A stretch of DNA of 64,000 nucleotides from Alphaproteobacteria bacterium (lineage in GTDB: Bacteria > Pseudomonadota > Alphaproteobacteria > UBA8366 > Aestuariispiraceae): contig JAWPMN010000001.1 in the NCBI GenBank assembly GCA_033344895.1, positions 868,001 through 932,000 of the forward strand, given 5' to 3'. The notes below the pieces were generated by a model. It saw nothing but the letters and a program-made list of their open reading frames with translations, ran no database searches and was not told where the DNA came from. Positions 1-64,000 of this stretch are shown in pieces. The number at the start of each line of letters is the position of its first letter. Position 1 is the first letter of the stretch. Position numbers and translations under genes: made by a program.

Positions 1-46
1 AATGACCGGCCAGCGGATCGAAGTGTCCGGCGGACAGAATCCTTAG
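1..46 (+). CDS. C-terminus of a short-chain dehydrogenase/reductase (truncated by window edge)
   Basis: Only the last 14 codons are inside the window, with codons in phase from base 2 and a TAG stop at 44-46. They read MTGQRIEVSGGQNP. A 'TGQ.I.V.GG' ending is typical of classical SDR enzymes, where this strand closes the Rossmann sheet. Substrate and length cannot be judged. It lies 74 bases from the end of the convergent LysR gene, with a low-complexity repeat between them. Confidence 0.5.
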   Translation, partial: MTGQRIEVSGGQNP

Positions 47-67
47 GATCGCGCGGTGGCGCGTCCT

Positions 68-175
68 TCACCCCGGCCCACTCCCTCCAGGGAGAGGGAG
101 TTGCCGAAGCGCGGCCTGGTTATCCCTCTCCCCCAACGCGAGTGTGGCGCGTAGGGTCGGGTGAGGGTCCCCGCA
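68..175. repeat. Intergenic inverted-repeat element rich in CCCTCTCCC/GGGAGAGGG
   Basis: This segment contains CTCCCTCC and GGGAGAGGG close together, then CCCTCTCCCCC and a GGGTGAGGG block. It resembles the short palindromic intergenic repeats common in GC-rich proteobacteria. The LysR gene runs into it, so the last ~19 LysR residues are encoded by the repeat. No other copy was found in this window. Assignment to a repeat family is inference. Confidence 0.5.
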
Positions 176-1082
176 GCAAAAGCTCCGGTGAAGCGCGGAA
201 CCAGTCGCGGATGAAGTCGACCAGCAGGCGGACGCGGCGGGGCAGGCGGCTTTCGCGGATGTAGACCAGATAAATCGGACTGGTCGGAGAGCGGTAATCC
301 GGCAGCAGTTCCACCAGACGGCCCGCGGCAATCTCCGGTACCGCGAGGTAGCGCGGCAGCCTGGCCACCCCCTGCCCTGCCAGGGCCGCGGTCCGGATCA
401 AGGGGAAATGGTTCAGGCTGAGCGCGGCGTCCACGGCGACGGAGAAGGCACTTTCGCCCTGAAAGTAGGTCCAGCGTCCGTCCGGACAGGAATGGTGATT
501 GACCAGACAGGCATGGCCGCGCAGATCGTCTGGCGCCCGGACCGGTGTGTCGTTTCGGCCGGTCAGATAGGACGGCGCGGCGCAGGTCACCTCCGAATAC
601 TCGCCAAGCGGTATCGCAACCTGATCCGGATCGTCCGACAGTCCCGCCCGTATCGCGATATCCGCCTCTGCCTTCTTCAGGTCGCGATACCGATTGTCCA
701 GTTCCAGCCGGATCCGCACATCGGGATAGCGGGCCCGAAAGGCCGCGGCGATATCGGTCAGAAACATTTCGCCGAATGAGACAGGGACCGTGATCCCGAC
801 CGGCCCGGCCGGCAGCGCCGCCAGGGCCTCGACCGCGTCAAAAGCCTCTTCCTGGGCGGTCAGGACCTGTCGTCCATGGGCGAGCATGACCTCCCCCGCC
901 CGGGTCAGGCTCATGCTGCGGGTGGAGCGATGCAGAAGCTGCGCCGAAACAGCCTCTTCAAGGCGGCTGACATGTTGGCTGAGGCGCGCCTTCGAGACAC
1001 CGGCCGCCCGTGCCGCAGCCGAGAACCCGCCATGTTCCACGACCAGAGCGAAGCTGCGCATTTCACTGAGGAGGTTTGGCAT
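120..1082 (-). CDS. LysR family transcriptional regulator
   Basis: A 320-residue LysR-type regulator. The N-terminal winged helix-turn-helix (about residues 4-62, with SAAARAAGVSKARLSQHVSRLE) is followed by a two-lobed effector-binding domain from about residue 90. The end, LLRGPSPDPTRHTRVGGEG, looks unlike a LysR C-terminus and is encoded by the intergenic repeat, so the protein has probably been extended by repeat insertion. It is divergent from the SDR gene at 1194, the usual layout for a LysR protein controlling its neighbour. An inverted repeat, GTTCG-N6-CGAAC, sits directly upstream of its start codon. The effector is unknown. Confidence 0.9.
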   Translation of the reverse strand: MPNLLSEMRSFALVVEHGGFSAAARAAGVSKARLSQHVSRLEEAVSAQLLHRSTRSMSLTRAGEVMLAHGRQVLTAQEEAFDAVEALAALPAGPVGITVPVSFGEMFLTDIAAAFRARYPDVRIRLELDNRYRDLKKAEADIAIRAGLSDDPDQVAIPLGEYSEVTCAAPSYLTGRNDTPVRAPDDLRGHACLVNHHSCPDGRWTYFQGESAFSVAVDAALSLNHFPLIRTAALAGQGVARLPRYLAVPEIAAGRLVELLPDYRSPTSPIYLVYIRESRLPRRVRLLVDFIRDWFRASPELLLRGPSPDPTRHTRVGGEG

Positions 1083-1083
1083 T

Positions 1084-1099
1084 GTTCGTGTTTCCGAAC
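1084..1099. promoter_or_regulatory. Candidate LysR operator in the LysR/SDR divergent promoter
   Basis: The 111-base divergent spacer holds the perfect inverted repeat GTTCG-TGTTTC-CGAAC, starting two bases upstream of the LysR ATG. The position fits autorepression and control of the SDR gene. Binding by this LysR protein is inferred from layout only. Confidence 0.4.
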
Positions 1100-1193
1100 G
1101 TTCTGTTCAATATCTGCATACTTATCAAAACAATCAGGGAGAGACCATATTGCGCTCACCACAAACCGAAAATCTCTACAAGGAAGCACGAAC

Positions 1194-1793
1194 ATGAAGA
1201 TTCTCCTCGTCGGCGCCTCTGGCACCATTGGTCAGGCCGTCTCATCGGAACTGGGCGCCCGCCACGACATCATCACCGCCGGGCGGTCCAGCGGCGATGT
1301 CACCCTGGACATGACCGATACGAACAGCATTCGCGCAGCCTTCGAAAAAGTCGGCGCCGTCGATGCCGTCGTGTCGACAGCGGGCGGTGTAAAGTTCGGT
1401 GATTTCTGGGAAATGGAAGACGCGGATTACCGTATCGGCATCAATGACAAGCTGATGGGTCAGGTGAATCTGGTTCTGATCGGCCGGCACCACGTCGCCC
1501 CGAAAGCGTCCTTCACCCTGACAACCGGGATCCTGACCCGGGATCCGATCCGCTATGCCAGTTCCGCCTCCATGGTCAACGGCGCGATCGAGGCCTTCAC
1601 CCGGGCCGCCGCAATCGAGTTCGGCAACGGCATGCGCATCAATACGGTCAGCCCCGGGGTGCTGGTCGAATCCATGGAAGGCTACGGCCCCTACTTTCGC
1701 GGTCATGAGCCCGTGCCGGGTGCCCGCGCGGCGCTGGGATACGCCAAGAGCGTTGAAGGTCTGCAGACCGGGCAAATTTTCGAGATTTTCTGA
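1194..1793 (+). CDS. Short-chain dehydrogenase/reductase, Lin1944-like, atypical active site
   Basis: A 199-residue Rossmann-fold protein. The start is the ATG at 1194, preceded by AAGGAAG; the frame is open further upstream, but that part overlaps the divergent promoter. The glycine-rich motif is GASGTIG at residues 7-13, with a VSTAGG strand in place of the usual NNAG. Where classical SDRs have YxxxK, the sequence reads YASSASMVNGAIEAF, with no lysine at the expected place. This matches small SDR subgroups with an altered catalytic tetrad. It was chosen as the LysR target because the two genes are divergent. Substrate unknown; the family call is secure, catalysis is not. Confidence 0.85.
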   Translation: MKILLVGASGTIGQAVSSELGARHDIITAGRSSGDVTLDMTDTNSIRAAFEKVGAVDAVVSTAGGVKFGDFWEMEDADYRIGINDKLMGQVNLVLIGRHHVAPKASFTLTTGILTRDPIRYASSASMVNGAIEAFTRAAAIEFGNGMRINTVSPGVLVESMEGYGPYFRGHEPVPGARAALGYAKSVEGLQTGQIFEIF

Positions 1794-1817
1794 CGCCGGA
1801 TCCGGACCCAAATGTGA

Positions 1818-1843
1818 AACGGCCCGCCATATGGCGGGCCGTT
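1818..1843. terminator. Bidirectional hairpin between the SDR gene and atpC
   Basis: A near-perfect palindrome, AACGGCCCGCC-ATAT-GGCGGGCCGTT, lies between the convergent SDR (ends 1793) and atpC (ends 1868). T-tracts are weak on both sides, so it may be a weak terminator or a 3'-end stabiliser. Confidence 0.7.
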
Positions 1844-1867
1844 CCGTACCTTCCAAATGGAAGTAAC

Positions 1868-2284
1868 TTACTTGTAGGCCGGGCTCTGCGCCGCCTGGAT
1901 CTTTGCTTCAGCAATCGCCAGGGCGAGTTCGGCCTTGGCCTTGTCGTCGTCATTTTTGGCGTGGCTGACGTCTTCGCTCAGATCCTTGGCTTCGGTCTGG
2001 GCCGCCGCAAGGTCGATTTTCTCGACCGGGATGGCGGTATCGGCCAGCACCGTGCAGCGTTCCTGCGTGACTTCGACAAAGCCACCGGCGACGAACAGAC
2101 GTTCCTTCACCGAGTTGCCCTCGAAGATGCAGATCGTGCCCGGACGGATCGTGGCGATGACCGGCGCGTGACCGGGCAGAATACCCATATCCCCGTCGGC
2201 GGCCGGCAGGACCACCATGTCGACCTCACCGGAGAACAGAAGTTTCTCCGGGGAGACGAGTTCGAAGGCCACCTTATCCGACAT
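1868..2284 (-). CDS. atpC: F1 ATP synthase epsilon subunit
   Basis: 138 residues, the normal epsilon length. The N-terminal beta-sandwich (ELVSPEKLLFSGEVDMVVLPAADGDMGILPGHAPV, given here in parts as the SPEKLLFSGEVDMV and GILPGHAPV motifs) is followed by an Ala-rich C-terminal helical pair. It regulates rotation and couples the gamma shaft to the c-ring. It is last in the atpHAGDC operon, 42 bases after atpD. Confidence 0.97.
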   Translation of the reverse strand: MSDKVAFELVSPEKLLFSGEVDMVVLPAADGDMGILPGHAPVIATIRPGTICIFEGNSVKERLFVAGGFVEVTQERCTVLADTAIPVEKIDLAAAQTEAKDLSEDVSHAKNDDDKAKAELALAIAEAKIQAAQSPAYK

Positions 2285-2326
2285 AGTCTGACTCCTGCGT
2301 AAGAATTGGCGTTACGGCGCGGTCCA

Positions 2327-3775
<1,449 letters not shown>

Positions 3776-4669
3776 TTAGAGCGCCTCGGCGCCCGAGATA
3801 ATTTCGATCAGTTCTTTGGTAATCATGGCCTGGCGGGCGCGGTTGTAGGTGATGCTGAGCGAATTGATCATATCGCCCGCGTTCCGCGTCGCATTGTCCA
3901 TGGCCGTCATCCGGGCGCCCTGTTCGGAGGCGAAGCTTTCCAGCATGCTGCGGAAGACCTGAACCGACAGGTTCTTGGGCAGCAGCGCCTTCAGGATTTC
4001 TTCCTCGTCGGGCTCGAACTCGTACTGCGCACCGCCCAGGTCGGACGCGTCCTCATCATCGTCGCTGCCCTCCTCGGAGCTGGCGAACGGAATGAGCTGC
4101 AGCGGCGTCACTTCCTGCGTCAGCGCGGAAATGAACTTGTTGTAGTACAGCGTGCAGACGTCGAACTCACCGGCCTCGAACATCTCGACGACCTTGGCGA
4201 CGACGGCATCGGCCTGGTCGAAGGCCGGATACGGCTTCACCAGTTCCTCAAAACCGTGGACCAGCTTGTCGCGGTGTTCGCGGCGCAGCAGGGACACGCC
4301 CTTCCGGCCGATCGCGATCAGCTTCACCGTCTTGCCCTGGGCACTCAGCTGTTCGATGCGCTTTTTGACAGCGCGGATGATCGAGCCGTTGAACCCGCCG
4401 CAGAGGCCGCGGTCGGAGGACATGACGACGATCAGATGGGTCTGGTCGTCACCCGTGCCTGCCAGCAGCTTCGGCGCACTGTCGGAGGAGACGCCGGCGG
4501 CCAGCGACCCCAGCATCCGCTCCATCCGCTCGGCGTAGGGCCGGGCGGCTTCGGCCGCTTCCTGAGCGCGCTTCAGCTTCGCCGCCGCCACCATCTTCAT
4601 CGCGGAAGTGATGCGGCGGGTCGACTGGACGCTCGAGATGCGGGTCTTTAGATCCTTGAGAGACGGCAT
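3776..4669 (-). CDS. atpG: F1 ATP synthase gamma subunit
   Basis: 297 residues, forming the central rotor shaft. The N-terminal helix ([29 protein letters not shown] region) and the C-terminal helix ([20 protein letters not shown]) are typical. A strongly acidic stretch, [12 protein letters not shown], near residue 200 makes it slightly longer than E. coli gamma; such insertions are common in alphaproteobacteria. It lies between atpA and atpD. Confidence 0.98.
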
Positions 4670-4724
4670 GTCCTATCCCGATAGAAGCGTTTCGTTTCCG
4701 TTTGGGTCGTCAGACCTTCGCCGA

Positions 4725-6254
4725 TCAGGCGAAGGTCTTCGCGAACCCGTCCAGGATGGACACGAGTGCCTTTTCCGTGTCCTCGTCCAGAACGCCGGTG
4801 TCGTCGATCTTGTCCAGCGTCGCCTTGTGCTCGGACCGGGCATGCTCCAGGAGCTTCGATTCGTAGCGGTTGACGTCGCCGACAGCGATCTTGTCGAGGT
4901 AGCCCTTGGTACCGGCATAGATCGACAGGACCTGTTCGGACACTTTCAGCGGCTGGTACTGCGGCTGCTTCAGCAGTTCGGTCAGGCGCGCACCGCGGGC
5001 CAGCAGACGCTGGGTCGAGGCATCGAGGTCCGACGCGAACTGGGCGAAGGCTTCCATCTCACGGTACTGGGCCAGTTCCAGCTTGATCGAGCCCGCAACC
5101 TTCTTCATCGCCTTCGTCTGGGCGGAAGAACCGACGCGGCTAACCGACAGACCGACGTTAATGGCCGGGCGGATACCCTTATAGAACAGGCTGGTTTCCA
5201 GGAAGATCTGACCGTCGGTAATCGAGATGACGTTCGTCGGAATATAGGCCGACACGTCGTTCGCCTGGGTTTCGATGACCGGCAATGCTGTCAGCGAGCC
5301 CGCACCATGGTCGTCATTCATCTTCGCGGCGCGTTCCAGCAGGCGCGAGTGGATGTAGAACACGTCACCCGGATAGGCTTCACGTCCCGGCGGGCGGCGC
5401 AGCAGCAGCGACATCTGGCGGTAGGCCGTGGCCTGCTTCGACAGATCGTCGTAGAAGATGACCGCGTGCATGCCGTTGTCGCGGAAGTACTCGCCCATGG
5501 CGCAACCGGTATACGGCGCCAGGAACTGCAGCGGCGCCGGATCGGACGCGGTCGCAGCGACGACAACGGTGTAATCCATGGCACCCATGTCCGTCAGGGT
5601 CTTCACGACTTGCGCGACGGTGGAGCGCTTCTGACCGATGGCGACGTAGATGCAGAAAAGCTTCTTCTTCTCGTCGTTGCCGGCATTGATCGGCTTCTGG
5701 TTCAGGATCGTGTCGACGATAACGGCGGTCTTGCCCGTCTGACGGTCACCGATGACCAGCTCACGCTGGCCGCGGCCGATCGGAACCAGCGCGTCGAGGG
5801 CCTTCAGACCGGTCTGCACCGGCTCATGCACCGACTTGCGCGGAATAATGCCCGGCGCCTTGACTTCAGCGAGGGCGCGGGTGTCCGATTCGATCGGCCC
5901 CTTGCCGTCGATCGGGTTGCCGAGACCGTCGACGACGCGACCGAGCAGACCCTTGCCGACCGGCACGTCAACGATGGTGCCCGTCCGCTTGACGGTATCG
6001 CCTTCCTTGATCTCACGGTCGGAGCCGAAAATCACGACACCGACATTGTCGGTTTCGAGGTTCAGCGCCATACCCTTGATGCCGCCGGGGAATTCGACCA
6101 TCTCACCGGCCTGGACGTTGTCCAGCCCGTAGACGCGAGCGACCCCGTCACCGACGGAGATGACCTGCCCGACTTCCGCGACATCGGCTTCGGTGCCAAA
6201 ATTCGCGATCTGGTCCTTCAGAATTGCGGAAATTTCCGCGGCCCGGAGTTCCAT
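4725..6254 (-). CDS. atpA: F1 ATP synthase alpha subunit
   Basis: 509 residues, full length. It is the non-catalytic nucleotide-binding subunit, with Walker A GDRQTGKT at residues 169-176. Its ATG lies three bases after the atpH stop, so translational coupling is likely. The a, b and c subunits of the Fo sector are not nearby, as is usual in alphaproteobacteria, where F1 and Fo form separate operons. Confidence 0.99.
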
Positions 6255-6257
6255 CTC

Positions 6258-6812
6258 TTAAGCTCCCTTCATCGCAAGCTTCAAGCGCTGCAGCTTGGTG
6301 GCGACCGACGTATCGATCATCCGGCTGCCGACTTTGACGATAAGACCGCCGATCAACGACGGATCCACTTTGTGCGAGACGGCAACCTTGCCGCCCACGG
6401 CTTTCTTGAGCGCCTCTTCGACCGCGGCGATCTGCGCATCACTGAGCGCCTTCGCGGAAGAGACTTCGGCGGTCACCTCGCCCCGGCGCGCGGCCAGTTC
6501 GGCGAGAAACGCCTTTGAGATCGCTTTCAGCGCGGACAGACGGCGGTTCGCCGCGACATGGCCCACAAATTTGCGGGTCAGGTCACCGGCGCCGGTCTTG
6601 TCGAGCACCGCCGCCATCGCCTTGCCTTGATCGGCACGGCTGATGACCGGACTGCGCACGAGACGCTGAAGATCTTCGGATTCGTCGAGCAGAGCACCGA
6701 GCGTACGGAGATCGTCCGCCACGGCGTCCAGTTGTTTGCCATCATCGGCCAGATCGAACAGCGCTTTCGCGTATCGATCGGCGATTTCGTTCACGCCACC
6801 TTTGGCTGCCAC
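6258..6812 (-). CDS. atpH: F1 ATP synthase delta subunit
   Basis: 184 residues when read from the GTG at 6812, which has a GAGGGG Shine-Dalgarno-like run about 10 bases upstream. The open frame continues to 6896, but the extra residues are Arg/Pro-rich and unlike the family. The start VAAKGGVNEIADRYAKALFDLA is typical of alphaproteobacterial delta. The subunit links F1 to the peripheral stalk. It is the first gene of atpHAGDC. Confidence 0.95.
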   Translation of the reverse strand: MAAKGGVNEIADRYAKALFDLADDGKQLDAVADDLRTLGALLDESEDLQRLVRSPVISRADQGKAMAAVLDKTGAGDLTRKFVGHVAANRRLSALKAISKAFLAELAARRGEVTAEVSSAKALSDAQIAAVEEALKKAVGGKVAVSHKVDPSLIGGLIVKVGSRMIDTSVATKLQRLKLAMKGA

Positions 6813-6962
6813 GGTTGGGAGACCCCTCGATATTAATCGTTGCCGTCCGTGTCGTCGATCCAAGGCCCGGAGACGACCGGGACATGGGTCCGTCAAAGTG
6901 CGCTGAAACCCGCCGATAACCGGCTTTTTCTTGCTGCAACGCCCCCCGAGGACGCGCGGGGT

Positions 6963-6991
6963 TTAGCATAAGGGTACGAAGGGTGCAACAA
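6963..6991 (-). promoter_or_regulatory. Putative promoter of the atp operon
   Basis: On the minus strand, TTGTTG at 6991-6986 is separated by 17 bases from TGCTAA at 6968-6963, resembling a sigma-70 promoter. The rest of the 311-base atpH/MFS spacer (6813-7123) contains a GC-rich hairpin candidate near 6950 and no convincing gene. Prediction by eye only. Confidence 0.35.
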
Positions 6992-7123
6992 GACTCGGCC
7001 CCCGGCGATGTGGCGCATTGTGACGCATCATTACGGCCCGGTTTCAGAACCGAGTCGCAGGGTCTTTCCTTTCCCGCCCGCACGGGTCCAAACTGCATAC
7101 TGAAATATCAGTGGGGAGGCTTC

Positions 7124-8317
7124 TTGGCGGGTTCCATGGACGCCGTCTGGCTGCGGCGGATCAAATCGCCCGGCGCCGAGACGATCGCAATTCTATTCGG
7201 GCTGGAGGCACTGGCGCGCGGCACGGCGTCCGCGGTGCTGCCGATCGATACTGTCCGCCTGCTCGGCTCGGATGAGGCGGTCAGCCTCTGTGTCCTGGCG
7301 GGATCCGCAGTTGCCATCCCCTCCGTCTTTGCGGCGCCGGCCCTGGCCCGCCGCTTCGGGCGGGCGACACTTCTGAGCCTGTCCTGCATCGGCGGCGGGC
7401 TTGCCGCCATCCTGTTCGCGCTCGATCTGGCTTCGGCCCAGGTGCTCGGCTTCATCCTGCGGGCACTCGGGGTGGCATTGGTCAGCGTCTGCCTGAACCT
7501 TTTCGTCATGGATTATGTCCGTCGCGGCGATCTCGGACGCTCGGAGCCGCTGCGCATGCTGTCGCTGGGAACCGGGTGGTTCGTCGGCCCGATGATCGGC
7601 GTGGCGCTATCCCAATATGTGTCCTCAGCGGCACCCTATTACTTCAGTGCCGCGGCCATGCTTGCGCTGATGCTGCTGTTCTGGGCATTGCGTTTCCGCT
7701 CGGCCCCTGGTGTGCGACCGACCACGAACAGAAAGTTTCGCAATCCCCTCGCCAGTCTGGGGGCGTTCATGCGCGATCGACGGCTATTGCATGCCTGGCT
7801 GAATGCCACCGGACGCGGATTCTTCTGGATGAGTTTCTTCATCTACACACCGATCTATGCGGTGAATACCGGGCTGGGCGAGTTCGCGGCCGGCGCCCTG
7901 CTGTCACTGGGCGCGGGCGGCATGATGGGCATGCCGCTCTGGGGCTGGCTGACGCGGCAGTTCGGGATCCGGCGAATCGCCATGCTGACCTTCGGCGCCG
8001 CAGCCGTCGGATGCCTGGGCGCCTGGGGTTTCTCCCACATGCCCTATCTGGGTGCCGCCGGCATTCTGGCAGCCGCGCTGGCCATGGCGGTCAATGACGG
8101 ATACGGCAATGCGCTGTTCTTCCGGGCCTGCCGCCCCAGTCAGCGAACAGAAATGACCCCCGCCTTCACGACCTATCGCGACGTGGCGGAGATCGGACAT
8201 GCTGCGATCTTCGCCGTCCTGCTCAGCCTGCTGCCGATCGAGATCGTCTATCTGGTTCTGGCCCTGATTCTGGCAGCCCTCTCGATTCTATCGCGCACCG
8301 TGCATCCCAGGCTCTAG
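7124..8317 (+). CDS. Major facilitator superfamily transporter
   Basis: About 397 residues with roughly 12 hydrophobic segments and a basic, soluble central loop (RSAPGVRPTTNRKFRN). The family call rests on the overall two-half MFS pattern with short ARRFGR-type cytoplasmic loops. The TTG at 7124 was chosen because GGGGAGG lies four bases upstream; an ATG at 7136 is equally possible. The stop codon overlaps that of the convergent cupin gene. Substrate unknown; no neighbouring pathway points to one. Confidence 0.85.
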   Translation: MAGSMDAVWLRRIKSPGAETIAILFGLEALARGTASAVLPIDTVRLLGSDEAVSLCVLAGSAVAIPSVFAAPALARRFGRATLLSLSCIGGGLAAILFALDLASAQVLGFILRALGVALVSVCLNLFVMDYVRRGDLGRSEPLRMLSLGTGWFVGPMIGVALSQYVSSAAPYYFSAAAMLALMLLFWALRFRSAPGVRPTTNRKFRNPLASLGAFMRDRRLLHAWLNATGRGFFWMSFFIYTPIYAVNTGLGEFAAGALLSLGAGGMMGMPLWGWLTRQFGIRRIAMLTFGAAAVGCLGAWGFSHMPYLGAAGILAAALAMAVNDGYGNALFFRACRPSQRTEMTPAFTTYRDVAEIGHAAIFAVLLSLLPIEIVYLVLALILAALSILSRTVHPRL

Positions 8318-9366
8318 AGCCGAACCTCGAGAAATTCGAACGGCGCGGAGGCATCGAGCGACACCGCCCGCCCGCCCGGAATCGCGACGGACGCCCCCGG
8401 GGACAGCGTCACAGGCTCTTCACCTTCAACCGACAGACTGCCCGCCCCCTCCAGCCCGAAGAGGAAATGAAACTCCGGCGCGCTCTTGATCGCCTCGGTC
8501 GAACCGGAGTCCCGGTGCACGACGCGGACATCCGCCAATCCGCCGGTTGCCGCAGAGATACCCAGGTCGCGACAGTCAAATCCCGCACCTTCCCAGGGGA
8601 TCCAGTCGGCGCCTTCGGCCTGATGAAAAACAAAGCGCTGGCCGCCGAAATCCCGTTCCGGGCGCAGAAATTCGGTCGGGAGCGGCAGAATATGATCGAC
8701 ATGGGTCGGATGGTCTGCGGGACAGCCGATCTCAACCACTTCCAACCCGTCTGACGCTTCCAGCACGCGATGCCGAATCTCAGGGGGCTGCAATACGCAA
8801 TCGCCCGCCTTCATGATGAACGGCTCCCCCTGATCCTCATAGACCAGTCGAACCCACCCCTTGTAACAGAAGATCATCTGGAACCGGACCTTGTGGAAAT
8901 GAACGTAATCCGGCACCGGTCCGCCCGTAGGGATCCGGATATGGGAGGCGATGAAGCGCCCGCCCCAACGGTCGGGAATCAGGTCACGATACTGCATGCC
9001 TGCGCGCCCCTGTCCCCAGCCGTCCCGGCCCGGCGGCAGGGATACATGAAAGGACGGAACGCCGTCCGGAATGTCCGGCCACGGATCGACAGGACCAAAG
9101 TCGATCCGCGTTCCGTTCGGCGCCGTCAGCGATGCGCGGTCCGCCGGGCCAAGCAGGTGCAACCTGCCCGGATCGGCCTTGAGCCCCCGAACCAGCCGCA
9201 ACCGGACGCCATACCCTGAAATCACCGCCACCGACGGATCATCGGCGGGATAGATCGTATGCAGCAGAAACCCCAACGTATCGGTGAAGAAGCCGGCCGT
9301 TTCCTGGACGTCGTCGCAGGGCAGGTCCATCTCGGCACTCAATATCTCTGGCAACGGGTCGCTCAT
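8314..9366 (-). CDS. VOC (glyoxalase-like) / bicupin fusion protein
   Basis: 350 residues from the ATG at 9366 (AGAGGA upstream). Residues about 10-100 look like a vicinal-oxygen-chelate half (DLPCDDVQETAGFFTDTLGF, then VRLRLVRG). Residues about 140-225 form a cupin with a HFHK motif and a later PPEIRHRVLEA motif, and a second cupin-like repeat ends the protein. The metal-binding histidines suggest an enzyme or sensor acting on a small metabolite, but no substrate can be assigned. It is convergent and overlapping by four bases with the MFS gene. The domain combination is uncommon. Confidence 0.75.
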   Translation of the reverse strand: MSDPLPEILSAEMDLPCDDVQETAGFFTDTLGFLLHTIYPADDPSVAVISGYGVRLRLVRGLKADPGRLHLLGPADRASLTAPNGTRIDFGPVDPWPDIPDGVPSFHVSLPPGRDGWGQGRAGMQYRDLIPDRWGGRFIASHIRIPTGGPVPDYVHFHKVRFQMIFCYKGWVRLVYEDQGEPFIMKAGDCVLQPPEIRHRVLEASDGLEVVEIGCPADHPTHVDHILPLPTEFLRPERDFGGQRFVFHQAEGADWIPWEGAGFDCRDLGISAATGGLADVRVVHRDSGSTEAIKSAPEFHFLFGLEGAGSLSVEGEEPVTLSPGASVAIPGGRAVSLDASAPFEFLEVRL

Positions 9367-9498
9367 CGCACCATGTCCTCTTAACGCTTTTCCCGGCGGA
9401 CACACTATGCCATCCCGAGACAATTCCAAATCCGCCTTTCCTTACTTCACCGATGCACGTTACTGCACAGCCTACTCAATCTGAAACGGAGCAGGACA

Positions 9499-11280
9499 TT
9501 GGCTAGACAAGGCGGGCCCGACCGACCCAAGGGTCGCGACATCCGATCGCTGCGCCGGGTATTGGCCTTTCTGGCGCCCTATCGCGGTCGGGTCGCGCTG
9601 GCGACCCTCGCGCTCATGGTTACCGCCGGCACCGTTCTGGCGCTCGGTCAGGGTTTGCGCGCCCTGGTCGACAGCGGTTTCGCGGATGGCGACCCCGCGG
9701 CTCTGGATAATGCATTGGCGCTGTTGATCGGTCTGTCGGTGCTGATGGCACTTGGCACCTATTGCCGCTTCTACCTTGTCACCTGGCTGGGCGAACGGGT
9801 TGTCGCCGATCTGCGCAACGCCGTCTTTGACCGTGTGCTGCGCATGGATCCCGGGTTTTTCGAAGTCACGAAGACCGGAGAGATTCTGTCCCGGCTGACC
9901 ACCGACACGTCGCTGTTGCAATCCATCATCGGGTCCAGCGCGTCCATGGCCTTACGCAATCTGCTGATCATGATCGGCGGCATTGTGATGATGGCGGTGA
10001 CCAACCCGAAGCTGACCGCCCTGGTGCTTCTGGTCGTGCCGGTGGTCGTGGTGCCCATCCTGGTGATCGGTCGGCGCGTTCGGAAACTGTCCCGCGCCAG
10101 CCAGGATCGGGTTGCCGATGTCGGTGCCTTCGCCGAGGAAAGCCTGAACGCGATCCGCACCGTCCAGGCCTTCACCCATGAGGCCCGCGACCGCAGCCGC
10201 TTCGGAGCTGAAGTCCGGGAGGCATTTGAAACGGCAATCCGTCGCACGAGACTGCGCGGTCTGCTGACCGCAACAGTCATCCTGCTGGTCTTCACGTCGA
10301 TCGGCGTCATTCTCTGGGTCGGCGGGAACGACGTCCTTGCCGGCCGGATCACCGGCGGCGAACTGGCTGCCTTCGTGTTCTATGCCACGCTGGTCGCCTT
10401 CTCCGTCGGGATCATCTCGGAAGTCTATGGCGAGGTTCTGCGGGCGGCCGGCGCGACGGAACGCCTGATCGAACTTCTGGAAGCGGCACCGGCGATCCAG
10501 GCACCGCCCAGGCCAACCCCGCTTCCCGATCCGCCCGTCGGCAGGGTCAGTTTCGACGCGGTCTTTTTCCGCTATCCGTCCCGCCCCGACACCGCCGCCC
10601 TGGAGGATTTCACACTGACCGTGGAACCCGGCGAAACCGTCGCACTGGTCGGCCCGTCCGGTGCGGGAAAATCCACCGTCTTTCAGTTGCTTCTGCGTTT
10701 CTACGATCCGCATGCCGGGGCGATCCGTCTGGACGATGTCGATCTGGCCGACGCGGATCCCGCGCAAATCCGCGAGCGCATGGCGCTGGTCCCGCAGGAT
10801 CCGGTGGTTTTCGGCACCTCCGGCCGGGAGAACATCCGTTACGGTCGTCCTGATGCCGACGATGCGGCGGTCGAGGCCGCCGCGCACGACGCCGCGGCCC
10901 ATGAATTCCTGGAAGCCCTGCCGGAGGGATACGAGACATTCCTGGGCGAAAAGGGCACACGTCTGTCGGGTGGTCAGAAACAGCGCCTGTCGATCGCAAG
11001 GGCGATCCTGCGCAATCCGTTGGTACTGCTGCTGGACGAAGCGACCAGCGCGCTGGATTCCGAAAACGAACGTCTGGTTCAGGACGCACTGGAACGGCTG
11101 ATGAAAGGACGGACGACGCTGATCATCGCCCACCGGCTGGCCACGGTCGTCAATGCCGATCGTATCGCGGTAATGGACCAGGGCCGGATCGTCGCCACCG
11201 GCACCCATGACGAATTGCTGAAGTCGAACCCGCTCTACGCCCGGCTGGCCGAATTGCAGTTCAGCCGACCGGGCAACTAG
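9499..11280 (+). CDS. ABC exporter, fused permease/ATPase (MsbA-like)
   Basis: 593 residues. The start is a TTG at 9499, supported by GGAGCAGGA just upstream and the lack of a nearby ATG. Residues ~25-310 hold the six-helix exporter membrane domain. The ATPase domain follows: Walker A GPSGAGKST at 385-393, signature LSGGQKQR at 489-496 and Walker B LLLDEATSALD around 510-520. It functions as a homodimer exporting lipids or hydrophobic compounds. Alphaproteobacteria carry several such exporters, so I do not call it msbA. It is convergent with leuS, which ends six bases beyond. Confidence 0.92.
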   Translation: MARQGGPDRPKGRDIRSLRRVLAFLAPYRGRVALATLALMVTAGTVLALGQGLRALVDSGFADGDPAALDNALALLIGLSVLMALGTYCRFYLVTWLGERVVADLRNAVFDRVLRMDPGFFEVTKTGEILSRLTTDTSLLQSIIGSSASMALRNLLIMIGGIVMMAVTNPKLTALVLLVVPVVVVPILVIGRRVRKLSRASQDRVADVGAFAEESLNAIRTVQAFTHEARDRSRFGAEVREAFETAIRRTRLRGLLTATVILLVFTSIGVILWVGGNDVLAGRITGGELAAFVFYATLVAFSVGIISEVYGEVLRAAGATERLIELLEAAPAIQAPPRPTPLPDPPVGRVSFDAVFFRYPSRPDTAALEDFTLTVEPGETVALVGPSGAGKSTVFQLLLRFYDPHAGAIRLDDVDLADADPAQIRERMALVPQDPVVFGTSGRENIRYGRPDADDAAVEAAAHDAAAHEFLEALPEGYETFLGEKGTRLSGGQKQRLSIARAILRNPLVLLLDEATSALDSENERLVQDALERLMKGRTTLIIAHRLATVVNADRIAVMDQGRIVATGTHDELLKSNPLYARLAELQFSRPGN

Positions 11281-11286
11281 GCAGCG

Positions 11287-13824
11287 TCACCCCTTAACGA
11301 CGAAGTTCACCAGACGCCCGGGCACGGCGATCTCCTTCACGATCTCCTTGCCCGCCAGATGTTCCTGAACGGCCGGATCGGCCTTCACCGCGTCCAGCAG
11401 CCCTTCCTTGTCCAGATTCGGATCGGCCATCACGCGGGCGCGCAGTTTGCCGTTGATCTGGACCGGGTATTCCTTCTTCTGCTGCTCCGCGGCGGCGGCG
11501 AGGATCGCCTGATCGGCTACCGGCCAGGCTTCATAGGCCAGCGTGTCGTCATGGCCAAGCTTCTGCCAGAGGTCCTCGGCCAAATGCGGCGCGAAGGGCG
11601 ACAGCAGCAGGACGAAGCTTTCCACCACCGAACGCGGGCGGCGCTCCATCGGGGTCAGCTCGTTGACCAGTTCCATCAGCTTGGCGATGGCGGTGTTGAA
11701 GCGCAGCCCGTCCAGATCGTCGGTCACACCGGCGATCGTCCGGTGCAGGAACCCGTTCAGTTCCAGGCTCGGCTCCTCATCCACGATGCGGGCGGTATCC
11801 AGAACGTCGTCCTCGTCGCAAACAATCCGCCAGGACCGGTTCAAGAATCGGCGGACACCGGCAACACCGGAAGTCTGCCACGGCTTGGTGACGTCCAGCG
11901 GTCCCATGAACATCTCATAGAGGCGCATGGAATCGGCACCGAACTCCCGCACGACATCGTCCGGATTGACGACGTTCAGACGCGATTTCGACATCTTCTC
12001 GATCTGCGAGGTCACTTCGACATCGCCGACCATCTGCTTGCCATCGACCTGCTGCACCTTCTCAGGCTCGTAATACTTGCCCTGCGCGTCGCGGTAGGAA
12101 TAGGCCAGGATCATGCCCTGGTTGAACAACTTACGGAACGGCTCCTTGGTCGATACGGCGCCAATGTCATAGAGCACCTTGTGCCAGAAGCGGGCGTAGA
12201 GCAGGTGCAGGACGGCATGTTCCGCGCCGCCGACATACAGGTCGACGGGCATCCAGTATTTTTCCTTCTCCGGATCGACGAAACACTTGTCGTTCTTCGG
12301 ATCGATAAAGCGCAGATAGTACCAGCACGACCCGGCCCATTGCGGCATCGTATTGGTCTCGCGCAGCATCGCCTCACCGGTATCCGGATCGGTGACGTTG
12401 ACCCAATCCGTGGCACGGGCCAGCGGCGGTTCGCCATTGTCGGTCGGGCGGTAATCGTCCAGCGCGGGCGGCAGGACCGGCAGGCTGTCCTCGGGCAGCG
12501 GCACGATATCGCCATCGGATTTGCGCAGCACCGGGATCGGCTCGCCCCAATAACGTTGGCGCGAGAACAGCCAATCGCGCAGGCGGTACTGAACGCGCCC
12601 CTCGCCGACACCCTTTTCTTCCAGGAAGGCGATGACCTTCTTCTTCGCTTCATCGACACCCAGGCCGTCCAGAAAACCGGAATTCACCGCGACACCGTCG
12701 CCGATATAGGCTTCCTTCTGGATATCCACCTCTTCGGTCGGTTTGATCACCTGAACAATCGGCAGATCGAATTTACGCGCAAATTCATGGTCGCGTTCGT
12801 CATGGGCGGGTACGGCCATGATCGCGCCGGTGCCATAGGACATCATGACATAGTCCGCGACCCAGACCGGCAGCTTCTCGCCATTGACCGGATTGACCGC
12901 AAAGGCGCCGGTAAAGACGCCGGTCTTGTCCTTGGCCAGTTCAGTGCGCTGAAGTTCGCTCATCTTCGATGCCTGATCCCGGTAGGCATCGACCGCTGCG
13001 CGTTGATCTTCGGCAGTGATGGCATCGACCAACGGGTGTTCCGGCGACAGAACGCAGTAGGTCGCGCCAAACAGTGTATCCGGTCGGGTCGTGTAGATTT
13101 CGAAGCTCTTGTCGCTGTCCGCCACAGCGAAGGTGACCTGCGCGCCTTCGGACCGGCCGATCCAGTTGCGCTGCATGGCCTTGATCCCTTCAGGCCAGTC
13201 CAGGTCTTCCAGGTCTTCCAGCAGGCGGTCGGCGTATTTGGTGATGCGCAGCATCCACTGACGCATCAGGCGGCGTTCGACCGGGTCGCCGGTCTCTACA
13301 TATTTCCCGTCCTTGACCTCTTCATTGGCCAGGACCGTACCCTGGGCCGGGCACCAATTCACCGGGACCTCTGCCTGATAGGCCAGCCCCCGCTCATAGA
13401 GTTTCAGGAAGATCCACTGGGTCCAGCGCACATAATCCGGGTCAGTCGTCGAAAACTCGCGGCTCCAGTCATAGGAGAAGCCGAGGCGTTTGATCTGGGC
13501 GCGGAAGGTATCGATATTCGCCTTCGTCGTGACCGACGGGTGGACCCCGGTCCGCATGGCATAGCGTTCCGCCGGCAGACCGTAGGCGTCCCAGCCCATC
13601 GGATGCAGAACATTGAACCCCTGCATGCGCTTGTAGCGACAGACGATATCGGTGGCCGTGTAGCCTTCCGGATGGCCGACATGCAGCCCCGCCCCCGACG
13701 GGTACGGGAACATGTCCAGGACATAGAGCTTCTGCTTGGAGGTGTCGACCTCGACCTTGAAGGTCTCGTTCTCCTCCCAAAAGCGCTGCCATTTAGGCTC
13801 AACCAGGCTGGGATCGTAAGCCAT
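11287..13824 (-). CDS. leuS: Leucyl-tRNA synthetase
   Basis: 845 residues, usual bacterial length. The class I signature HVGH is at residues 48-51 in the [17 protein letters not shown] context, and the KMSKS loop at 610-614 is preceded by the editing (CP1) domain and followed by the anticodon-binding helical domain. It charges tRNA-Leu. A good sigma-70 promoter lies 108-136 bases upstream of the start. No lptE/holA genes follow; the downstream gene is convergent. Confidence 0.98.
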
Positions 13825-13931
13825 TCAATCTCTTTCCGCGTTCGCTAGGAATGATGGGGCGGCCGGACAGACCGCCTCGGATCGTATCTCTTTGAAAATG
13901 ACCGCATTCGCGCGGGTTCGCGCGCGGCCCT

Positions 13932-13960
13932 AGATAGCAAGCCGCCCGGAAACAAGTCAA
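13932..13960 (-). promoter_or_regulatory. leuS promoter, overlapping the 3' hairpin of the upstream reductase gene
   Basis: On the minus strand, TTGACT (13960-13955) is followed after 17 bases by CTATCT (13937-13932). The same bases lie inside an inverted repeat (GCCCGGA ... TCCGGGC, 13944-13969) just after the reductase stop, so terminator and promoter may be interleaved. Confidence 0.6.
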
Positions 13961-13988
13961 TCTCCGGGCTTCCATCATTCTGAAACGG

Positions 13989-15071
13989 TCAGATGTCGAC
14001 CTCCACACGACCGATCGGATTCGAACAGCAGGCCAGGATCATTCCCGCTTCGATCTCCTTGTCGGTAATCCCGCCATTATGGACCATGTGCACCTCGCCC
14101 GAAGTCTTCCTGACCTTGCAGGTGCCGCAGACGCCGAACTGGCAGGCGGACGGAATGTTCAGGCCCTGGGCCTTCGCGACCTGAAGGATCGTATCCGTTT
14201 CGCTGCATGACGCCTCCAGCCCGGCAGCAGCAAACCGGATCGTCGCGCCGGCGGTTTCATCCAGCACGATGTCGTCATGTTCGGGGCGCTGATCCTCGGT
14301 CCGGATCGGTGCGTGGAAGCTTTCCTCGTGATAATGCGCCATTTCGAAGCCGGCGACATTGAGGATATCGCGCACCGTCTTCATGAAGGGTTCCGGACCG
14401 CAGCAGAAGATTTCCCGCTCCATATAGTCCGGCGCCATCAGTTCCAACATCAGCTGGTTCAGGCGCCCCCGGTAGCCGGCCCAGGCGGAGTACGGATCGT
14501 CCTCCTCCACGACAAAGGACAGCTTGATATCCGGCACCCGCTGCGCCATGCGGCGCAATTCCGGCTCGAATATCAGTTCCGATGGGCGGCGGGCACAAGA
14601 GATCAGGGCGATATCTGTATGCTCGCCATTGTCGAACAGCCAGCGTGTCATCGACATCATCGGCGTGACGCCGGAGCCAGCAGAAATGAACAGGAACTTC
14701 TCCGCCGGATACTGCATGAAGGAAAAGATCCCGCCCGGCCCGTATGCGCGCAACCGATCCCCGACCTTCACATTGTCCAGCATCCAGCGCGACCCGACGC
14801 TGTCGGGCTGCGCCTTGACCGTTACGGATATCGACAGCGGTCGGGATGGAGAGGAAGACAGCGTATAGGTCCGCAGCAACGGTTCCGGCCCGGCAGGCAG
14901 TTCCAGCGTGACAAACTGCCCGGGCGAGTATCGAAACCAGCTGTCATCGGCAGTCTTGAAGCAGAAGGAAGTGACGTCTGGCGCCTCCGGAATGACCATC
15001 ACGCATTCCAGTTCCTTTGCATCGGTCCAGTATGTGCGCTCGTCCAGCGATTTGAATTTCGTCAACCGCAT
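13989..15071 (-). CDS. GbcB-like reductase of a Rieske oxygenase (FAD, NAD(P)H, 2Fe-2S)
   Basis: 360 residues: an FAD domain with the RTYT motif at 67-70, an NAD(P)H-binding domain ending in CGPEPFM at 224-230, and a C-terminal plant-type ferredoxin with cysteines 310, 315, 318 and 348 (C-x4-C-x2-C-x29-C). This order matches the electron-transfer partner of glycine betaine monooxygenase (GbcB) and related demethylases. It starts six bases after the oxygenase stop and shares its riboswitch-containing leader. It should pass electrons from NAD(P)H to the Rieske centre of the oxygenase at 15078-16316. Confidence 0.88.
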   Translation of the reverse strand: MRLTKFKSLDERTYWTDAKELECVMVIPEAPDVTSFCFKTADDSWFRYSPGQFVTLELPAGPEPLLRTYTLSSSPSRPLSISVTVKAQPDSVGSRWMLDNVKVGDRLRAYGPGGIFSFMQYPAEKFLFISAGSGVTPMMSMTRWLFDNGEHTDIALISCARRPSELIFEPELRRMAQRVPDIKLSFVVEEDDPYSAWAGYRGRLNQLMLELMAPDYMEREIFCCGPEPFMKTVRDILNVAGFEMAHYHEESFHAPIRTEDQRPEHDDIVLDETAGATIRFAAAGLEASCSETDTILQVAKAQGLNIPSACQFGVCGTCKVRKTSGEVHMVHNGGITDKEIEAGMILACCSNPIGRVEVDI

Positions 15072-15077
15072 CGCCGG

Positions 15078-16316
15078 TTACTCCGCCGCCGCGGGCTGCG
15101 CATAGGCGCCCAGATGCCGTGTCATGGCATCGCAATACCAGTCGACGAACTGGCGCACGCCGGTTTCGTGGACCGGGGAATAGGGACCGGGCTGATAGGC
15201 CGGGGAGTTCACCCCCAGCTGGTTCTGTTCGACCAGCAGGCGGTCCTGGTCGTTTGTCGCGTTCCAGACCTCCGTCAGGGTCTTCAGATCGTAATCGATC
15301 CCTTCGACCGCATCCTTACGCACCAGCCAGCGCGTCGTGACCTCCGTTTCCTGGGGCCCGATCGGATTGACGTGGAACGAGATCGCGTGATCGCGCAACA
15401 GGTGGTTCCAGCTGCTGGGGTAGTGGAACAGAAGCATGGAACCGATGCGCTGCTCACGGATCGCGCCCAGCATCTTGGAACAGGCGGGCTTCCCCGACAT
15501 AGTGAAACTCTCGGTATCTCGCAGGAACGGTACGCGCATGACACGGTACTGGCCGCTTTCGTCCAGATAAAACCGGCTGGGCAGACCGGCGGCCTCACAT
15601 CGGGCCCAATGATCCTGCAGAGACGTGTCGCCGTCGGTCTGTTCGACGCCGGTCACCGTCGGTGCATCGGTAAAGGTACGGCACAGTTCCGGATGGGAGC
15701 CGGAACAATGATAGCATTCCCGATTGTTTTCCCAGACCAGTTTCCAATTGCCCTTTTCGACGATCGTCGTCTTGTACGCGACCTTCGTGTATTCCAGCCG
15801 ATGCGGCAGCATGTAAGGCTCGATCCGGGCGCGGACCGGGGCGAAGTCGGACGGTACATCGCCAAAATTGACAAAGAGATAGCCGCCGACGCTTTCGCAG
15901 GCGACCGGTTTCAGCCGGTGGGCCTCGGGGTCGAAATCCGGCCCCATCTCACGCGCGAAGAGCAGCTTGCCATCCAGGTCGTATGTCCATTGGTGATAGG
16001 GGCAGACCAGGCGCGCGGCATTGCCCTGCGCCGTTTGGCAGATGCGCGAACCGCGGTGGCGGCAGGCATTGTGAAAGGCCCGAATCTCGCCGTCCGCTCC
16101 TCGCAGGATGATCGCTTCCGCCCGGCCGATGCGATAGGTGGTGTAGTCTCCGGCCTCGGGAATCTCGCAGCCGTGACCCGCGAACAGCCATTCGTTCAGG
16201 AACAGGGTCTCCATTTCCAGATCGAAGACCGCGCGGTCCGCATAGAATGCCCGTTCCAGGGAATAGCCCGGTCGCCGAGCGGCCAGCAGATTCTGGACAA
16301 GGTAAGTCGCGTCCAT
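15078..16316 (-). CDS. GbcA-like Rieske non-haem iron oxygenase (probable quaternary-amine demethylase)
   Basis: 412 residues. Rieske ligands C85, H87, C105 and H108 (CxH-x17-CxxH) and catalytic-iron residues in NNRECYHCSGSH (E200, H203, H208) are intact. The sequence, especially ENNRECYHC and VCPYHQWTYDLDG, closely resembles glycine betaine oxygenase GbcA, which removes one methyl group as formaldehyde; stachydrine or carnitine oxygenases are alternatives. The start has TGAGGAG seven bases upstream. The unusual point is the leader, which carries a cobalamin riboswitch, so expression is expected to respond to B12 although the enzyme needs no corrinoid. Confidence 0.9.
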   Translation of the reverse strand: MDATYLVQNLLAARRPGYSLERAFYADRAVFDLEMETLFLNEWLFAGHGCEIPEAGDYTTYRIGRAEAIILRGADGEIRAFHNACRHRGSRICQTAQGNAARLVCPYHQWTYDLDGKLLFAREMGPDFDPEAHRLKPVACESVGGYLFVNFGDVPSDFAPVRARIEPYMLPHRLEYTKVAYKTTIVEKGNWKLVWENNRECYHCSGSHPELCRTFTDAPTVTGVEQTDGDTSLQDHWARCEAAGLPSRFYLDESGQYRVMRVPFLRDTESFTMSGKPACSKMLGAIREQRIGSMLLFHYPSSWNHLLRDHAISFHVNPIGPQETEVTTRWLVRKDAVEGIDYDLKTLTEVWNATNDQDRLLVEQNQLGVNSPAYQPGPYSPVHETGVRQFVDWYCDAMTRHLGAYAQPAAAE

Positions 16317-16428
16317 ACCGAAACTCCTCAGTCATGTGCCGCACAGGGCGGTCCGTTGGTATGGTCGCTGGTGTTGTCATGAGGACATCCTTTCCGCGCC
16401 GATTTGCCGGACGGCAGACGGAAAGAAA

Positions 16429-16502
16429 GGCACCTCGTGATCGCCACCCGCGATCCAAGAGCAGTTCTGCCTGGGCTGGTTTCCGGACTCGAAGGGAGGT
16501 GC
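16429..16502 (-). terminator. Candidate expression platform of the cobalamin riboswitch
   Basis: In the RNA, GCACCTC (16502-16496) can pair with GAGGTGC (16436-16430), which is followed by the pyrimidine run CTTTCTTTCC. A separate small hairpin, GATCGC-GGGTG-GCGATC, lies at 16439-16455. These could form mutually exclusive terminator and antiterminator structures. This is inferred from complementarity by eye. Confidence 0.35.
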
Positions 16503-16650
16503 TAGCCGGTCGCGGCGCCTTCTCGGGACCGTGATCCCAATGGCATTCGCCGCGGTTCAACCCTTCTTACCGTTGCGGGGGCAGTGCCGGGATTTCACCG
16601 GCTTCCCAATTATCCGGCACACCAAGGAGGTGAGCCAGCACCACAAGCGC
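16460..16650 (-). ncRNA. Cobalamin (B12) riboswitch
   Basis: Read on the minus strand, the segment contains GGTGCTGG (16643-16636), GGGAAGCCGGTGAAATCC followed by the invariant CTGCCCCCGCAACGGTAA (together about 16608-16567), and a B12 box, GAGTCCGGAAACCAGCCCAG (16490-16471). GCTGG near the 5' end pairs with CCAGC in the B12 box to close the structure. These are the diagnostic conserved elements of the AdoCbl riboswitch class. It lies about 140 bases upstream of the Rieske oxygenase start on the same strand, and no other gene is placed to be its target. Confidence 0.93.
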
Positions 16651-16744
16651 GGCGAATGTGCGCCTGGTCGCATGTTCGGGATTTCTGCATCGCGACAGGT
16701 AACGTGCTGGCAGCGACAAGCGACGAAAAACGCCTGCTTTGCCC

Positions 16745-18262
16745 CTAAAGCTGATCGCGGAACGTCTCGATCAGTCTGTTCTTCAGGATCTTACCGGTCG
16801 CTGCAGCCGGCAGCCTGTCGGTGATTACGATCTTCGACGGTCGCTTGTAGCTCGACAGGCTTTCGGCGATATGGGCCTTCAACTCGTCCTCCGACACCGC
16901 GGCAGGATCACCGACCTGCACAAAGGCCAATACTTCCTCATTCCCGCCTTCGACCGTGCGGCCGACAACCGCCGCCAGCACGACGGCCGGATGGTCGTTC
17001 AGCGCCTTCTCCACTTCCTGCGGGTAGACGTTGAAACCGGAGCGAATGATCAGTTCCTTGGACCGGCCGACAATGTGCAGCATGCCGTTCTCGTCGATGC
17101 GCCCCAGATCCCCGGTTCGCAAGAACCCGTCCGGCAGCAACACCTTTTCGGTTTCTTCCGGATTGCGGAAATACCCCTTCATGATATGCGGACCGCGGGT
17201 CAGGATCTCGCCGACTCCGTCGCTTCGGCCGCCAATGTCCTCATCCAGCTTGATCTCCACACCGGGCAGGGCATAGCCGACGCTGACATCCGGGCTGCCG
17301 ATCGCGTTGCGGGTCGCGCAGACGCCGGCGGTGGTTTCCGTCATGCCGTATCCGTTCTGCAGCGGTATGCCGTAAAAAGCCTCGGCATTGCGTTTCCAGG
17401 CCGGATCCAGCGGCGCCGCGCCGGAGGACACATAGCGCAGACCGCTGCCCTCCAGCTTCGTGTATCCCTGGGCCTTGGTATAGTGCATCAGATGGGCATG
17501 CATCTGCGGTACGGCGGGCAGAATCGTCACATCCTCGCGCAGGGCATTGTAGAGTGCCTCCGCGCTGAAGCGCGGGTTCAGGCGGATACAGGCGCCACCA
17601 TGACTCGCCGCGACGACCATCGAGGCCAGGCCGAAGACATGGGTCATCGGCAGGACGCCATAGACGGTATCCGTCGGCGTCATGTCGCGCAGCTCCGCAG
17701 AGGCCTTTCCGGCGAAAAGCAGATTTCCCTGGGTCAGCATCACCCCTTTGGGGGCGCCAGTGGTGCCGGTGGTATAGAGGACGACACCAACCTGCCCTCG
17801 CCCCGGTTCCACCGGCTCCGGCGTGCTGTCGAAGGGGGTCGACAGGGCAATCGTGCCGAAACGCCCGGTCAATAGATCGGCAGAATCCGCCTCGGCATGG
17901 GTCTCAGCATCCGGCGATGCCTTGACCGTAAACACGACTGCACGGGGTGTTGCGTGCTGGCGAATACGGGTCATCTCGGCCGCCGTCATGCGGGCATTGA
18001 CCGGAACAGCCCAGGCATCCAGCCGGCTACAGGCAAAAACGAAGGCAATGGCGGCGAGACTGTTTTCAGCCACGATCAAAACCCGGTCGCCGGCAACGAC
18101 CCCTGCCCCGCGCAGAACCGCCTCCGCCTCCGACACGGCCGCCGCATAGTCACGATAGGTCAGACGCCGGCCGTCGAAATCGATCACCGCCGGATTGTCG
18201 GGGCGTTCCGCCAGATGACGGTCGATATTCTGATGAATGCGTGTGACCTGATCCTGACTCAT
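16745..18262 (-). CDS. AMP-forming acyl-CoA synthetase
   Basis: 505 residues of the ANL superfamily. The P-loop-like motif YTTGTTGAPKG is at 163-173, YGMTETT and the GRSKELIIRSGFNVYP hinge region follow, and the catalytic lysine lies in ATGKILKNRL near the C-terminus. It activates a carboxylic acid to its CoA thioester. It is the last gene of the minus-strand beta-oxidation operon (26150 to 16745), so it probably activates the acid taken up by the neighbouring TRAP system. Chain type cannot be read from sequence; operon context suggests a dicarboxylic or cyclic acid. Confidence 0.9.
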   Translation of the reverse strand: MSQDQVTRIHQNIDRHLAERPDNPAVIDFDGRRLTYRDYAAAVSEAEAVLRGAGVVAGDRVLIVAENSLAAIAFVFACSRLDAWAVPVNARMTAAEMTRIRQHATPRAVVFTVKASPDAETHAEADSADLLTGRFGTIALSTPFDSTPEPVEPGRGQVGVVLYTTGTTGAPKGVMLTQGNLLFAGKASAELRDMTPTDTVYGVLPMTHVFGLASMVVAASHGGACIRLNPRFSAEALYNALREDVTILPAVPQMHAHLMHYTKAQGYTKLEGSGLRYVSSGAAPLDPAWKRNAEAFYGIPLQNGYGMTETTAGVCATRNAIGSPDVSVGYALPGVEIKLDEDIGGRSDGVGEILTRGPHIMKGYFRNPEETEKVLLPDGFLRTGDLGRIDENGMLHIVGRSKELIIRSGFNVYPQEVEKALNDHPAVVLAAVVGRTVEGGNEEVLAFVQVGDPAAVSEDELKAHIAESLSSYKRPSKIVITDRLPAAATGKILKNRLIETFRDQL

Positions 18263-18277
18263 ACCGGGTTTCTTTCG

Positions 18278-19300
18278 TTACGCGATGTTCGGCCGAAGTC
18301 GCGAGAGGGCGGCCAGCGCCTCCCGCTCCATGCCGTTGACGATATCGGCAAAGGGTTCGATGCGATCCGTCAGGCCGAGCGATTGTCCGGCGGACAACAT
18401 TCCGCGCGAAACATCGCCGGTGCGGTATGCCTCGCGCCCGATCTTGCCGGAGACGTAAGGCATCAACCCTTCGATCCCGATCTGTGGATTTTCGGATTCC
18501 AGTTCGGCAACCCTGTCCGTTGTCTCGTTTCGCAGCGTGCGGATGGTGTTTCGCACCGTGTGCATCGTCAGGGCCGTATCCAGTTCGCTGGCTGCAATAA
18601 GCGCCCTTTTGTAGTCGGGATGGGCCGTCACTTCCTCTGCCACCAGGAACCGCGTACCGACGACCACCCCCGCAGCCCCCATGGCCAGGGCCGCGACCAG
18701 TTGCGAACCCGTCCCGATCCCGCCACCGATCAGAAAGGGAATGGACAATCGCCGTTCAGCCAGCGCGCCGTTCACCATGCTGCCGATCATGTCCATGCCC
18801 GGATGGCCGCCACATTCCGCACCGACGATGGAGACCATATCGACGCCCACCGACTGCGCCTTCACCGCGTAGCGGACGCTTGGAACCTTGTGCAGGACGG
18901 TGATGCCGGCATCCTTCAGCATCGGGATGTAGGGTTCGGGATTGCGTCCCGAGGTCTCGACGAAGCGCACGCCTTCATCGGCGATCAGGCGGAACACGGC
19001 TTCGGTCTGCTCCCCCTGCACCAGTTTCGGCAGCATGGAGACATTGACGCCGAACGGCGCGCCGTCGCACAGGTCGCGGCACTTGCGGATTTCGTCGCGC
19101 AGCCGCGCAGGTTCCGGGAAGCTGGCGGCGGTGATGAAGGAAATGATGCCCGCCCGTGCAGCGGCCGAAACATACTGCGCATCGGCCAGCCACATCAGGC
19201 CGCCTGCGACGATGGGCAGTCGCGTGCCATAGATTCGGGTCACCGGCGTATCGAATGCCGGGTCCGTAACCGGCGCCGCGCTGCCATCGGGCGGTGTCAT
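18278..19300 (-). CDS. Nitronate monooxygenase / enoyl-reductase-like FMN protein
   Basis: 340 residues. It is a TIM-barrel flavoprotein of the 2-nitropropane dioxygenase family, with PIVAGGLMWLA at the start, GAECGGHPG in mid-protein and the phosphate-binding IGGGIGTGSQLVAALAMGA. Members oxidise nitronates or act as enoyl reductases. Placement inside a fatty-acid-like operon suggests an acyl-CoA-related redox role here, which is inference. The stop is 16 bases before the acyl-CoA synthetase start; the start overlaps the enoyl-CoA hydratase stop by four bases. Confidence 0.85.
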   Translation of the reverse strand: MTPPDGSAAPVTDPAFDTPVTRIYGTRLPIVAGGLMWLADAQYVSAAARAGIISFITAASFPEPARLRDEIRKCRDLCDGAPFGVNVSMLPKLVQGEQTEAVFRLIADEGVRFVETSGRNPEPYIPMLKDAGITVLHKVPSVRYAVKAQSVGVDMVSIVGAECGGHPGMDMIGSMVNGALAERRLSIPFLIGGGIGTGSQLVAALAMGAAGVVVGTRFLVAEEVTAHPDYKRALIAASELDTALTMHTVRNTIRTLRNETTDRVAELESENPQIGIEGLMPYVSGKIGREAYRTGDVSRGMLSAGQSLGLTDRIEPFADIVNGMEREALAALSRLRPNIA

Positions 19301-20091
19301 TCGCCGCTCCGCAGTTTTGCAAAATCCGGTTTGGTCTTGCTCAGGAAGGCTCCGATGCCTTCCGCCGCCTCGTCGCTGCCCAGGGCACGTGCCATGGCGT
19401 CGCGCTCCCGATCCAGCTGGGAGTCCGGGTCAGAGAAGGACGCGGTTTCCAGCAAAGCCTTGATGTAGCGCAGGGCCTGGGCCGGACCGGCCGCCAGGCG
19501 GTCGGCATACTGCGTGGCAAGGGCCATGGCGCCGCCCGGATCGCACAGCTCCGTGACCATGCCCAGATCATAGAACCGATCCGCGGAAACCGGATCGCCC
19601 AGCATGCAGAGGCGGGACACCAGGGGGCGCGGCAGTTGCGCCGCCAGACGTGCGGTCAGCCCGCCATCCGGCACCAGCCCGGCCTTCACATAGGCCACCG
19701 AGAAGAGAGCACCGCGTGCTGCAATCAGGAAGTCGCAAGCCAGCGCCAGAGAAACCCCGGCCCCGGCCGCGCCACCCTCGACCGCCGCGATCACCGGTTT
19801 CGGACAGGCCCGGATCGCGCGGATGACATCATGCAGACCATCAATCGCCTCGCGCCTTCCGGATTCGGTCATCTCCCGCCGCTTGACCAGGGTCTTCAGA
19901 TCGCCGCCGGCGCAGAAGAAGCTGCCCTCTCCCGTCAGGATGACGGAGGCGATCGTAGCGTCTCCGGCCGCGCGGTCAGTGGCGTTCCGGATTGCCGCAT
20001 AGAACTCCGGGGAAAGCGGATTGCGTCGCGCACCGTCGCAATTGGTTACCACCAGCGCCGCACCGATCTGTTCCAGTGTCACATCGGCCAT
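19297..20091 (-). CDS. Enoyl-CoA hydratase/isomerase family protein
   Basis: 264 residues from the ATG at 20091, which has GGGGGAG six bases upstream (a GTG at 20106 is less likely). Crotonase fold: the oxyanion strands FFCAGGDLKTL and AVEGGAAGAGVSLALACD are present, but the second acidic residue of true hydratases is not obvious in KAGLVPDGGLTARL. It could be an isomerase or a hydratase with another specificity. It starts two bases after the thioesterase gene ends and forms part of the beta-oxidation operon. Confidence 0.87.
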   Translation of the reverse strand: MADVTLEQIGAALVVTNCDGARRNPLSPEFYAAIRNATDRAAGDATIASVILTGEGSFFCAGGDLKTLVKRREMTESGRREAIDGLHDVIRAIRACPKPVIAAVEGGAAGAGVSLALACDFLIAARGALFSVAYVKAGLVPDGGLTARLAAQLPRPLVSRLCMLGDPVSADRFYDLGMVTELCDPGGAMALATQYADRLAAGPAQALRYIKALLETASFSDPDSQLDRERDAMARALGSDEAAEGIGAFLSKTKPDFAKLRSGE

Positions 20092-20092
20092 G

Positions 20093-20515
20093 TCACACTC
20101 CCCCACGCCGGTGCGGCGGCACTTTCTTGAAGACGCCGGTCGCCGTCGCGATCAGGGTCCCTGACTCATCGGTCAGTTGCCCTTCGATAAACAGAAGACT
20201 GCGCCCGCCGCCGGTGACACGTCCGACTGCCGTGACACGCCCGCCGGTGGCCGGCGTCACGAACTGTGTGTTGATGGATATCGTCAGGAAGGGAACGCGC
20301 CCGGTCTCATCGACCGTCAGGCTGCCTGTCGCCCCGCAGGCGCTGTCCAGCAAGGTTGCGGCAATCCCGCCATGCAGGACCCCATGCCGGTTCAGATGTC
20401 GATCCTCTACGTCCAGCCAGCACCGGGCGCATTTGTCAGGCTGACCGACATCCAGAACATAGCCGATCAGGCGCTGCGGTCCCGTCTCGTCACGGATGAT
20501 CGCCTCTGCGGACAT
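20093..20515 (-). CDS. PaaI-type hotdog thioesterase
   Basis: 140 residues of the hotdog fold. The HGGIAATLLDSACGATGSL motif (about residues 48-67) and the later GRVTGGGRSLLFIEGQL strand are typical of PaaI/YdiI acyl-CoA thioesterases. It probably releases CoA from stalled acyl-CoA intermediates. Seven bases separate it from the upstream acyl-CoA dehydrogenase gene. Confidence 0.85.
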   Translation of the reverse strand: MSAEAIIRDETGPQRLIGYVLDVGQPDKCARCWLDVEDRHLNRHGVLHGGIAATLLDSACGATGSLTVDETGRVPFLTISINTQFVTPATGGRVTAVGRVTGGGRSLLFIEGQLTDESGTLIATATGVFKKVPPHRRGGV

Positions 20516-20521
20516 GGCCGG

Positions 20522-21658
20522 TCAGCCCTGCGCCAGCGCGATGAACCGTTCCAGATGGTGATCGGTATCGCCGAAGCGATGGTCGACCATCACCATGCGC
20601 TTTGCAAAATGGGCCAGGCCGTATTCCTGGGTCATGCCGATGCCGCCATGCATTTGAATGGTTTCCTCGGCCACCAGACGGCCGACCCGTCCGATCAGAT
20701 TCTTCGCCGCGCTGACATGCCGTTCGCGGGTAACCCGGTCGCGGTCGAGATGTCCCGCAGCATTGATGACGGCGGAGCGTGCCTGTTCGATTTCGACCAG
20801 CATGTCGGCCATACGGTGCTGAAGCGCCTGAAACTTGCCCAGTGGCCGTCCGAACTGTTTTCGCGTCCGCAGGTATTCGACGGTCAAATCCTTCGCACTT
20901 TCCATGGCACCGAGCGCTTCCGCACACAGCGCGGTAACCGCTATGGCGACCCGGCGTTCGATAACCGGGAAGGCCTGCCCAATCGGTCCCAATGCGGCGT
21001 CCAGCGACACCTCGACATCGCTCAGGGTAACCTCCGCCGCCGTGCCGCCGCCCATCAGTGGATAACCGCGTCGCGACAGGCCCGGCGAATCCGCGGGGAC
21101 CAGAAACAAGGAGATGCCGTCCGGGTCCGCGACATCGCCGCTGCTGCGGGCACTGACCACCAGCATCTGCGCGTTGGCGCCGTTGCCCACAACCGCCTTT
21201 CGCCCGTTCAGTACGACGGTATCACCGCGAATCTCCGCGACGCTAGATACCCGATTAAGGTCATAGCGCGAGTCCGGCTCGCCATGAGCGAAAGCCAATT
21301 GCACAGAACCTGCAATAACATCCTCGAGGATACCGCACTGGGCGTCCGTCCCCAGATCCGCAATCAGACCTCCGGCGAGGACAACCGTGTCGAGGAACGG
21401 TTCCACCACACCGGCACGACCGAATTCCTCAAACAGGACCGTCACATCGAACCCGGCGCCGCCGAAACCGCCCTGCGATTCATCGAACAAGGCGCCGATC
21501 ACGCCCAGTTCCGCCAGTTCGGACCAGACCGTCGGGCTGAAGCCGCCGTCTTCCTTCAGAATCGCGTTCAGCGCATCGGTGGTGTAGCGGTCGGACAAGT
21601 AGCGCCGCAGCGTGTCCTGCAGCATCTGCCGCTCTTCGGTCAGGGCGAAATCAACCAT
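20522..21658 (-). CDS. Acyl-CoA dehydrogenase, small-subunit type (PimD-like)
   Basis: 378 residues of the acyl-CoA dehydrogenase family: an N-terminal helical domain, a middle beta domain and a C-terminal helical bundle ending IQMHGGIGMTQEYGLAHFAKR. The usual C-terminal YEG base motif is absent, with FGDTDHHLERF instead. It is paired with the gene at 21661 with a two-base gap. This is the arrangement of heteromeric dehydrogenases such as pimeloyl-CoA dehydrogenase PimC/PimD. The heterotetramer is inferred. Confidence 0.88.
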   Translation of the reverse strand: MVDFALTEERQMLQDTLRRYLSDRYTTDALNAILKEDGGFSPTVWSELAELGVIGALFDESQGGFGGAGFDVTVLFEEFGRAGVVEPFLDTVVLAGGLIADLGTDAQCGILEDVIAGSVQLAFAHGEPDSRYDLNRVSSVAEIRGDTVVLNGRKAVVGNGANAQMLVVSARSSGDVADPDGISLFLVPADSPGLSRRGYPLMGGGTAAEVTLSDVEVSLDAALGPIGQAFPVIERRVAIAVTALCAEALGAMESAKDLTVEYLRTRKQFGRPLGKFQALQHRMADMLVEIEQARSAVINAAGHLDRDRVTRERHVSAAKNLIGRVGRLVAEETIQMHGGIGMTQEYGLAHFAKRMVMVDHRFGDTDHHLERFIALAQG

Positions 21659-21660
21659 GA

Positions 21661-22857
21661 TTACAGTTCCAGAATGGCCTTGCTGATGATCGTTCGCTGG
21701 ACCTCATTGGACCCGCCGAAGATCGACAGTTTTCGATTGTTGAAGTATTGCGGCGCAGCCGGGGTCGCGTATTCCGGTCCGACAGGCTCCTCATTGAAGC
21801 CTTCATCCAATGCCTCGGACACGAACGGCATGGCATAGGGACCAACGGCCCGCCGCGTCAGGTCGTTGATTTCCTGACGGATGATCGTGCCCTTGATCTT
21901 CAGCATGGAACTTTCCGCACCCGGTGCCTGACCGGCGGCGGCTTTGGCGATAACCCTCAGGTTGGTCGTCGCCATGGCCATCAGATCGATTTCGACCTGG
22001 GCCATGCGCGCGGCGAAATGCGGGTTTTCGATCAAAGGACGCCCGCCCGACTTTTCCTGTCGCGCAATCCGTTTCAGGTTCGCCAGTCCGGCATTGGAGA
22101 ACCCGACCCCGGCAATATTGGTGCGTTCATGGGTCAGCAGGAACTTGGCATAGGTCCAGCCCTCGTTCTCCTTGCCGACCAGGTTTGCCGCGGGGACGCG
22201 GACATTGTCGAAGAAGACCTCGTTCACCTCCGGTGTCCCTTCCAGAAGCACGATGGGACGCACCTCGACACCGGGGCTGTTCATGTCGATCAGCAGGAAG
22301 GAAATCCCTTCCTGCGGCTTGCAGTCGGGATCGGTTCGAACGAGGCAGAATATCCAGTTCGCGTGCTGTCCCAGCGTTGTCCAGGTCTTCTGGCCGTTGA
22401 CGATATAGTCGTCACCGTCGCGCACCGCGCGGGTCTTCAGCGACGCCAGATCGGAACCCGCCCCCGGCTCGGAATATCCCTGACACCACCAATGCTCGCC
22501 GTTCAGGATTTTTGGCAGGAAATGATCCTGTTGCTCCTTCGAGCCGAACTTCTGCAGAACCGGCCCCAACATGGTCAGACCGAAGGGCACGATGCGCGGC
22601 GCATTGGCCAGGGTCGTTTCCTCTTCGAAGATGTGGCGCTGAACCGCGTTCCACCCCGTGCCACCGAACTCCACCGGCCAATTGCCGGCGAGCCAGCCGC
22701 GATCATTCAGGGTCGCATGCCATTCCTCATGATCTGCCTTGGAAAGACGCTTACCAAGTCGGACCTTCTCCGACAGACGCTCCGGCAGTTTCTCGTTCAG
22801 GAAGTCGCGAACCTCCTGACGGAAAGCGGATTCCTCCGCTGTATAACTCAAGTCCAT
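21661..22857 (-). CDS. Acyl-CoA dehydrogenase, large-subunit type (PimC-like)
   Basis: 398 residues from the ATG at 22857; the frame is open further upstream, but that part lies inside the thiolase gene. It has the flavin-binding segments WCQGYSEPGAGSDLASL and KTWTTLGQHANWIFCL. By eye, the C-terminal IFGGSNEVQR aligns with IYEGTSQIQR of medium-chain dehydrogenases, so that base Glu is Gly. A Glu in HERTNIAG aligns with the alternative base position of isovaleryl-type enzymes. This fits PimC-like subunits. It introduces the first double bond in the acyl-CoA. Confidence 0.9.
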   Translation of the reverse strand: MDLSYTAEESAFRQEVRDFLNEKLPERLSEKVRLGKRLSKADHEEWHATLNDRGWLAGNWPVEFGGTGWNAVQRHIFEEETTLANAPRIVPFGLTMLGPVLQKFGSKEQQDHFLPKILNGEHWWCQGYSEPGAGSDLASLKTRAVRDGDDYIVNGQKTWTTLGQHANWIFCLVRTDPDCKPQEGISFLLIDMNSPGVEVRPIVLLEGTPEVNEVFFDNVRVPAANLVGKENEGWTYAKFLLTHERTNIAGVGFSNAGLANLKRIARQEKSGGRPLIENPHFAARMAQVEIDLMAMATTNLRVIAKAAAGQAPGAESSMLKIKGTIIRQEINDLTRRAVGPYAMPFVSEALDEGFNEEPVGPEYATPAAPQYFNNRKLSIFGGSNEVQRTIISKAILEL

Positions 22858-22871
22858 CGGCCGGTCCCCCG

Positions 22872-24047
22872 TCAGTAGATTTCGAACAGGCCTGCTGCGC
22901 CCATGCCGCCGCCGACACACATGGTCACCACGCCCAGCTTTGCGCCCCGGCGTCTCCCTTCCAGCAGCAATGCGCCGACCATCCGCGCACCTGTCATTCC
23001 AAAAGGATGTCCAATGGCAATCGATCCGCCGTTCACATTGAAGATGTCCGGATCGATGCCCAGCGTATCCCGGCAATAGAGCGCCTGACTGGCGAAAGCC
23101 TCGTTCAACTCCCAAAGGTCGATGTCCGAAACCTTCTTGCCGGCCCGCTCGAGCAGCCGGGGGACGGCCAGGACGGGACCGATCCCCATTTCATCCGGCT
23201 CGCAGCCGGCAACCGAAAATCCGCGAAACGCGCCCAGTGGTTCCAGCCCCTCGCGCTCGGCTTCCTTCGCGTCCATGACGACCAGGGCTGCTGCGCCGTC
23301 CGACAGTTGGGAGGCATTCCCGGCGGTGATAAACTGATCCTCGCCGCGCACAGGCGCCAGCTTGGAAAGACCCTCCAGGGTCGTGTCGGGACGATTGCAC
23401 TCATCCCTGGAAAGGGTGATCTCCTGCTCCGAAACCTCCCCCGTTTCCTTGTCCTTCACGGCCTTTACCAGATCGATGGAAACCAGTTCCGCATCAATCC
23501 GCCCTGACTCCTGCGCCGCGGCCGTACGCTGTTGGGAGGAGAGTGAGTATTCGTCCTGATAGTCCCGACTGATACCATAGCGACGGGCCACGATATCCGC
23601 GGTCTCGATCATGGTCAGATAGAGATCGGGCTTGTGCGCTTCGATCCATGCCTCGCGACTATGGCGCGCCGGCGGTTGAACCATCGATATGGATTCGACA
23701 CCGCCAGCAAGAATACAGGCCGCGCCATCCTGCACGACCGAATGGGCGGCCATTGCGACGGCCTGCAGACCCGAAGCGCAGAAACGGTTCACGGTCGTGC
23801 CGGCGACACTGACCGGCAGGCCCGCACGAATCGCGATCTGCCGGGCGATGTTGCCGCCGGTCACATACTCCGGATAGCCGCAACCGACGATGTTGTCCTC
23901 GATCCGGTCCGGTGCGACACCCGCGCGCCGCACCGCCTCGGCCGCGACATGGCCGCCCATCGTTGCACCATGGGTGCGGTTGAACGCCCCCCGACCGGCC
24001 TTGCCGATCGGGGTCCGCGCCGTGGATACGATGACGGCCTCGCGCAT
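22872..24047 (-). CDS. Acetyl-CoA C-acyltransferase (thiolase)
   Basis: 391 residues, normal thiolase length. The acyl-accepting cysteine is C90 in NRFCASGLQ. The C-terminal active-site segments [17 protein letters not shown] (His) and [12 protein letters not shown] (Cys) are intact. It cleaves 3-ketoacyl-CoA with CoA to acetyl-CoA and a shortened acyl-CoA. It is the second gene of the operon, three bases after the FadB-like gene. Confidence 0.95.
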
Positions 24048-24050
24048 GTC

Positions 24051-26150
24051 TTAACCCTCGTTGTTCAAACTGTCGAAATTGGCGCCCTTGGCCACGAGAT
24101 CCTCGATCAGGCGGGCCGGTTGCCAGAAATAGTCGTCTTCCTGCGCAAAGGTCCGGATGTCGTCGAGAATCCGGTCCAACCCGACCATGTCGGCATACTT
24201 CATTGGGCCGCCGCGCCAACGCGGGAAGCCATAGCCGGACAACAGGGTGATATCGACATCCAGCGGCCGTCTGGCGATGCCTTCATCGACGATCTTGGCC
24301 GCTTCGTTGATCATCGCGGCCATATAGCGCCGGACAATCTCTTCATCGCTGAATTCACGCGGCTGAATCCCCAGCTTGGCGCGTTCCTCTGCGATGATCT
24401 GTTCGACCTCGGGATCCGGCGTACCCTTGCGGGCGCCATCTTCGTACTTGTAATAGCCGCGTCCGGTCTTTTGACCGAACCAGCCGTTCTCGCAGATGCG
24501 ATCCGCGTAGGTCGGCACACGTTCACGCGGGTCGCGGGTCGCGGCACGGCGCTTGCGCGTCGCCCAACCAATGTCCAAGCCGGCCAGATCGCTGACCGCA
24601 AAAGGTCCCATGGCAAAGCCGAAACTCACCAGCGCCTTGTCGATCTGGTAGGGACTGGCCCCGTCCAGGATCATATGATCCGCTGCGGCACGATAGACCG
24701 CCAGCATCCGGTTGCCGATGAACCCGTCGCAGACCCCGGCACGAACGGCGATTTTCTTCAGGGTCTTGGCCAATGCGAAGCCGGTTGCCACCACATTCGG
24801 CGCCGTCCTGTCGGCCACAACGACTTCCAGAAGTTTCATGATATGGGCCGGCGAGAAGAAGTGCAGGCCGATCACATCCTGCGGGCGCGCGGTCATCGCG
24901 GCAATTTCATTGATGTCCAGATAGGATGTGTTGGTCGCCAGCACCGCACCCGGTTTGCATACAGCGTCCAGCTTGGTGAAGACATCCTTCTTCACGTCCA
25001 TGCTTTCGAACACGGCTTCGACCACGAGATCGGCGTCGGACAACGCGGCGTAATCGGTCACCGCCCGGAAGGATTTGCCAACCAGCGCGTCACGCCTGTC
25101 CTGAGTCAGCTTGCCCCGTTTGACACTGCCGTCGGCCAGTTTGGCAATGGTGCCCGCCGCCTTGTCCGCAGCGTCCTGGTCGCGTTCGATCAGCGTGACA
25201 TCCAGCCCGTTCAGCAAGGCGCAGAAGGCGATCCCCGCCCCCATCGTGCCGCCGCCGATTACACCGATACTGGCGACCTGACGCGGTTCTACGCCTTTCA
25301 GTTCCGGTAGCTTTGCAACCTTGCGCTCGGAGAAGAAGGCGTGGATCAGCCCTTCGCGTTGCGGCGATTCCAGTAGCGTCTTGAACAGGCGGCGCTCCTC
25401 CGCCAGCCCTTCATCGAAGGGCAGGGTCAATGCCGCCTCCACCGCGTCGACACAGGTCGGCGGCGCGATCTGGCCGCGGGCGGACTTTGTCACTTTCCCG
25501 CGCCAGTCCGACAGAAGCGCCTCGTCCTTCGCGGGCACATCCATGTCCCGGATTCGACGAACGCCCTTGCCTTCCGCCAATAGCTTCAAGGCGAACGCCA
25601 GACCGGCGGCTTCCGGATCGGCTTCATCCGAAACCGCATCGACGATTCCAAGTTTCTCTGCTTCGGTAATCGGCACGTGACGGCCGGATGTAATCATGTC
25701 CAGTGCGGCCTCCGCACCAACGAGGCGCGGCATGCGCTGTGTCCCACCGGCGCCGGGCAGAATGCCCAGGGTCACCTCCGGAAGACCGACTCGTGCCCCT
25801 TTCAGGCCGACCCGGTAATGGGCTCCCAGCGCCACTTCCAGTCCACCGCCCAAGGCGGTGCCGTGCAGGACGGCGACGACCGGCTTCATCGAGGCCTCGA
25901 TCCGGTTGACGACATCCGGCAGGGCGGGTGGCAGCGGCGGCTTGCCGAATTCGGAAATGTCAGCCCCGGCAATGAAGGTCCGACCGTCGCCGACAATGAT
26001 CGCGGCATCGATATCCGCGGAGGTATCGACTGTTTCGATCGCATCGGACAGCCCCTGGCGCACCCCTTGAGACAGGGCGTTAACCGGCGGATTCGCCACG
26101 CGAATGACGGCAATGCGATCTTGGACAGACACACGGACCAAATCGGACAT
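24051..26150 (-). CDS. Bifunctional enoyl-CoA hydratase / 3-hydroxyacyl-CoA dehydrogenase (FadB/FadJ/PimF-like)
   Basis: 699 residues from the ATG at 26150, which follows AGGAGGAG. The N-terminal crotonase domain has HGTALGGGLEVALGAHYR (about 96-113) and LPEVTLGILPGAGGTQR (about 123-139, both acidic/catalytic positions kept). The NAD-binding motif GGGTMGAG is at about 299-306, followed by two 3-hydroxyacyl-CoA dehydrogenase C-terminal domains. It is the first gene of the operon (hydratase/dehydrogenase, thiolase, two dehydrogenases, thioesterase, crotonase, FMN protein, CoA ligase). The leader carries the IclR-type palindrome. Confidence 0.95.
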   Translation of the reverse strand: MSDLVRVSVQDRIAVIRVANPPVNALSQGVRQGLSDAIETVDTSADIDAAIIVGDGRTFIAGADISEFGKPPLPPALPDVVNRIEASMKPVVAVLHGTALGGGLEVALGAHYRVGLKGARVGLPEVTLGILPGAGGTQRMPRLVGAEAALDMITSGRHVPITEAEKLGIVDAVSDEADPEAAGLAFALKLLAEGKGVRRIRDMDVPAKDEALLSDWRGKVTKSARGQIAPPTCVDAVEAALTLPFDEGLAEERRLFKTLLESPQREGLIHAFFSERKVAKLPELKGVEPRQVASIGVIGGGTMGAGIAFCALLNGLDVTLIERDQDAADKAAGTIAKLADGSVKRGKLTQDRRDALVGKSFRAVTDYAALSDADLVVEAVFESMDVKKDVFTKLDAVCKPGAVLATNTSYLDINEIAAMTARPQDVIGLHFFSPAHIMKLLEVVVADRTAPNVVATGFALAKTLKKIAVRAGVCDGFIGNRMLAVYRAAADHMILDGASPYQIDKALVSFGFAMGPFAVSDLAGLDIGWATRKRRAATRDPRERVPTYADRICENGWFGQKTGRGYYKYEDGARKGTPDPEVEQIIAEERAKLGIQPREFSDEEIVRRYMAAMINEAAKIVDEGIARRPLDVDITLLSGYGFPRWRGGPMKYADMVGLDRILDDIRTFAQEDDYFWQPARLIEDLVAKGANFDSLNNEG

Positions 26151-26214
26151 TTGTACTCCTCCTGGCGGCGGCCTGCGGCCTGCCGCAACGATTGTCAAAA
26201 CCTAGCAACCGTCA

Positions 26215-26257
26215 GCGGAATTTCAATAAATAAAATTGAATTCCACTATGCGGAATT
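26215..26257. promoter_or_regulatory. IclR-type operator before the beta-oxidation operon
   Basis: AATTCCACTATGCGGAATT at 26239-26257 fits AATTCC-R-C-N3-G-Y-GGAATT. A further half-site, GCGGAATT, is at 26215-26222. An almost identical 19-mer lies at 30091-30109 in front of the TRAP operon. The iclR gene starts the same neighbourhood, so its product is the likely ligand-responsive repressor. Confidence 0.65.
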
Positions 26258-26283
26258 ACCACAGTTCATATTTATGGCAACCG

Positions 26284-27120
26284 TCACCCACGCTGCGCCA
26301 GCGCAGGGGATTGACCGGTTGCCCGTTCCAGCTCCCGGACGGCAGCCCGCAATTTCGGGCCTACCTCCTCCTGCATACGGGCATCCGTCAGGTCTTTTGG
26401 CAACGCACCACAGGTGAAGATCACCGGTTCCGTCAGTTCATAGCTCCGGAACGGCACGGCCACCGCGTTCACGGTCGACGCAAAGCGGATTTCCGGCCGC
26501 GCAATGACATGACCGACCGACACCAGATCGGCATAAGCCTCGTTCCGCAATGTGCGGGCCATATCGATCGTCAGGCCGTTCTCCCCCTCCAGATAGGCCG
26601 CCACTTCCTCGAACTCACTGTCCGACAAGGCCGCCAGCAGCGCGTGGCCGGAGGAGGATCCCTTCACGGGAATGCGGTGGCCGGTCTCCAACCAGATTGA
26701 AGAGACCCCGCGCGGACGCCAGGTCTTGACCAGCAGCAGCTTGCGCTCGTCCCGCACGGCCAGCACCACCAGCGTGCCGGTTTCGTTGGCCAGCGCCTGC
26801 ATGATCGGTGAACCCACGTCGACGAATGACATCGACGCCGTTGCCACATTGCCCAATGCCAGCAGCGAGGGCCCGAGACGATACCGGTCCCGGCGTCCCT
26901 CATGCGAAAGGTAACCCAGCGCTTGAAGCGTGAAGGTCAGGCGCGAAACCGTGGACTTGGGAAGACCGGTGCGTTCCGCGATCTCCTGATTGCCCAGACC
27001 GTCGTCAGACGCGCGGAAGGCCCGCAGGACGCTGAGACCGCGGGCCAGCGTCGTGGCGAATCGACGATCCCCCTGCAGGTCCGGGCTCTGCCCCTTCTTA
27101 TCCGACTTATCCGACGACAT
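26284..27120 (-). CDS. IclR family transcriptional regulator
   Basis: 278 residues. The N-terminal winged helix (about 23-85, GLGNQEIAERTGLPKSTVSR) is followed by the IclR effector domain, with SSSGHALLAAL and the LRNEAYADLVSVGHVIARPEIRFASTVNAVAVPF region (here cited as VSVGHVIARPEIRF). It is ten bases downstream of the TRAP large permease gene on the same strand and just upstream of the beta-oxidation operon. It probably represses both, through the shared palindrome. The likely effector is the imported acid or its CoA ester (inference). Confidence 0.92.
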   Translation of the reverse strand: MSSDKSDKKGQSPDLQGDRRFATTLARGLSVLRAFRASDDGLGNQEIAERTGLPKSTVSRLTFTLQALGYLSHEGRRDRYRLGPSLLALGNVATASMSFVDVGSPIMQALANETGTLVVLAVRDERKLLLVKTWRPRGVSSIWLETGHRIPVKGSSSGHALLAALSDSEFEEVAAYLEGENGLTIDMARTLRNEAYADLVSVGHVIARPEIRFASTVNAVAVPFRSYELTEPVIFTCGALPKDLTDARMQEEVGPKLRAAVRELERATGQSPALAQRG

Positions 27121-27129
27121 GCTGCGGCC

Positions 27130-28470
27130 CTACCACATGGTGTTGGGGATCAAAAGCGACAGGATCGGGAAGGCGATGATCAGCACCAGCACGATCACAT
27201 CCACCGACAGGAAGCGCAAAATGCCCGAGAAAATCCGATCAATCGACACTTCCTTGCCGACCACATTGGCGATCACGAAGACATTCAGCCCGACCGGCGG
27301 GGTGATCAGCCCGATCTCCAGGAGCTTGATCACCACAACCCCGAACCAGATCAGATCGAACCCGTAGCTTTCGACCAGCGGAACCATGAGCGGCAGGGTC
27401 AGCACCATGATCCCGATCGGATCCAGGAACATGCCCAACAACAGATAGATCAGCGCGATCGCAATCAGCAGCAATACCGGCGACAGTTCCGCCTCGGTCA
27501 CCGAGGTCACCAGATCCGGTGCCAACCCGGTCAGGGCAATGAAGGCGACGAAGATCTTTGCCCCCGCCGCGATGAAGAAAATCGACGCTGTCTGGATGCA
27601 GGTCTCGCGCATGGATTCCCATATCGCCTTCAAATCCAGTTTGCGCTGGGCAAAGCCGATCACGACCGCGGCGACGACACAGACCGCGGCAGCCTCGGTC
27701 GCAGTGAAGATTCCACCGTAAATGCCGCCGACGATGATCGCGAACAGGGTCAGCGCGGGCCACGCCCTTGTGGCGGCCTTGAAGCGGTCCCGCATCGCGA
27801 CCTGGCCGTCATCGACCGGCGCCGCGGAAGGGTCCCGCTTCACCCAGATATAAATCACCAGCAGGAAGCCCAGCAGCGAAATGATGCCTGGCAGAACTCC
27901 GGCCAGAAACAGGCGGCTGATCGAGGTTTCGGTGAATATCCCGTAGATGATGAACAGAACGCTGGGCGGAATCAGGGATCCCAGCGTGCCGCCGGACGCC
28001 ACACTGGCCGTGGCCAGACGCGGGTCATAGCCCATGCGCAGCATCTCGGGCGTGCAGATCCGCCCCATCGTCGACGCGCAGGCGACGCTGGACCCGGTAA
28101 TGGCGGAAAAGCCGCCGCACCCGACCACCGATGCCATTGCGACGCCGCCGGGCAAACGGCTGAGCCAGACCCGGGCGGCGTAATAGATGTCGGTTGTAAT
28201 GCCGGATCGGTAGGCGATGTGCCCCAGCGCCACGAAGAGCGGGATCATGCTGAGGTCATAGGAATGGATCAGGTCGAAGGAGTTCGAGAACACCATCGAC
28301 GTCGTCGCCTTGAAGGCCCGTTCCGGCATGAAGGTGCCGGTGCGGAAGGCGAAGATGCAGAAACTGGCGACCGCCGCGACGCCGGCCAGCGCGAAGGCGA
28401 TGGGCACACGCACCGCCAGCAGCAGCAGGACGGCAAGAAATGCGAAGAGACCGATCAGGCTCGGGTCCAT
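27130..28470 (-). CDS. TRAP transporter large permease (DctM)
   Basis: 446 residues with about 12 hydrophobic segments. Typical DctM signatures are ITGSSVACASTMGRI near residue 130 and GTLGSLIPPSVLFIIYG. It forms the Na+-coupled channel of the first TRAP system with the genes at 28483 and 29014. It is followed closely by iclR. The substrate is probably the acid degraded by the adjacent operon. Confidence 0.95.
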   Translation of the reverse strand: MDPSLIGLFAFLAVLLLLAVRVPIAFALAGVAAVASFCIFAFRTGTFMPERAFKATTSMVFSNSFDLIHSYDLSMIPLFVALGHIAYRSGITTDIYYAARVWLSRLPGGVAMASVVGCGGFSAITGSSVACASTMGRICTPEMLRMGYDPRLATASVASGGTLGSLIPPSVLFIIYGIFTETSISRLFLAGVLPGIISLLGFLLVIYIWVKRDPSAAPVDDGQVAMRDRFKAATRAWPALTLFAIIVGGIYGGIFTATEAAAVCVVAAVVIGFAQRKLDLKAIWESMRETCIQTASIFFIAAGAKIFVAFIALTGLAPDLVTSVTEAELSPVLLLIAIALIYLLLGMFLDPIGIMVLTLPLMVPLVESYGFDLIWFGVVVIKLLEIGLITPPVGLNVFVIANVVGKEVSIDRIFSGILRFLSVDVIVLVLIIAFPILSLLIPNTMW

Positions 28471-28482
28471 TCGAAATCGCTC

Positions 28483-28980
28483 CTAGTGACCGGATTCGGC
28501 AAGGCCGGTTGTCGCCGCCCCGGCCCGGATGTCCGTCACCGCCAGCGCCAGAAGCCGCAGCCAGCAGACCGCGATGCCGATGACAAAGATCGCCCGGCCC
28601 GGCCATTTCGGCAGGTTCAGGTCGCCGAAATAGAAACTGCCGGACGCGGCCATGTGAATGACCTCCCGCCCGGCCGCATAGATCAGGGGCAGTAGCGCCA
28701 GCATGCCGACGATTGACCCGAAGATGATGCAGCAACCGCGAATACGGGCGGAAAACCTGTCGGAAAAGAAGGATACCGAAACATGGTTCCGGGCTGCCGT
28801 TGTCGCCGCAAGCGGCAAAATGATCGCCGCAACCATCAATTCACGCACCAGAACAATGGTATCAGGCAGCGCAACCCCGAAGGCCGACCGCGTCACGACA
28901 CTGGCCGTGATCAGAAGCCCAAGAAGGATCACGGCGACGGCGCCGATGCCGAGCAGAATGTTTTCCAACTTACCCAGCAT
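28483..28980 (-). CDS. TRAP transporter small permease (DctQ)
   Basis: 165 residues with four membrane segments and the family motif RNHVSVSFFSDRF in the central loop. The ATG at 28980 is preferred; a TTG at 29001 would add seven residues. It lies between the solute-binding protein and DctM, with short gaps. Confidence 0.9.
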   Translation of the reverse strand: MLGKLENILLGIGAVAVILLGLLITASVVTRSAFGVALPDTIVLVRELMVAAIILPLAATTAARNHVSVSFFSDRFSARIRGCCIIFGSIVGMLALLPLIYAAGREVIHMAASGSFYFGDLNLPKWPGRAIFVIGIAVCWLRLLALAVTDIRAGAATTGLAESGH

Positions 28981-29013
28981 GGTCGTTCCGCCGCCGCTCA
29001 ACGTGCCGATCCC

Positions 29014-30069
29014 TTAGTTACGCGTCCAAGGATAGCCCTTTTCATCACGCTCCTTGGTGTATTTCGCGATCAGACCACGATATTCTTCCATCAGGGCGGT
29101 ACCGTCGAGGCCGATGCCGTTCGCGCTCTCGACCCATTCACCGACGAATTTCTCACCGCTCTGCTTCAGCTTCTCCAGATCGGCCGCCGGCAGTTCGATG
29201 ATCTCGACGCCGGATTCCTTCATCTTTTCGATCGCAGCCTCGTTAGCGGCCGTGATCAGGCGACCGAACTCGTCCGCCATGCCCATGCCGGCTTCCATGA
29301 TGACCTTCTGCTGGGCTTCATCCAGCGCGTCGAAGGAATCCTTGTTCATGAAGATGCCCAGGCCACCGACCTGGCCCCAGTTCAGCAGGGTATAATTGTT
29401 GATGACTTCCTGCTGTTTCAGGGCGGAAACCGCATAGGAATACCCCTGAGAGCAGTCCAGCAGCCCCGTATCGAGTCCCTGATAGGCCTTGTAGATGCTC
29501 ATCGGAACCATGTTCGCGCCGAATTCGGCAAACACCTTGCCGTAGGCACCGACGCCGCGGACCTTCTTGCCCGCGATATCGTCGATGGACCGGATCGCAT
29601 CCCCCTTGCAGCCGATGTGAACCGCAGAGGTCGTGAAGGTGCCGATATAGACCAGATTCTTTTCAGCCAGATCGGCGGCAATGGCGTCCGAATTGCGCAT
29701 CAACTCGTCCGTGGCCCGCATGCCGACCCAGGCGTCGGGGTTCTGTACCGGCAGATCGGCGATGCCGTATCCGATCATTTCCTGCGGGAAATAGACTGCA
29801 ATGACCGTACCCAGGTCGGATACACCCTGCCCGATGGACTGAACGGCCGCCGGCGCCTTGTAGAGCGCGCCGCCCCACTGGATGTCGATCTTGACATCAC
29901 CATTGGACTTGGCGCCGACCTCGTCCGCGAACCATTGCAAGGCTTTGGCACGCGCCCCGCGATTCGGACCGGCCTCACCATGAATCAGGACTGTTTCAGC
30001 CGAAGCGGCGACCGCGCCGAACAGGGACATCGCCATGCCAAGCGCAAGGGTACTTTTACGGAATTTCAT
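29014..30069 (-). CDS. TRAP transporter solute-binding protein (DctP)
   Basis: 351 residues with a signal peptide (KFRKSTLALGMAMSLFG, cleavage near ASA/ET, about residue 24). DctP fold: TNGDVKI-type segment SNGDVKIDIQWGGALY, then GKKVRGVGAYGKVFAEFGA around the ligand arginine. It binds a carboxylate in the periplasm and hands it to DctQM. It is the first gene of the TRAP-iclR operon, with an IclR-type palindrome 22 bases upstream of its start codon. The ligand is not determinable by eye. Confidence 0.93.
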   Translation of the reverse strand: MKFRKSTLALGMAMSLFGAVAASAETVLIHGEAGPNRGARAKALQWFADEVGAKSNGDVKIDIQWGGALYKAPAAVQSIGQGVSDLGTVIAVYFPQEMIGYGIADLPVQNPDAWVGMRATDELMRNSDAIAADLAEKNLVYIGTFTTSAVHIGCKGDAIRSIDDIAGKKVRGVGAYGKVFAEFGANMVPMSIYKAYQGLDTGLLDCSQGYSYAVSALKQQEVINNYTLLNWGQVGGLGIFMNKDSFDALDEAQQKVIMEAGMGMADEFGRLITAANEAAIEKMKESGVEIIELPAADLEKLKQSGEKFVGEWVESANGIGLDGTALMEEYRGLIAKYTKERDEKGYPWTRN

Positions 30070-30090
30070 TGGATCGTTCCTCCCAGGTTC

Positions 30091-30109
30091 AGTTCCACTA
30101 TGCGGAATT
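30091..30109. promoter_or_regulatory. IclR-type operator before the TRAP operon / dctB divergent promoter
   Basis: AGTTCCACTATGCGGAATT matches the 19-mer at 26239-26257 at 18 positions. It sits between the divergent dctP (start 30069) and the DctB-like kinase gene, so one protein could control both directions. Confidence 0.65.
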
Positions 30110-30137
30110 TAGTTTTACTTTTTAGGATTCGTACTGA

Positions 30138-32005
30138 ATGACGTGTCGACATGCAATGGTAAACTTTATGAAACTGGTCTGTCGGCCCGGTCTGATGGTC
30201 GGATTTGTCGACACGGGAATGGTCTGCGGGTACGAAAAAGGCATGGCGAAAGGTGATTTTCCGGATCTGGCGCGCCCGCGCATCGGGGTTTGGCTGCTGC
30301 TGGCGGTCGCGATATTCGCGGGCGTGACGGCAATCTTGTTCAAGGTATCGCTGTCCTATTTCGAATCGCTGGAACTTCAGCGGTCTCAAGGTCGTGTCAC
30401 CCTGTATCGCAGCACCCTGATCAGCGCATTGGACCGCTATCAGCACCTGCCCTATGTACTGGCGCGCGACCCCTATGTGATCGACGCGGCCAGCGGCGGC
30501 GATCGGGATGCGCTGAACCGGCGCCTGGCCGACTTTTCCGATCAGGCGGCCCTGGACGCAATCTATCTGATGGACCGGACAGGGCTGACCATCTCCGCCT
30601 CCAACTACGATCAACCGCAGACCTTTCTGGGCCAGAACTACGGATTTCGCCCCTATTTCCGCAGCGCCATGCAGGGCAATCGCGGCCAGTTCTTCGGAAT
30701 TGGCGCGACAACGCTTCGGCCCGGCTTTTTCGTTGCGGAGCCGGTGCGGGACGAGACCGGACAGATCCGCGGCGTGATCGCCCTGAAACTGGATCTGACC
30801 GGCCTGGAAACAGCCTGGAACCGAGGCGGCGAGACGGTCTTCGTGTCCAACCCGGATGGGGTTGTCGTCCTGTCCTCCGATCCGGCATGGCGGTATCGCG
30901 CACTGGAACGCATTCCGGAGCCGCGACGGATCGCCATCCGGGATGGCCGCCAGTTCGGGAATGAACCTCTGGCGGCCCTGCAATGGCGGACGGAAGGACC
31001 TGATATCGCCGTTCTGAACGGCACGCGGTTCCTGCATGTCACCGCCGGCATTCCCGCCCCGAAATGGACCCTGCACTTCCTGACGGACGAGCGCGAGGTT
31101 CTGGTTCAGGCATGGTTCAGCGTAATCGCGGCGACCATCGTCGCGGCCCTGCTTCTGGCCATAGGCCTATATATACGCGCCCGGCGCATCCGGACGGCCC
31201 TGCAAGCCTCCCAGGCGGCGCGCCGCAAACTGCGGCTGGCGAATGTCGAACTGGCCCGCGAGATCGAGGAACGACGCGCGGCGGAACAGCGGCTGGAATC
31301 CGCGCGCACGGAACTGGCGCGCGCCAGCAAACTGGCCGCGCTGGGTCAGCTTGCCGCATCCGTCACCCATGAACTGGGTCAACCGATCGCGGCCATGAAG
31401 AACTATCTGGCCGCGGCGGAAATGGCGCCACAGCCGGACGGACAATCCCGCATCTTCGGTCGATTGACCGGAATTGTCGCCCGCATGGAAAGACTGACGG
31501 CCCAGCTGCGTTTCTTCGCACAGCCCAGCACGGACCGATTTGCCCCGACCGACATGGTCGCGGTGTGGCGCGGGGCGCAGGAACTGATCGCGGCAGATGC
31601 CCGTGCCGCCGGTGTGACCGTCGAAGAGACCATCACGAAACGGCCGGTTCCGGTCCATGGCGACCGGATGCGGCTGGAGCAGGTCTTCGTCAATCTGGTG
31701 CGCAATGCCATACTGGCCATGAAGGACAGTGAAACGAAGGTCCTGAGCGTTACCATCGCGGATGAGGGCGGGACCATCCGGATCGCCATCGCCGACACCG
31801 GATGCGGGCTCGGCAATGCCAGCCTGGAGGAACTGCAGGAACCCTTCGTGACCAGCCGGGCCTCGGGCGACGGGATGGGTCTGGGACTTGCGATTTCGGC
31901 CGAGATCGTGAAAGAGCACGGCGGTTCGCTTGCGGCGCAGAACCGGGACGGCGGCGGTGCCGAATTCTCGGTATGCTTCCCGCTGATTGAGGAGGAACGG
32001 GCCGC

Positions 32006-32009
<4 letters not shown>
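30138..32009 (+). CDS. DctB-like sensor histidine kinase
   Basis: Up to 623 residues. The ATG at 30138 gives the longest form; the ATG at 30243 gives a 588-residue protein that begins just before the first membrane helix and fits the family better. Two membrane helices enclose a periplasmic double-PAS-like sensor domain. A cytoplasmic coiled coil (REIEERRAAEQRLESARTEL) follows, then the H-box SVTHELGQPIAAMKNYL (His codon at 31368) and an ATPase with the GMGLGLAIS box. DctB kinases sense C4-dicarboxylates. It overlaps the regulator gene by four bases and is divergent from the first TRAP operon. Confidence 0.92.
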
Positions 32010-33352
<1,343 letters not shown>

Positions 33353-33368
33353 TGATATCTGCGGCTTG

Positions 33369-33400
33369 CATCTGCCCTGCGGAAATCCGCAGGGCAGATG
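33369..33400. terminator. Strong hairpin after the DctB/DctD genes
   Basis: A perfect 15-bp stem with a two-base AA loop (left arm CATCTGCCCTGCGGA) begins 17 bases after the regulator stop. No T-run follows, so it may terminate with Rho or stabilise the 3' end. Confidence 0.6.
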
Positions 33401-33496
33401 ACGCGCTTGCGCGCATTTCTTCATAGCCCCGGTTGCGTGACCTCCCTACCCTCCGCGGCAATCAAGAATTCCACTAACCGTTCATGGGAGGATCCG

Positions 33497-34504
33497 ATGA
33501 AATCCAAGACTTTCGGCATTGCCGTTTCGGCCGTGCTCGGCCTGTCCTTCGCCACCGAGGCGCTGGCGACCGAGTGGAACGTTTCCCTGTGGGGCAAGCG
33601 TCGCGCCTTCACCGAACACGTCGAGAAACTGGCCGAACTGGTCAGCGAAAAGACGAATGGCGAATTCACGCTGAACATTTCCTATGGCGGTCTGGCCAAG
33701 AACAAGGAGAACCTGGACGGTATCTCCATCGGCGCCTTCGAAATGGCCCAGTTCTGTGCCGGCTACCATGAGGACAAGAACCCGTCGATTACGGTTCTGG
33801 AACTGCCCTTCCTCGGCGTCGATTCCCTGGAGAAGGAAATCGAGGCTTCGATGGCAGTCTACCAGCACCCCGCGGTCCAGGAAGACCTGGCGCGCTGGAA
33901 TGCGACGCTGCTGATGCCGTCGCCGCTGCCGCAATACAACATCGTCGGTGTCGGCGATGCGCCGAAGACGCTGGCCGATTATGAAGGCCTGACCGTTCGC
34001 GCCACCGGCGGCATCGGTAAGGCGATGGAAGCCGTCGGCGCCGTGCCGACCTCCATGTCCGCCACCGAAGTCCGGCAGGCCATGGACAGCGGTGTCGTGA
34101 AGGCCGTGTCCTTCGCGCCGCATGCGCACATGTCCTTCGGCACAGTCGAAAATGCCAAGTGGTGGACGACCAACCTGAACCCGGGCACCGTCAACTGCCC
34201 GGTCGTCGTCAACACCGACGCGCTGAACGCCCTGTCCGACGCCGAACGCGATGCCCTGCTGGGCTCGGTCGATGAAGCGCTGGCACACTATGTCAGCTAC
34301 TACAACGACCAGACGATGGCCAAATGGGGCCCGCTGCTGGACGAGAAGGGTATCGAGCGCGTGACCTACAGTGCCGAAGCCCTTGCGGCGTTCCGCGAGA
34401 AGGTTGCCGGCCCGGCTGCCCAGTCCTGGATCGAAGAGAACAACGCCCGCGGTCTGCCGGCCCAGGAACTCTACGATCTGGTCACGGGCATCGTCGGCGA
34501 ATAA
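33497..34504 (+). CDS. TRAP transporter solute-binding protein, second system
   Basis: 335 residues from the ATG at 33497 (GGGAGGA upstream); earlier ATGs would add a stretch unlike a signal peptide. The signal sequence MKSKTFGIAVSAVLGLSF ends near ALAT. It is a DctP-fold protein with GLTVRATGGIGKAMEAVGA around the ligand-binding arginine. It differs from the first system's DctP, so a different substrate is likely. The half-site AATTCCACT (33467-33475) upstream resembles half of the IclR palindrome. A GC-rich hairpin follows the gene. Confidence 0.92.
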   Translation: MKSKTFGIAVSAVLGLSFATEALATEWNVSLWGKRRAFTEHVEKLAELVSEKTNGEFTLNISYGGLAKNKENLDGISIGAFEMAQFCAGYHEDKNPSITVLELPFLGVDSLEKEIEASMAVYQHPAVQEDLARWNATLLMPSPLPQYNIVGVGDAPKTLADYEGLTVRATGGIGKAMEAVGAVPTSMSATEVRQAMDSGVVKAVSFAPHAHMSFGTVENAKWWTTNLNPGTVNCPVVVNTDALNALSDAERDALLGSVDEALAHYVSYYNDQTMAKWGPLLDEKGIERVTYSAEALAAFREKVAGPAAQSWIEENNARGLPAQELYDLVTGIVGE

Positions 34505-34524
34505 CCTCGACCATGCCATTGCAT

Positions 34525-34548
34525 CCCGCCCGCCCAAGCGCGGGCGGG
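34525..34548 (+). terminator. Intercistronic hairpin after the second dctP
   Basis: CCCGCCCGC-CCAAGC-GCGGGCGGG forms a 9-bp GC-only stem between the binding-protein gene and the small permease gene. Such elements usually stabilise upstream mRNA or reduce downstream expression, giving excess binding protein. Confidence 0.6.
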
Positions 34549-34576
34549 GTGTAGCCAGTTCGAGGGGGACAGAGCC

Positions 34577-35239
34577 ATGGCCGGACACGCATCCATTCTG
34601 AGCGACGATTCGCTGCTCAGCCGCATTGACCGTACGCTGTTTCGCCTGGAGACAGTCCTGGCGTTAATCGGCGGTCTGGCGGTTTTCTCGCTGATGGTCA
34701 TGGCGGTTATCAGTGTCGGCGGACGCAACTTCTTCAACCGGCCGCTGCCCGGCTATGTCGACTGGATCGAACAGGCCATGCCGCTGATTGCCTTTATCGG
34801 CGTCGCCTACTGCCAGCGACTCGGCGGTCATATCCGAATGGATATTCTGATTGCGCGTCTTTCCGGCCGTGCGCTGTGGACGGCCGAATTCGTGTCCGTC
34901 CTGGTGATGCTGATTCTCATGTTACTGCTTGTCTGGGGCAGCTGGTCGCATTTCGACCGATCCTTTGATTTCAACGCACCATTGTGGAGTCGCGATTCCA
35001 GTGTTGACATCCGCCTGCCGCTCTGGCCGGCAAAACTGTTGGCGCCTGTCGCCTTCGCAGTACTCAGCCTGCGGCTGACGCTCCAGCTCTGGGGCTTCGG
35101 CCGGGCCATCGTTACCGGAACAAAAGAACCGGTTGCCGTACCCTTGATCGAAGATGTCAGCACGATCGCCGCCAATGAAGCTGCGACAGTATCCGGCATG
35201 GAAGACGATCGAAAAGGCCGCAATGGGGGGGCCGCCTGA
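34577..35239 (+). CDS. TRAP transporter small permease (DctQ), second system
   Basis: 220 residues with four membrane segments. The family motif region is QRLGGHIRMDILIARLSGRA. It has a longer soluble C-terminal tail than typical DctQ proteins. Its stop codon shares one base with the next start (TGATG), so translation is coupled to the large permease. Confidence 0.9.
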   Translation: MAGHASILSDDSLLSRIDRTLFRLETVLALIGGLAVFSLMVMAVISVGGRNFFNRPLPGYVDWIEQAMPLIAFIGVAYCQRLGGHIRMDILIARLSGRALWTAEFVSVLVMLILMLLLVWGSWSHFDRSFDFNAPLWSRDSSVDIRLPLWPAKLLAPVAFAVLSLRLTLQLWGFGRAIVTGTKEPVAVPLIEDVSTIAANEAATVSGMEDDRKGRNGGAA

Positions 35240-36648
35240 TGGACAGTCTCGATATCGGCCTCATCGTCTCGGCGGGCCTGCTGGTCATGGTGATCATCGG
35301 CGTGCGCGTCGCCTTTGCCGCCGCCATCGCCGGCGTCGCCGGTCTGATCTGGATCTTCTGGGCCAAGAAGGGTTACGACCCGAGCCAGTTCATGTGGGCG
35401 CTGACCGTTGCGGTAAAGACCGCAGGCTCCGTCCCGCATTCCAAGATCGCCTCCCAGGCCCTGTCCTTGATCCCGACCTTCATTCTGATCGGCTACCTGG
35501 CCTATTACGCCGGCCTGACCAAAGCCCTGTTCGAAGCCGCCAAGCGATGGGTCGGATGGCTGCCGGGCGGGCTCGGCGTCTCCACGGTCTTCGCGACGGC
35601 CGGCTTCGCCGCCGTGTCCGGTGCGTCGGTTGCGACATCCGCCGTCTTCGCGCGCATCGCCATTCCGGAAATGCTGAAGGTCGGATACGACAAGCGCTTC
35701 GCTGCCGGTGTGGTGGCCTGCGCCGGGACCCTGGCATCGCTGATCCCGCCGTCTGCGATTCTGGTTATCTATGCCATCATCGTCGAACAGGATGTCGGCG
35801 CGCTGCTGTTGGCTGGTTTCATTCCCGGCGCATTCTCCGCCCTGATCTATGGCGGTCTGGTAGTCATCCTGGCACTCAGCTTCAAGAATTTCGGCCCGCC
35901 GGTTGGAGGGTTCACCTGGGGTCAGCGCTTCAAGTCGCTGCCGGGCGCCTTCCCGATTTTCTTCGTGATCACCATCATCATCTTCTTCATCTACAACCCG
36001 TTCGGCGGCGACGCCTGGGGGACCCCAACGGAAGGCGGTGCCCTGGGTGCCTTCGTGGTATTCCTGATGGCCCTGTTCCGCGGGATGCGCTGGCCGCAGT
36101 TCAAGGACGCGTTGCTGGAGACCGCAAAACTGTCGGTGATGATCTTCACGATCATCTGGGGCGTCCTGATCTATGTCCGCTTCCTGGGGTTCGCCGATCT
36201 GCCGGGCGCCTTCGCCGACTGGATCTCGACCCTTGAACAAAGCCCCATGCTGACGCTCGTTCTGATCCTGCTGGCCTATGCCATCCTGGGCATGTTCATG
36301 GATGCGATCGGCATGCTGCTGCTGACATTGCCGGTCGTGTTCCCGGCCGTCATCGCCCTGAACGGCGGTGTCGGGGTGGAAGCCGCCGACAGTGCCTTCG
36401 GGATGAGCAGCACCGGCTGCGCCATCTGGTTCGGGATCATTGTGGTGAAGATGGCGGAACTCTGTTTGATAACACCGCCAATCGGCTTGAACTGTTTTGT
36501 TGTCGCCGGGGTCCGGCCGGACATTTCGGTCCAGGACGTGTTCCGCGGCTCTTCGCCGTTCTTCGTGGCGGATGCCCTGACCATCGCGGCCCTGATCGCT
36601 TATCCGGGTATCGTTCTTTACCTGCCGGAGCTGCTGCTGGGGAAATAG
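35239..36648 (+). CDS. TRAP transporter large permease (DctM), second system
   Basis: 469 residues, polytopic. The DctM signatures SGASVATSAVFARIAIPEM and GTLASLIPPSAILVIYAI are present. It works with the proteins at 33497 and 34577 to import an organic acid using a sodium gradient. It is convergent with the Crp/Fnr regulator gene, 13 bases away. Confidence 0.95.
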   Translation: MDSLDIGLIVSAGLLVMVIIGVRVAFAAAIAGVAGLIWIFWAKKGYDPSQFMWALTVAVKTAGSVPHSKIASQALSLIPTFILIGYLAYYAGLTKALFEAAKRWVGWLPGGLGVSTVFATAGFAAVSGASVATSAVFARIAIPEMLKVGYDKRFAAGVVACAGTLASLIPPSAILVIYAIIVEQDVGALLLAGFIPGAFSALIYGGLVVILALSFKNFGPPVGGFTWGQRFKSLPGAFPIFFVITIIIFFIYNPFGGDAWGTPTEGGALGAFVVFLMALFRGMRWPQFKDALLETAKLSVMIFTIIWGVLIYVRFLGFADLPGAFADWISTLEQSPMLTLVLILLAYAILGMFMDAIGMLLLTLPVVFPAVIALNGGVGVEAADSAFGMSSTGCAIWFGIIVVKMAELCLITPPIGLNCFVVAGVRPDISVQDVFRGSSPFFVADALTIAALIAYPGIVLYLPELLLGK

Positions 36649-36661
36649 CCGGCGCCCCGGA

Positions 36662-37354
36662 TCACTCAGGTCCTGGCACCACCTGCAGAATCCGCAGCCG
36701 GTTATGCCCGATGCTGAGGAAACCCGCACGGGACAGTTCGCCGATGCATCGGTTGGCATGGGTGATCGAGATTCCGGCGCTGTCCGCGACCAGTTGCTGG
36801 TTCAACGGCAGTTCGTGGGACTTCGGATAGGGAACGCCGGTCAGGCTCTGGCGCATGACGAGCTCCGCCAACAGAAGGCGAATGCGGTCGGTTGCCCGCA
36901 GCCGTCCCAGACCGACGATCTGATCGCGCATCATCGCCTCTTCCTGGGCAATGCCCCAGACGAAGGCGCCGAAGAGTTTCGGGTGTTCCGCAGCGACCTT
37001 CCAGAGCGCCGCGGAGTCCAGCTTCGCATAGGTCAGTCGCGTGATCGCCCTGACATCGTGATCGGCCACATCAAAGAAATTGGCGGCATATCCCACAGTG
37101 TCACCGGCCAGCAGAAAGCTGATGATCTGACGCTCCCCATCATAGACGTCGCGCGACCGCATGGCCCATCCCGACAGGATGACGAAGGTCCCGCTATAGG
37201 GGCGATCCCGTGACACCAGTTCCGTGCCGGGTTCGACCACATGCGTGCCCGTCAGGCAGGCGGCCAGAGCCTCCACGGCGTCCTGCCGCGTCTCCATCAC
37301 CTTGCCGAGCTTGGCGCGAAGCAGATCGCCCGGTTCAACACTTTCCATGGACAT
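36662..37354 (-). CDS. Crp/Fnr family transcriptional regulator
   Basis: 230 residues from the ATG at 37354; the next ATG, two codons on, is also possible. An N-terminal cyclic-nucleotide-binding-like beta roll (FVILSGWAMRSRDVYDGERQIISFLLAGDTVG) is followed by a dimer helix and a Crp-type HTH (LNQQLVADSAGISITHANRCIGEL). The cysteine cluster of FNR is absent, so it is not an oxygen-sensing iron-sulfur form. It resembles the many orphan alphaproteobacterial Crp/Fnr regulators that open stress islands. Effector unknown. The stretch 37355-37474 upstream holds its promoter region; nothing more is visible. Confidence 0.88.
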   Translation of the reverse strand: MSMESVEPGDLLRAKLGKVMETRQDAVEALAACLTGTHVVEPGTELVSRDRPYSGTFVILSGWAMRSRDVYDGERQIISFLLAGDTVGYAANFFDVADHDVRAITRLTYAKLDSAALWKVAAEHPKLFGAFVWGIAQEEAMMRDQIVGLGRLRATDRIRLLLAELVMRQSLTGVPYPKSHELPLNQQLVADSAGISITHANRCIGELSRAGFLSIGHNRLRILQVVPGPE

Positions 37355-37474
37355 TGCGTTCTCACTCACTTGTCGACGCCCCAACTTCCGAACCAATGAA
37401 ACGAATCTGTCCCCGCCGAGGGCTCGACGGGGACAGGCTCGAATTAGGCGCGCATGGCGCGGATCCCTTGTCGA

Positions 37475-37651
37475 TCAGAGCCGCGGCTGGCGACCCCGGA
37501 TCGCACCGACGATCGCGGTGATCGCAAACAGCACAATGAAGACAAAGAACAGAATTTCCGCGATGCCGACAAAGGTACCGGCCAGTCCGCCGAAGCCGAG
37601 AACGGCGGCGATAAGCGCGAGAATCAAACAGGTGATGGCCCAACCAAGCAT
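37475..37651 (-). CDS. DUF1328 small membrane protein
   Basis: 58 residues from the ATG at 37651, with AGGAG eight bases upstream. It has two hydrophobic segments ([21 protein letters not shown] and [21 protein letters not shown] in outline) and a short RGRQPRL tail. This is the DUF1328/YtjA pattern, found in stress-induced clusters. It is third in a probable operon with the entericidin-like and CsbD genes. Confidence 0.88.
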
Positions 37652-37703
37652 GGAGTTTCTCCTTTCGCTGTCTGGATGATGTCTGACGGTTGCAGGGCGG
37701 CTG

Positions 37704-37898
37704 TCAGCGACCGAGCCAACTGCGGACTTCCTTTTCCGCTTCATGGCGGGTCAGCCCGTAGCTCCGCTGTATGGCGCCGATCAAACGGTCGTGGCTGCCT
37801 TCGATCTGATGGATTTGGTCATCCGTCAGCTGGCCCCACTTGCGTTTGACTTCGCCTTTCAGCTCCTTCCAACGTCCTTCAAGGATATCCGAATTCAT
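37704..37898 (-). CDS. CsbD family stress protein
   Basis: 64 residues, the full family length. The sequence [18 protein letters not shown], with a central WGQLTDD and repeated acidic/basic helices, is diagnostic of CsbD/YjbJ. These abundant small proteins are induced by general stress sigma factors; their biochemical role is unknown. It lies 14 bases after the entericidin-like gene. Confidence 0.92.
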
Positions 37899-37912
37899 GA
37901 TCGCCGGCCGCG

Positions 37913-38053
37913 TTACTCGGCAGCGTCCTGAATGGATTCACCGGCCTGTTCGATGTCACGGCCCGCACCCTCGACGGTTTCACAGGCAGCCAGACCCATC
38001 GTGCCGGCCAGCAGAATAATCGGAAACGTGAACTTACGGATCGCCTCAAGCAT
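37913..38053 (-). CDS. Entericidin-like small lipoprotein
   Basis: 46 residues, starting at the ATG at 38053 with AAGGAG ten bases upstream. A hydrophobic signal peptide (FPIILLAGTMGLAAC) ends in a lipobox with Cys24, and the mature part ETVEGAGRDIEQAGESIQDA is the repeated acidic helix of the EcnA/EcnB family. It should be a membrane-anchored lipoprotein. Entericidin genes are common general-stress targets. It is first in the operon with CsbD and DUF1328. Confidence 0.85.
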   Translation of the reverse strand: MLEAIRKFTFPIILLAGTMGLAACETVEGAGRDIEQAGESIQDAAE

Positions 38054-38122
38054 TGTGACTTCTCCTTCCGTTTCGTCGTTGCGGCGCGTCGTGCGCCACT
38101 CTTGCTGTACTAACGCCCTTGA

Positions 38123-38148
38123 AACGGAAAGGTTGCGATCCGGGTTCG
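38123..38148 (-). promoter_or_regulatory. EcfG-type promoter candidate, entericidin-csbD-DUF1328 operon
   Basis: On the minus strand, CGAAC at 38148-38144 and CGTT at 38126-38123 are separated by 17 bases. The EcfG consensus is GGAAC-N16/17-CGTT, so the -35 has one mismatch. The predicted transcription start is about 60 bases before the lipoprotein start. Confidence 0.45.
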
Positions 38149-38190
38149 CGTTGGCAGCATCCCGTGCGCCCGTCGACCAAGAGGCCGCCG

Positions 38191-39762
38191 TCAGTCTTCC
38201 GCGCTGTCCCCCAGACGCCCTGTCGAGGTCATTTCCTCGTCGCTGCCGCCGGACGATGCGGCCTGCCCGCCGTCACCCTGTGCCTGGCGGGATTTCTCCG
38301 AGCGATCCAGCAGCGAGATGTTGGCCGGCGGCGCCGAACCGGATTTGGGTTCGCCGAAATAGATCGTCTGATGTGGGAACGGAATCTCGATTCCGCACTC
38401 GTCGAAGCGATACTTGATACGACGGCGCATTTCGCGGGCGACGGCCCATTGACGGCCGGCGATGGTCCGGGTCCGGGTCTTGATGACCACGGCGGAGTCG
38501 CCCAAATCGTTGACGCCCATCACCTCCAGATCCCCCTGAATCAGCGGGCCGAACGTATCGTCCTTCCGCAATTCCTCGGCGACCGCGATGATTTCCTCAG
38601 TGACGGCATCGGTATCCTCGCGATAGGCCACACCGGTTTCCAGAACGGCGTAGCTGTAGTCCTTCGTCATGTTGCGAACGGTCTCGATGGTACCGAACGG
38701 GATCGTATGGACGGCGCCGCTCAGGTCCCGGAGGTCAACCTTGCGGAACGTGATGTTTTCCACGGTGCCTTCGGAATCGCCCAGCGCCACCCAGTCGCCA
38801 ACCTGGAACAGGTCCTCAATGATGATCAGGATGCCAGAGAGGAGGTCCTTGACCAGTGCCTGGGCACCGAAACCAATCGCGATGCCGACGACACCGGCCC
38901 CGGCCAGAAGTGGCATGATGTCGATCCCGAACTCGGACAGGACGACCAACCCGACCACCACCGACATTGTCACCACGACGATATTGCGAAGCAGCGGAAT
39001 GACGGTCTGGAGCCGGTTGCTGTCCCGTCGTGCCAGTCGCGCCAGGGCAAAGACGATCAGTTCATAGATCGCCAAGGCAACGACAAGCACCAACAGGATG
39101 CCGAACACGGTGTTCGCCGTTTCGCCCAACCACTTTCCGAATTCGCCGTTTTCCAGAGAATAACCAAGCGTCGCCGCGGCAAGATAAATCACGCCGACGG
39201 TCAGCGCCCCTTGTATCAACCATCGGGCGGCGCTGAAGTACCGGGAGATGCGATTGGGGCTTGAGACCCGCTTCCATCGTTCCACGGCACGTCCCGAAGA
39301 CACCTTTCGGATCAGCGCGGCGGCAATCAGCGCAAGAATACCCCACCCGATTACGAGCGCCGTCAGAACGGCGATCTGTATCGGCGTGTTCTGCCGCACG
39401 CCCAATTCCTGGATCCAGGATTTGTATTGCGCCATCACCTCTTCGGACAAGGCGTCGATGCCCAGCGAGTCGGTGACCGATTCCGCCAGGCCTTCATTTC
39501 CGTCCTGGCTTGAGTCCTGATTTCCAGTGGCTGCCTCACCTTTTCGTGACGCATCCAGCAAAGCCTTTAGCTGATCGATCAATTCCTTTCGTCCGCTTTC
39601 GGACTCAAGCTTCTCAATCAGTTCCTCAAGCGCCGAAGCCTGCTCCTCGGTCAACGTCTGAGCCCCGGATGAGGCAGGGTTGCCGGGCACAATCGACTGC
39701 GCCGACGCCGGCATGACAATAAAAAGCGGCAGGATGAGCGCGAGCGTGCGGAGAAAGGCCAT
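38191..39762 (-). CDS. MscS family mechanosensitive channel
   Basis: 523 residues. A signal peptide (FLRTLALILPLFIVMPASA) is followed by a long Gln/Glu-rich periplasmic region (about 30-115) and several membrane helices. The MscS core comes next: the pore helix GAGVVGIAIGFGAQALVKDLLSGI, a beta domain (VGDWVALGDSEGTVENITFR) and a C-terminal alpha/beta part. The Ser/Gln-rich tail is low complexity. It releases solutes under hypo-osmotic stress. A GCAAC-N17-CGTT promoter motif lies upstream. Confidence 0.93.
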   Translation of the reverse strand: MAFLRTLALILPLFIVMPASAQSIVPGNPASSGAQTLTEEQASALEELIEKLESESGRKELIDQLKALLDASRKGEAATGNQDSSQDGNEGLAESVTDSLGIDALSEEVMAQYKSWIQELGVRQNTPIQIAVLTALVIGWGILALIAAALIRKVSSGRAVERWKRVSSPNRISRYFSAARWLIQGALTVGVIYLAAATLGYSLENGEFGKWLGETANTVFGILLVLVVALAIYELIVFALARLARRDSNRLQTVIPLLRNIVVVTMSVVVGLVVLSEFGIDIMPLLAGAGVVGIAIGFGAQALVKDLLSGILIIIEDLFQVGDWVALGDSEGTVENITFRKVDLRDLSGAVHTIPFGTIETVRNMTKDYSYAVLETGVAYREDTDAVTEEIIAVAEELRKDDTFGPLIQGDLEVMGVNDLGDSAVVIKTRTRTIAGRQWAVAREMRRRIKYRFDECGIEIPFPHQTIYFGEPKSGSAPPANISLLDRSEKSRQAQGDGGQAASSGGSDEEMTSTGRLGDSAED

Positions 39763-39805
39763 GATACCCCCGGAAAAATTCAGAAATTTCTAACGGTGCC
39801 CAACT

Positions 39806-39831
39806 AACGCGCGGCGACGGCCCACGGTTGC
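39806..39831 (-). promoter_or_regulatory. EcfG-type promoter candidate for the MscS gene
   Basis: On the minus strand, GCAAC (39831-39827), 17 bases, CGTT (39809-39806). The leader to the ATG at 39762 would be about 35 bases. Confidence 0.45.
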
Positions 39832-39876
39832 TTCACGACCAAAATTTTTCTGATCTCAAAAAAACGCACTCCACCT

Positions 39877-39901
39877 GCAACGCCTGGCGGTTTGATGCGT
39901 T
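39877..39901 (+). promoter_or_regulatory. EcfG-type promoter candidate for the secreted helical protein gene
   Basis: GCAAC (39877-39881), 16 bases, CGTT (39898-39901), followed by TCTGG. The leader to the ATG at 39937 would be about 28 bases. Confidence 0.45.
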
Positions 39902-39936
39902 TCTGGGGTGAACACCAACTTCATCAGGAGATCACG

Positions 39937-40356
39937 ATGTCGTTTTCCACGAAGTTCATCGCCACTGCTGCGCTGATTGCCACCCCCATCGCGGGCGCCA
40001 TCGCCATGCCTTCGAATTCAGCTTCTGCTGTTCAGGTTCCGGTGTCGCTGCGCCTCGCGGAAGCCCCCCTTCAGATGGTCGAAGCTTCCGGGCTGCAATC
40101 CGAACGGAGCGAAATGGAGGCCACCTTCGCGGAATGGCAGCGCAAGGTCGAGGAGGCCGGCGACGATCTGCAGAATTTTGCGGAGAACGCCACCGAAGAA
40201 GCGCGCGACGCGGCGACCGAGGCCTGGGCCGAACTGCAGATCGCCTGGCAGGACGTCGAGGACGCGTCGGAAGAAAACTGGGCGGCAGCAAAGGCCAAGT
40301 TCGATGAATCCACGGACCGCATGGAAGCTGCCTGGAAGGAACTGACGAAAGAGTAA
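39937..40356 (+). CDS. Secreted, acidic helical protein of unknown function
   Basis: 139 residues from the ATG at 39937 (CAGGAG six bases upstream). The signal peptide FSTKFIATAALIATPIAGA is followed by a short linker and a charged, Ala/Glu-rich helix with many Trp residues at regular spacing (FAEWQRKVEEAGDDLQNF, AEAWAELQIAWQDVEDA, ENWAAAKAKFDES). It is probably a periplasmic coiled coil. No family was recognised. The EcfG-like promoter and neighbours suggest an envelope stress role (inference). Confidence 0.8.
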   Translation: MSFSTKFIATAALIATPIAGAIAMPSNSASAVQVPVSLRLAEAPLQMVEASGLQSERSEMEATFAEWQRKVEEAGDDLQNFAENATEEARDAATEAWAELQIAWQDVEDASEENWAAAKAKFDESTDRMEAAWKELTKE

Positions 40357-40402
40357 CGTATTGGCAGTGAATCCCGGCTCCCCTCACGGGATCCGTGATT
40401 TC

Positions 40403-40431
40403 GAGAGGGGCGTCGCACCGACGCCCCTCTC
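40403..40431 (+). terminator. Hairpin after the secreted helical protein gene
   Basis: GAGAGGGGCGTC-GCACC-GACGCCCCTCTC, a perfect 12-bp stem 47 bases after the stop. A T-run is lacking. Confidence 0.6.
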
Positions 40432-40473
40432 CGGCGTCTCCAGCGCCGATTACTTGGAGGAATTGGCACAGGC

Positions 40474-40590
40474 ATGAAATATCTTGCTCTTACCCTGGCC
40501 GCACTGACCATCGGGCTGATCGTTTCGGTCTATATGTTCGATATGCCGGAACCGCAGCAGGTCGAAGGTCAGCAGACCAGCAGTTTCTGA
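40474..40590 (+). CDS. Small single-span membrane peptide (putative)
   Basis: 38 residues: MKYLALTLAALTIGLIVS, then YMFDMPEPQQVEGQQTSSF. One hydrophobic helix is followed by a polar Gln-rich tail. GGAGG lies 13 bases upstream, rather far for a ribosome site. It is placed between two envelope-protein genes. Possibly a real small membrane protein; no family recognised. Confidence 0.45.
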   Translation: MKYLALTLAALTIGLIVSVYMFDMPEPQQVEGQQTSSF

Positions 40591-40711
40591 CCTCTCGGCG
40601 CCATCTTCCGGCGACCACTCGTGCGCGGGGCTTTACCGCGGCGAGCGCACAGCCAGTTCAAGTCAGCTTTACCACGCTGTTGTATTTTAAACGGTTTGTT
40701 CGAAAAAAATC

Positions 40712-40736
40712 GCAACCTTCATTCCACCCACGCGTT
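40712..40736 (+). promoter_or_regulatory. EcfG-type promoter candidate for the OmpA-like gene
   Basis: GCAAC (40712-40716), 16 bases, CGTT (40733-40736), followed by TCTTT. This gives a leader of about 95 bases to the ATG at 40841. Confidence 0.45.
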
Positions 40737-40840
40737 TCTTTCACGAGACCTGGAGCGGCCGGAGCCGGTCGTTCCGATCAGATGGCCGCGCGCCGCAGAC
40801 AGGCTGCGCGGTCCGCACCAGGAAAAGAGGAGAACCATTC

Positions 40841-41803
40841 ATGGCCTTCCGAAAGATCCTTACCTATGCCACCCCGCTCGTGCTTGTCGGCGGCGTTGCT
40901 GCGACTCCGGCCTCCGCCGCGAACCTGCTGTTCCCGGATTACGCCGCGTTCAAGGACGAGTCGATTTCGGGCAAGACTTTCACCGATTACCTGGCGCGCG
41001 ATTACCAGGATCTGAGCGTCTATGAGTACCAGGAAATGTACGATTACATCGACGCTGAAACCTATGCAGAGCGTGGCATGCAGGCCCGCGCCGGAGTCGC
41101 GCCGGAACCGTTCCAGCCGCAGAACTGGGATATCGACAGTGCGCAGGCGCGCAGCGATCTGAAATCCGGCCGCCATCAGCTGGTGATGGCGCTGAATGAC
41201 GGCGCCGCCACGATTGCCCCGGAACTGGCCGCGGAAGCGCAGTCGAAATACGACTGCTGGGTCGAACAGCAGGAAGAAGGCTGGCAGACCCTGCACATCG
41301 CACGCTGCCGTGAAGGCTTCGAAGCCGCCATGGCCGACCTTCACAAGGCGATGATGCCGGCAGAGCCGAAGGTCGAGACCAAGGCCGAAACCAAGGTCGC
41401 GCCGCCGGTCATGGAAGAGATCGCTCGCCACGTCATCTATTTCGACTTTGATGAAGCGGCGTTGAACCCGGCCGGCGAAGCCAAGGTTTCCCAGATCGTC
41501 GCCGATCTGTCGAACCAGGACGACATCGAACTGTATGTCGAAGGTCACGCTGACCGTGCTGGCCCCGCCGACTACAACGCGGAACTGGCGAAGAAGCGCG
41601 CCGAGACGGTTCGCGCCGAGCTGATCCGCCACGGGCTGGAAGTCTCGAAGGTTGATACCCTTCGAACGGAAAGCGAAGGCGAAACGGATCCGGCTGTCGA
41701 AACGGCGGATGGCGTGCGCGAACTGCGTAACCGTCGTGTCGAGATTGTCGTCCAGGGCGTCATCGAGCCCGACCAGACGGCTTCGGCCTACACCGTCGAA
41801 TAA
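40841..41803 (+). CDS. OmpA family peptidoglycan-associated outer-membrane protein
   Basis: 320 residues. The signal peptide FRKILTYATPLVLVGGVAA ends near ASA/AN. A family-specific N-terminal part (about 25-180, with two Cys that may form a disulfide) is followed by a Lys/Glu/Ala linker and an OmpA-like domain: VIYFDFDEAALNPAGEAKV, then VEGHADRAGPADYNAELAKKRA and the RNRRVEI end. The last domain should bind peptidoglycan. AAGAGGAG lies just upstream. A strong terminator follows. Confidence 0.9.
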   Translation: MAFRKILTYATPLVLVGGVAATPASAANLLFPDYAAFKDESISGKTFTDYLARDYQDLSVYEYQEMYDYIDAETYAERGMQARAGVAPEPFQPQNWDIDSAQARSDLKSGRHQLVMALNDGAATIAPELAAEAQSKYDCWVEQQEEGWQTLHIARCREGFEAAMADLHKAMMPAEPKVETKAETKVAPPVMEEIARHVIYFDFDEAALNPAGEAKVSQIVADLSNQDDIELYVEGHADRAGPADYNAELAKKRAETVRAELIRHGLEVSKVDTLRTESEGETDPAVETADGVRELRNRRVEIVVQGVIEPDQTASAYTVE

Positions 41804-41823
41804 TTCTCGACGCCTCATGCAGG

Positions 41824-41854
41824 AAAGCCCCCGGAACCTTCCGGGGGCTTTTTT
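41824..41854 (+). terminator. Rho-independent terminator after the OmpA-like gene
   Basis: AAAGCCCCCGG-AACCTT-CCGGGGGCTTTTTT: a stem of about 11 bp followed by six T residues. Confidence 0.93.
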
Positions 41855-41880
41855 GTGTCCGGAGCCCGGGCAACACGTTT

Positions 41881-43173
41881 CTAGTCGCCGGCCACACGCG
41901 AAACCATGACGTTTCGGGCGGACCGGATCAGAACGGCGAGAGCATCGCGGTCATCCCTGTTTTCCACGACGCGCCGCATATCGGCCGCGATCAACCTGAG
42001 ATGCCGCATCAGGATGGGGGTATTGGACCGGTCTGTAACGATCGCCATCCGCCGGATCGCCTCGATCAGCTTCATCATGACCAGAAGGTTCGGCGCCGAT
42101 GCCCGCCGCAGGGGATGAAGAGCGGTACCGATGATTTCGTGCAGGGACATGATCTCGTGCCAGATCCTCGGCGTGTCCTCCTTGTCCCGGGTCAGGGAAC
42201 TGGGCGCACCGCGCTGCAGTATCCTGGCCAGAGAGCCGGACAGATGATCGATCGCACTGATGGCCGTGTAGGCGTCATTGACGCCCGGAGACAACGCCTT
42301 CAGTGCAATCTCGACATTCAGGTGGATCGAGAACTCTATGTCCCCCTCCGGCGCGCGGGCATCTGCGACCATCACCGCCCCATGGATCGCCGAATCCTCG
42401 GCCTCGTCAATCCCGTGGAGCCGAGCCAGGGGCTCCCGGTTGATGATGAAGCGCCCCGGTCGAACCAGCATTTCGATGAATCCGTCGCATCGCTGCGCGA
42501 TGGACAGCAGCGATTGTGTATCGACGACGGTGACGTACCCCGTCTTGGTTGCCAGGAGGTCCCGCCCGCCCTCCTTCGGAACGGAATCGGTATCGTCCGG
42601 CGCCTCGGCAGGCTCGTCCGCCAGCAACCGGTCGATGGTCGAACGCAACGACCGCTGGACCCGCCCGATCTCGTTATCGACCATGATGCGCTGAGCGGTA
42701 TCATGGACGAAATACACGACCCAGAAAAAGCTGACCGTCGCCAGTCCCATTCCCAGGACGACCGTGATGCGTGGCGTCTCAATGCCGGTGATGCCGTGAA
42801 GGGCCAGCAGGGAATACAGAAAGGTCGATCCCAGCAAGCCGACCGTAACCTGGTTGACCCGATTGTCCGTGAAGGTCTCCAGGAGGCGGGGCGCTATGTT
42901 GCCGGCGGCCAGGGTAAACACCACCAATGTCAGCGAATAGACGAGGCTGAGTACCGTCATCATGGCACCGGAAATCGTGCCGAGAACCGATGCCGCACCG
43001 TCGCGATCAATTTCCAGCCAGGGGAATACCGTCAGCGTGCCGTCCAACCACCCCCGTGCATCGATCATCAGGGCCAGCGTCGCCAGGGCGATGCCGAAAC
43101 AGCTGAGGGCGGCCGGCCAGAACAGGAAGCCCCGCATCATGACGCGGGTGGATATCGCCAGTCTGTTGAACAT
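41881..43173 (-). CDS. DUF2254 membrane protein
   Basis: 430 residues from the ATG at 43173 (GGGAG upstream). Four membrane segments in the first 160 residues (FLFWPAALSCFGIALATLALM, TVLSLVYSLTLVVFTLAAG and two more) are followed by a soluble domain with DTQSLLSIAQRCDG and SPGVNDAYTAISAIDHL. The layout matches DUF2254, whose function is unknown. It is convergent with the OmpA-like gene across its terminator. Confidence 0.88.
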   Translation of the reverse strand: MFNRLAISTRVMMRGFLFWPAALSCFGIALATLALMIDARGWLDGTLTVFPWLEIDRDGAASVLGTISGAMMTVLSLVYSLTLVVFTLAAGNIAPRLLETFTDNRVNQVTVGLLGSTFLYSLLALHGITGIETPRITVVLGMGLATVSFFWVVYFVHDTAQRIMVDNEIGRVQRSLRSTIDRLLADEPAEAPDDTDSVPKEGGRDLLATKTGYVTVVDTQSLLSIAQRCDGFIEMLVRPGRFIINREPLARLHGIDEAEDSAIHGAVMVADARAPEGDIEFSIHLNVEIALKALSPGVNDAYTAISAIDHLSGSLARILQRGAPSSLTRDKEDTPRIWHEIMSLHEIIGTALHPLRRASAPNLLVMMKLIEAIRRMAIVTDRSNTPILMRHLRLIAADMRRVVENRDDRDALAVLIRSARNVMVSRVAGD

Positions 43174-43202
43174 CGTCACGCCACGCTCCCTGCATACGAA
43201 GA

Positions 43203-43238
43203 AACCGGGCACCGTCCCTGATAGGACGATGCCCGGTT
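43203..43238 (-). terminator. Hairpin after the Ala-rich membrane protein gene
   Basis: AACCGGGCA ... TGCCCGGTT, with inner GTCC/GGAC pairing. On the minus strand it is followed by TTCTTCG. It lies between the gene at 43315 and the DUF2254 start. Confidence 0.6.
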
Positions 43239-43314
43239 CGACTAGAGCACATATGACCCGAAACTGCGCGCCGTATCTTCCGATGGCCGGCCGCGTTCCG
43301 GTACCCGGCCCGGA

Positions 43315-43818
43315 TCAGGCCTTGCCGCTATTGCTCCGGTTCAGAAGTTTCGGCAGCGCGATTGCCAGCCCGGCGCCCAGGGCCGCAGCGGCGATGCCGG
43401 ACGCAACCGGGTGTGTCGCAACCATCTGACGCGTTCCGTCGACCGACCGGCGGGCGCCGCTGCCGACGCGCTGGACACCGTTCCGCGCCTTGCCGCTGAT
43501 CGTACGGCCATGTTTCGTCACCGACGCGGCGGCGGCACTGACGCCTTCCTTGCCGCGACCGGCCGCATTCATGACGGCGTTGTCGCCGCCATTGACATTC
43601 TTGACGGCCAGCATGCCCACCCCCGCGGCGACCAGACTCAGCGGGATGACATTTTCCCGCATGAAATCAGCCGACGCTGCGGCAGCGGATTGCGCGTCGA
43701 CCGGTTCGGCGGCCTGAACGCTTTGTGCATTCTGCGCCCGCTCGGCCTTCGCGGCAGTCCGCTTGTTCTTCTGTTTCGTCTTGGCGGTCGTCTGCTTCGT
43801 CTTGCTCTTCTCAGCCAT
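43315..43818 (-). CDS. Ala-rich basic membrane protein of the stress cluster
   Basis: 167 residues. A very basic N-terminus (KTKQTTAKTKQKNKRTAAK) is followed by MRENVIPLSLVAAGVGMLAV, a Gly/Ala/Ser central region with ISGKARNGVQRVGSGARRS, and a second hydrophobic helix near the end. It resembles the DUF3618/nutrient-deprivation-induced proteins often found beside holin-like genes in alphaproteobacteria. Function unknown. It is third of a three-gene operon. Confidence 0.78.
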   Translation of the reverse strand: MAEKSKTKQTTAKTKQKNKRTAAKAERAQNAQSVQAAEPVDAQSAAAASADFMRENVIPLSLVAAGVGMLAVKNVNGGDNAVMNAAGRGKEGVSAAAASVTKHGRTISGKARNGVQRVGSGARRSVDGTRQMVATHPVASGIAAAALGAGLAIALPKLLNRSNSGKA

Positions 43819-43824
43819 AACTCC

Positions 43825-44178
43825 TTACTCCTTCTTCTCGGGTTTCGAATACCCCGAACTCAAGGTTCGCCCTTTGGGGGGCAGGGTGAATGCGATCGCG
43901 GCTCCAAGGGCGAGGAGTCCCGATACGCATAAAAAGGCGGCCCATAGAGGTGCCACTTCGTCGATTGCCAAGGTCAGACCGACCGCCGCCCAGCCCGTCG
44001 CCAATGTGGCGGCGACCAGGCCTAGGAAGCGCCATGCGATCCATTTCGCCAGCAGGTTCAGATGCGGGCGCATCGCGTCCACAAGCATCGCCGCAATTGC
44101 GGACAACACAGCAGCCGCGACGCCTTCGATCCCGTTGACGCCTGCCTTTTGCCTGTCGGACTGCCGCGTGGCGGTCAT
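43825..44178 (-). CDS. Phage-holin-like/DUF1469-type small membrane protein
   Basis: 117 residues with two long hydrophobic helices (WRFLGLVAATLATGWAAVGL and LWAAFLCVSGLLALGAAI) and a charged tail. It resembles the actinobacterial-type holin-superfamily proteins kept in chromosomal stress clusters, not a prophage holin, since no phage genes are near. It overlaps the upstream gene by four bases (ATGA). Confidence 0.75.
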   Translation of the reverse strand: MTATRQSDRQKAGVNGIEGVAAAVLSAIAAMLVDAMRPHLNLLAKWIAWRFLGLVAATLATGWAAVGLTLAIDEVAPLWAAFLCVSGLLALGAAIAFTLPPKGRTLSSGYSKPEKKE

Positions 44179-44591
44179 TCTTCGTGCGCCTCGCTCTCGG
44201 CGTCCTGTTGGGCGGTTCGCTGGTACTGGAACCAGAGGGTCGCCGCAGCACCAACTGCCGCAGCCCCGGCCAGATAAAGTGCCGGCCGGGCTTTCGCCGC
44301 CTCAGACAGCGTGTCAACCGTTTCTTCCGGCGAGGCACGCAGGAGGCGACGCCCCGTGGCACCAAGCCATTCCGCGGCCTGACCGACCAGTGTCGCGGCG
44401 TCACCGCGCTGGTTGCCGTCCAGATCTTCCGCGGCAGCATGAGCCGCGCTGGATGCATCCAGCATGGCGGCGGAAACCGCATTCCGCGGCTCGCCAAAGG
44501 CATAGTTCATCACCGCCCCAAGCAATTCGCCGGTGGCGGCCTGACCATCCGTCGCCTGTGAGTCGTTTCGGGTTTCGCGGACGGTATCCAT
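44175..44591 (-). CDS. Helical membrane-anchored protein of the stress cluster (DUF883/DUF3618-like layout)
   Basis: 138 residues from the ATG at 44591. The frame is open to an ATG at 44654, but a GCAAC-N16-CGTT promoter motif lies over that region (44628-44652), which favours the shorter form. An acidic Ala-rich helical region is followed by AKARPALYLAGAAAVGAAAT, a single C-terminal membrane helix, and a charged tail. It is first of the three-gene operon. Function unknown. Confidence 0.75.
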   Translation of the reverse strand: MDTVRETRNDSQATDGQAATGELLGAVMNYAFGEPRNAVSAAMLDASSAAHAAAEDLDGNQRGDAATLVGQAAEWLGATGRRLLRASPEETVDTLSEAAKARPALYLAGAAAVGAAATLWFQYQRTAQQDAESEAHEE

Positions 44592-44627
44592 TCCGACTGC
44601 CTCCGATTTCCGTGTTGCTGTCTGAGT

Positions 44628-44652
44628 AACGTCGGAAATCCGGGAAAGTTGC
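44628..44652 (-). promoter_or_regulatory. EcfG-type promoter candidate for the three-gene membrane cluster
   Basis: On the minus strand, GCAAC (44652-44648), 16 bases, CGTT (44631-44628). The leader to the ATG at 44591 is about 30 bases. It also helps decide that start. Confidence 0.5.
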
Positions 44653-44696
44653 ATCGCCGTCCGAAAAAATCAGTCGCGGCCGACGGAAAATGCGCG

Positions 44697-44722
44697 GGAA
44701 CCGCGCCGCCCCCCTGTCCGTC
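44697..44722 (+). promoter_or_regulatory. Weak EcfG-type promoter candidate for the KdpD-like gene
   Basis: GGAAC (44697-44701), 17 bases, CGTC (44719-44722): a perfect -35 and one mismatch at -10. It points toward the histidine kinase gene at 44852. Confidence 0.3.
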
Positions 44723-44851
44723 ATGGAAACATGACATATGTTAGTGCCGTATCGGCCTACCTCGTATAAGAGTGTGCGTTCGCAGTTTGGAATGAAACCA
44801 ACTGGCATCCCCGAACATGCTGCTTCGGGTGGGCCATGAAGGGATACGCTA

Positions 44852-46855
44852 TTGAACCGCAAAGGCGATGAGACCGCGGACCAGAACGAGACCGCGCAAG
44901 CGGGATCGCCCCCGCAAGAGCGATCAAACATTCTTGTGCTGATGGGCGGCGCGGACTGGGCCGCCGTGCGCGCAGCGGGCGTTTCAAAATTTCGAACCCA
45001 GGCAGACAACTGGACGGTTTTCGTCTTGGAGGGCTGGACCCGGGACAGTCTGGCGACCACGCTCTCCCGGCGCGACACGTCCGTGCGGGCGGAACGGGCC
45101 GGTGCGACTGTCCTGACCGGCGATTACAGCGATCTTCAGGACTATGTGGCCGAGGGCGATGAATCCCGGACCAGCATACTGGCGGTTCATGACGAGGGTA
45201 TTCTGTCCCGCTATCAGCTGCGCATGCTGTTGGCGCGCATGCGGCGCTCGTTCAGTGACGCCAAGATTTCCTCGGCCCGACTGCCGGTTTCCCAGTCTCT
45301 CGGCCTGACTGCCAGTTGGGACGACGACGGAAACATCGCGACGAAGCTGCTCGGCATTGTCGGGGTGGTGGCCGCCTTCTCGGGTGCGACATATGGCATA
45401 AACCTCTGGGAGAATATCGCTCCCCCCTCGATCACGATGCTTCTGGCGGTTCTGATATCCGCCGTACTTTTCGGACGCTGGGCGGGGATCGTCGCGGCGT
45501 GCCTCGGCGCCATCGTCTTGAACCTCGTCTTCATCTGGCCGCTATGGGTCTTCGAGATCTCGGACGCACGCAGCCTGATGACACTGTTCATTTTCCTGGG
45601 TGTCGGCGGTCTGATGAGTTTCATCGTCGGGCGTTCGACCGATCGCGCGATTGCCGCCCGCGACAGGCAGGTCACCGCATCGCTTCTCTTCGGCGCGGCC
45701 CGGCGTATGGCCGAAGCGAACAACGAGTCGGACGTTGCAAAGGCATTGGGGGATGAGTTCGGCCAGCAACTGGGTTTCCGTCTGGCGGTCATCACTGGCG
45801 CCAACGATCCCGATCATGTCGAGCGACAATTGACCGAGCAGGGCATTGAATTCATGCTAAGCGACCTGCAGGCCGCCGTCTTTGCCTGCCAGACATCCGA
45901 ACCCACCGGTGTCGGGACATCGTTCTCTGACTATGTTCTGAACTATTACGAGCCGATTGCGACAGGTCCCGAGAACGCGCTGCTGGTCGTGTCAGGCGCA
46001 GAAGAAACGACGCTGCGGCAGAGCGGCTTCCGGGTCCTGATGGAAAGTCTGTCCGATCTGATCGGTCTGACCTTGTCTCGGATTAAGGCCCGTGAGGCCC
46101 TGCATACCGTGCGCCTGCAGTCCGAAGCGGAACAGTCCCGCAGTGCCGTGCTGGCGGCGATGTCCCACGACTTCCGAACACCGCTGTCCACCATTCTGGG
46201 CACGGCATCCAGCCTGCAGCAGTTCCGGTCGACCTATTCGGATGAAACGATCGACGAACTGCTCGGAAACATCGTTTCCGGTGCAGAGCGACTGGACAAG
46301 TTCGTTCGCAAGATCCTCGACCAGACGCGCCTGCAGGCAAAGCTGGAAATCGAAGATTCGGACTTCGTCGACATGACCGATGTCGTCGATACCGCCTGCG
46401 AGACCCTGAACCAGAAACTGCTGAACTATCAGGTCGAGGTCCGCGCGCCGGACGTCGTGCCGCTGATCCGGGGCGATGCCGCGCTTCTGGAGCATCTGGT
46501 CCAGAACCTTCTTGAAAACGCGATGAAGTATTCCAAGCCGAAATCGACCATCACCATCGACTTCAAGGCGACGGGATCCACCCTGTCGATCGCAATCAGC
46601 GACCAGGGCATCGGATTGACGAAGGAGCAATGCGTTTCGATCTTCGACCCGTTCTACCAGGTGCATGCCGGCGAGGTACGGTCGGACGGAATCGGGCTCG
46701 GCCTGTCCATCTGCACCGAAGTCGCGCGCCTGCACAAAGGTTCGCTGCGCGCTGAGAGTGGTGGACTCGGGCATGGCACCACCTTTACAATCGACCTTCC
46801 CATTGAAAACGTCGTCGATATCGACGGAGCGAACGACCACGCACAATCGGCATGA
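44852..46855 (+). CDS. KdpD-like sensor histidine kinase without the KdpD N-terminal domain
   Basis: 667 residues from a TTG at 44852 with GAAGGGA about eight bases upstream. A short Usp-like N-terminal part (about 25-125) replaces the full KdpD sensor domain. Four membrane helices (DUF4118, about 165-270) follow, then a GAF-like segment, the H-box MSHDFRTPLSTILG (His439) and an ATPase with the GIGLGLSI box. It is paired with the KdpE-like regulator by a four-base overlap. No kdpFABC genes are nearby, so its stimulus may not be potassium. Confidence 0.9.
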   Translation: MNRKGDETADQNETAQAGSPPQERSNILVLMGGADWAAVRAAGVSKFRTQADNWTVFVLEGWTRDSLATTLSRRDTSVRAERAGATVLTGDYSDLQDYVAEGDESRTSILAVHDEGILSRYQLRMLLARMRRSFSDAKISSARLPVSQSLGLTASWDDDGNIATKLLGIVGVVAAFSGATYGINLWENIAPPSITMLLAVLISAVLFGRWAGIVAACLGAIVLNLVFIWPLWVFEISDARSLMTLFIFLGVGGLMSFIVGRSTDRAIAARDRQVTASLLFGAARRMAEANNESDVAKALGDEFGQQLGFRLAVITGANDPDHVERQLTEQGIEFMLSDLQAAVFACQTSEPTGVGTSFSDYVLNYYEPIATGPENALLVVSGAEETTLRQSGFRVLMESLSDLIGLTLSRIKAREALHTVRLQSEAEQSRSAVLAAMSHDFRTPLSTILGTASSLQQFRSTYSDETIDELLGNIVSGAERLDKFVRKILDQTRLQAKLEIEDSDFVDMTDVVDTACETLNQKLLNYQVEVRAPDVVPLIRGDAALLEHLVQNLLENAMKYSKPKSTITIDFKATGSTLSIAISDQGIGLTKEQCVSIFDPFYQVHAGEVRSDGIGLGLSICTEVARLHKGSLRAESGGLGHGTTFTIDLPIENVVDIDGANDHAQSA

Positions 46856-47580
46856 AGGTTCTTGTAGTAGATGACGAGGCGCAGATTCGACGTTTCCTGA
46901 ACGTCAGTCTGAAGGCCCAGGGGTATGAGGTTTATGAGGCCGGGGACTGTCAGGGGGCGGTTCGCGAGTTCACGACGGCGTCGCCCGACGCCGTTATCCT
47001 CGACCTCGGGCTACCGGACGGCGACGGTCTGGACGTTGTCAAAACCGTGCGATCCATCGCGTCCACCCCGATCATCGTCCTATCCGCACGCCATGATGAA
47101 ACCCAGAAGGTCCTGGCCCTCGACGCCGGGGCCAACGACTACGTGACCAAGCCGTTCGGCATGCCGGAGTTGCTGGCACGGCTGCGGCGACTGATCCGGG
47201 ACATGTCGGAAGTCGAAGCGCAGTTTTCCGGATCCACGCTGACCAACGGTCCGATCCGGATCGATGTCTCTTCCCGCAGCGTCTATATCCGCGACAGGTA
47301 TGTGCGTCTGACCAAGAAGGAATTCGACATTCTGCTGATGCTGACGCGTCACGCGGGAAAGGTTCTGACGCATCAGCAGATTCTCGGGGAATGCTGGGGA
47401 CCAGCCTATGTCGAAGAGAAGCAATATCTCCGAATCTATATCAAGAATCTCCGCGACAAGATCGGCGATTCCGGATCGGACCCGGAGTTGTTGCTGACCG
47501 AGCCGGGTGTGGGATATCGGCTGGTCAGCGATTCCGAAAACGGTTCGGACCTCCCCGCCCCCGGCGCGGAGACAGCCTGA
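46852..47580 (+). CDS. KdpE-like OmpR-family response regulator
   Basis: 242 residues. Receiver domain with acidic pocket VVDDEA and phosphoacceptor D51 (VILDLGLPDGDG), then a winged-helix DNA-binding domain (LTKKEFDILLMLTRHAGKVL, QYLRIYIKNLRDKIG). KdpE-type proteins activate kdpFABC; here the target is unknown. It is convergent with the small ORF and sigma factor genes. Confidence 0.93.
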   Translation: MKVLVVDDEAQIRRFLNVSLKAQGYEVYEAGDCQGAVREFTTASPDAVILDLGLPDGDGLDVVKTVRSIASTPIIVLSARHDETQKVLALDAGANDYVTKPFGMPELLARLRRLIRDMSEVEAQFSGSTLTNGPIRIDVSSRSVYIRDRYVRLTKKEFDILLMLTRHAGKVLTHQQILGECWGPAYVEEKQYLRIYIKNLRDKIGDSGSDPELLLTEPGVGYRLVSDSENGSDLPAPGAETA

Positions 47581-47627
47581 GCCGTCCGCGCCTGAGAGCA
47601 AGGAGGTCCGCCGGGGCGGCGACGGCC

Positions 47628-47723
47628 TTAGTGCCAGCGCATCAGCAGGAAGAGATTTGCCTTACGCAGGTCGTCGAAGAACTCAGCGAATTCGTCTTTG
47701 AGGCTGCTGCAGTACATGGACAT
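47628..47723 (-). CDS. 31-residue small protein gene downstream of the sigma factor (putative)
   Basis: MSMYCSSLKDEFAEFFDD followed by LRKANLFLLMRWH and a TAA stop. GGGAG lies seven bases upstream of the ATG at 47723, an ideal ribosome site. It starts 27 bases after the sigma factor stop on the same strand. The peptide is amphipathic (acidic half, then a hydrophobic/basic end). It is not NepR-like by eye. It may be a partner or regulator of the sigma factor (inference). Confidence 0.55.
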   Translation of the reverse strand: MSMYCSSLKDEFAEFFDDLRKANLFLLMRWH

Positions 47724-47750
47724 TTTAAGTCTCCCGATCTAGGTCCACTC

Positions 47751-48269
47751 TCAAGCGGCAAGGGCCGAAACGGCCTCCGCCGACATTCCTCCCAAATGCT
47801 TGCGCAGTTTTGCGCGCGTACGGCTGAGGCGAGACTTCACCGTGCCGATCGGCTCGCGGTACCGTCGGGCAATCGCCGATTGCGGGCGCTCCATTACGGC
47901 CAGTTCGATCAGCGTCTCACGTTCCTTCCGCGGGAAGGTCTTGAGCGCGGCGGCGGTCTGCCCCAGCATCAACTGAATGTTCTGCGGCGCATCGACCGAT
48001 TCCTCGTCCGCACTCATCTGCTCTCGGGCATAGCGGGCCTTGACCGAGTCGCGGCGCTTACCCGACAGAAAGGCGTTGCGGGTGATGGTGAAGAGCCAGC
48101 CGCGCAGGTTGGTTCCGCCTTGGAAGGTATGGGCCTGCTTCAAGGCCTTCTCCACGCTTTCCTGAACGAGGTCGTCGGCGTCGAACTCGCGGCTTGGCCC
48201 AACAAGGGACAGCGCGAAGCGACGAATGTGGGGAACCTCATTCACGATATTGTCTCTTACATCACACAT
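47751..48269 (-). CDS. EcfG-like ECF RNA polymerase sigma factor
   Basis: 172 residues from the ATG at 48269 (GGAG eight bases upstream). Region 2 (about 10-70) has VPHIRRFALSLVGPSREF, DADDLVQESVEKAL and NLRGWLFTITRNAFLSGKRR. Region 4 (about 105-160) has IGTVKSRLSRTRAKLRKHLG. These match the EcfG (ECF15) general-stress sigma group of alphaproteobacteria. The usual partners nepR and phyR are not adjacent, so it may be a secondary paralogue. It probably reads the GCAAC-N16/17-CGTT promoters found in the preceding 10 kb (inference). Confidence 0.85.
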   Translation of the reverse strand: MCDVRDNIVNEVPHIRRFALSLVGPSREFDADDLVQESVEKALKQAHTFQGGTNLRGWLFTITRNAFLSGKRRDSVKARYAREQMSADEESVDAPQNIQLMLGQTAAALKTFPRKERETLIELAVMERPQSAIARRYREPIGTVKSRLSRTRAKLRKHLGGMSAEAVSALAA

Positions 48270-48699
48270 GTAAGACGTCTCCGTCTTGATTAGCGATGAT
48301 GAGAAGATAGGACCTGTCCCCGTAAAACTTCGATATCGCGTTTTGGCCCTGGCCGTTAAAAAATCATTAATGGACATTCTCGGTAATTTCCTGACGCCGC
48401 CGTCAGCCGGGCACTGGCGAAACCCCTTCAACTATCTGAAAAAATTAAGTTATTCCAAAACATCCGAACATCGACAGCTGTCTTGAATCAGGGCAGAGAC
48501 CCGACACCGCGCCCATTAATGACATTAATATCGATGTCAGTGCGTGGGGGTATATATCCCTTTATGACGCGTAAACGGTCGCCGGGAGATCGCGTCAGGC
48601 AGCCTGAAAACCGGCCTACGCTGGCCGAGCAAGTGGGCGGAGCACATCAATCGATACCCGGTTCCCGGCTTCAGCCCTGACCGTCGCCCCCATCGCGCG
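48270..48699. other. 430-base intergenic region upstream of the sigma factor gene
   Basis: No convincing gene was seen on either strand. It is more AT-rich than its surroundings, with an inverted repeat TGACAT-TAATATCG-ATGTCA at 48520-48539 and a GGGGTATATATCCC stretch near 48545-48558. It should contain the sigma factor promoter, but no GGAAC/GCAAC-N16/17-CGTT motif was found on the minus strand. Confidence 0.5.
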
Positions 48700-49377
48700 C
48701 TATTCCTTGCCCTGCATGCTTTGCTGAATGGTTTCCAGGTGCCCCTGCATCGCGGCAAAGGCATCTTCCGGTTTGCGGGCTGCAATGGCATCGACCACTC
48801 GTTCGTGCTGGTCGCTGTGAACCGTCAGAAACTCTCCCGCCCCGATCCGACGATAGGTGCGGTCCCACTCCCTCTGCCAACCGGATCGGCGCCGAATACC
48901 CGAGAGATAGTTCAGAAACCCGGTCAGGATCGGGTTCCGGGAAACCGCCGCAAGGGCGTTGTGGAACGCATCGTCCGCCTGCTCACATGCCGGTCGGTCC
49001 CGCGCCGCACGCCCTTCGGCCACCCGCCGCCTCAGCAGCGCGACATCCGCCGCGTCAGCGTTCCGGGCCGCCTCCGCGGCAACCTGCGGCTCCAGAAGCA
49101 AACGGGCCCGCATCACATCCTCGGGCGACGCCCCCTCAACCAAGACATTGTCGCGCATTGGAAGATGGCGGGGACGCGGGCCGCGGAACGTGCCCTGACC
49201 GACATGACGCCAGACTTCACGATCCTTCTCCAGCGATGCCAGACACAGTCGGACGGTCTCGCGGCTGCAACTGAGGTCCCGTGCCAGATCCCGCTCGGTG
49301 GGCAGTCGCTCACCGATGGGGATGTCCTCCAGCATCGCACGAAGGTCGACAATGACATCCGAACTCTTCCGCCCCAT
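48700..49377 (-). CDS. GntR family (FadR/FCD) transcriptional regulator
   Basis: 225 residues from the ATG at 49377, with a perfect AAAGGAGG site upstream. The N-terminal winged helix (LPTERDLARDLSCSRETVRLCLASLE) is followed by an all-helical FCD effector domain (RLLLEPQVAAEAARNA, DDAFHNALAAVSRNP, HSDQHERVVDAIAARKPEDA) with metal-binding Asp/His residues. It is divergent from the TauE/SafE gene, and direct repeats of CAGACCAAT lie between them. It is a probable regulator of the catabolic region to its right. Confidence 0.92.
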   Translation of the reverse strand: MGRKSSDVIVDLRAMLEDIPIGERLPTERDLARDLSCSRETVRLCLASLEKDREVWRHVGQGTFRGPRPRHLPMRDNVLVEGASPEDVMRARLLLEPQVAAEAARNADAADVALLRRRVAEGRAARDRPACEQADDAFHNALAAVSRNPILTGFLNYLSGIRRRSGWQREWDRTYRRIGAGEFLTVHSDQHERVVDAIAARKPEDAFAAMQGHLETIQQSMQGKE

Positions 49378-49390
49378 GGGACCTCCTTTC

Positions 49391-49411
49391 CAGACCAATT
49401 TGCAGACCAAT
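49391..49411. promoter_or_regulatory. Tandem CAGACCAAT repeats, candidate GntR operator
   Basis: CAGACCAAT occurs at 49391-49399 and again at 49403-49411, a 12-base period close to one helix turn, 13 bases upstream of the GntR start. TTGGTCTG on the other strand resembles half of the TNGTNNNACNA core of FadR-type sites. Confidence 0.45.
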
Positions 49412-49460
49412 CACCCCGAATGCAATACGGGCCTCTCTCTTGTTCGACGAGGTCTTTGAC

Positions 49461-50210
49461 GTGATCGAAATACTGATTCTTTGCGCGGCGGGATTTGCCG
49501 CTGGGGCTCTGAACGCCGTTGCGGGGGGAGGCACGTTCCTGAGCCTTCCCGCCCTGATCTATGTCGGCGTGCCGCCGGTCACGGCGAACGCCACGGCGAC
49601 CGTCACGGCCCTGCCCGGTTATATCGCCAGTGCCTGGGGGTTCCGGGAAGACATTCGGTCTGAAGGCGCCCTCGGTCTCCGGGCAATCCTGACCGTCACC
49701 GTCCTGGGCAGTATTGCGGGGTCGTTTCTACTGATTGCGACTCCCGGGGACGCCTTCCTCGATATTGTTCCCTGGCTCCTGCTCCTGGCGACGCTCCTCT
49801 TCGCCACTGGCCCGGCCATGATTGGCCAGTTCCGGAAGCGGTCGGTTGCGTCGGCGGGCCGCCTCGTATCCGGCGTTACCGTCCTCGCGGTCGCGATCTA
49901 TGGTGGATACTTCAACGGCGGCCTTGGGATCATGCTGCTGGCCGTCTTCGGCTTGATCGGATTCACCGACCTGCACGGGATGAATGGGCTCAAGAACATT
50001 CTTTCCGCGCTGCTGTCCCTGGTATCGGCGGTGACGCTTGCCGCCGCTGGTCTGGTGGCCTGGGAACACGCCGTCCTCATGGCCCTTTGCGCGACGGTGG
50101 GGGGGTATCTCGGTGCCCGCCTCAGCCGCCGCATCGTCCGAACCGATCTGCTGCGGATTTTCGTGACGGTGGTCGGACTGTTCATGACCGTCATGTTCTT
50201 TACAGCCTAG
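49461..50210 (+). CDS. TauE/SafE family sulfite/organosulfur exporter-like permease
   Basis: 249 residues from the GTG at 49461, which has GAGG eight bases upstream (a TTG at 49440 lacks a ribosome site). About eight membrane helices in two repeats; the family motif GALNAVAGGGTFLSLPAL is at the start and GGYFNGGLGIMLLAVFGL in the second repeat. It probably exports a sulfonate, sulfite or small organic anion. Divergent from the GntR gene. Confidence 0.88.
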   Translation: MIEILILCAAGFAAGALNAVAGGGTFLSLPALIYVGVPPVTANATATVTALPGYIASAWGFREDIRSEGALGLRAILTVTVLGSIAGSFLLIATPGDAFLDIVPWLLLLATLLFATGPAMIGQFRKRSVASAGRLVSGVTVLAVAIYGGYFNGGLGIMLLAVFGLIGFTDLHGMNGLKNILSALLSLVSAVTLAAAGLVAWEHAVLMALCATVGGYLGARLSRRIVRTDLLRIFVTVVGLFMTVMFFTA

Positions 50211-50254
50211 GTAACGCGGCGCCGCATCCACTTTCCGCAAGAACCGCAAACAAG

Positions 50255-50286
50255 AACTCCGGCCCGGAGGATACCGGGCCGGAGTT
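50255..50286. terminator. Bidirectional terminator between tauE-like and ridA-like genes
   Basis: AACTCCGGCCCGG-AGGATA-CCGGGCCGGAGTT, a perfect 13-bp stem between convergent genes, with TTT on one side. Confidence 0.75.
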
Positions 50287-50307
50287 TCAAGGCGATGTTC
50301 GATTGCG

Positions 50308-50649
50308 TCAGTCGGCGGCGGCTGTGATGATCATCTCGACCTTCAGGTCTTCCCGCGCCAGACGGGATTCACCACAGGCCCGGGCCGGCGCATGCCCTTC
50401 CGGTACCCAGGCATCCCACACCTCGTTCATCTCGGCGAAATCTGCCATGTCCAACAGCCAGATGATGGCCTGAAGGATGCGGTCGGGCGAGGAACCGGCC
50501 TTCTCCAGCAGGACCTCGATCCGTCCCAGGCAGTCCCGGGTCTGATCCGCCACGGTCGGGCCTTCCCCGACCTGGCCGCACAGGTAAACCACCCCGTTAT
50601 GCTTCACGATCCTGGACATGCGTTTGCCGGTTTCGATGCGTTCTATCAC
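50308..50649 (-). CDS. RidA/YjgF-family imine deaminase
   Basis: 113 residues from the GTG at 50649, with AGGAGA upstream and a four-base overlap with the oxidoreductase stop. RidA features include VYLCGQVGEG, TRDCLGRIEVLLEKAG and the conserved Arg/Glu end (HAPARACGESRLAREDLKVEM). RidA proteins hydrolyse reactive enamines or imines released by amino-acid oxidation. Being last in an operon for a multi-subunit amine/amino-acid dehydrogenase fits this directly. Confidence 0.88.
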   Translation of the reverse strand: MIERIETGKRMSRIVKHNGVVYLCGQVGEGPTVADQTRDCLGRIEVLLEKAGSSPDRILQAIIWLLDMADFAEMNEVWDAWVPEGHAPARACGESRLAREDLKVEMIITAAAD

Positions 50650-52043
50650 TCTTTCATCTCCTGTTGTTCGTTCAGTGCCGCGATCTCTCCCAGGGTTACG
50701 GGTTTGATCGGGGGGCGGATTCTGTAATAGCCGGTAGCATCCGGAGAGATGCCGTTCGCCTCGCTCAGCAACGCCGTTACGGTCAGACCGCAATACCGCC
50801 CCTGACAGGGGCCCATGCCTGGCCGCCCGAAGGCCTTGGTCTGATTGGGCCCCAGGCAGCCAAGCCCGGCATAGCGACGAATATCGCCGGCGGTCACTTC
50901 CTCGCATCGGCAGATGATGGTGGATTCTCCCGGCGACAGCGCTTCCCGATAGGGTGGATAGGCGGCGTCGAGAAACGGTCGGACCGCAAGTTCCTTCCGC
51001 AACGCCCGTGTCAGCGACGCCAATTCAGAAGCAATGTCGGCATCGGTTACCGCACCGATGTCCCGGGCGGCATGCAGTGCGGCGATCCGGCCGGCAACCG
51101 CGGCCGCCTTCGCTCCACCGATCCCGGCCCCATCGCCAGCCACGAAGACAGTGTCGTTGACCGTTCGCCCGCCCGGACCGGTTTCCGGATTGAAGCAGTG
51201 CTGCAAACAATCCCACCGATGGGGAATATCCAGGGACCGTACAGCCTGAACATGCGGGATGACCCCGTGATGCAGCAGGATCGTATCGGCCTCAATCTGA
51301 TGCTGTTTGCCACCGGCCTCAAACCGTAAGGCCTCCGCGCAACCGGCGCCTTCAACGGCGAGCCCCGTCGCACCGGTGTAGCGCGGCACGCCGGCACGCT
51401 GAATCTGACGCAGCATCTTTGCGCCCTTAAGCAGATAGCGCCAGCCCGACAGGGCACCGGGCAGGTGTCTGAGCGCGCGCAGAAAGTCGCTCCGTGTCTG
51501 GGTCTCGACAAGGGCGAGCGGCGGCGTCCCGGTCCGCACCATCTGTGCCGCGATCAGATAAAGCAGCGGCCCGGAACCGGCGACGACCGCCCGTTCGGGC
51601 ACTATTCCGGACTGCTTGAGCAGGATCTGCGCCGCACCGGCCGTCATAACGCCGGGAAGGGTCCATCCCGGTATCGGCATCGGCCTCTCCAACGCACCGG
51701 TCGCGATCAGCAAACGCTTTCCTTCGACGCTCCGCGCCTGTCCTGAGACCGAGAAGAACACAGTCGGCCCATCATCAATCTGCCAGACGGTCGCCCCCGG
51801 GATATGGCTAATGGACGGATGTTCCAGTCCGCGCACGAGCGGAAGCCCATCCGTATAGTCCGACCCCAGTATATCGCCTCGTCGTGCTGCGGCGCGTTCG
51901 ACATCGCGGTATATCTGACCGCCCGCCCGCGTCTGCTCATCCAGAACGATCACCGACAGACCCTTCCCGGCGGCCTCTCGGGCCGCAGCCATGCCGGCCG
52001 GGCCTGCTCCGATCACGATCAGATCATGCATCATGCGGCTCAT
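50646..52043 (-). CDS. FAD oxidoreductase with BFD-like 2Fe-2S domain (HcnB/OoxA-like subunit)
   Basis: 465 residues. An N-terminal FAD dinucleotide fold (GAGPAGMAAAREAAGKG from residue 12) and a second nucleotide fold (VVAGSGPLLYLIAAQM) are followed by a C-terminal BFD-like cluster domain with CRCEEVT and GPCQGRYC. This is the architecture of HcnB, OoxA and the D-hydroxyproline dehydrogenase subunits. It forms a complex with the genes at 52024 and 52298. Electron path: substrate FAD to 2Fe-2S to this FAD to the respiratory chain (family knowledge). Confidence 0.88.
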   Translation of the reverse strand: MSRMMHDLIVIGAGPAGMAAAREAAGKGLSVIVLDEQTRAGGQIYRDVERAAARRGDILGSDYTDGLPLVRGLEHPSISHIPGATVWQIDDGPTVFFSVSGQARSVEGKRLLIATGALERPMPIPGWTLPGVMTAGAAQILLKQSGIVPERAVVAGSGPLLYLIAAQMVRTGTPPLALVETQTRSDFLRALRHLPGALSGWRYLLKGAKMLRQIQRAGVPRYTGATGLAVEGAGCAEALRFEAGGKQHQIEADTILLHHGVIPHVQAVRSLDIPHRWDCLQHCFNPETGPGGRTVNDTVFVAGDGAGIGGAKAAAVAGRIAALHAARDIGAVTDADIASELASLTRALRKELAVRPFLDAAYPPYREALSPGESTIICRCEEVTAGDIRRYAGLGCLGPNQTKAFGRPGMGPCQGRYCGLTVTALLSEANGISPDATGYYRIRPPIKPVTLGEIAALNEQQEMKE

Positions 52044-52317
52044 GCGGTTTGCGGATCGTCATCCCTTCCCGGACGGCGACAAGGCAGGCCTGCCGCACGA
52101 CGCCGTCAATCTCGACCAGGCAGTCGTAGCAGGCCCCCATCATGCAGAACGGGGCACGCGGCGCGCCGGAAAGCGGAGTCTCGCGAAAGGTATGGATCCC
52201 GGCGGCCAGAAGCGACGCGGCCAGGTTTTCCCCTTCGGGCAATGACAGACCTCGTCCGTCGAAGATGACACGAACGCGTCTGCCATCGGTGTCCAGATTA
52301 CGAAAAGCGGGCTTCAC
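52024..52317 (-). CDS. Small 2Fe-2S ferredoxin subunit (HcnA-like)
   Basis: 97 residues from the GTG at 52317 (GGAGG six bases upstream). Cysteines 58, 63, 66 and 78 form C-x4-C-x2-C-x11-C in the segment APFCMMGACYDCLVEIDG. Short proteins of this type are a separate subunit in HcnABC-like dehydrogenases. It overlaps both neighbours by about 20 bases, so translation is coupled. Confidence 0.88.
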   Translation of the reverse strand: MKPAFRNLDTDGRRVRVIFDGRGLSLPEGENLAASLLAAGIHTFRETPLSGAPRAPFCMMGACYDCLVEIDGVVRQACLVAVREGMTIRKPHEPHDA

Positions 52318-53392
52318 CGAAGACCTCCAGATCCGGGGCGGCCGATGTCTTTTCCAGCCAGTCGGGCAGGAACCGCGCATGGGCCGCGGACAGCGTGATG
52401 CCGCTGTGGCAGGTGACGAGAAAGGCGCCCGGCATCTCCGGGCTTTCCTGATAGATGGGCAGACCGTCGGGCGACAGGATGCGCAACGCTCCCCAGGACC
52501 GTACCAGATTGGCGCGGGTCAGGATCGGATAGGCCTGAACGGCGTCCGACGCGAGCCGCGACAACCCGGCTGGCGTGACGCCATTGTTGAGCCCGACCTC
52601 TTCATTTGTGGCGCCGATCTGGATGCCGCCCTCGTCGACCTGACGCGCGATCAGGGAGGGGCGGCTCATGATCTTCGGCATCTTTTCGGTAATCAGAACC
52701 TGCCCGCGTTGCGGACGGATCGGTGCCTTGAAGCCCATGCGCGGCCCCAGATCGATCGCCCCCAAGCCGGCCGACAGGACCGTCTTGCGGGACCGGACTT
52801 CCGTCCCGTCGGCACAGGTGATGCGGAACAGGTCCTGCTTGTCGACGGCGGTGACCTTTTTGCCGACAAGAACATTGCCGCCCTGCGCCCGCACATCCTG
52901 AGCCAGCGCGCGCAACAGCCGCAGCGGATTCGCATGGCCATCCTGATGGTGCAGGATCGCGCCAACCACGGAGGGGCCGATATTCGGCTCCTCCCGGCGC
53001 AAGGCATTGCTGCCCAAAACTTCGTACGGATAGTCGCCGCCGAGCTTCCGTTTAAGCTCTTCATACTTTGCGACAGTGCTCTGTAACTCTTCTTCGGAGA
53101 AATGGAGGTCGTAGCCACCCTCTTGCCGCAGACCGATGTCCCGGCCCGTCGCATCGGCCAGCTCTGCTGCATACTCGGCCCAGGCGCCGGCGGATTGCTG
53201 GGACCACTGGGCGTAACGCGGCTGGTTCATCCCCTTCGACTGCACCCAGACCAGGCCAAAATTGCCTCGGCTGGCCCGGAAGGATCCGTCATCCCCGTCG
53301 AGGATGGTCACCGACAGGCCGCGTTTCAGCAGCCCCCAGGCGACAGAAAGCCCCACCACCCCGCCACCGATTATGGCGTAGTCCGATTCCAT
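52298..53392 (-). CDS. D-amino-acid-oxidase-fold FAD dehydrogenase (HcnC/OoxB-like catalytic subunit)
   Basis: 364 residues, DAO superfamily: GGGVVGLSVAWGLLKRGLSV near the N-terminus binds FAD, and the C-terminal SPDGLPIYQE...GAFLVTCHSGITLSAA region closes the active site. This is the substrate-oxidising subunit; the family acts on glycine, opines, D-proline or hydroxyproline. The start follows GGAG by eight bases. It lies just after the hairpin that follows dctP, so the TRAP ligand is likely its substrate. Confidence 0.9.
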   Translation of the reverse strand: MESDYAIIGGGVVGLSVAWGLLKRGLSVTILDGDDGSFRASRGNFGLVWVQSKGMNQPRYAQWSQQSAGAWAEYAAELADATGRDIGLRQEGGYDLHFSEEELQSTVAKYEELKRKLGGDYPYEVLGSNALRREEPNIGPSVVGAILHHQDGHANPLRLLRALAQDVRAQGGNVLVGKKVTAVDKQDLFRITCADGTEVRSRKTVLSAGLGAIDLGPRMGFKAPIRPQRGQVLITEKMPKIMSRPSLIARQVDEGGIQIGATNEEVGLNNGVTPAGLSRLASDAVQAYPILTRANLVRSWGALRILSPDGLPIYQESPEMPGAFLVTCHSGITLSAAHARFLPDWLEKTSAAPDLEVFGEARFS

Positions 53393-53412
53393 TCCAATTC
53401 TCCGAAAGGAGG

Positions 53413-53446
53413 ATCAGGCAGGCGGCCAGGGTGCCGCCTGCCTGAT
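53413..53446 (-). terminator. Intercistronic hairpin between dctP and the dehydrogenase genes
   Basis: ATCAGGCAGGCGGC-CAGGGT-GCCGCCTGCCTGAT, a perfect 14-bp stem directly after the binding-protein stop and 20 bases before the dehydrogenase start. On the minus strand it is followed by CCTCCTTTC. It probably lets binding protein be made in excess. Confidence 0.65.
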
Positions 53447-53453
53447 GCCTGAC

Positions 53454-54449
53454 TTAGTTCGTGGCCGACTGGGCGCGGTCGAGGATCGCCTGGCCCCATT
53501 CGGCGCCGACATCCTCCAGCACGACCGGCCAGACTTCGGCGCGAATCTTGGAGGCCATCGCGGCAATCTGCTCGTCCGTCAGGGTCACGATGTTCGTGCC
53601 GAGTTCGTCGGCAAGCCGCTTTTCGTTGCGGGCCTGATCGGCCTCCGCCACTTCCCATCGGGTGGCTTCGAAAGCTTCCGCTTCCTTCTTCAGCGCCGCC
53701 AGGCTTTCCTCCGACAGTTCGGCCATGCTTTCGTTGGACAGCATCATGAACCAGACTTCGAAATGGGTGTTGGCCGGAATGTAAGTCTTGGTCACGTCCC
53801 GGAAGGAGGCGTAGTAGCCTTCGGCGCCCGACCCGATGACACCATCCACGACACCGGTCTGGACGGCCGTGAAGGCTTCGGCGAAGGGAATCGGTGACGG
53901 GATGTAGCCCAGGGCTTCACCGGTCAGCTGGAAGCTCTTGATCCCGGGCACGCGCACCTTGATCCCGTTCGGTACCGTGCTGCCGGCCTTCGGGTTGTCG
54001 ACATTCAGCGAGATGCCGCCGAAATAGACCGGGTAGGCCGCCAGGACCGTGATGTTCTGTTCCTGGAACAGGTCCACCATCGTCTCGCGAACGGCGCCGC
54101 CCGGCCCGTAGATGGCCTGGGCCTCATCCCAGTTGCCCGCCAGATAAGGGAAGGACGCGATCTGCATGCGACGGTCGGCGGCAGCACCGGCCGGCTGCGT
54201 CGCCATGTCGATGGCGCCCACGCTGATCCGCTCCTGCACGGTCGTATAGTCGCCCAACGCGGAGGCCGCGAAGATCTGGATCTTCACATCGCCATCGGTT
54301 GCCTTTTCCACAGCATCTGCAAAAGCGCGCAGCTCGACGTCGATGGTCGCGCCCTGCGGTCGGACATGGCTCATCTTCAAGGTCTCGGCCAGCGCGGGCG
54401 ATGCGGTGACCAGGGCGGCAAGCGCCGTAGCAAACAGTTTCGCTTTCAT
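53454..54449 (-). CDS. TRAP transporter solute-binding protein, third system
   Basis: 331 residues from the ATG at 54449 (GGGAG upstream). The signal peptide KAKLFATALAALVTASPALA ends at residue ~21. DctP fold with DGDVKIQIFAASALGDYTTVQE and NGIKVRVPGIKSFQLTGEALG. It is placed third in this transporter, after the permease genes, and leads into the dehydrogenase genes. The substrate is probably an amino acid derivative or opine (context inference). Confidence 0.92.
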   Translation of the reverse strand: MKAKLFATALAALVTASPALAETLKMSHVRPQGATIDVELRAFADAVEKATDGDVKIQIFAASALGDYTTVQERISVGAIDMATQPAGAAADRRMQIASFPYLAGNWDEAQAIYGPGGAVRETMVDLFQEQNITVLAAYPVYFGGISLNVDNPKAGSTVPNGIKVRVPGIKSFQLTGEALGYIPSPIPFAEAFTAVQTGVVDGVIGSGAEGYYASFRDVTKTYIPANTHFEVWFMMLSNESMAELSEESLAALKKEAEAFEATRWEVAEADQARNEKRLADELGTNIVTLTDEQIAAMASKIRAEVWPVVLEDVGAEWGQAILDRAQSATN

Positions 54450-54495
54450 CGATTTCTCCCAGATTTTCGGAGGTTGGTTAAAACTTGGCCGCGGC

Positions 54496-55794
54496 TCAGT
54501 ACCCAAAGAGCCTTGGCAGGAACAATGAGAGGTCCGGCCAGAAGGACGTCAGGAACACCACCGGGACATAGCCGGTGACGATCAGGAACATGGCCGGCGG
54601 GATCATCTTCGTAACCTTCACATTCCCGACCCTGGCACCGAGATAGAGAATGGAGGCGTAGGGCGGCGTCACCCCTCCCATGGCGGTGTTGACCCCCATG
54701 ATCGCCGCGAACTGGACAGGGCTGATTCCGAGCGCCGTCATCAACGGCAGCAACAGCGGTGCAATCAGGATGATCGCGGTCGCGTCGTTGACCACCATGC
54801 CGACCAGGAACAGCAGGATGTTGATGAAGATCAGAAGCAGGACCTTATTCTCGGTGACCGAGAAGATGGCGGAGACCATTTGCTGCGGAATGCTCTCATA
54901 AACGAACATCTGGCTGAGGATCATCGAGAACAGGATCATGACCATGATCGTCCCGACAGCCGTCGCCGCCTCGCGTCCCGCCGACAGGAAATTCGGCAGC
55001 TTCAGCCCGCGATAGATCAGAAAGCCGACCGGGATTGAATAGATCACCGCGACGGCCGCCGCTTCGGTCGGGGTCATGACCCCGCCATAGATGCCGCCGA
55101 GGATGATGACCGGCAGCAGCAGGGCGGGCAGGGCGCGGGCGCCCCGACGGGTCGCCTCCCCGGCCAGTTTTCCGAAGCTCGGCGTTTCATCGAGGATCAG
55201 CGGGAACTTCCGGCTCATCCACAGGTTCATGACCGAGAAGGACGCCATGATCAGAAGGCCTGGTCCCAACGTCGCCAGGAAACAGGCGGCGATCGACGTA
55301 TCGGTGACCCAGCCATAAAGGATCATCGTGACGGATGGCGGGATCAGCAGGCCTAGAATGGAGGAGTTGGCAACCAGCGCCGTGGCATAGGCCCGGGGAT
55401 AGCCACGCTTCTCCATTTCCGGGATCAGCAGCGGGCCGATCGCCGCGATACCGGTCAGACCGGAGCCGGAAATCGCACCGATGATGGCACAACTGACCGC
55501 CGCGACGACGCCCAATCCACCCCGTACATGCCCAACAAAGACGTTCACGAACCGCAATAGGGACGCCGCTATACCGCTTTGTGACATGATCGTCCCGGCC
55601 AGCACGAAGAGCGGAATCGCCAGCAGGATCGGGTTCGACAATTGCTGAACGCCCCAGAGCATCATCCCCTTCATCGTGACGTCGCCGACGAAGTACATGA
55701 CCATCAGGGCGCCACCGAAACAGTACGGCAGCGGCACGCCAAGCGTCAGCGTCACGACCAGAACGCCGATGGCGAGAAGAGCAACTTCAATCAT
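54496..55794 (-). CDS. TRAP transporter large permease (DctM), third system
   Basis: 432 residues from the ATG at 55794; sequence further upstream in the frame overlaps dctQ. Polytopic, with CAIIGAISGSGLTGIAAIGP and NSSILGLLIPPSVTMILYG signatures. The small permease stop overlaps its start by four bases. It imports the substrate of the adjacent dehydrogenase. Confidence 0.95.
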   Translation of the reverse strand: MIEVALLAIGVLVVTLTLGVPLPYCFGGALMVMYFVGDVTMKGMMLWGVQQLSNPILLAIPLFVLAGTIMSQSGIAASLLRFVNVFVGHVRGGLGVVAAVSCAIIGAISGSGLTGIAAIGPLLIPEMEKRGYPRAYATALVANSSILGLLIPPSVTMILYGWVTDTSIAACFLATLGPGLLIMASFSVMNLWMSRKFPLILDETPSFGKLAGEATRRGARALPALLLPVIILGGIYGGVMTPTEAAAVAVIYSIPVGFLIYRGLKLPNFLSAGREAATAVGTIMVMILFSMILSQMFVYESIPQQMVSAIFSVTENKVLLLIFINILLFLVGMVVNDATAIILIAPLLLPLMTALGISPVQFAAIMGVNTAMGGVTPPYASILYLGARVGNVKVTKMIPPAMFLIVTGYVPVVFLTSFWPDLSLFLPRLFGY

Positions 55795-56261
55795 TGGGGG
55801 GCTCCCGTCCGCAGGTCGCGGATATGCCGGATCAGATGCAGCGCGGTGTAGACCATCATCAGGGCGAGACCGATCACCAGCGCCATGTCGAAATAGAATG
55901 TCGGGATGTAGAGCGTCGGGCTTTCCCGCCAGACCCGCCAAGCGTACTGCGTGAACTGCCACGCCCAGGTCAGCAGCCAAAGTCCCACGACGAGGCTGAT
56001 CACTTCGCCGATGATCGCCAGGATCGTGTGTCCCCGATCGGTTTTCAGGAAGATTTCCAGCACGTTCGCGCGAATATGGGAATTCTCGCGCGAGGCATTG
56101 ACCGCGCCCAGGATGTAGAGCCAGACGGTCGGATACATCATTGTTTCCTCAAGCCCCATGACCGGGACTTCCAGGACATAACGCGTGATGACCTGCACGA
56201 ATTGGCCCAGCGCCACGATGCAGATCAACGATGTCAGCAGGATGGATACGAAACGGTTCAT
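55791..56261 (-). CDS. TRAP transporter small permease (DctQ), third system
   Basis: 156 residues from the ATG at 56261 (GGGGGG upstream). Four membrane helices, with the SRENSHIRANVLEIFLKTDRG central loop, cited here as ENSHIRANVLEIFL. It is the first gene of the seven-gene operon. It is divergent from the LysR gene at 56349. Confidence 0.9.
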   Translation of the reverse strand: MNRFVSILLTSLICIVALGQFVQVITRYVLEVPVMGLEETMMYPTVWLYILGAVNASRENSHIRANVLEIFLKTDRGHTILAIIGEVISLVVGLWLLTWAWQFTQYAWRVWRESPTLYIPTFYFDMALVIGLALMMVYTALHLIRHIRDLRTGAPQ

Positions 56262-56317
56262 GAAGCCCCCCACGGAATTGCTTGAACTAACGACAACGGC
56301 ATGCACAAGTTCAAATT

Positions 56318-56327
56318 CGAAATTTCG
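56318..56327. promoter_or_regulatory. CGAAATTTCG palindrome in the dctQ/LysR divergent spacer
   Basis: A perfect 10-base palindrome lies in the 87-base spacer, within an AT-rich stretch containing T-N11-A style LysR contacts. It is a candidate LysR site. Confidence 0.35.
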
Positions 56328-56348
56328 CTGATCCTATAAATCTGTCTT

Positions 56349-57317
56349 ATGGCATACACTCCAAACCTCACCATCCGGCAATTGCAAACCTTCCGCGAAG
56401 TGATGCGCACCGGTTCGATCTCCGAAGCGGGACGGGCGCTCAGCCGCACCCAGCCGGCGGTATCGAGCGTGATCGCGGCACTGGAACGAGAGCTTGGTTT
56501 TCCGCTCTTTATCCGGGATCGCGGCCGTCTGACCCCCTGCCCCGAGGCGCATTACTTTCTGGAGGAAGCGGAGGAAATCCTGACTCGGCTGGAGCGTGCA
56601 CAACACGCCATGGCTGAGCTGTCGGGACACCAGCGAGGGTCGGTCCGGATCGCCTGTTACCCGGCGGCATCGGGCTTTTTCCTGCCAAGACTGCTGGTCG
56701 AGTTCCTGCGCGACAGACCCAAGGTGAAGGCGGATCTGATGATGCGATCCTCTCTTGTGGTTGAGGACCTAATTGCATCCCAGGAATACGATATCGGCCT
56801 TGCAGAGACGCCGGAACCGCGCCCATCGATGCAGATCGAATCATTCGAGTTGAGTTCGGTCGTCGCACTGTCCCGGGATGATCCGCTGGCATCCCTGCCC
56901 GTCATCACGCCGAAGGAGCTGGACGGCAAGCCGCTGGCGATGCTGTTCGACGAACACAGCATGACCCGGGATCTGCGGGCGGCCTTTCGTCAGGCGGGCG
57001 CCCGGGTGAACCGGCGCTTCTGTCTGCGCACGCTTCTGCCGACGCTCGATCTCGTGGCCGGCGGCCTTTGCGCCTCCATCGTCGACCGGATCACCGTATC
57101 GACCTATGCCGGCACCGATATCGTGTTTCGGGATTTCAAGCCGGCGGTCGCCTCCAGGATTTCCATCCTGCGCCCGGCACACCGACCCGCCTCACAACTC
57201 GCCACCGCCTTTCACGATCTGCTGTCCCAGGCAATGCGAAGCCTCGAATCGACAAGGAATGTCGCTGACATGCAGTCCCGCACGGGCCATCCCCCGCACG
57301 GGCACCCATCGACCTAG
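56349..57317 (+). CDS. LysR family transcriptional regulator
   Basis: 322 residues. The HTH (LQTFREVMRTGSISEAGRALSRTQPAVSSVIAALE, about 8-60) is followed by a type 2 periplasmic-binding-like effector domain. It is divergent from the third TRAP operon, its likely target. The stop overlaps the convergent livF stop by four bases. The C-terminal 20 residues (RTGHPPHGHPST) are unusually His/Pro-rich. Confidence 0.9.
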   Translation: MAYTPNLTIRQLQTFREVMRTGSISEAGRALSRTQPAVSSVIAALERELGFPLFIRDRGRLTPCPEAHYFLEEAEEILTRLERAQHAMAELSGHQRGSVRIACYPAASGFFLPRLLVEFLRDRPKVKADLMMRSSLVVEDLIASQEYDIGLAETPEPRPSMQIESFELSSVVALSRDDPLASLPVITPKELDGKPLAMLFDEHSMTRDLRAAFRQAGARVNRRFCLRTLLPTLDLVAGGLCASIVDRITVSTYAGTDIVFRDFKPAVASRISILRPAHRPASQLATAFHDLLSQAMRSLESTRNVADMQSRTGHPPHGHPST

Positions 57318-58027
57318 TGGCCGAGATAGGCTGCGCGAACCTGTTCCGACCCCAGCAGATCCGACCCGGTCCCTTCCAGCACGATGCGGCCGTTCTCAAG
57401 GACATAGGCATGATCGGCAATGGCCAGGGTCTGGGAGACATTCTGCTCCGCCAGCACCACGGTCAGGCCAAGACGCACGAGGTCCGGCAGGATGCGGAAG
57501 ATCAGCTTCGCAATTCCCGGCGCCAACCCGAGGGTCGGCTCGTCCAGCAGCAGCACCTTGGGTGCCGCCATCAGGCCCCGCCCCAGCGCAAGCATCTGCT
57601 GCTCACCACCGGACAAGGTTCCGCCCGCCTGATGTGTGCGTTCCCGAAGACGCGGAAACATTTCCAGCACGGTCTCCAGGGTATCGGCCTGGACGGCCCG
57701 ACCGCGCGGCGCGATCGCCCCGACGCGCAGATTCTCCATGACCGTCATGTCCGGGAAAATCCAGCGCCCCTCCGGTACCATGGTGATCCCGTCTGCGACG
57801 ACACGGTCGCTCGGCATCCCACCGATGGAACGCCCTTCGAACAGGATAGAACCGCTGCTGGGTTCAATCATGCCGGACAGACTTCGCATCAATGTCGACT
57901 TGCCGGCCCCGTTCGAACCGATGATGGCCGTAATCCCGCCCGCCGCGACATTCAGCGACACACCATGCAGAACGCGTACCTCGCCATAGCCCGCATGCAG
58001 ATCGGTGACGGTCAGGAGATCAGACAT
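57314..58027 (-). CDS. Branched-chain amino-acid-type ABC transporter ATPase (LivF-like)
   Basis: 237 residues from the ATG at 58027. Walker A SNGAGKST, signature LSGGEQQMLALGRGL and Walker B LLLDEPTLGLAP are all intact. LivF-type short ATPase. It overlaps livG by eight bases and is last in the transporter operon. Confidence 0.93.
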   Translation of the reverse strand: MSDLLTVTDLHAGYGEVRVLHGVSLNVAAGGITAIIGSNGAGKSTLMRSLSGMIEPSSGSILFEGRSIGGMPSDRVVADGITMVPEGRWIFPDMTVMENLRVGAIAPRGRAVQADTLETVLEMFPRLRERTHQAGGTLSGGEQQMLALGRGLMAAPKVLLLDEPTLGLAPGIAKLIFRILPDLVRLGLTVVLAEQNVSQTLAIADHAYVLENGRIVLEGTGSDLLGSEQVRAAYLGH

Positions 58028-58772
58028 GCGCCGCCTCCTCCGTGTCGTCGTCCGCCCCGAAATAGGCAGCCTGAACGACGCGGTTCTCGGCGATGTCGCG
58101 TGCGGTGCCGTCCGCGATCTTCTCCCCATGATGCAGGACGGTAATCCTGTCGGACAGGTCCGACAGCGCGCTGACGACATGTTCGATGATGAGGATTGTC
58201 AGATCGTTGGCTGCCTTCAGGCGGCGGATCGTCGCCATCATCTCGGACACTTCCGTCGGTGTCAGGCCCGCCATGACCTCGTCCAGCATCAGGAGCTTCG
58301 GTCCCGTGGCCAAGGCACGCGCGACCTCCAGCCGCTTCCGCCCGGACAGGGTCAGTGTCGCGGCCGGTTTGTCAGCCTGCCCGTCGAGACCGATCTCCGC
58401 CAGGACCGCATCCGCCACCTTTCGCGCCTCTATCGAGGTCAGCCTCTCCGACCGACCGTACAGCGCCGCCGTTTCGACATTCTGGCGAACGGTCAGCCCT
58501 GGAAAAGGCCGGACGATCTGGAAGGTCCGCGCGATGCCGCGCTGACAGACCTGATCCGGCCTCATCCCCTGGATTTCCATTCCGTCGAAGCGGATGCGCC
58601 CGGCATTGGGCTTCACATTTCCGGCAATGATGCTGAACAGCGTCGTCTTGCCGGCGCCGTTCGCCCCCATCAGCCCGTGAATGCTGCCGCTCTCCACTTC
58701 GAAGGACACATCGTTCAGGGCTTTCAGCCCGCCGAAACTCTTGCTCAACCCGTCGATGCGAAGAAGGCTCAT
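58020..58772 (-). CDS. Branched-chain amino-acid-type ABC transporter ATPase (LivG-like)
   Basis: 250 residues from the ATG at 58772. Walker A GANGAGKTT and Walker B LLMLDEVMAGLTP are normal. The signature is LSGRKRLEVARAL, so the second Gly and the Gln of LSGGQ are replaced by R and K, as is usual in LivG proteins. It pairs with LivF below two permeases. Confidence 0.93.
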   Translation of the reverse strand: MSLLRIDGLSKSFGGLKALNDVSFEVESGSIHGLMGANGAGKTTLFSIIAGNVKPNAGRIRFDGMEIQGMRPDQVCQRGIARTFQIVRPFPGLTVRQNVETAALYGRSERLTSIEARKVADAVLAEIGLDGQADKPAATLTLSGRKRLEVARALATGPKLLMLDEVMAGLTPTEVSEMMATIRRLKAANDLTILIIEHVVSALSDLSDRITVLHHGEKIADGTARDIAENRVVQAAYFGADDDTEEAAHV

Positions 58773-59683
58773 CCCCCTGCCCCCCGGCGCCTCAGCAGAC
58801 CGACAATTCCGGCCGGCGCAAACAGCACGAACCCGATCAGGCAGAGCCCCAACAGAATCAGATAGACCTGCGGCGCGGTGTTGCGCAGCACCTCGGACAG
58901 GCCGACGAGGAAAACCGCGCCAAGAACGGGCCCGCGTGAATCGCCCGCACCGCCGATGATTGCGATGGTCACGATGGTGAAGGAGATCGTCGGATTGAAG
59001 ACCTGAAGCACCTCGAAATAGGTCGACCGTAACGCCATGACGCCGCCGACCATGCCCGGAATGACGGCCGATGCGGCAAAGGCAAGAACTTTCAGCCGGA
59101 CCACGTGCACACCGATGGTCTCCGCCGCCGTCTCGTCCTCGCGGATGGCATCCAGCCCGCGCCCGAAGCGGGAGTGATGGACCGCATGCAGCGCCAGCGT
59201 CGCTGCGACCGCAAGTCCGACCATGATCCACAGCAGCGTATCCGGCCGTGGCGCGCCGAAGAGAAGACGGCTCGACTGCCCCAGGGAGGTCTCGACATTG
59301 AGCAGGATATATTTGACCAGTTCCGCGAGCCCGAAGGTCAGAATTACGAAATAGGGCCCCCGGACGCGCAGGACGGGCAGCGCCACGATCAGCGCGAACA
59401 GGCCGGCGACGCCGCCCGCCAGCGGGATCGAGATCCAGAGCGGCAGGGTCTTGAACGAAACCGCGACGACATAGGCGCCAATGCCATAGGCCACCACATG
59501 GCCGAGGGAAATGTAGCCGGTCGTCCCGCTGAACAGGCTCCAGCTTTGGGTCAGCGCGATCCACATCGCAAGGTTGAGGGCGACGATCGTCCAGTATGCC
59601 CCGGCGCCCAATCCGAAGGCCAGAAGGGCGGCGGCACCGACAAGGGTCGCTGCGAGTGGCAATAGCATCGACCGCATCATCAT
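58769..59683 (-). CDS. Branched-chain amino-acid-type ABC permease (LivM-like)
   Basis: 304 residues from the first of three consecutive ATG codons at 59683. About nine helices, with the GYISLGHVVAYGIGAYV motif and a DAIREDETAAETIGVHV coupling loop. The start overlaps the livH stop, and the stop overlaps the livG start, each by four bases. Confidence 0.93.
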   Translation of the reverse strand: MMMRSMLLPLAATLVGAAALLAFGLGAGAYWTIVALNLAMWIALTQSWSLFSGTTGYISLGHVVAYGIGAYVVAVSFKTLPLWISIPLAGGVAGLFALIVALPVLRVRGPYFVILTFGLAELVKYILLNVETSLGQSSRLLFGAPRPDTLLWIMVGLAVAATLALHAVHHSRFGRGLDAIREDETAAETIGVHVVRLKVLAFAASAVIPGMVGGVMALRSTYFEVLQVFNPTISFTIVTIAIIGGAGDSRGPVLGAVFLVGLSEVLRNTAPQVYLILLGLCLIGFVLFAPAGIVGLLRRRGAGG

Positions 59684-60567
59684 GATCGCCGCGCCTTTCC
59701 AAGCAGGCCCTGCGGACGCAGCAGCAGGATGGCGACGAAGATCCCGTAGATCAGGATCGAGCGAAAATTCGCGGATGTCAGCGCCACGGCATAGATTTCG
59801 ATGAAGGCCAACAGGAAACCGGCCAGGATGCCCCCGGCAATGTTCCCAAGCCCGCCCATGATGATGACCACGAAAGCGGCAATGGTGAACGGGAACCCCA
59901 TGAAGGGCGAAACCTGTTCCGCCATGCTGATCAGCGCCCCGGCAATACCGGCGATGCCGAAGCCGCCCAGGATGCTGATCGTCTGAACCCTGTCGATATT
60001 GATACCGACGACCCGCGCCGCGTTGCGATGCTGGATCAGGGCCTTGACCGCCAGCCCGTAGATGCTGCGATTCAGGAACAGCAGAACCGAAACCAGTAGA
60101 ACGATGGCAACGGCCAGGGTCGCGATCCGGTTGCCCGTCATGGCAACGCCGCCGAAGGAATAGACGGTATCCATATGCTGATAGGCGCGCGGCGTTGCCG
60201 TGAAGGCCAGGCTCGCAAGGTTCTGGATGACGATTGAAACCCCGAAGAAGAGCAGCAGCGATGTCGCCTCCAACTGGGCCGCCGGGCGGTTCGCGGACAG
60301 TTGCCGGCGGAACAGCGTTCGGTACAGGAAATACCCGATCAGACCTGTCAACGCGGCGACCATCGGCAGCCCGATCAGTGTCGGCAGTCCCAGCAGGGTG
60401 AATCCCCAAAACGCCCCATAGGCGCCGATCATTACGATGTCGCCATGGGCAATGTTCAACAGCCGCATGGTGCCGTAAACAAGGTTCAGGCCCAGCGCGA
60501 TCACCGCATAGACCGACCCGAGCACCAGGGCGGCGAAGAGAAGCTGACCTGACAGCAGGACTTCCAC
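59680..60567 (-). CDS. Branched-chain amino-acid-type ABC permease (LivH-like)
   Basis: 295 residues from the GTG at 60567, which has GGAG seven bases upstream; the further open frame is Arg-rich and overlaps the hairpin. LivH signatures include MRLLNIAHGDIVMIGAYGA and ALIQHRNAARVVGINIDRVQ, and GGLGNIAGGILAGFLLAF near the end. First permease after the substrate-binding protein. Confidence 0.93.
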   Translation of the reverse strand: MEVLLSGQLLFAALVLGSVYAVIALGLNLVYGTMRLLNIAHGDIVMIGAYGAFWGFTLLGLPTLIGLPMVAALTGLIGYFLYRTLFRRQLSANRPAAQLEATSLLLFFGVSIVIQNLASLAFTATPRAYQHMDTVYSFGGVAMTGNRIATLAVAIVLLVSVLLFLNRSIYGLAVKALIQHRNAARVVGINIDRVQTISILGGFGIAGIAGALISMAEQVSPFMGFPFTIAAFVVIIMGGLGNIAGGILAGFLLAFIEIYAVALTSANFRSILIYGIFVAILLLRPQGLLGKARRS

Positions 60568-60601
60568 GACAGTTCTCCGGACGAGCGCGAAGGAGAAGAA
60601 A

Positions 60602-60635
60602 CTCCGGCGGGGCGCAGCCAAACGCCCCGCCGGAG
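60602..60635 (-). terminator. Intercistronic hairpin between livK-like and livH-like genes
   Basis: CTCCGGCGGGGCG-N8-CGCCCCGCCGGAG, a perfect 13-bp stem followed on the minus strand by TTTCTTCTCC. It is a partial terminator between the binding protein and the permeases. Confidence 0.7.
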
Positions 60636-60644
60636 GCAATAGGA

Positions 60645-61811
60645 CTATCGCTTGGCGACCGGCGCCGTTGCGATGTCTTTCGGCCAGACGATCTGCATCT
60701 CTCCACCCTGGATCTGCAGGAAGGCGGTCGGCGTCACTGCGTTTTCGACCCCGTCGAAACGCACCGGTCCGTTGATGGTTTCAAAGGTCCCGGACGCAAT
60801 CGCCTCGCGCAGCGCGTCATGATCCAGCCCGGCCTCGGCCACGGCCTGGGCAAGGATCTCGCAGGACATGTAGGCCAGCGCCGAGTCGAGATAGTCAGGC
60901 GCATGGCCGTACTTGGCGACATAGGCGTCGTAGAACGGCTTCGCACGCGGCCAGTCGTCCTGAGTTTCCGCCCAGTGACCAACCGTCATGATTCCGTCGG
61001 CAACCGGCCCGAACGCATCCTTGAAGGCGGAAATCGTCGGCCCGATCAGCAGGAACTGATAGGGCGCATTGATCCCCAGTTCCTTGGCCTGCCCCATGTA
61101 AAGGAAGGCATCGGACGGATAGGTCAGCGCCAGAACCGCATCGACATCGGCGGATTTCAGCTGCGTCAGAAGCGGCGTCATGTCCTTGATGTCTGGCGGA
61201 TAACTTTCGTTCAGTTTGACTTCGATGCCGGCGGCTTCCAGAGCCGGAACGAGGAACTGGAGATTCTCCTGACTGAAGGGCAGGACATTCGCCAGAATAC
61301 CGACCGAACCGACGCCTTCTTCCTTCAGCATCGCCACCAGCGCCGGACCGATGCGATCCGGGATGGCCGATGTCGGGAACCAGATGTTCCCCGGCTCTAC
61401 TTCGCGGATGGCGACGGAAGCAGCGGTATTGCCGACCATCGGGAAACCGTACTGCTCCACCACGCCGGCAATGTTGAGATGATGCGGCGTCCCCCAGGGG
61501 GCAAGCAGCAGGTCGACCTCGTCCTCGTTGATCAGCTTTTCGTAGATCTGGGCGGATTTCACCGGGTCGGATTCATCGTCATACCAGATCAGTTCGACCG
61601 GGCGTTTCTCCCCCGCGACATTCAGGCCGCCTTCGGCGTTTACCTGTTCTGCCCACAATTCATAGGCCGTGACCTGTGACGGCGCCGCCTTCGAAAACAG
61701 ACCCGTATTTGCGATGGAGTATCCGATCTTCACCGGCTCCGCCGCCTGGGCCGAGAATGGCAGGGCCAGCATCGCCGCAACGGCGAGACCGGATTTGAGC
61801 GACTTAAACAT
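60645..61811 (-). CDS. ABC transporter substrate-binding protein (LivK/amide-urea type)
   Basis: 388 residues. The signal peptide KSLKSGLAVAAMLALPFS ends near AQA/AE. Type 1 periplasmic-binding fold with VKIGYSIANTGLFS, the ELIWYDDESDPVKSAQIYEK helix and LLLAPWGTPHHLNIAGVVE. Members bind branched-chain amino acids, amides, urea or aromatic compounds. The adjacent hydrolase and molybdenum hydroxylase hint at a heterocyclic or amide ligand (inference). Confidence 0.92.
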   Translation of the reverse strand: MFKSLKSGLAVAAMLALPFSAQAAEPVKIGYSIANTGLFSKAAPSQVTAYELWAEQVNAEGGLNVAGEKRPVELIWYDDESDPVKSAQIYEKLINEDEVDLLLAPWGTPHHLNIAGVVEQYGFPMVGNTAASVAIREVEPGNIWFPTSAIPDRIGPALVAMLKEEGVGSVGILANVLPFSQENLQFLVPALEAAGIEVKLNESYPPDIKDMTPLLTQLKSADVDAVLALTYPSDAFLYMGQAKELGINAPYQFLLIGPTISAFKDAFGPVADGIMTVGHWAETQDDWPRAKPFYDAYVAKYGHAPDYLDSALAYMSCEILAQAVAEAGLDHDALREAIASGTFETINGPVRFDGVENAVTPTAFLQIQGGEMQIVWPKDIATAPVAKR

Positions 61812-61864
61812 TCCCTATCTCCCTCAGTTCAAGTGCGAATGGACATCCCGTCTGCCAAACGGGA

Positions 61865-62719
61865 TCAGCCGGTTATCCCGGTCGTTGTTGGCATGAGATT
61901 TCGAGTATGGGCAACGGCGGCTCTGACCCAGGTGCCGTCGGGTTCGCCCGAGGCATAGCTGGCCCCCAGGTGGTCGCAGTCTTCGAGTTCCAGCGTCTCG
62001 GTCCGAACGCCGGCCGCGGCCAATTGTTCCGCAAAGTTTTGGGCCTGCGTGATCAGATGCGGGAAGTCCTTCGATCCGAAGGCCACCAGGAATGGCGGTG
62101 CGTCCGGACGGATATGCGTGACCGGCGAGGCCGGTCCCTCGTTGCCCAGTTCGGGGTCTCCCAGGAAGCGCGGGCGCATGGAAAGTCCCGACGCATCACC
62201 GAAAAGATAGGTCCCGGATATCGGCAGGGCCGACTTGATGACATTTGTCGGGACTTCGCATGCGCCTTGCCAGTCCGTGCGAAGTGCCAGCAGGGCGGAT
62301 AGATGGCCCCCGGCCGAATGCCCCGCCACATGGATCTGTTCAGGGTCGCCGCCAAAATAGGCAATGTTCCGCCAGGTCCAGGCAACCGCCTTCGCGCAGT
62401 CCTCGAACTGGGTCGGATACACATGATCCGGGGCCAGCCGATAGCCAAAGGAGACAACCGTGATGCCTCGGGTCGTCAGGGCGGGCGCCATAAAGGCCAT
62501 CCATTCCTTGTAACCATTGGTCCAGCCGCCGCCATGAATCAGGCAAAGGACGGGTCCCGCAGGCTTTTCGGCCTGATAGACAGCGACGGACTGATACGGG
62601 TCGTCGCCAAGGGAGACATCACTTCCCGCAACCTCGGCACCAAGACGCAGCACCTCCGCGTGATAGCGTTCGCCGATGGCCGAGAAGGGTTCCTGTGCCG
62701 GATAGTCCTCAGGCCGCAT
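61865..62719 (-). CDS. Alpha/beta hydrolase (HSL/kynurenine-formamidase-like)
   Basis: 284 residues. Oxyanion-hole motif HGGGW at 62-66, nucleophile elbow GHSAG with Ser135, and a C-terminal Asp (VAFGSKDFPH) and His (LEDCDHLGASY) complete the triad. It is an esterase or amidase of the hormone-sensitive-lipase/formamidase group. It overlaps the molybdenum hydroxylase gene by 11 bases, so it likely acts after hydroxylation, possibly in ring opening or amide hydrolysis. Confidence 0.85.
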   Translation of the reverse strand: MRPEDYPAQEPFSAIGERYHAEVLRLGAEVAGSDVSLGDDPYQSVAVYQAEKPAGPVLCLIHGGGWTNGYKEWMAFMAPALTTRGITVVSFGYRLAPDHVYPTQFEDCAKAVAWTWRNIAYFGGDPEQIHVAGHSAGGHLSALLALRTDWQGACEVPTNVIKSALPISGTYLFGDASGLSMRPRFLGDPELGNEGPASPVTHIRPDAPPFLVAFGSKDFPHLITQAQNFAEQLAAAGVRTETLELEDCDHLGASYASGEPDGTWVRAAVAHTRNLMPTTTGITG

Positions 62720-64000
62720 CGCAGTCCTCCAGCATGGCGCGGAAGATCTTTTCCGGCTTCATCGGCAGACTGTTCAGGCGGTTTCCGATTGCATCGGCGA
62801 TGGCATTCGCGATGGCGGCCGGGACCGGCACCAGCCCGATCTCGCCGGCCCCCTTTGCCCCGAACGGTCCGTCCGGTTCCGGCGCATCGACAATGGTCGT
62901 ATGCATGCGATAGGGCGAATCCAGCGATGTCGGGACCTTGTAATCCAGCAGTGTGGGATTGGCGAGTTTCGGGCCGTCCCAAACCATTTCCTCGGATAGC
63001 GCAAAGCCCATGCCCTGGACAAAGCCGCCATCCATCTGACCGACCACCATGGACGGGTTGATGGCCCGGCCGACATCGACCGCACACCAGACCTCATCGA
63101 CTTCCGTCTTGCCGCTGACTTCATCGGTCAGGGTGTCGACGATGGTACAGATGAAACTGTAGACCCCGATCTGCGGGAAGGGCAGGCCCTTCGCCACGGC
63201 CCGTTTCGGATCGACGGTGGGCTGGTCGAAGACCAGCGTGTTGTGCCCGACAATCGGCCCGCCGGCGGCCCAGTGGGCACGCAGCGAGATCTCATGGAAA
63301 CTCACTTCCTTGTCGGATCCGGTGACACCGACGGAACCGCCGGGACGCAATTCCAGGTCCTCCACAGCGCATTCCAGCATCTGGGACGCATGCTGCTTCA
63401 GTTGTTTCTCGACCTCTCCTGCGGCGCCGACGACGGCGCGACCGGTCGTATAGGTCACCCGACTGGCGGTCGTGCCCCAATTGTAGGGGGACCCGTCCGT
63501 ATCCGGGCTGGCCAGGCTGATCTTCTCAACCGGCATCTTCAGCGCTTCGGCGCAGATCTGGACCAGAACCGTATCCGATCCCTGCCCGATATCGACCGCG
63601 CCGGTATTCAGAACGACCGATCCATCCTCAAGCACACGCACGATTGCACCGGTTCCCAACAGCCCCGAAATATGGGCCCCCAGGGCAACACCGGTGCCGC
63701 GCCGCTTCCCTTTCGGGGCCGGACGGTCATGCCGGGAATCCCAGTTCGAGTCCTTGCGCGCGGCGGCGATGCAATCCGCAAGCCCGTTGGACGCCACCTT
63801 GCCCCCCCCGAACCAGGGGTCACCGGGCTGAATCAGGTTCTTTTCCCTCAGATCCAGCGGATCCATGCCGAGCCTGGCAGCGATCTCGTCGATCTGCTGT
63901 TCGCCGGCGAACGAAACCTGGGGATTGCCGAAACCGCGATAGGCCCCGAACCGCATCTTGTTGGTATAGACCAGCTTGCCGTGGCATTTGGCATTCGGAA
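62709..64000 (-). CDS. Xanthine dehydrogenase family molybdopterin-binding subunit (truncated by window edge)
   Basis: The frame stays open to the right edge; 430 codons are present and the N-terminal part lies outside. The segment AYRGFGNPQVSFAGEQQID is the cofactor/substrate pocket typical of XdhB/CoxL/QorL subunits, and GAKGAGEIGLVPVPAAIANA carries the catalytic Glu. It hydroxylates a heteroaromatic or similar carbon using water, with small and FAD subunits probably beyond 64000. Paired with the downstream hydrolase and transporter. Exact substrate unknown. Confidence 0.9.
   Translation of the reverse strand, partial: PNAKCHGKLVYTNKMRFGAYRGFGNPQVSFAGEQQIDEIAARLGMDPLDLREKNLIQPGDPWFGGGKVASNGLADCIAAARKDSNWDSRHDRPAPKGKRRGTGVALGAHISGLLGTGAIVRVLEDGSVVLNTGAVDIGQGSDTVLVQICAEALKMPVEKISLASPDTDGSPYNWGTTASRVTYTTGRAVVGAAGEVEKQLKQHASQMLECAVEDLELRPGGSVGVTGSDKEVSFHEISLRAHWAAGGPIVGHNTLVFDQPTVDPKRAVAKGLPFPQIGVYSFICTIVDTLTDEVSGKTEVDEVWCAVDVGRAINPSMVVGQMDGGFVQGMGFALSEEMVWDGPKLANPTLLDYKVPTSLDSPYRMHTTIVDAPEPDGPFGAKGAGEIGLVPVPAAIANAIADAIGNRLNSLPMKPEKIFRAMLEDCDAA

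Follow-up and report, generated by a model that had tools for sequence, protein, structure and literature searches.

A cobalamin riboswitch heads a GbcAB-like Rieske demethylase operon and tracks MttB-family corrinoid methyltransferase genes across genomes, pointing to a likely B12-independent alternative for betaine demethylation

Our analysis of a 64-kb stretch of an alphaproteobacterial genome (contig JAWPMN010000001.1; the whole stretch is hereafter called the window) identified a minus-strand operon in which a cobalamin riboswitch (16661-16457) is followed by a 140-nt spacer, an oxygenase gene (16316-15078) and a reductase gene (15071-13989), the latter beginning 6 nt past the end of the former. 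The features of this locus are as follows:

16457..16661, minus strand: cobalamin riboswitch aptamer (RF00174; cmscan 106.4 bits, gathering score 31.5, E = 1.2e-25, model positions 1-189 of 189)
16567..16584, minus strand: core CTGCCCCCGCAACGGTAA, containing a loop that we take to be L5 (from the sequence)
16439..16455, minus strand: conserved hairpin GATCGC-GGGTG-GCGATC, which we take to be P13 with its loop L13 (covariation in aligned leaders)
16324..16329, minus strand: probable ribosome-binding site GAGGAG, 7 nt before the ATG at 16316 (from the sequence)
15078..16316, minus strand: Rieske oxygenase subunit, GbcA-like, 412 aa, quaternary-ammonium demethylase family (Pfam Rieske 61.6 bits, Ring_hydroxyl_A 126.8 bits)
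13989..15071, minus strand: reductase subunit, GbcB-like, 360 aa (Pfam FAD, NAD and 2Fe-2S domains)

A preliminary description of the locus had placed a cobalamin riboswitch in the leader of a Rieske oxygenase and its reductase, and had named a search with the Rfam covariance model as the check. This search supported the claim with a high score over the full model, and RF00174 was the sole Rfam match above the gathering score when the whole window was scanned by cmscan. The invariant core and the B12 box that had been pointed out are also present: the aptamer contains GGTGAAATCC in addition to CTGCCCCCGCAACGGTAA, and its B12 box (GCCATTG) is one base off the Rfam consensus GCCACTG. The proposed aptamer limits (16460-16650) were only partly correct, and the overall range given (15078-16650) did not include the reductase gene or the aptamer's first 11 bases. 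We rejected a chance match to the core in view of the full covariance model and of the conserved place of the element in relatives. Assignment of the riboswitch to the upstream acyl-CoA ligase operon was likewise rejected, as it is positioned after the last gene of that operon and accompanies gbcA in relatives. The source genome harbors two further cobalamin riboswitches. A mini-ORF (ATG-TCC-TCA-TGA, 16377-16388) lies between the aptamer and the start of the oxygenase gene.

In cobalamin riboswitches, a regulatory hairpin that is not part of the Rfam model follows the aptamer, and its loop can pair with L5. In an alignment of 70 leaders, including that of the window, each of the six stem pairs of the hairpin at 16439-16455 is standard in 68-70 leaders, with changes on both sides of the stem (A-U/G-C and U-A/U-G/C-G/A-U), and the loop is G-rich in 69 of them; a seventh, outer pair is found in only 51. 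The duplex between the C-rich L5 and this G-rich loop has a value of -13.0 kcal/mol. The hairpin may therefore be the P13/L13 kissing-loop partner of L5, whose expected look it matches, an assignment inferred from sequence alone. No intrinsic terminator was found before the oxygenase gene; the single match (15572-15590) falls within the coding sequence and was discarded as an expression platform. The predicted fold of the stretch 3' of the aptamer gave no clear picture for the ribosome-binding site. It is possible that control is translational or Rho-dependent and, given the absence of a terminator before the gene, the way in which the switch acts on the operon is not established.

Regarding the enzymes, CRH...CPYH is the usual Rieske ligand pattern and is contained in the oxygenase translation. 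The best NCBIfam models for the two proteins are GbcA (NF058607, 512.3 bits) and GbcB (NF058606, 388.9 bits), with both scores under the respective equivalog cut-offs (670 and 500). The gene pair is thus GbcAB-like without exceeding these cut-offs, so the label of the preliminary description holds in part and the substrate is not fixed; we prefer to call the pair a GbcA/Stc2-family quaternary-ammonium Rieske demethylase. Comparison of the oxygenase with PDB entries gave 3n0q as the best match (541 bits), followed by 3vca and 4qup (519 bits), which we take to be the stachydrine demethylase Stc2. The GbcA model assigned 790 and 803 bits, over the cut-off, to two sequences of family f194 from another class of the phylum (probably Pseudomonadaceae, given a CrcZ match in L184), 508-535 bits to the window protein and the eight alphaproteobacterial homologues tested, 502 bits to the Ruegeria TM1040 protein, and 498.5 bits to the Stc2-locus oxygenase. 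Seven positions separate a GbcA set (six alphaproteobacterial and three other-class sequences) from two Stc2-type sequences, and at these the window oxygenase agrees with the GbcA set at six, with neither at one, and with Stc2 at none. A Paracoccus homologue (58% identical to the window oxygenase) is encoded near fdhA, a BCCT transporter, ETF genes and an FAD oxidoreductase, a neighborhood that a glycine betaine substrate would predict; no riboswitch was found at that locus. Glycine betaine is our best guess for the substrate, inferred without an enzyme assay.

The preliminary description had also predicted that the same leader would precede gbcA homologues in related genomes. To evaluate this, we compared the best 80 of at least 594 loci encoding an oxygenase relative in GTDB genomes. 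As predicted, 62 of these 80 nearest loci carried the 16-base core (allowing up to one mismatch) on the same strand, and the distance from it to the matched coding region downstream was 231-348 nt. An Rfam scan of 10 of the 62 core-positive loci gave a cobalamin match in every case, and a scan of all 18 core-negative loci gave none in 17, the remaining one (L070) having its match 1.3 kb upstream. The riboswitch was also found at 7 of 19 homologous loci in a class sample and at 10 of another 19 loci from that class, and no cobalamin riboswitch was found at any of nine homologous loci from other classes of the phylum. These 19 further loci and nine other-class loci are those returned for the 28 of 50 further genomes with a match, and they lie outside the MttB counts given below.

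The riboswitch is not confined to genes of the window type. It precedes two GbcA-proper-like genes (L134 and L137; 631 and 649 bits, under the GbcA cut-off) and two Stc2-like genes, one from Ruegeria TM1040 (riboswitch 109.7 bits; protein 68% identical to the Stc2-locus protein) and one from L130 (protein 65% identical). The homologue on pSymB of S. meliloti is riboswitch-headed as well (100.3 bits); three chromosomal cobalamin riboswitches have been given for this species, and the pSymB element is not among them (PMC2573895). Since the element is found before GbcA-proper-like, Stc2-like and window-type genes, riboswitch control seems to be tied to the enzyme family rather than to a single substrate.

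The preliminary description had further named a search for mtgB/mttB genes elsewhere in the genome as a check, and MttB-family genes were indeed found. The source genome (one contig, 98.8% complete) encodes five MttB-family proteins. The best-scoring one (Pfam 769 bits), the only one of the five compared with PDB entries, matched 4yyc ("Putative trimethylamine methyltransferase", 809 bits), 2qne (431 bits) and 9yce ("Glycine betaine methyltransferase", 430 bits). Its gene lies one gene away from that of a divergent FAD-oxidoreductase/GcvT-domain protein, whose domain set resembles that of dimethylglycine or sarcosine dehydrogenases. The sole B12-binding_2 domain found in the genome belongs to a stand-alone 229-aa corrinoid protein (MtgC-like). 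In addition, there are two pterin-binding proteins (MtgD-like), the weaker of which is encoded beside an S-methyltransferase-domain protein and a MetF-like gene, and three S-methyltransferase-domain proteins (homocysteine S-methyltransferase, MtgE-like), the best of which (210 bits) is encoded beside a PLP enzyme of Cys/Met metabolism. The Pfam modules MttB, B12-binding, Pterin_bind and S-methyl_trans are therefore all present, at separate places in the genome. No match to MetE and no full-length MetH were found in this genome. A B12-dependent counterpart is thus encoded in the cell at the level of protein families; its function and a substrate shared with the oxygenase are inferred.

A riboswitch that governs a B12-independent stand-in would be expected to persist only in genomes that also encode the B12-dependent enzyme. 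We tested this prediction by searching MttB (PF06253) in the genomes of 79 of the 80 nearest loci (L039 was left out) and of the 19 class-sample loci. Some of these genomes are MAGs, from which genes may be missing. MttB was present in 67 of the 68 genomes with a riboswitch at gbcA and in 10 of the 30 without one (Fisher p = 1.6e-12; 98 genomes, not counting that of the window). The nearest loci alone gave 60/61 versus 4/18 (p = 3.5e-11), and the class sample alone gave weak support (7/7 versus 6/12; p = 0.044). The best MttB score reached at least 761 bits in 66 of the 67 genomes with both riboswitch and MttB (769 in the window genome), the exception being L015, a MAG with 719.8 bits. MttB was found in one of 14 well-known control genomes (Methanosarcina); its base rate in genomes without gbcA is outside this comparison.

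Of the gbcA genomes, 21 lack MttB; the riboswitch is missing from gbcA in 20 of them and is decayed in the other (L074). Twenty of these 21 genomes nonetheless retain one or more cobalamin riboswitches over the cut-off (three in that of L074), indicating that the loss at gbcA does not reflect a general loss of B12 riboswitches. In the other direction, the riboswitch is absent at gbcA in 10 of the 77 MttB-bearing gbcA genomes (L030, L062, L070, L077, L131, L135, L138, L140, L141 and L142). Four of these (L062, L138, L140 and L142) encode only lower-scoring MttB proteins (<745 bits), and in L070 the riboswitch heads a gene for a NicO-type nickel/cobalt transporter, whose end lies 10 nt ahead of the oxygenase reading frame. 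The remainder are simply exceptions; for L077, alignment with one relative showed no recognizable decayed riboswitch. Within the sampled genomes, then, a riboswitch at gbcA implies MttB, with one decayed exception, and the converse does not hold.

That exception is L074 (Rhizobium sp. Leaf371), the sole riboswitch-bearing genome without MttB. Its riboswitch scores 57.9 bits, the lowest among the gbcA riboswitches scanned (the next lowest, in L129, scores 79.7), and it carries a substitution in the core, an altered GGAAACCAG segment, and the loss of three of the six P13 pairs and of the G-rich loop. Such a pattern would be expected from relaxed selection once the counterpart had been lost.

To account for shared ancestry, we used a quick maximum-likelihood gene tree of 100 oxygenases, in which 35 of 97 inner branches have less than 80% support. 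For this tree, the 808-aa reading frame of L030 was cut to 430 aa and, as the L143 match is interrupted by a stop codon, only its open part containing the Rieske motif entered the tree. MttB changes only 6 times on the tree and the riboswitch only 12 times. Across six independent MttB contrasts, the riboswitch differed in the same direction in 4.6 on average (range 2-6) and in the opposite direction in none; sign tests were mostly not significant (median p 0.0625, or 0.125 with pairs chosen by riboswitch). A model of correlated evolution was preferred over independent evolution (LR 21.2, 4 df, p = 2.9e-4), with a fitted rate of riboswitch loss of 13.2 without MttB and 0.49 with MttB (~27 times faster). 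The other fitted rates are poorly determined, and the same fit has MttB being gained quickly in the presence of the riboswitch, which leaves it unsettled whether the riboswitch depends on MttB or the reverse. Given these weakly determined rates, the poorly supported branches and the use of a gene tree, we regard the result as support rather than proof.

What is established, therefore, is the RNA, its conservation, the genes for both types of enzyme and their co-distribution. Cobalamin riboswitches are known to control the B12-independent isozymes metE and nrdAB. We consider it likely that the window operon provides a way to demethylate betaine that needs O2 but not B12, as an alternative to the corrinoid (MtgB-type) route, and that it is switched off with B12; the direction of control, cobalamin binding, the substrate and the equivalence of the two routes are inferred, and there are no expression data. 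According to this reading, plentiful B12 would cause the riboswitch to turn the operon off, and the corrinoid route would be used: an MtgB-type (MttB-family) protein would move the methyl group to MtgC, and MtgD would pass it to tetrahydrofolate, so that it is retained as a C1 unit bound to folate. In the absence of B12, the oxygenase would take over, using O2 and NADH to demethylate a quaternary amine (most likely glycine betaine) with release of the methyl group as formaldehyde. The preliminary description had proposed such a B12-independent isozyme; the genes found, the tracking of riboswitch and MttB across genomes (with one-sided exceptions) and the gene tree support the proposal, in which the shared substrate and the response to B12 remain inferences.

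Several other explanations can be considered. It is conceivable, if unlikely, that the same switch and isozyme logic applies to a different quaternary amine, such as proline betaine, carnitine or butyrobetaine, with a different one of the five MttB proteins as its counterpart. In favor of this, the window protein, at 512 bits on the GbcA model, is close to the Stc2-locus oxygenase (498.5) and far from the sequences of the other class (790/803), the riboswitch also precedes the Stc2-like genes of Ruegeria TM1040 and L130, and MttB-family proteins acting on proline betaine, butyrobetaine and carnitine are known (PMC12478193). Against it, the window oxygenase sides with the GbcA set at six of the seven separating positions and with Stc2 at none, and the 58%-identical Paracoccus homologue sits in a glycine-betaine-like neighborhood. 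Much less plausible is that the oxygenase belongs to the B12 regulon because it aids B12 synthesis or supply, for instance as a source of glycine or of C1 units used in building the corrin ring, and not because it is an isozyme. Some gbcA loci do lie near other cobalamin riboswitches (L006, L010, L129 and L171), the gbcA gene of L070 is directly behind a nickel/cobalt-transporter gene, and betaine feeding increases industrial B12 yields (PMC8123684). However, such a role is at odds with the way in which the gbcA riboswitch tracks MttB and with the MttB-less gbcA genomes, where it is absent in 20 of 21 and decayed in L074 even though all but one of these genomes contain a cobalamin riboswitch.

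It could also be argued that the riboswitch controls gbcA for reasons other than an MttB counterpart, the association being a by-product of ancestry or lifestyle. The few changes on the tree (6 for MttB and 12 for the riboswitch), sign tests mostly above 0.05, the 35 of 97 inner branches below 80% in a quick gene tree and the poorly determined rates leave room for this explanation, but the preference for correlated evolution (p = 2.9e-4), the lack of any independent pair in the opposite direction and the decay of the L074 switch in an MttB-less genome make it improbable. Finally, the notion that the target of the riboswitch is a separate short RNA or a different gene, with gbcA merely downstream, could draw on the ~140 nt between the aptamer and the start codon and on the mini-ORF at 16377-16388; it is made highly improbable by the presence of the core on the same strand, 231-348 nt from the matched region, in 62 of 80 loci.

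The reading of the operon as a B12-independent alternative to corrinoid demethylation can be taken further. In Ruegeria, the Mtg corrinoid core is used for demethylating betaine and also for making methionine (Mausz et al., 2025; PMC12478193). As neither MetE nor a full-length MetH was found in the source genome, methionine there appears to depend on MtgC/D/E. Beyond an isozyme swap, the switch might then spare scarce B12 for methionine: at low B12, the oxygenase would relieve the shared corrinoid protein of betaine breakdown and leave it for methionine. The same logic may apply to several quaternary amines, since riboswitches precede genes of the GbcA-proper-like, Stc2-like and third (window) subfamilies. 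We lean slightly against this bolder version.

Our limited full-text search of the literature found no report of a cobalamin riboswitch over a betaine or quaternary-amine oxygenase. The main text of PMC3766115 has a category "isozymes of B12-dependent enzymes" and does not mention oxygenase, betaine or gbc; PMC4059872 only counts cobalamin riboswitches; and in PMC12478193 "riboswitch" occurs once, in a reference title, and GbcAB is presented as a pathway that other bacteria use. In their 2003 catalogue of B12 elements, Rodionov et al. reportedly list "ardX-frdX", an aromatic-ring-dioxygenase and ferredoxin-type pair under a B12 element (in PMC545781, frdX denotes a different gene). It is possible that this is the same operon as that of the window; to our knowledge, "ardX-frdX" has not been linked to betaine or MttB. 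Should the two be the same, the association at sequence level would already be on record, and the contribution of this work would be to set it against the MttB/Mtg route.

If our main reading is true, B12-riboswitch control extends beyond the making and saving of the cofactor and beyond anabolic isozymes to the choice of a catabolic route, in this case between two chemically unrelated ways of processing an abundant osmolyte (corrinoid methyl transfer and oxygen-dependent demethylation). Betaine turnover in soil and sea would be tied to B12 supply, formaldehyde stress and oxygen use would be predicted under B12 limitation, and the leader together with MttB would be a simple predictor of the bacteria that switch.

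Among known systems, the closest in regulation is riboswitch-metE, reported on Mesorhizobium symbiosis islands (PMC7643969), which shares with the window operon the RNA family and a B12-independent enzyme under a cobalamin riboswitch. In contrast to metE, the window target is a catabolic, O2-dependent Rieske oxygenase, and its product differs from that of the presumed corrinoid counterpart; enzymes of the Rieske demethylase family yield formaldehyde. GbcAB of Pseudomonas and Chromohalobacter has the same domains and two-subunit layout and provides the best NCBIfam models for the window proteins. It differs in that the window protein is under the cut-off and 49-50% identical to three family f194 sequences (two were scored, both over the cut-off), and in that all nine other-class loci lack a cobalamin riboswitch. 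Stc2 of Sinorhizobium meliloti, which we take to be the oxygenase gene adjoining the annotated stc4 and stc3 in L156, belongs to the same Rieske demethylase family (53-55% identity to the window oxygenase), but L156 has no riboswitch and the window protein does not match Stc2 at the separating positions. Lastly, MtgBCDE of Ruegeria pomeroyi (PMC12478193) is the presumed B12-dependent counterpart, and MtgB/C/D/E-like genes are present in the window genome by Pfam domain; if our reading is true, the 2025 claim of a corrinoid core shared by betaine and methionine becomes testable from the opposite side.

Ahead of the genes for GbcA-like Rieske oxygenases (gbcA; putative quaternary-ammonium demethylases), the cobalamin riboswitch is found in differing arrangements in other genomes. 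At the homologue locus L070 (3605-6245), a cobalamin riboswitch is followed by a gene for a NicO-type nickel/cobalt transporter and then, after a gap of 10 nt, by the Rieske oxygenase gene, an apparent operon that joins metal uptake to a B12-independent oxygenase. Two further homologue loci, L129 (2842-3365) and L171 (2820-3343), each carry upstream of gbcA a back-to-back pair of divergent cobalamin riboswitches, spaced approximately 100-130 nt apart. In Rhizobium sp. Leaf371, whose genome lacks MttB, the riboswitch ahead of gbcA is decayed (L074:4642-4833), and it is possible that this locus represents a snapshot of riboswitch loss.

The genome G184, from the genus of the window genome, encodes three proteins of the MttB corrinoid methyltransferase family and gave no gbcA match at E <= 1e-110, and therefore this genus may not carry the oxygenase throughout. 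The gbcA locus L055 comes from a MAG labelled Arenimonas (Lysobacteraceae) and falls among Rhizobiaceae in the tree; it could have been mis-binned.

Within the window, a mini-ORF (ATG-TCC-TCA-TGA, 16377-16388), preceded by GGAAAGG, is located between the riboswitch and gbcA. The leuS gene (11287-13824) has the same orientation as the reductase gene, lies 164 nt downstream of it, and might share its riboswitch-controlled transcript.

Elsewhere in the window genome, the gene for a stand-alone corrinoid protein is followed on its own strand by two others, one for a DUF1638 protein and one for a small protein with a PF13769 ("Virulence_fact") match (L147:7792-9501); these latter two genes are conceivably accessory to the corrinoid system. 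A further cobalamin riboswitch (L089:4237-4452; 123.8 bits) precedes a 112 amino acid reading frame (L089:4470-4808), which had no match in Pfam, NCBIfam or the plasmid search, and then a septation-protein-A-like gene. Finally, a third cobalamin riboswitch (L090:12861-13101; 91.5 bits) has behind it the cobalt transporter gene cbtA (L090:11862-12614), a target of the ordinary kind.
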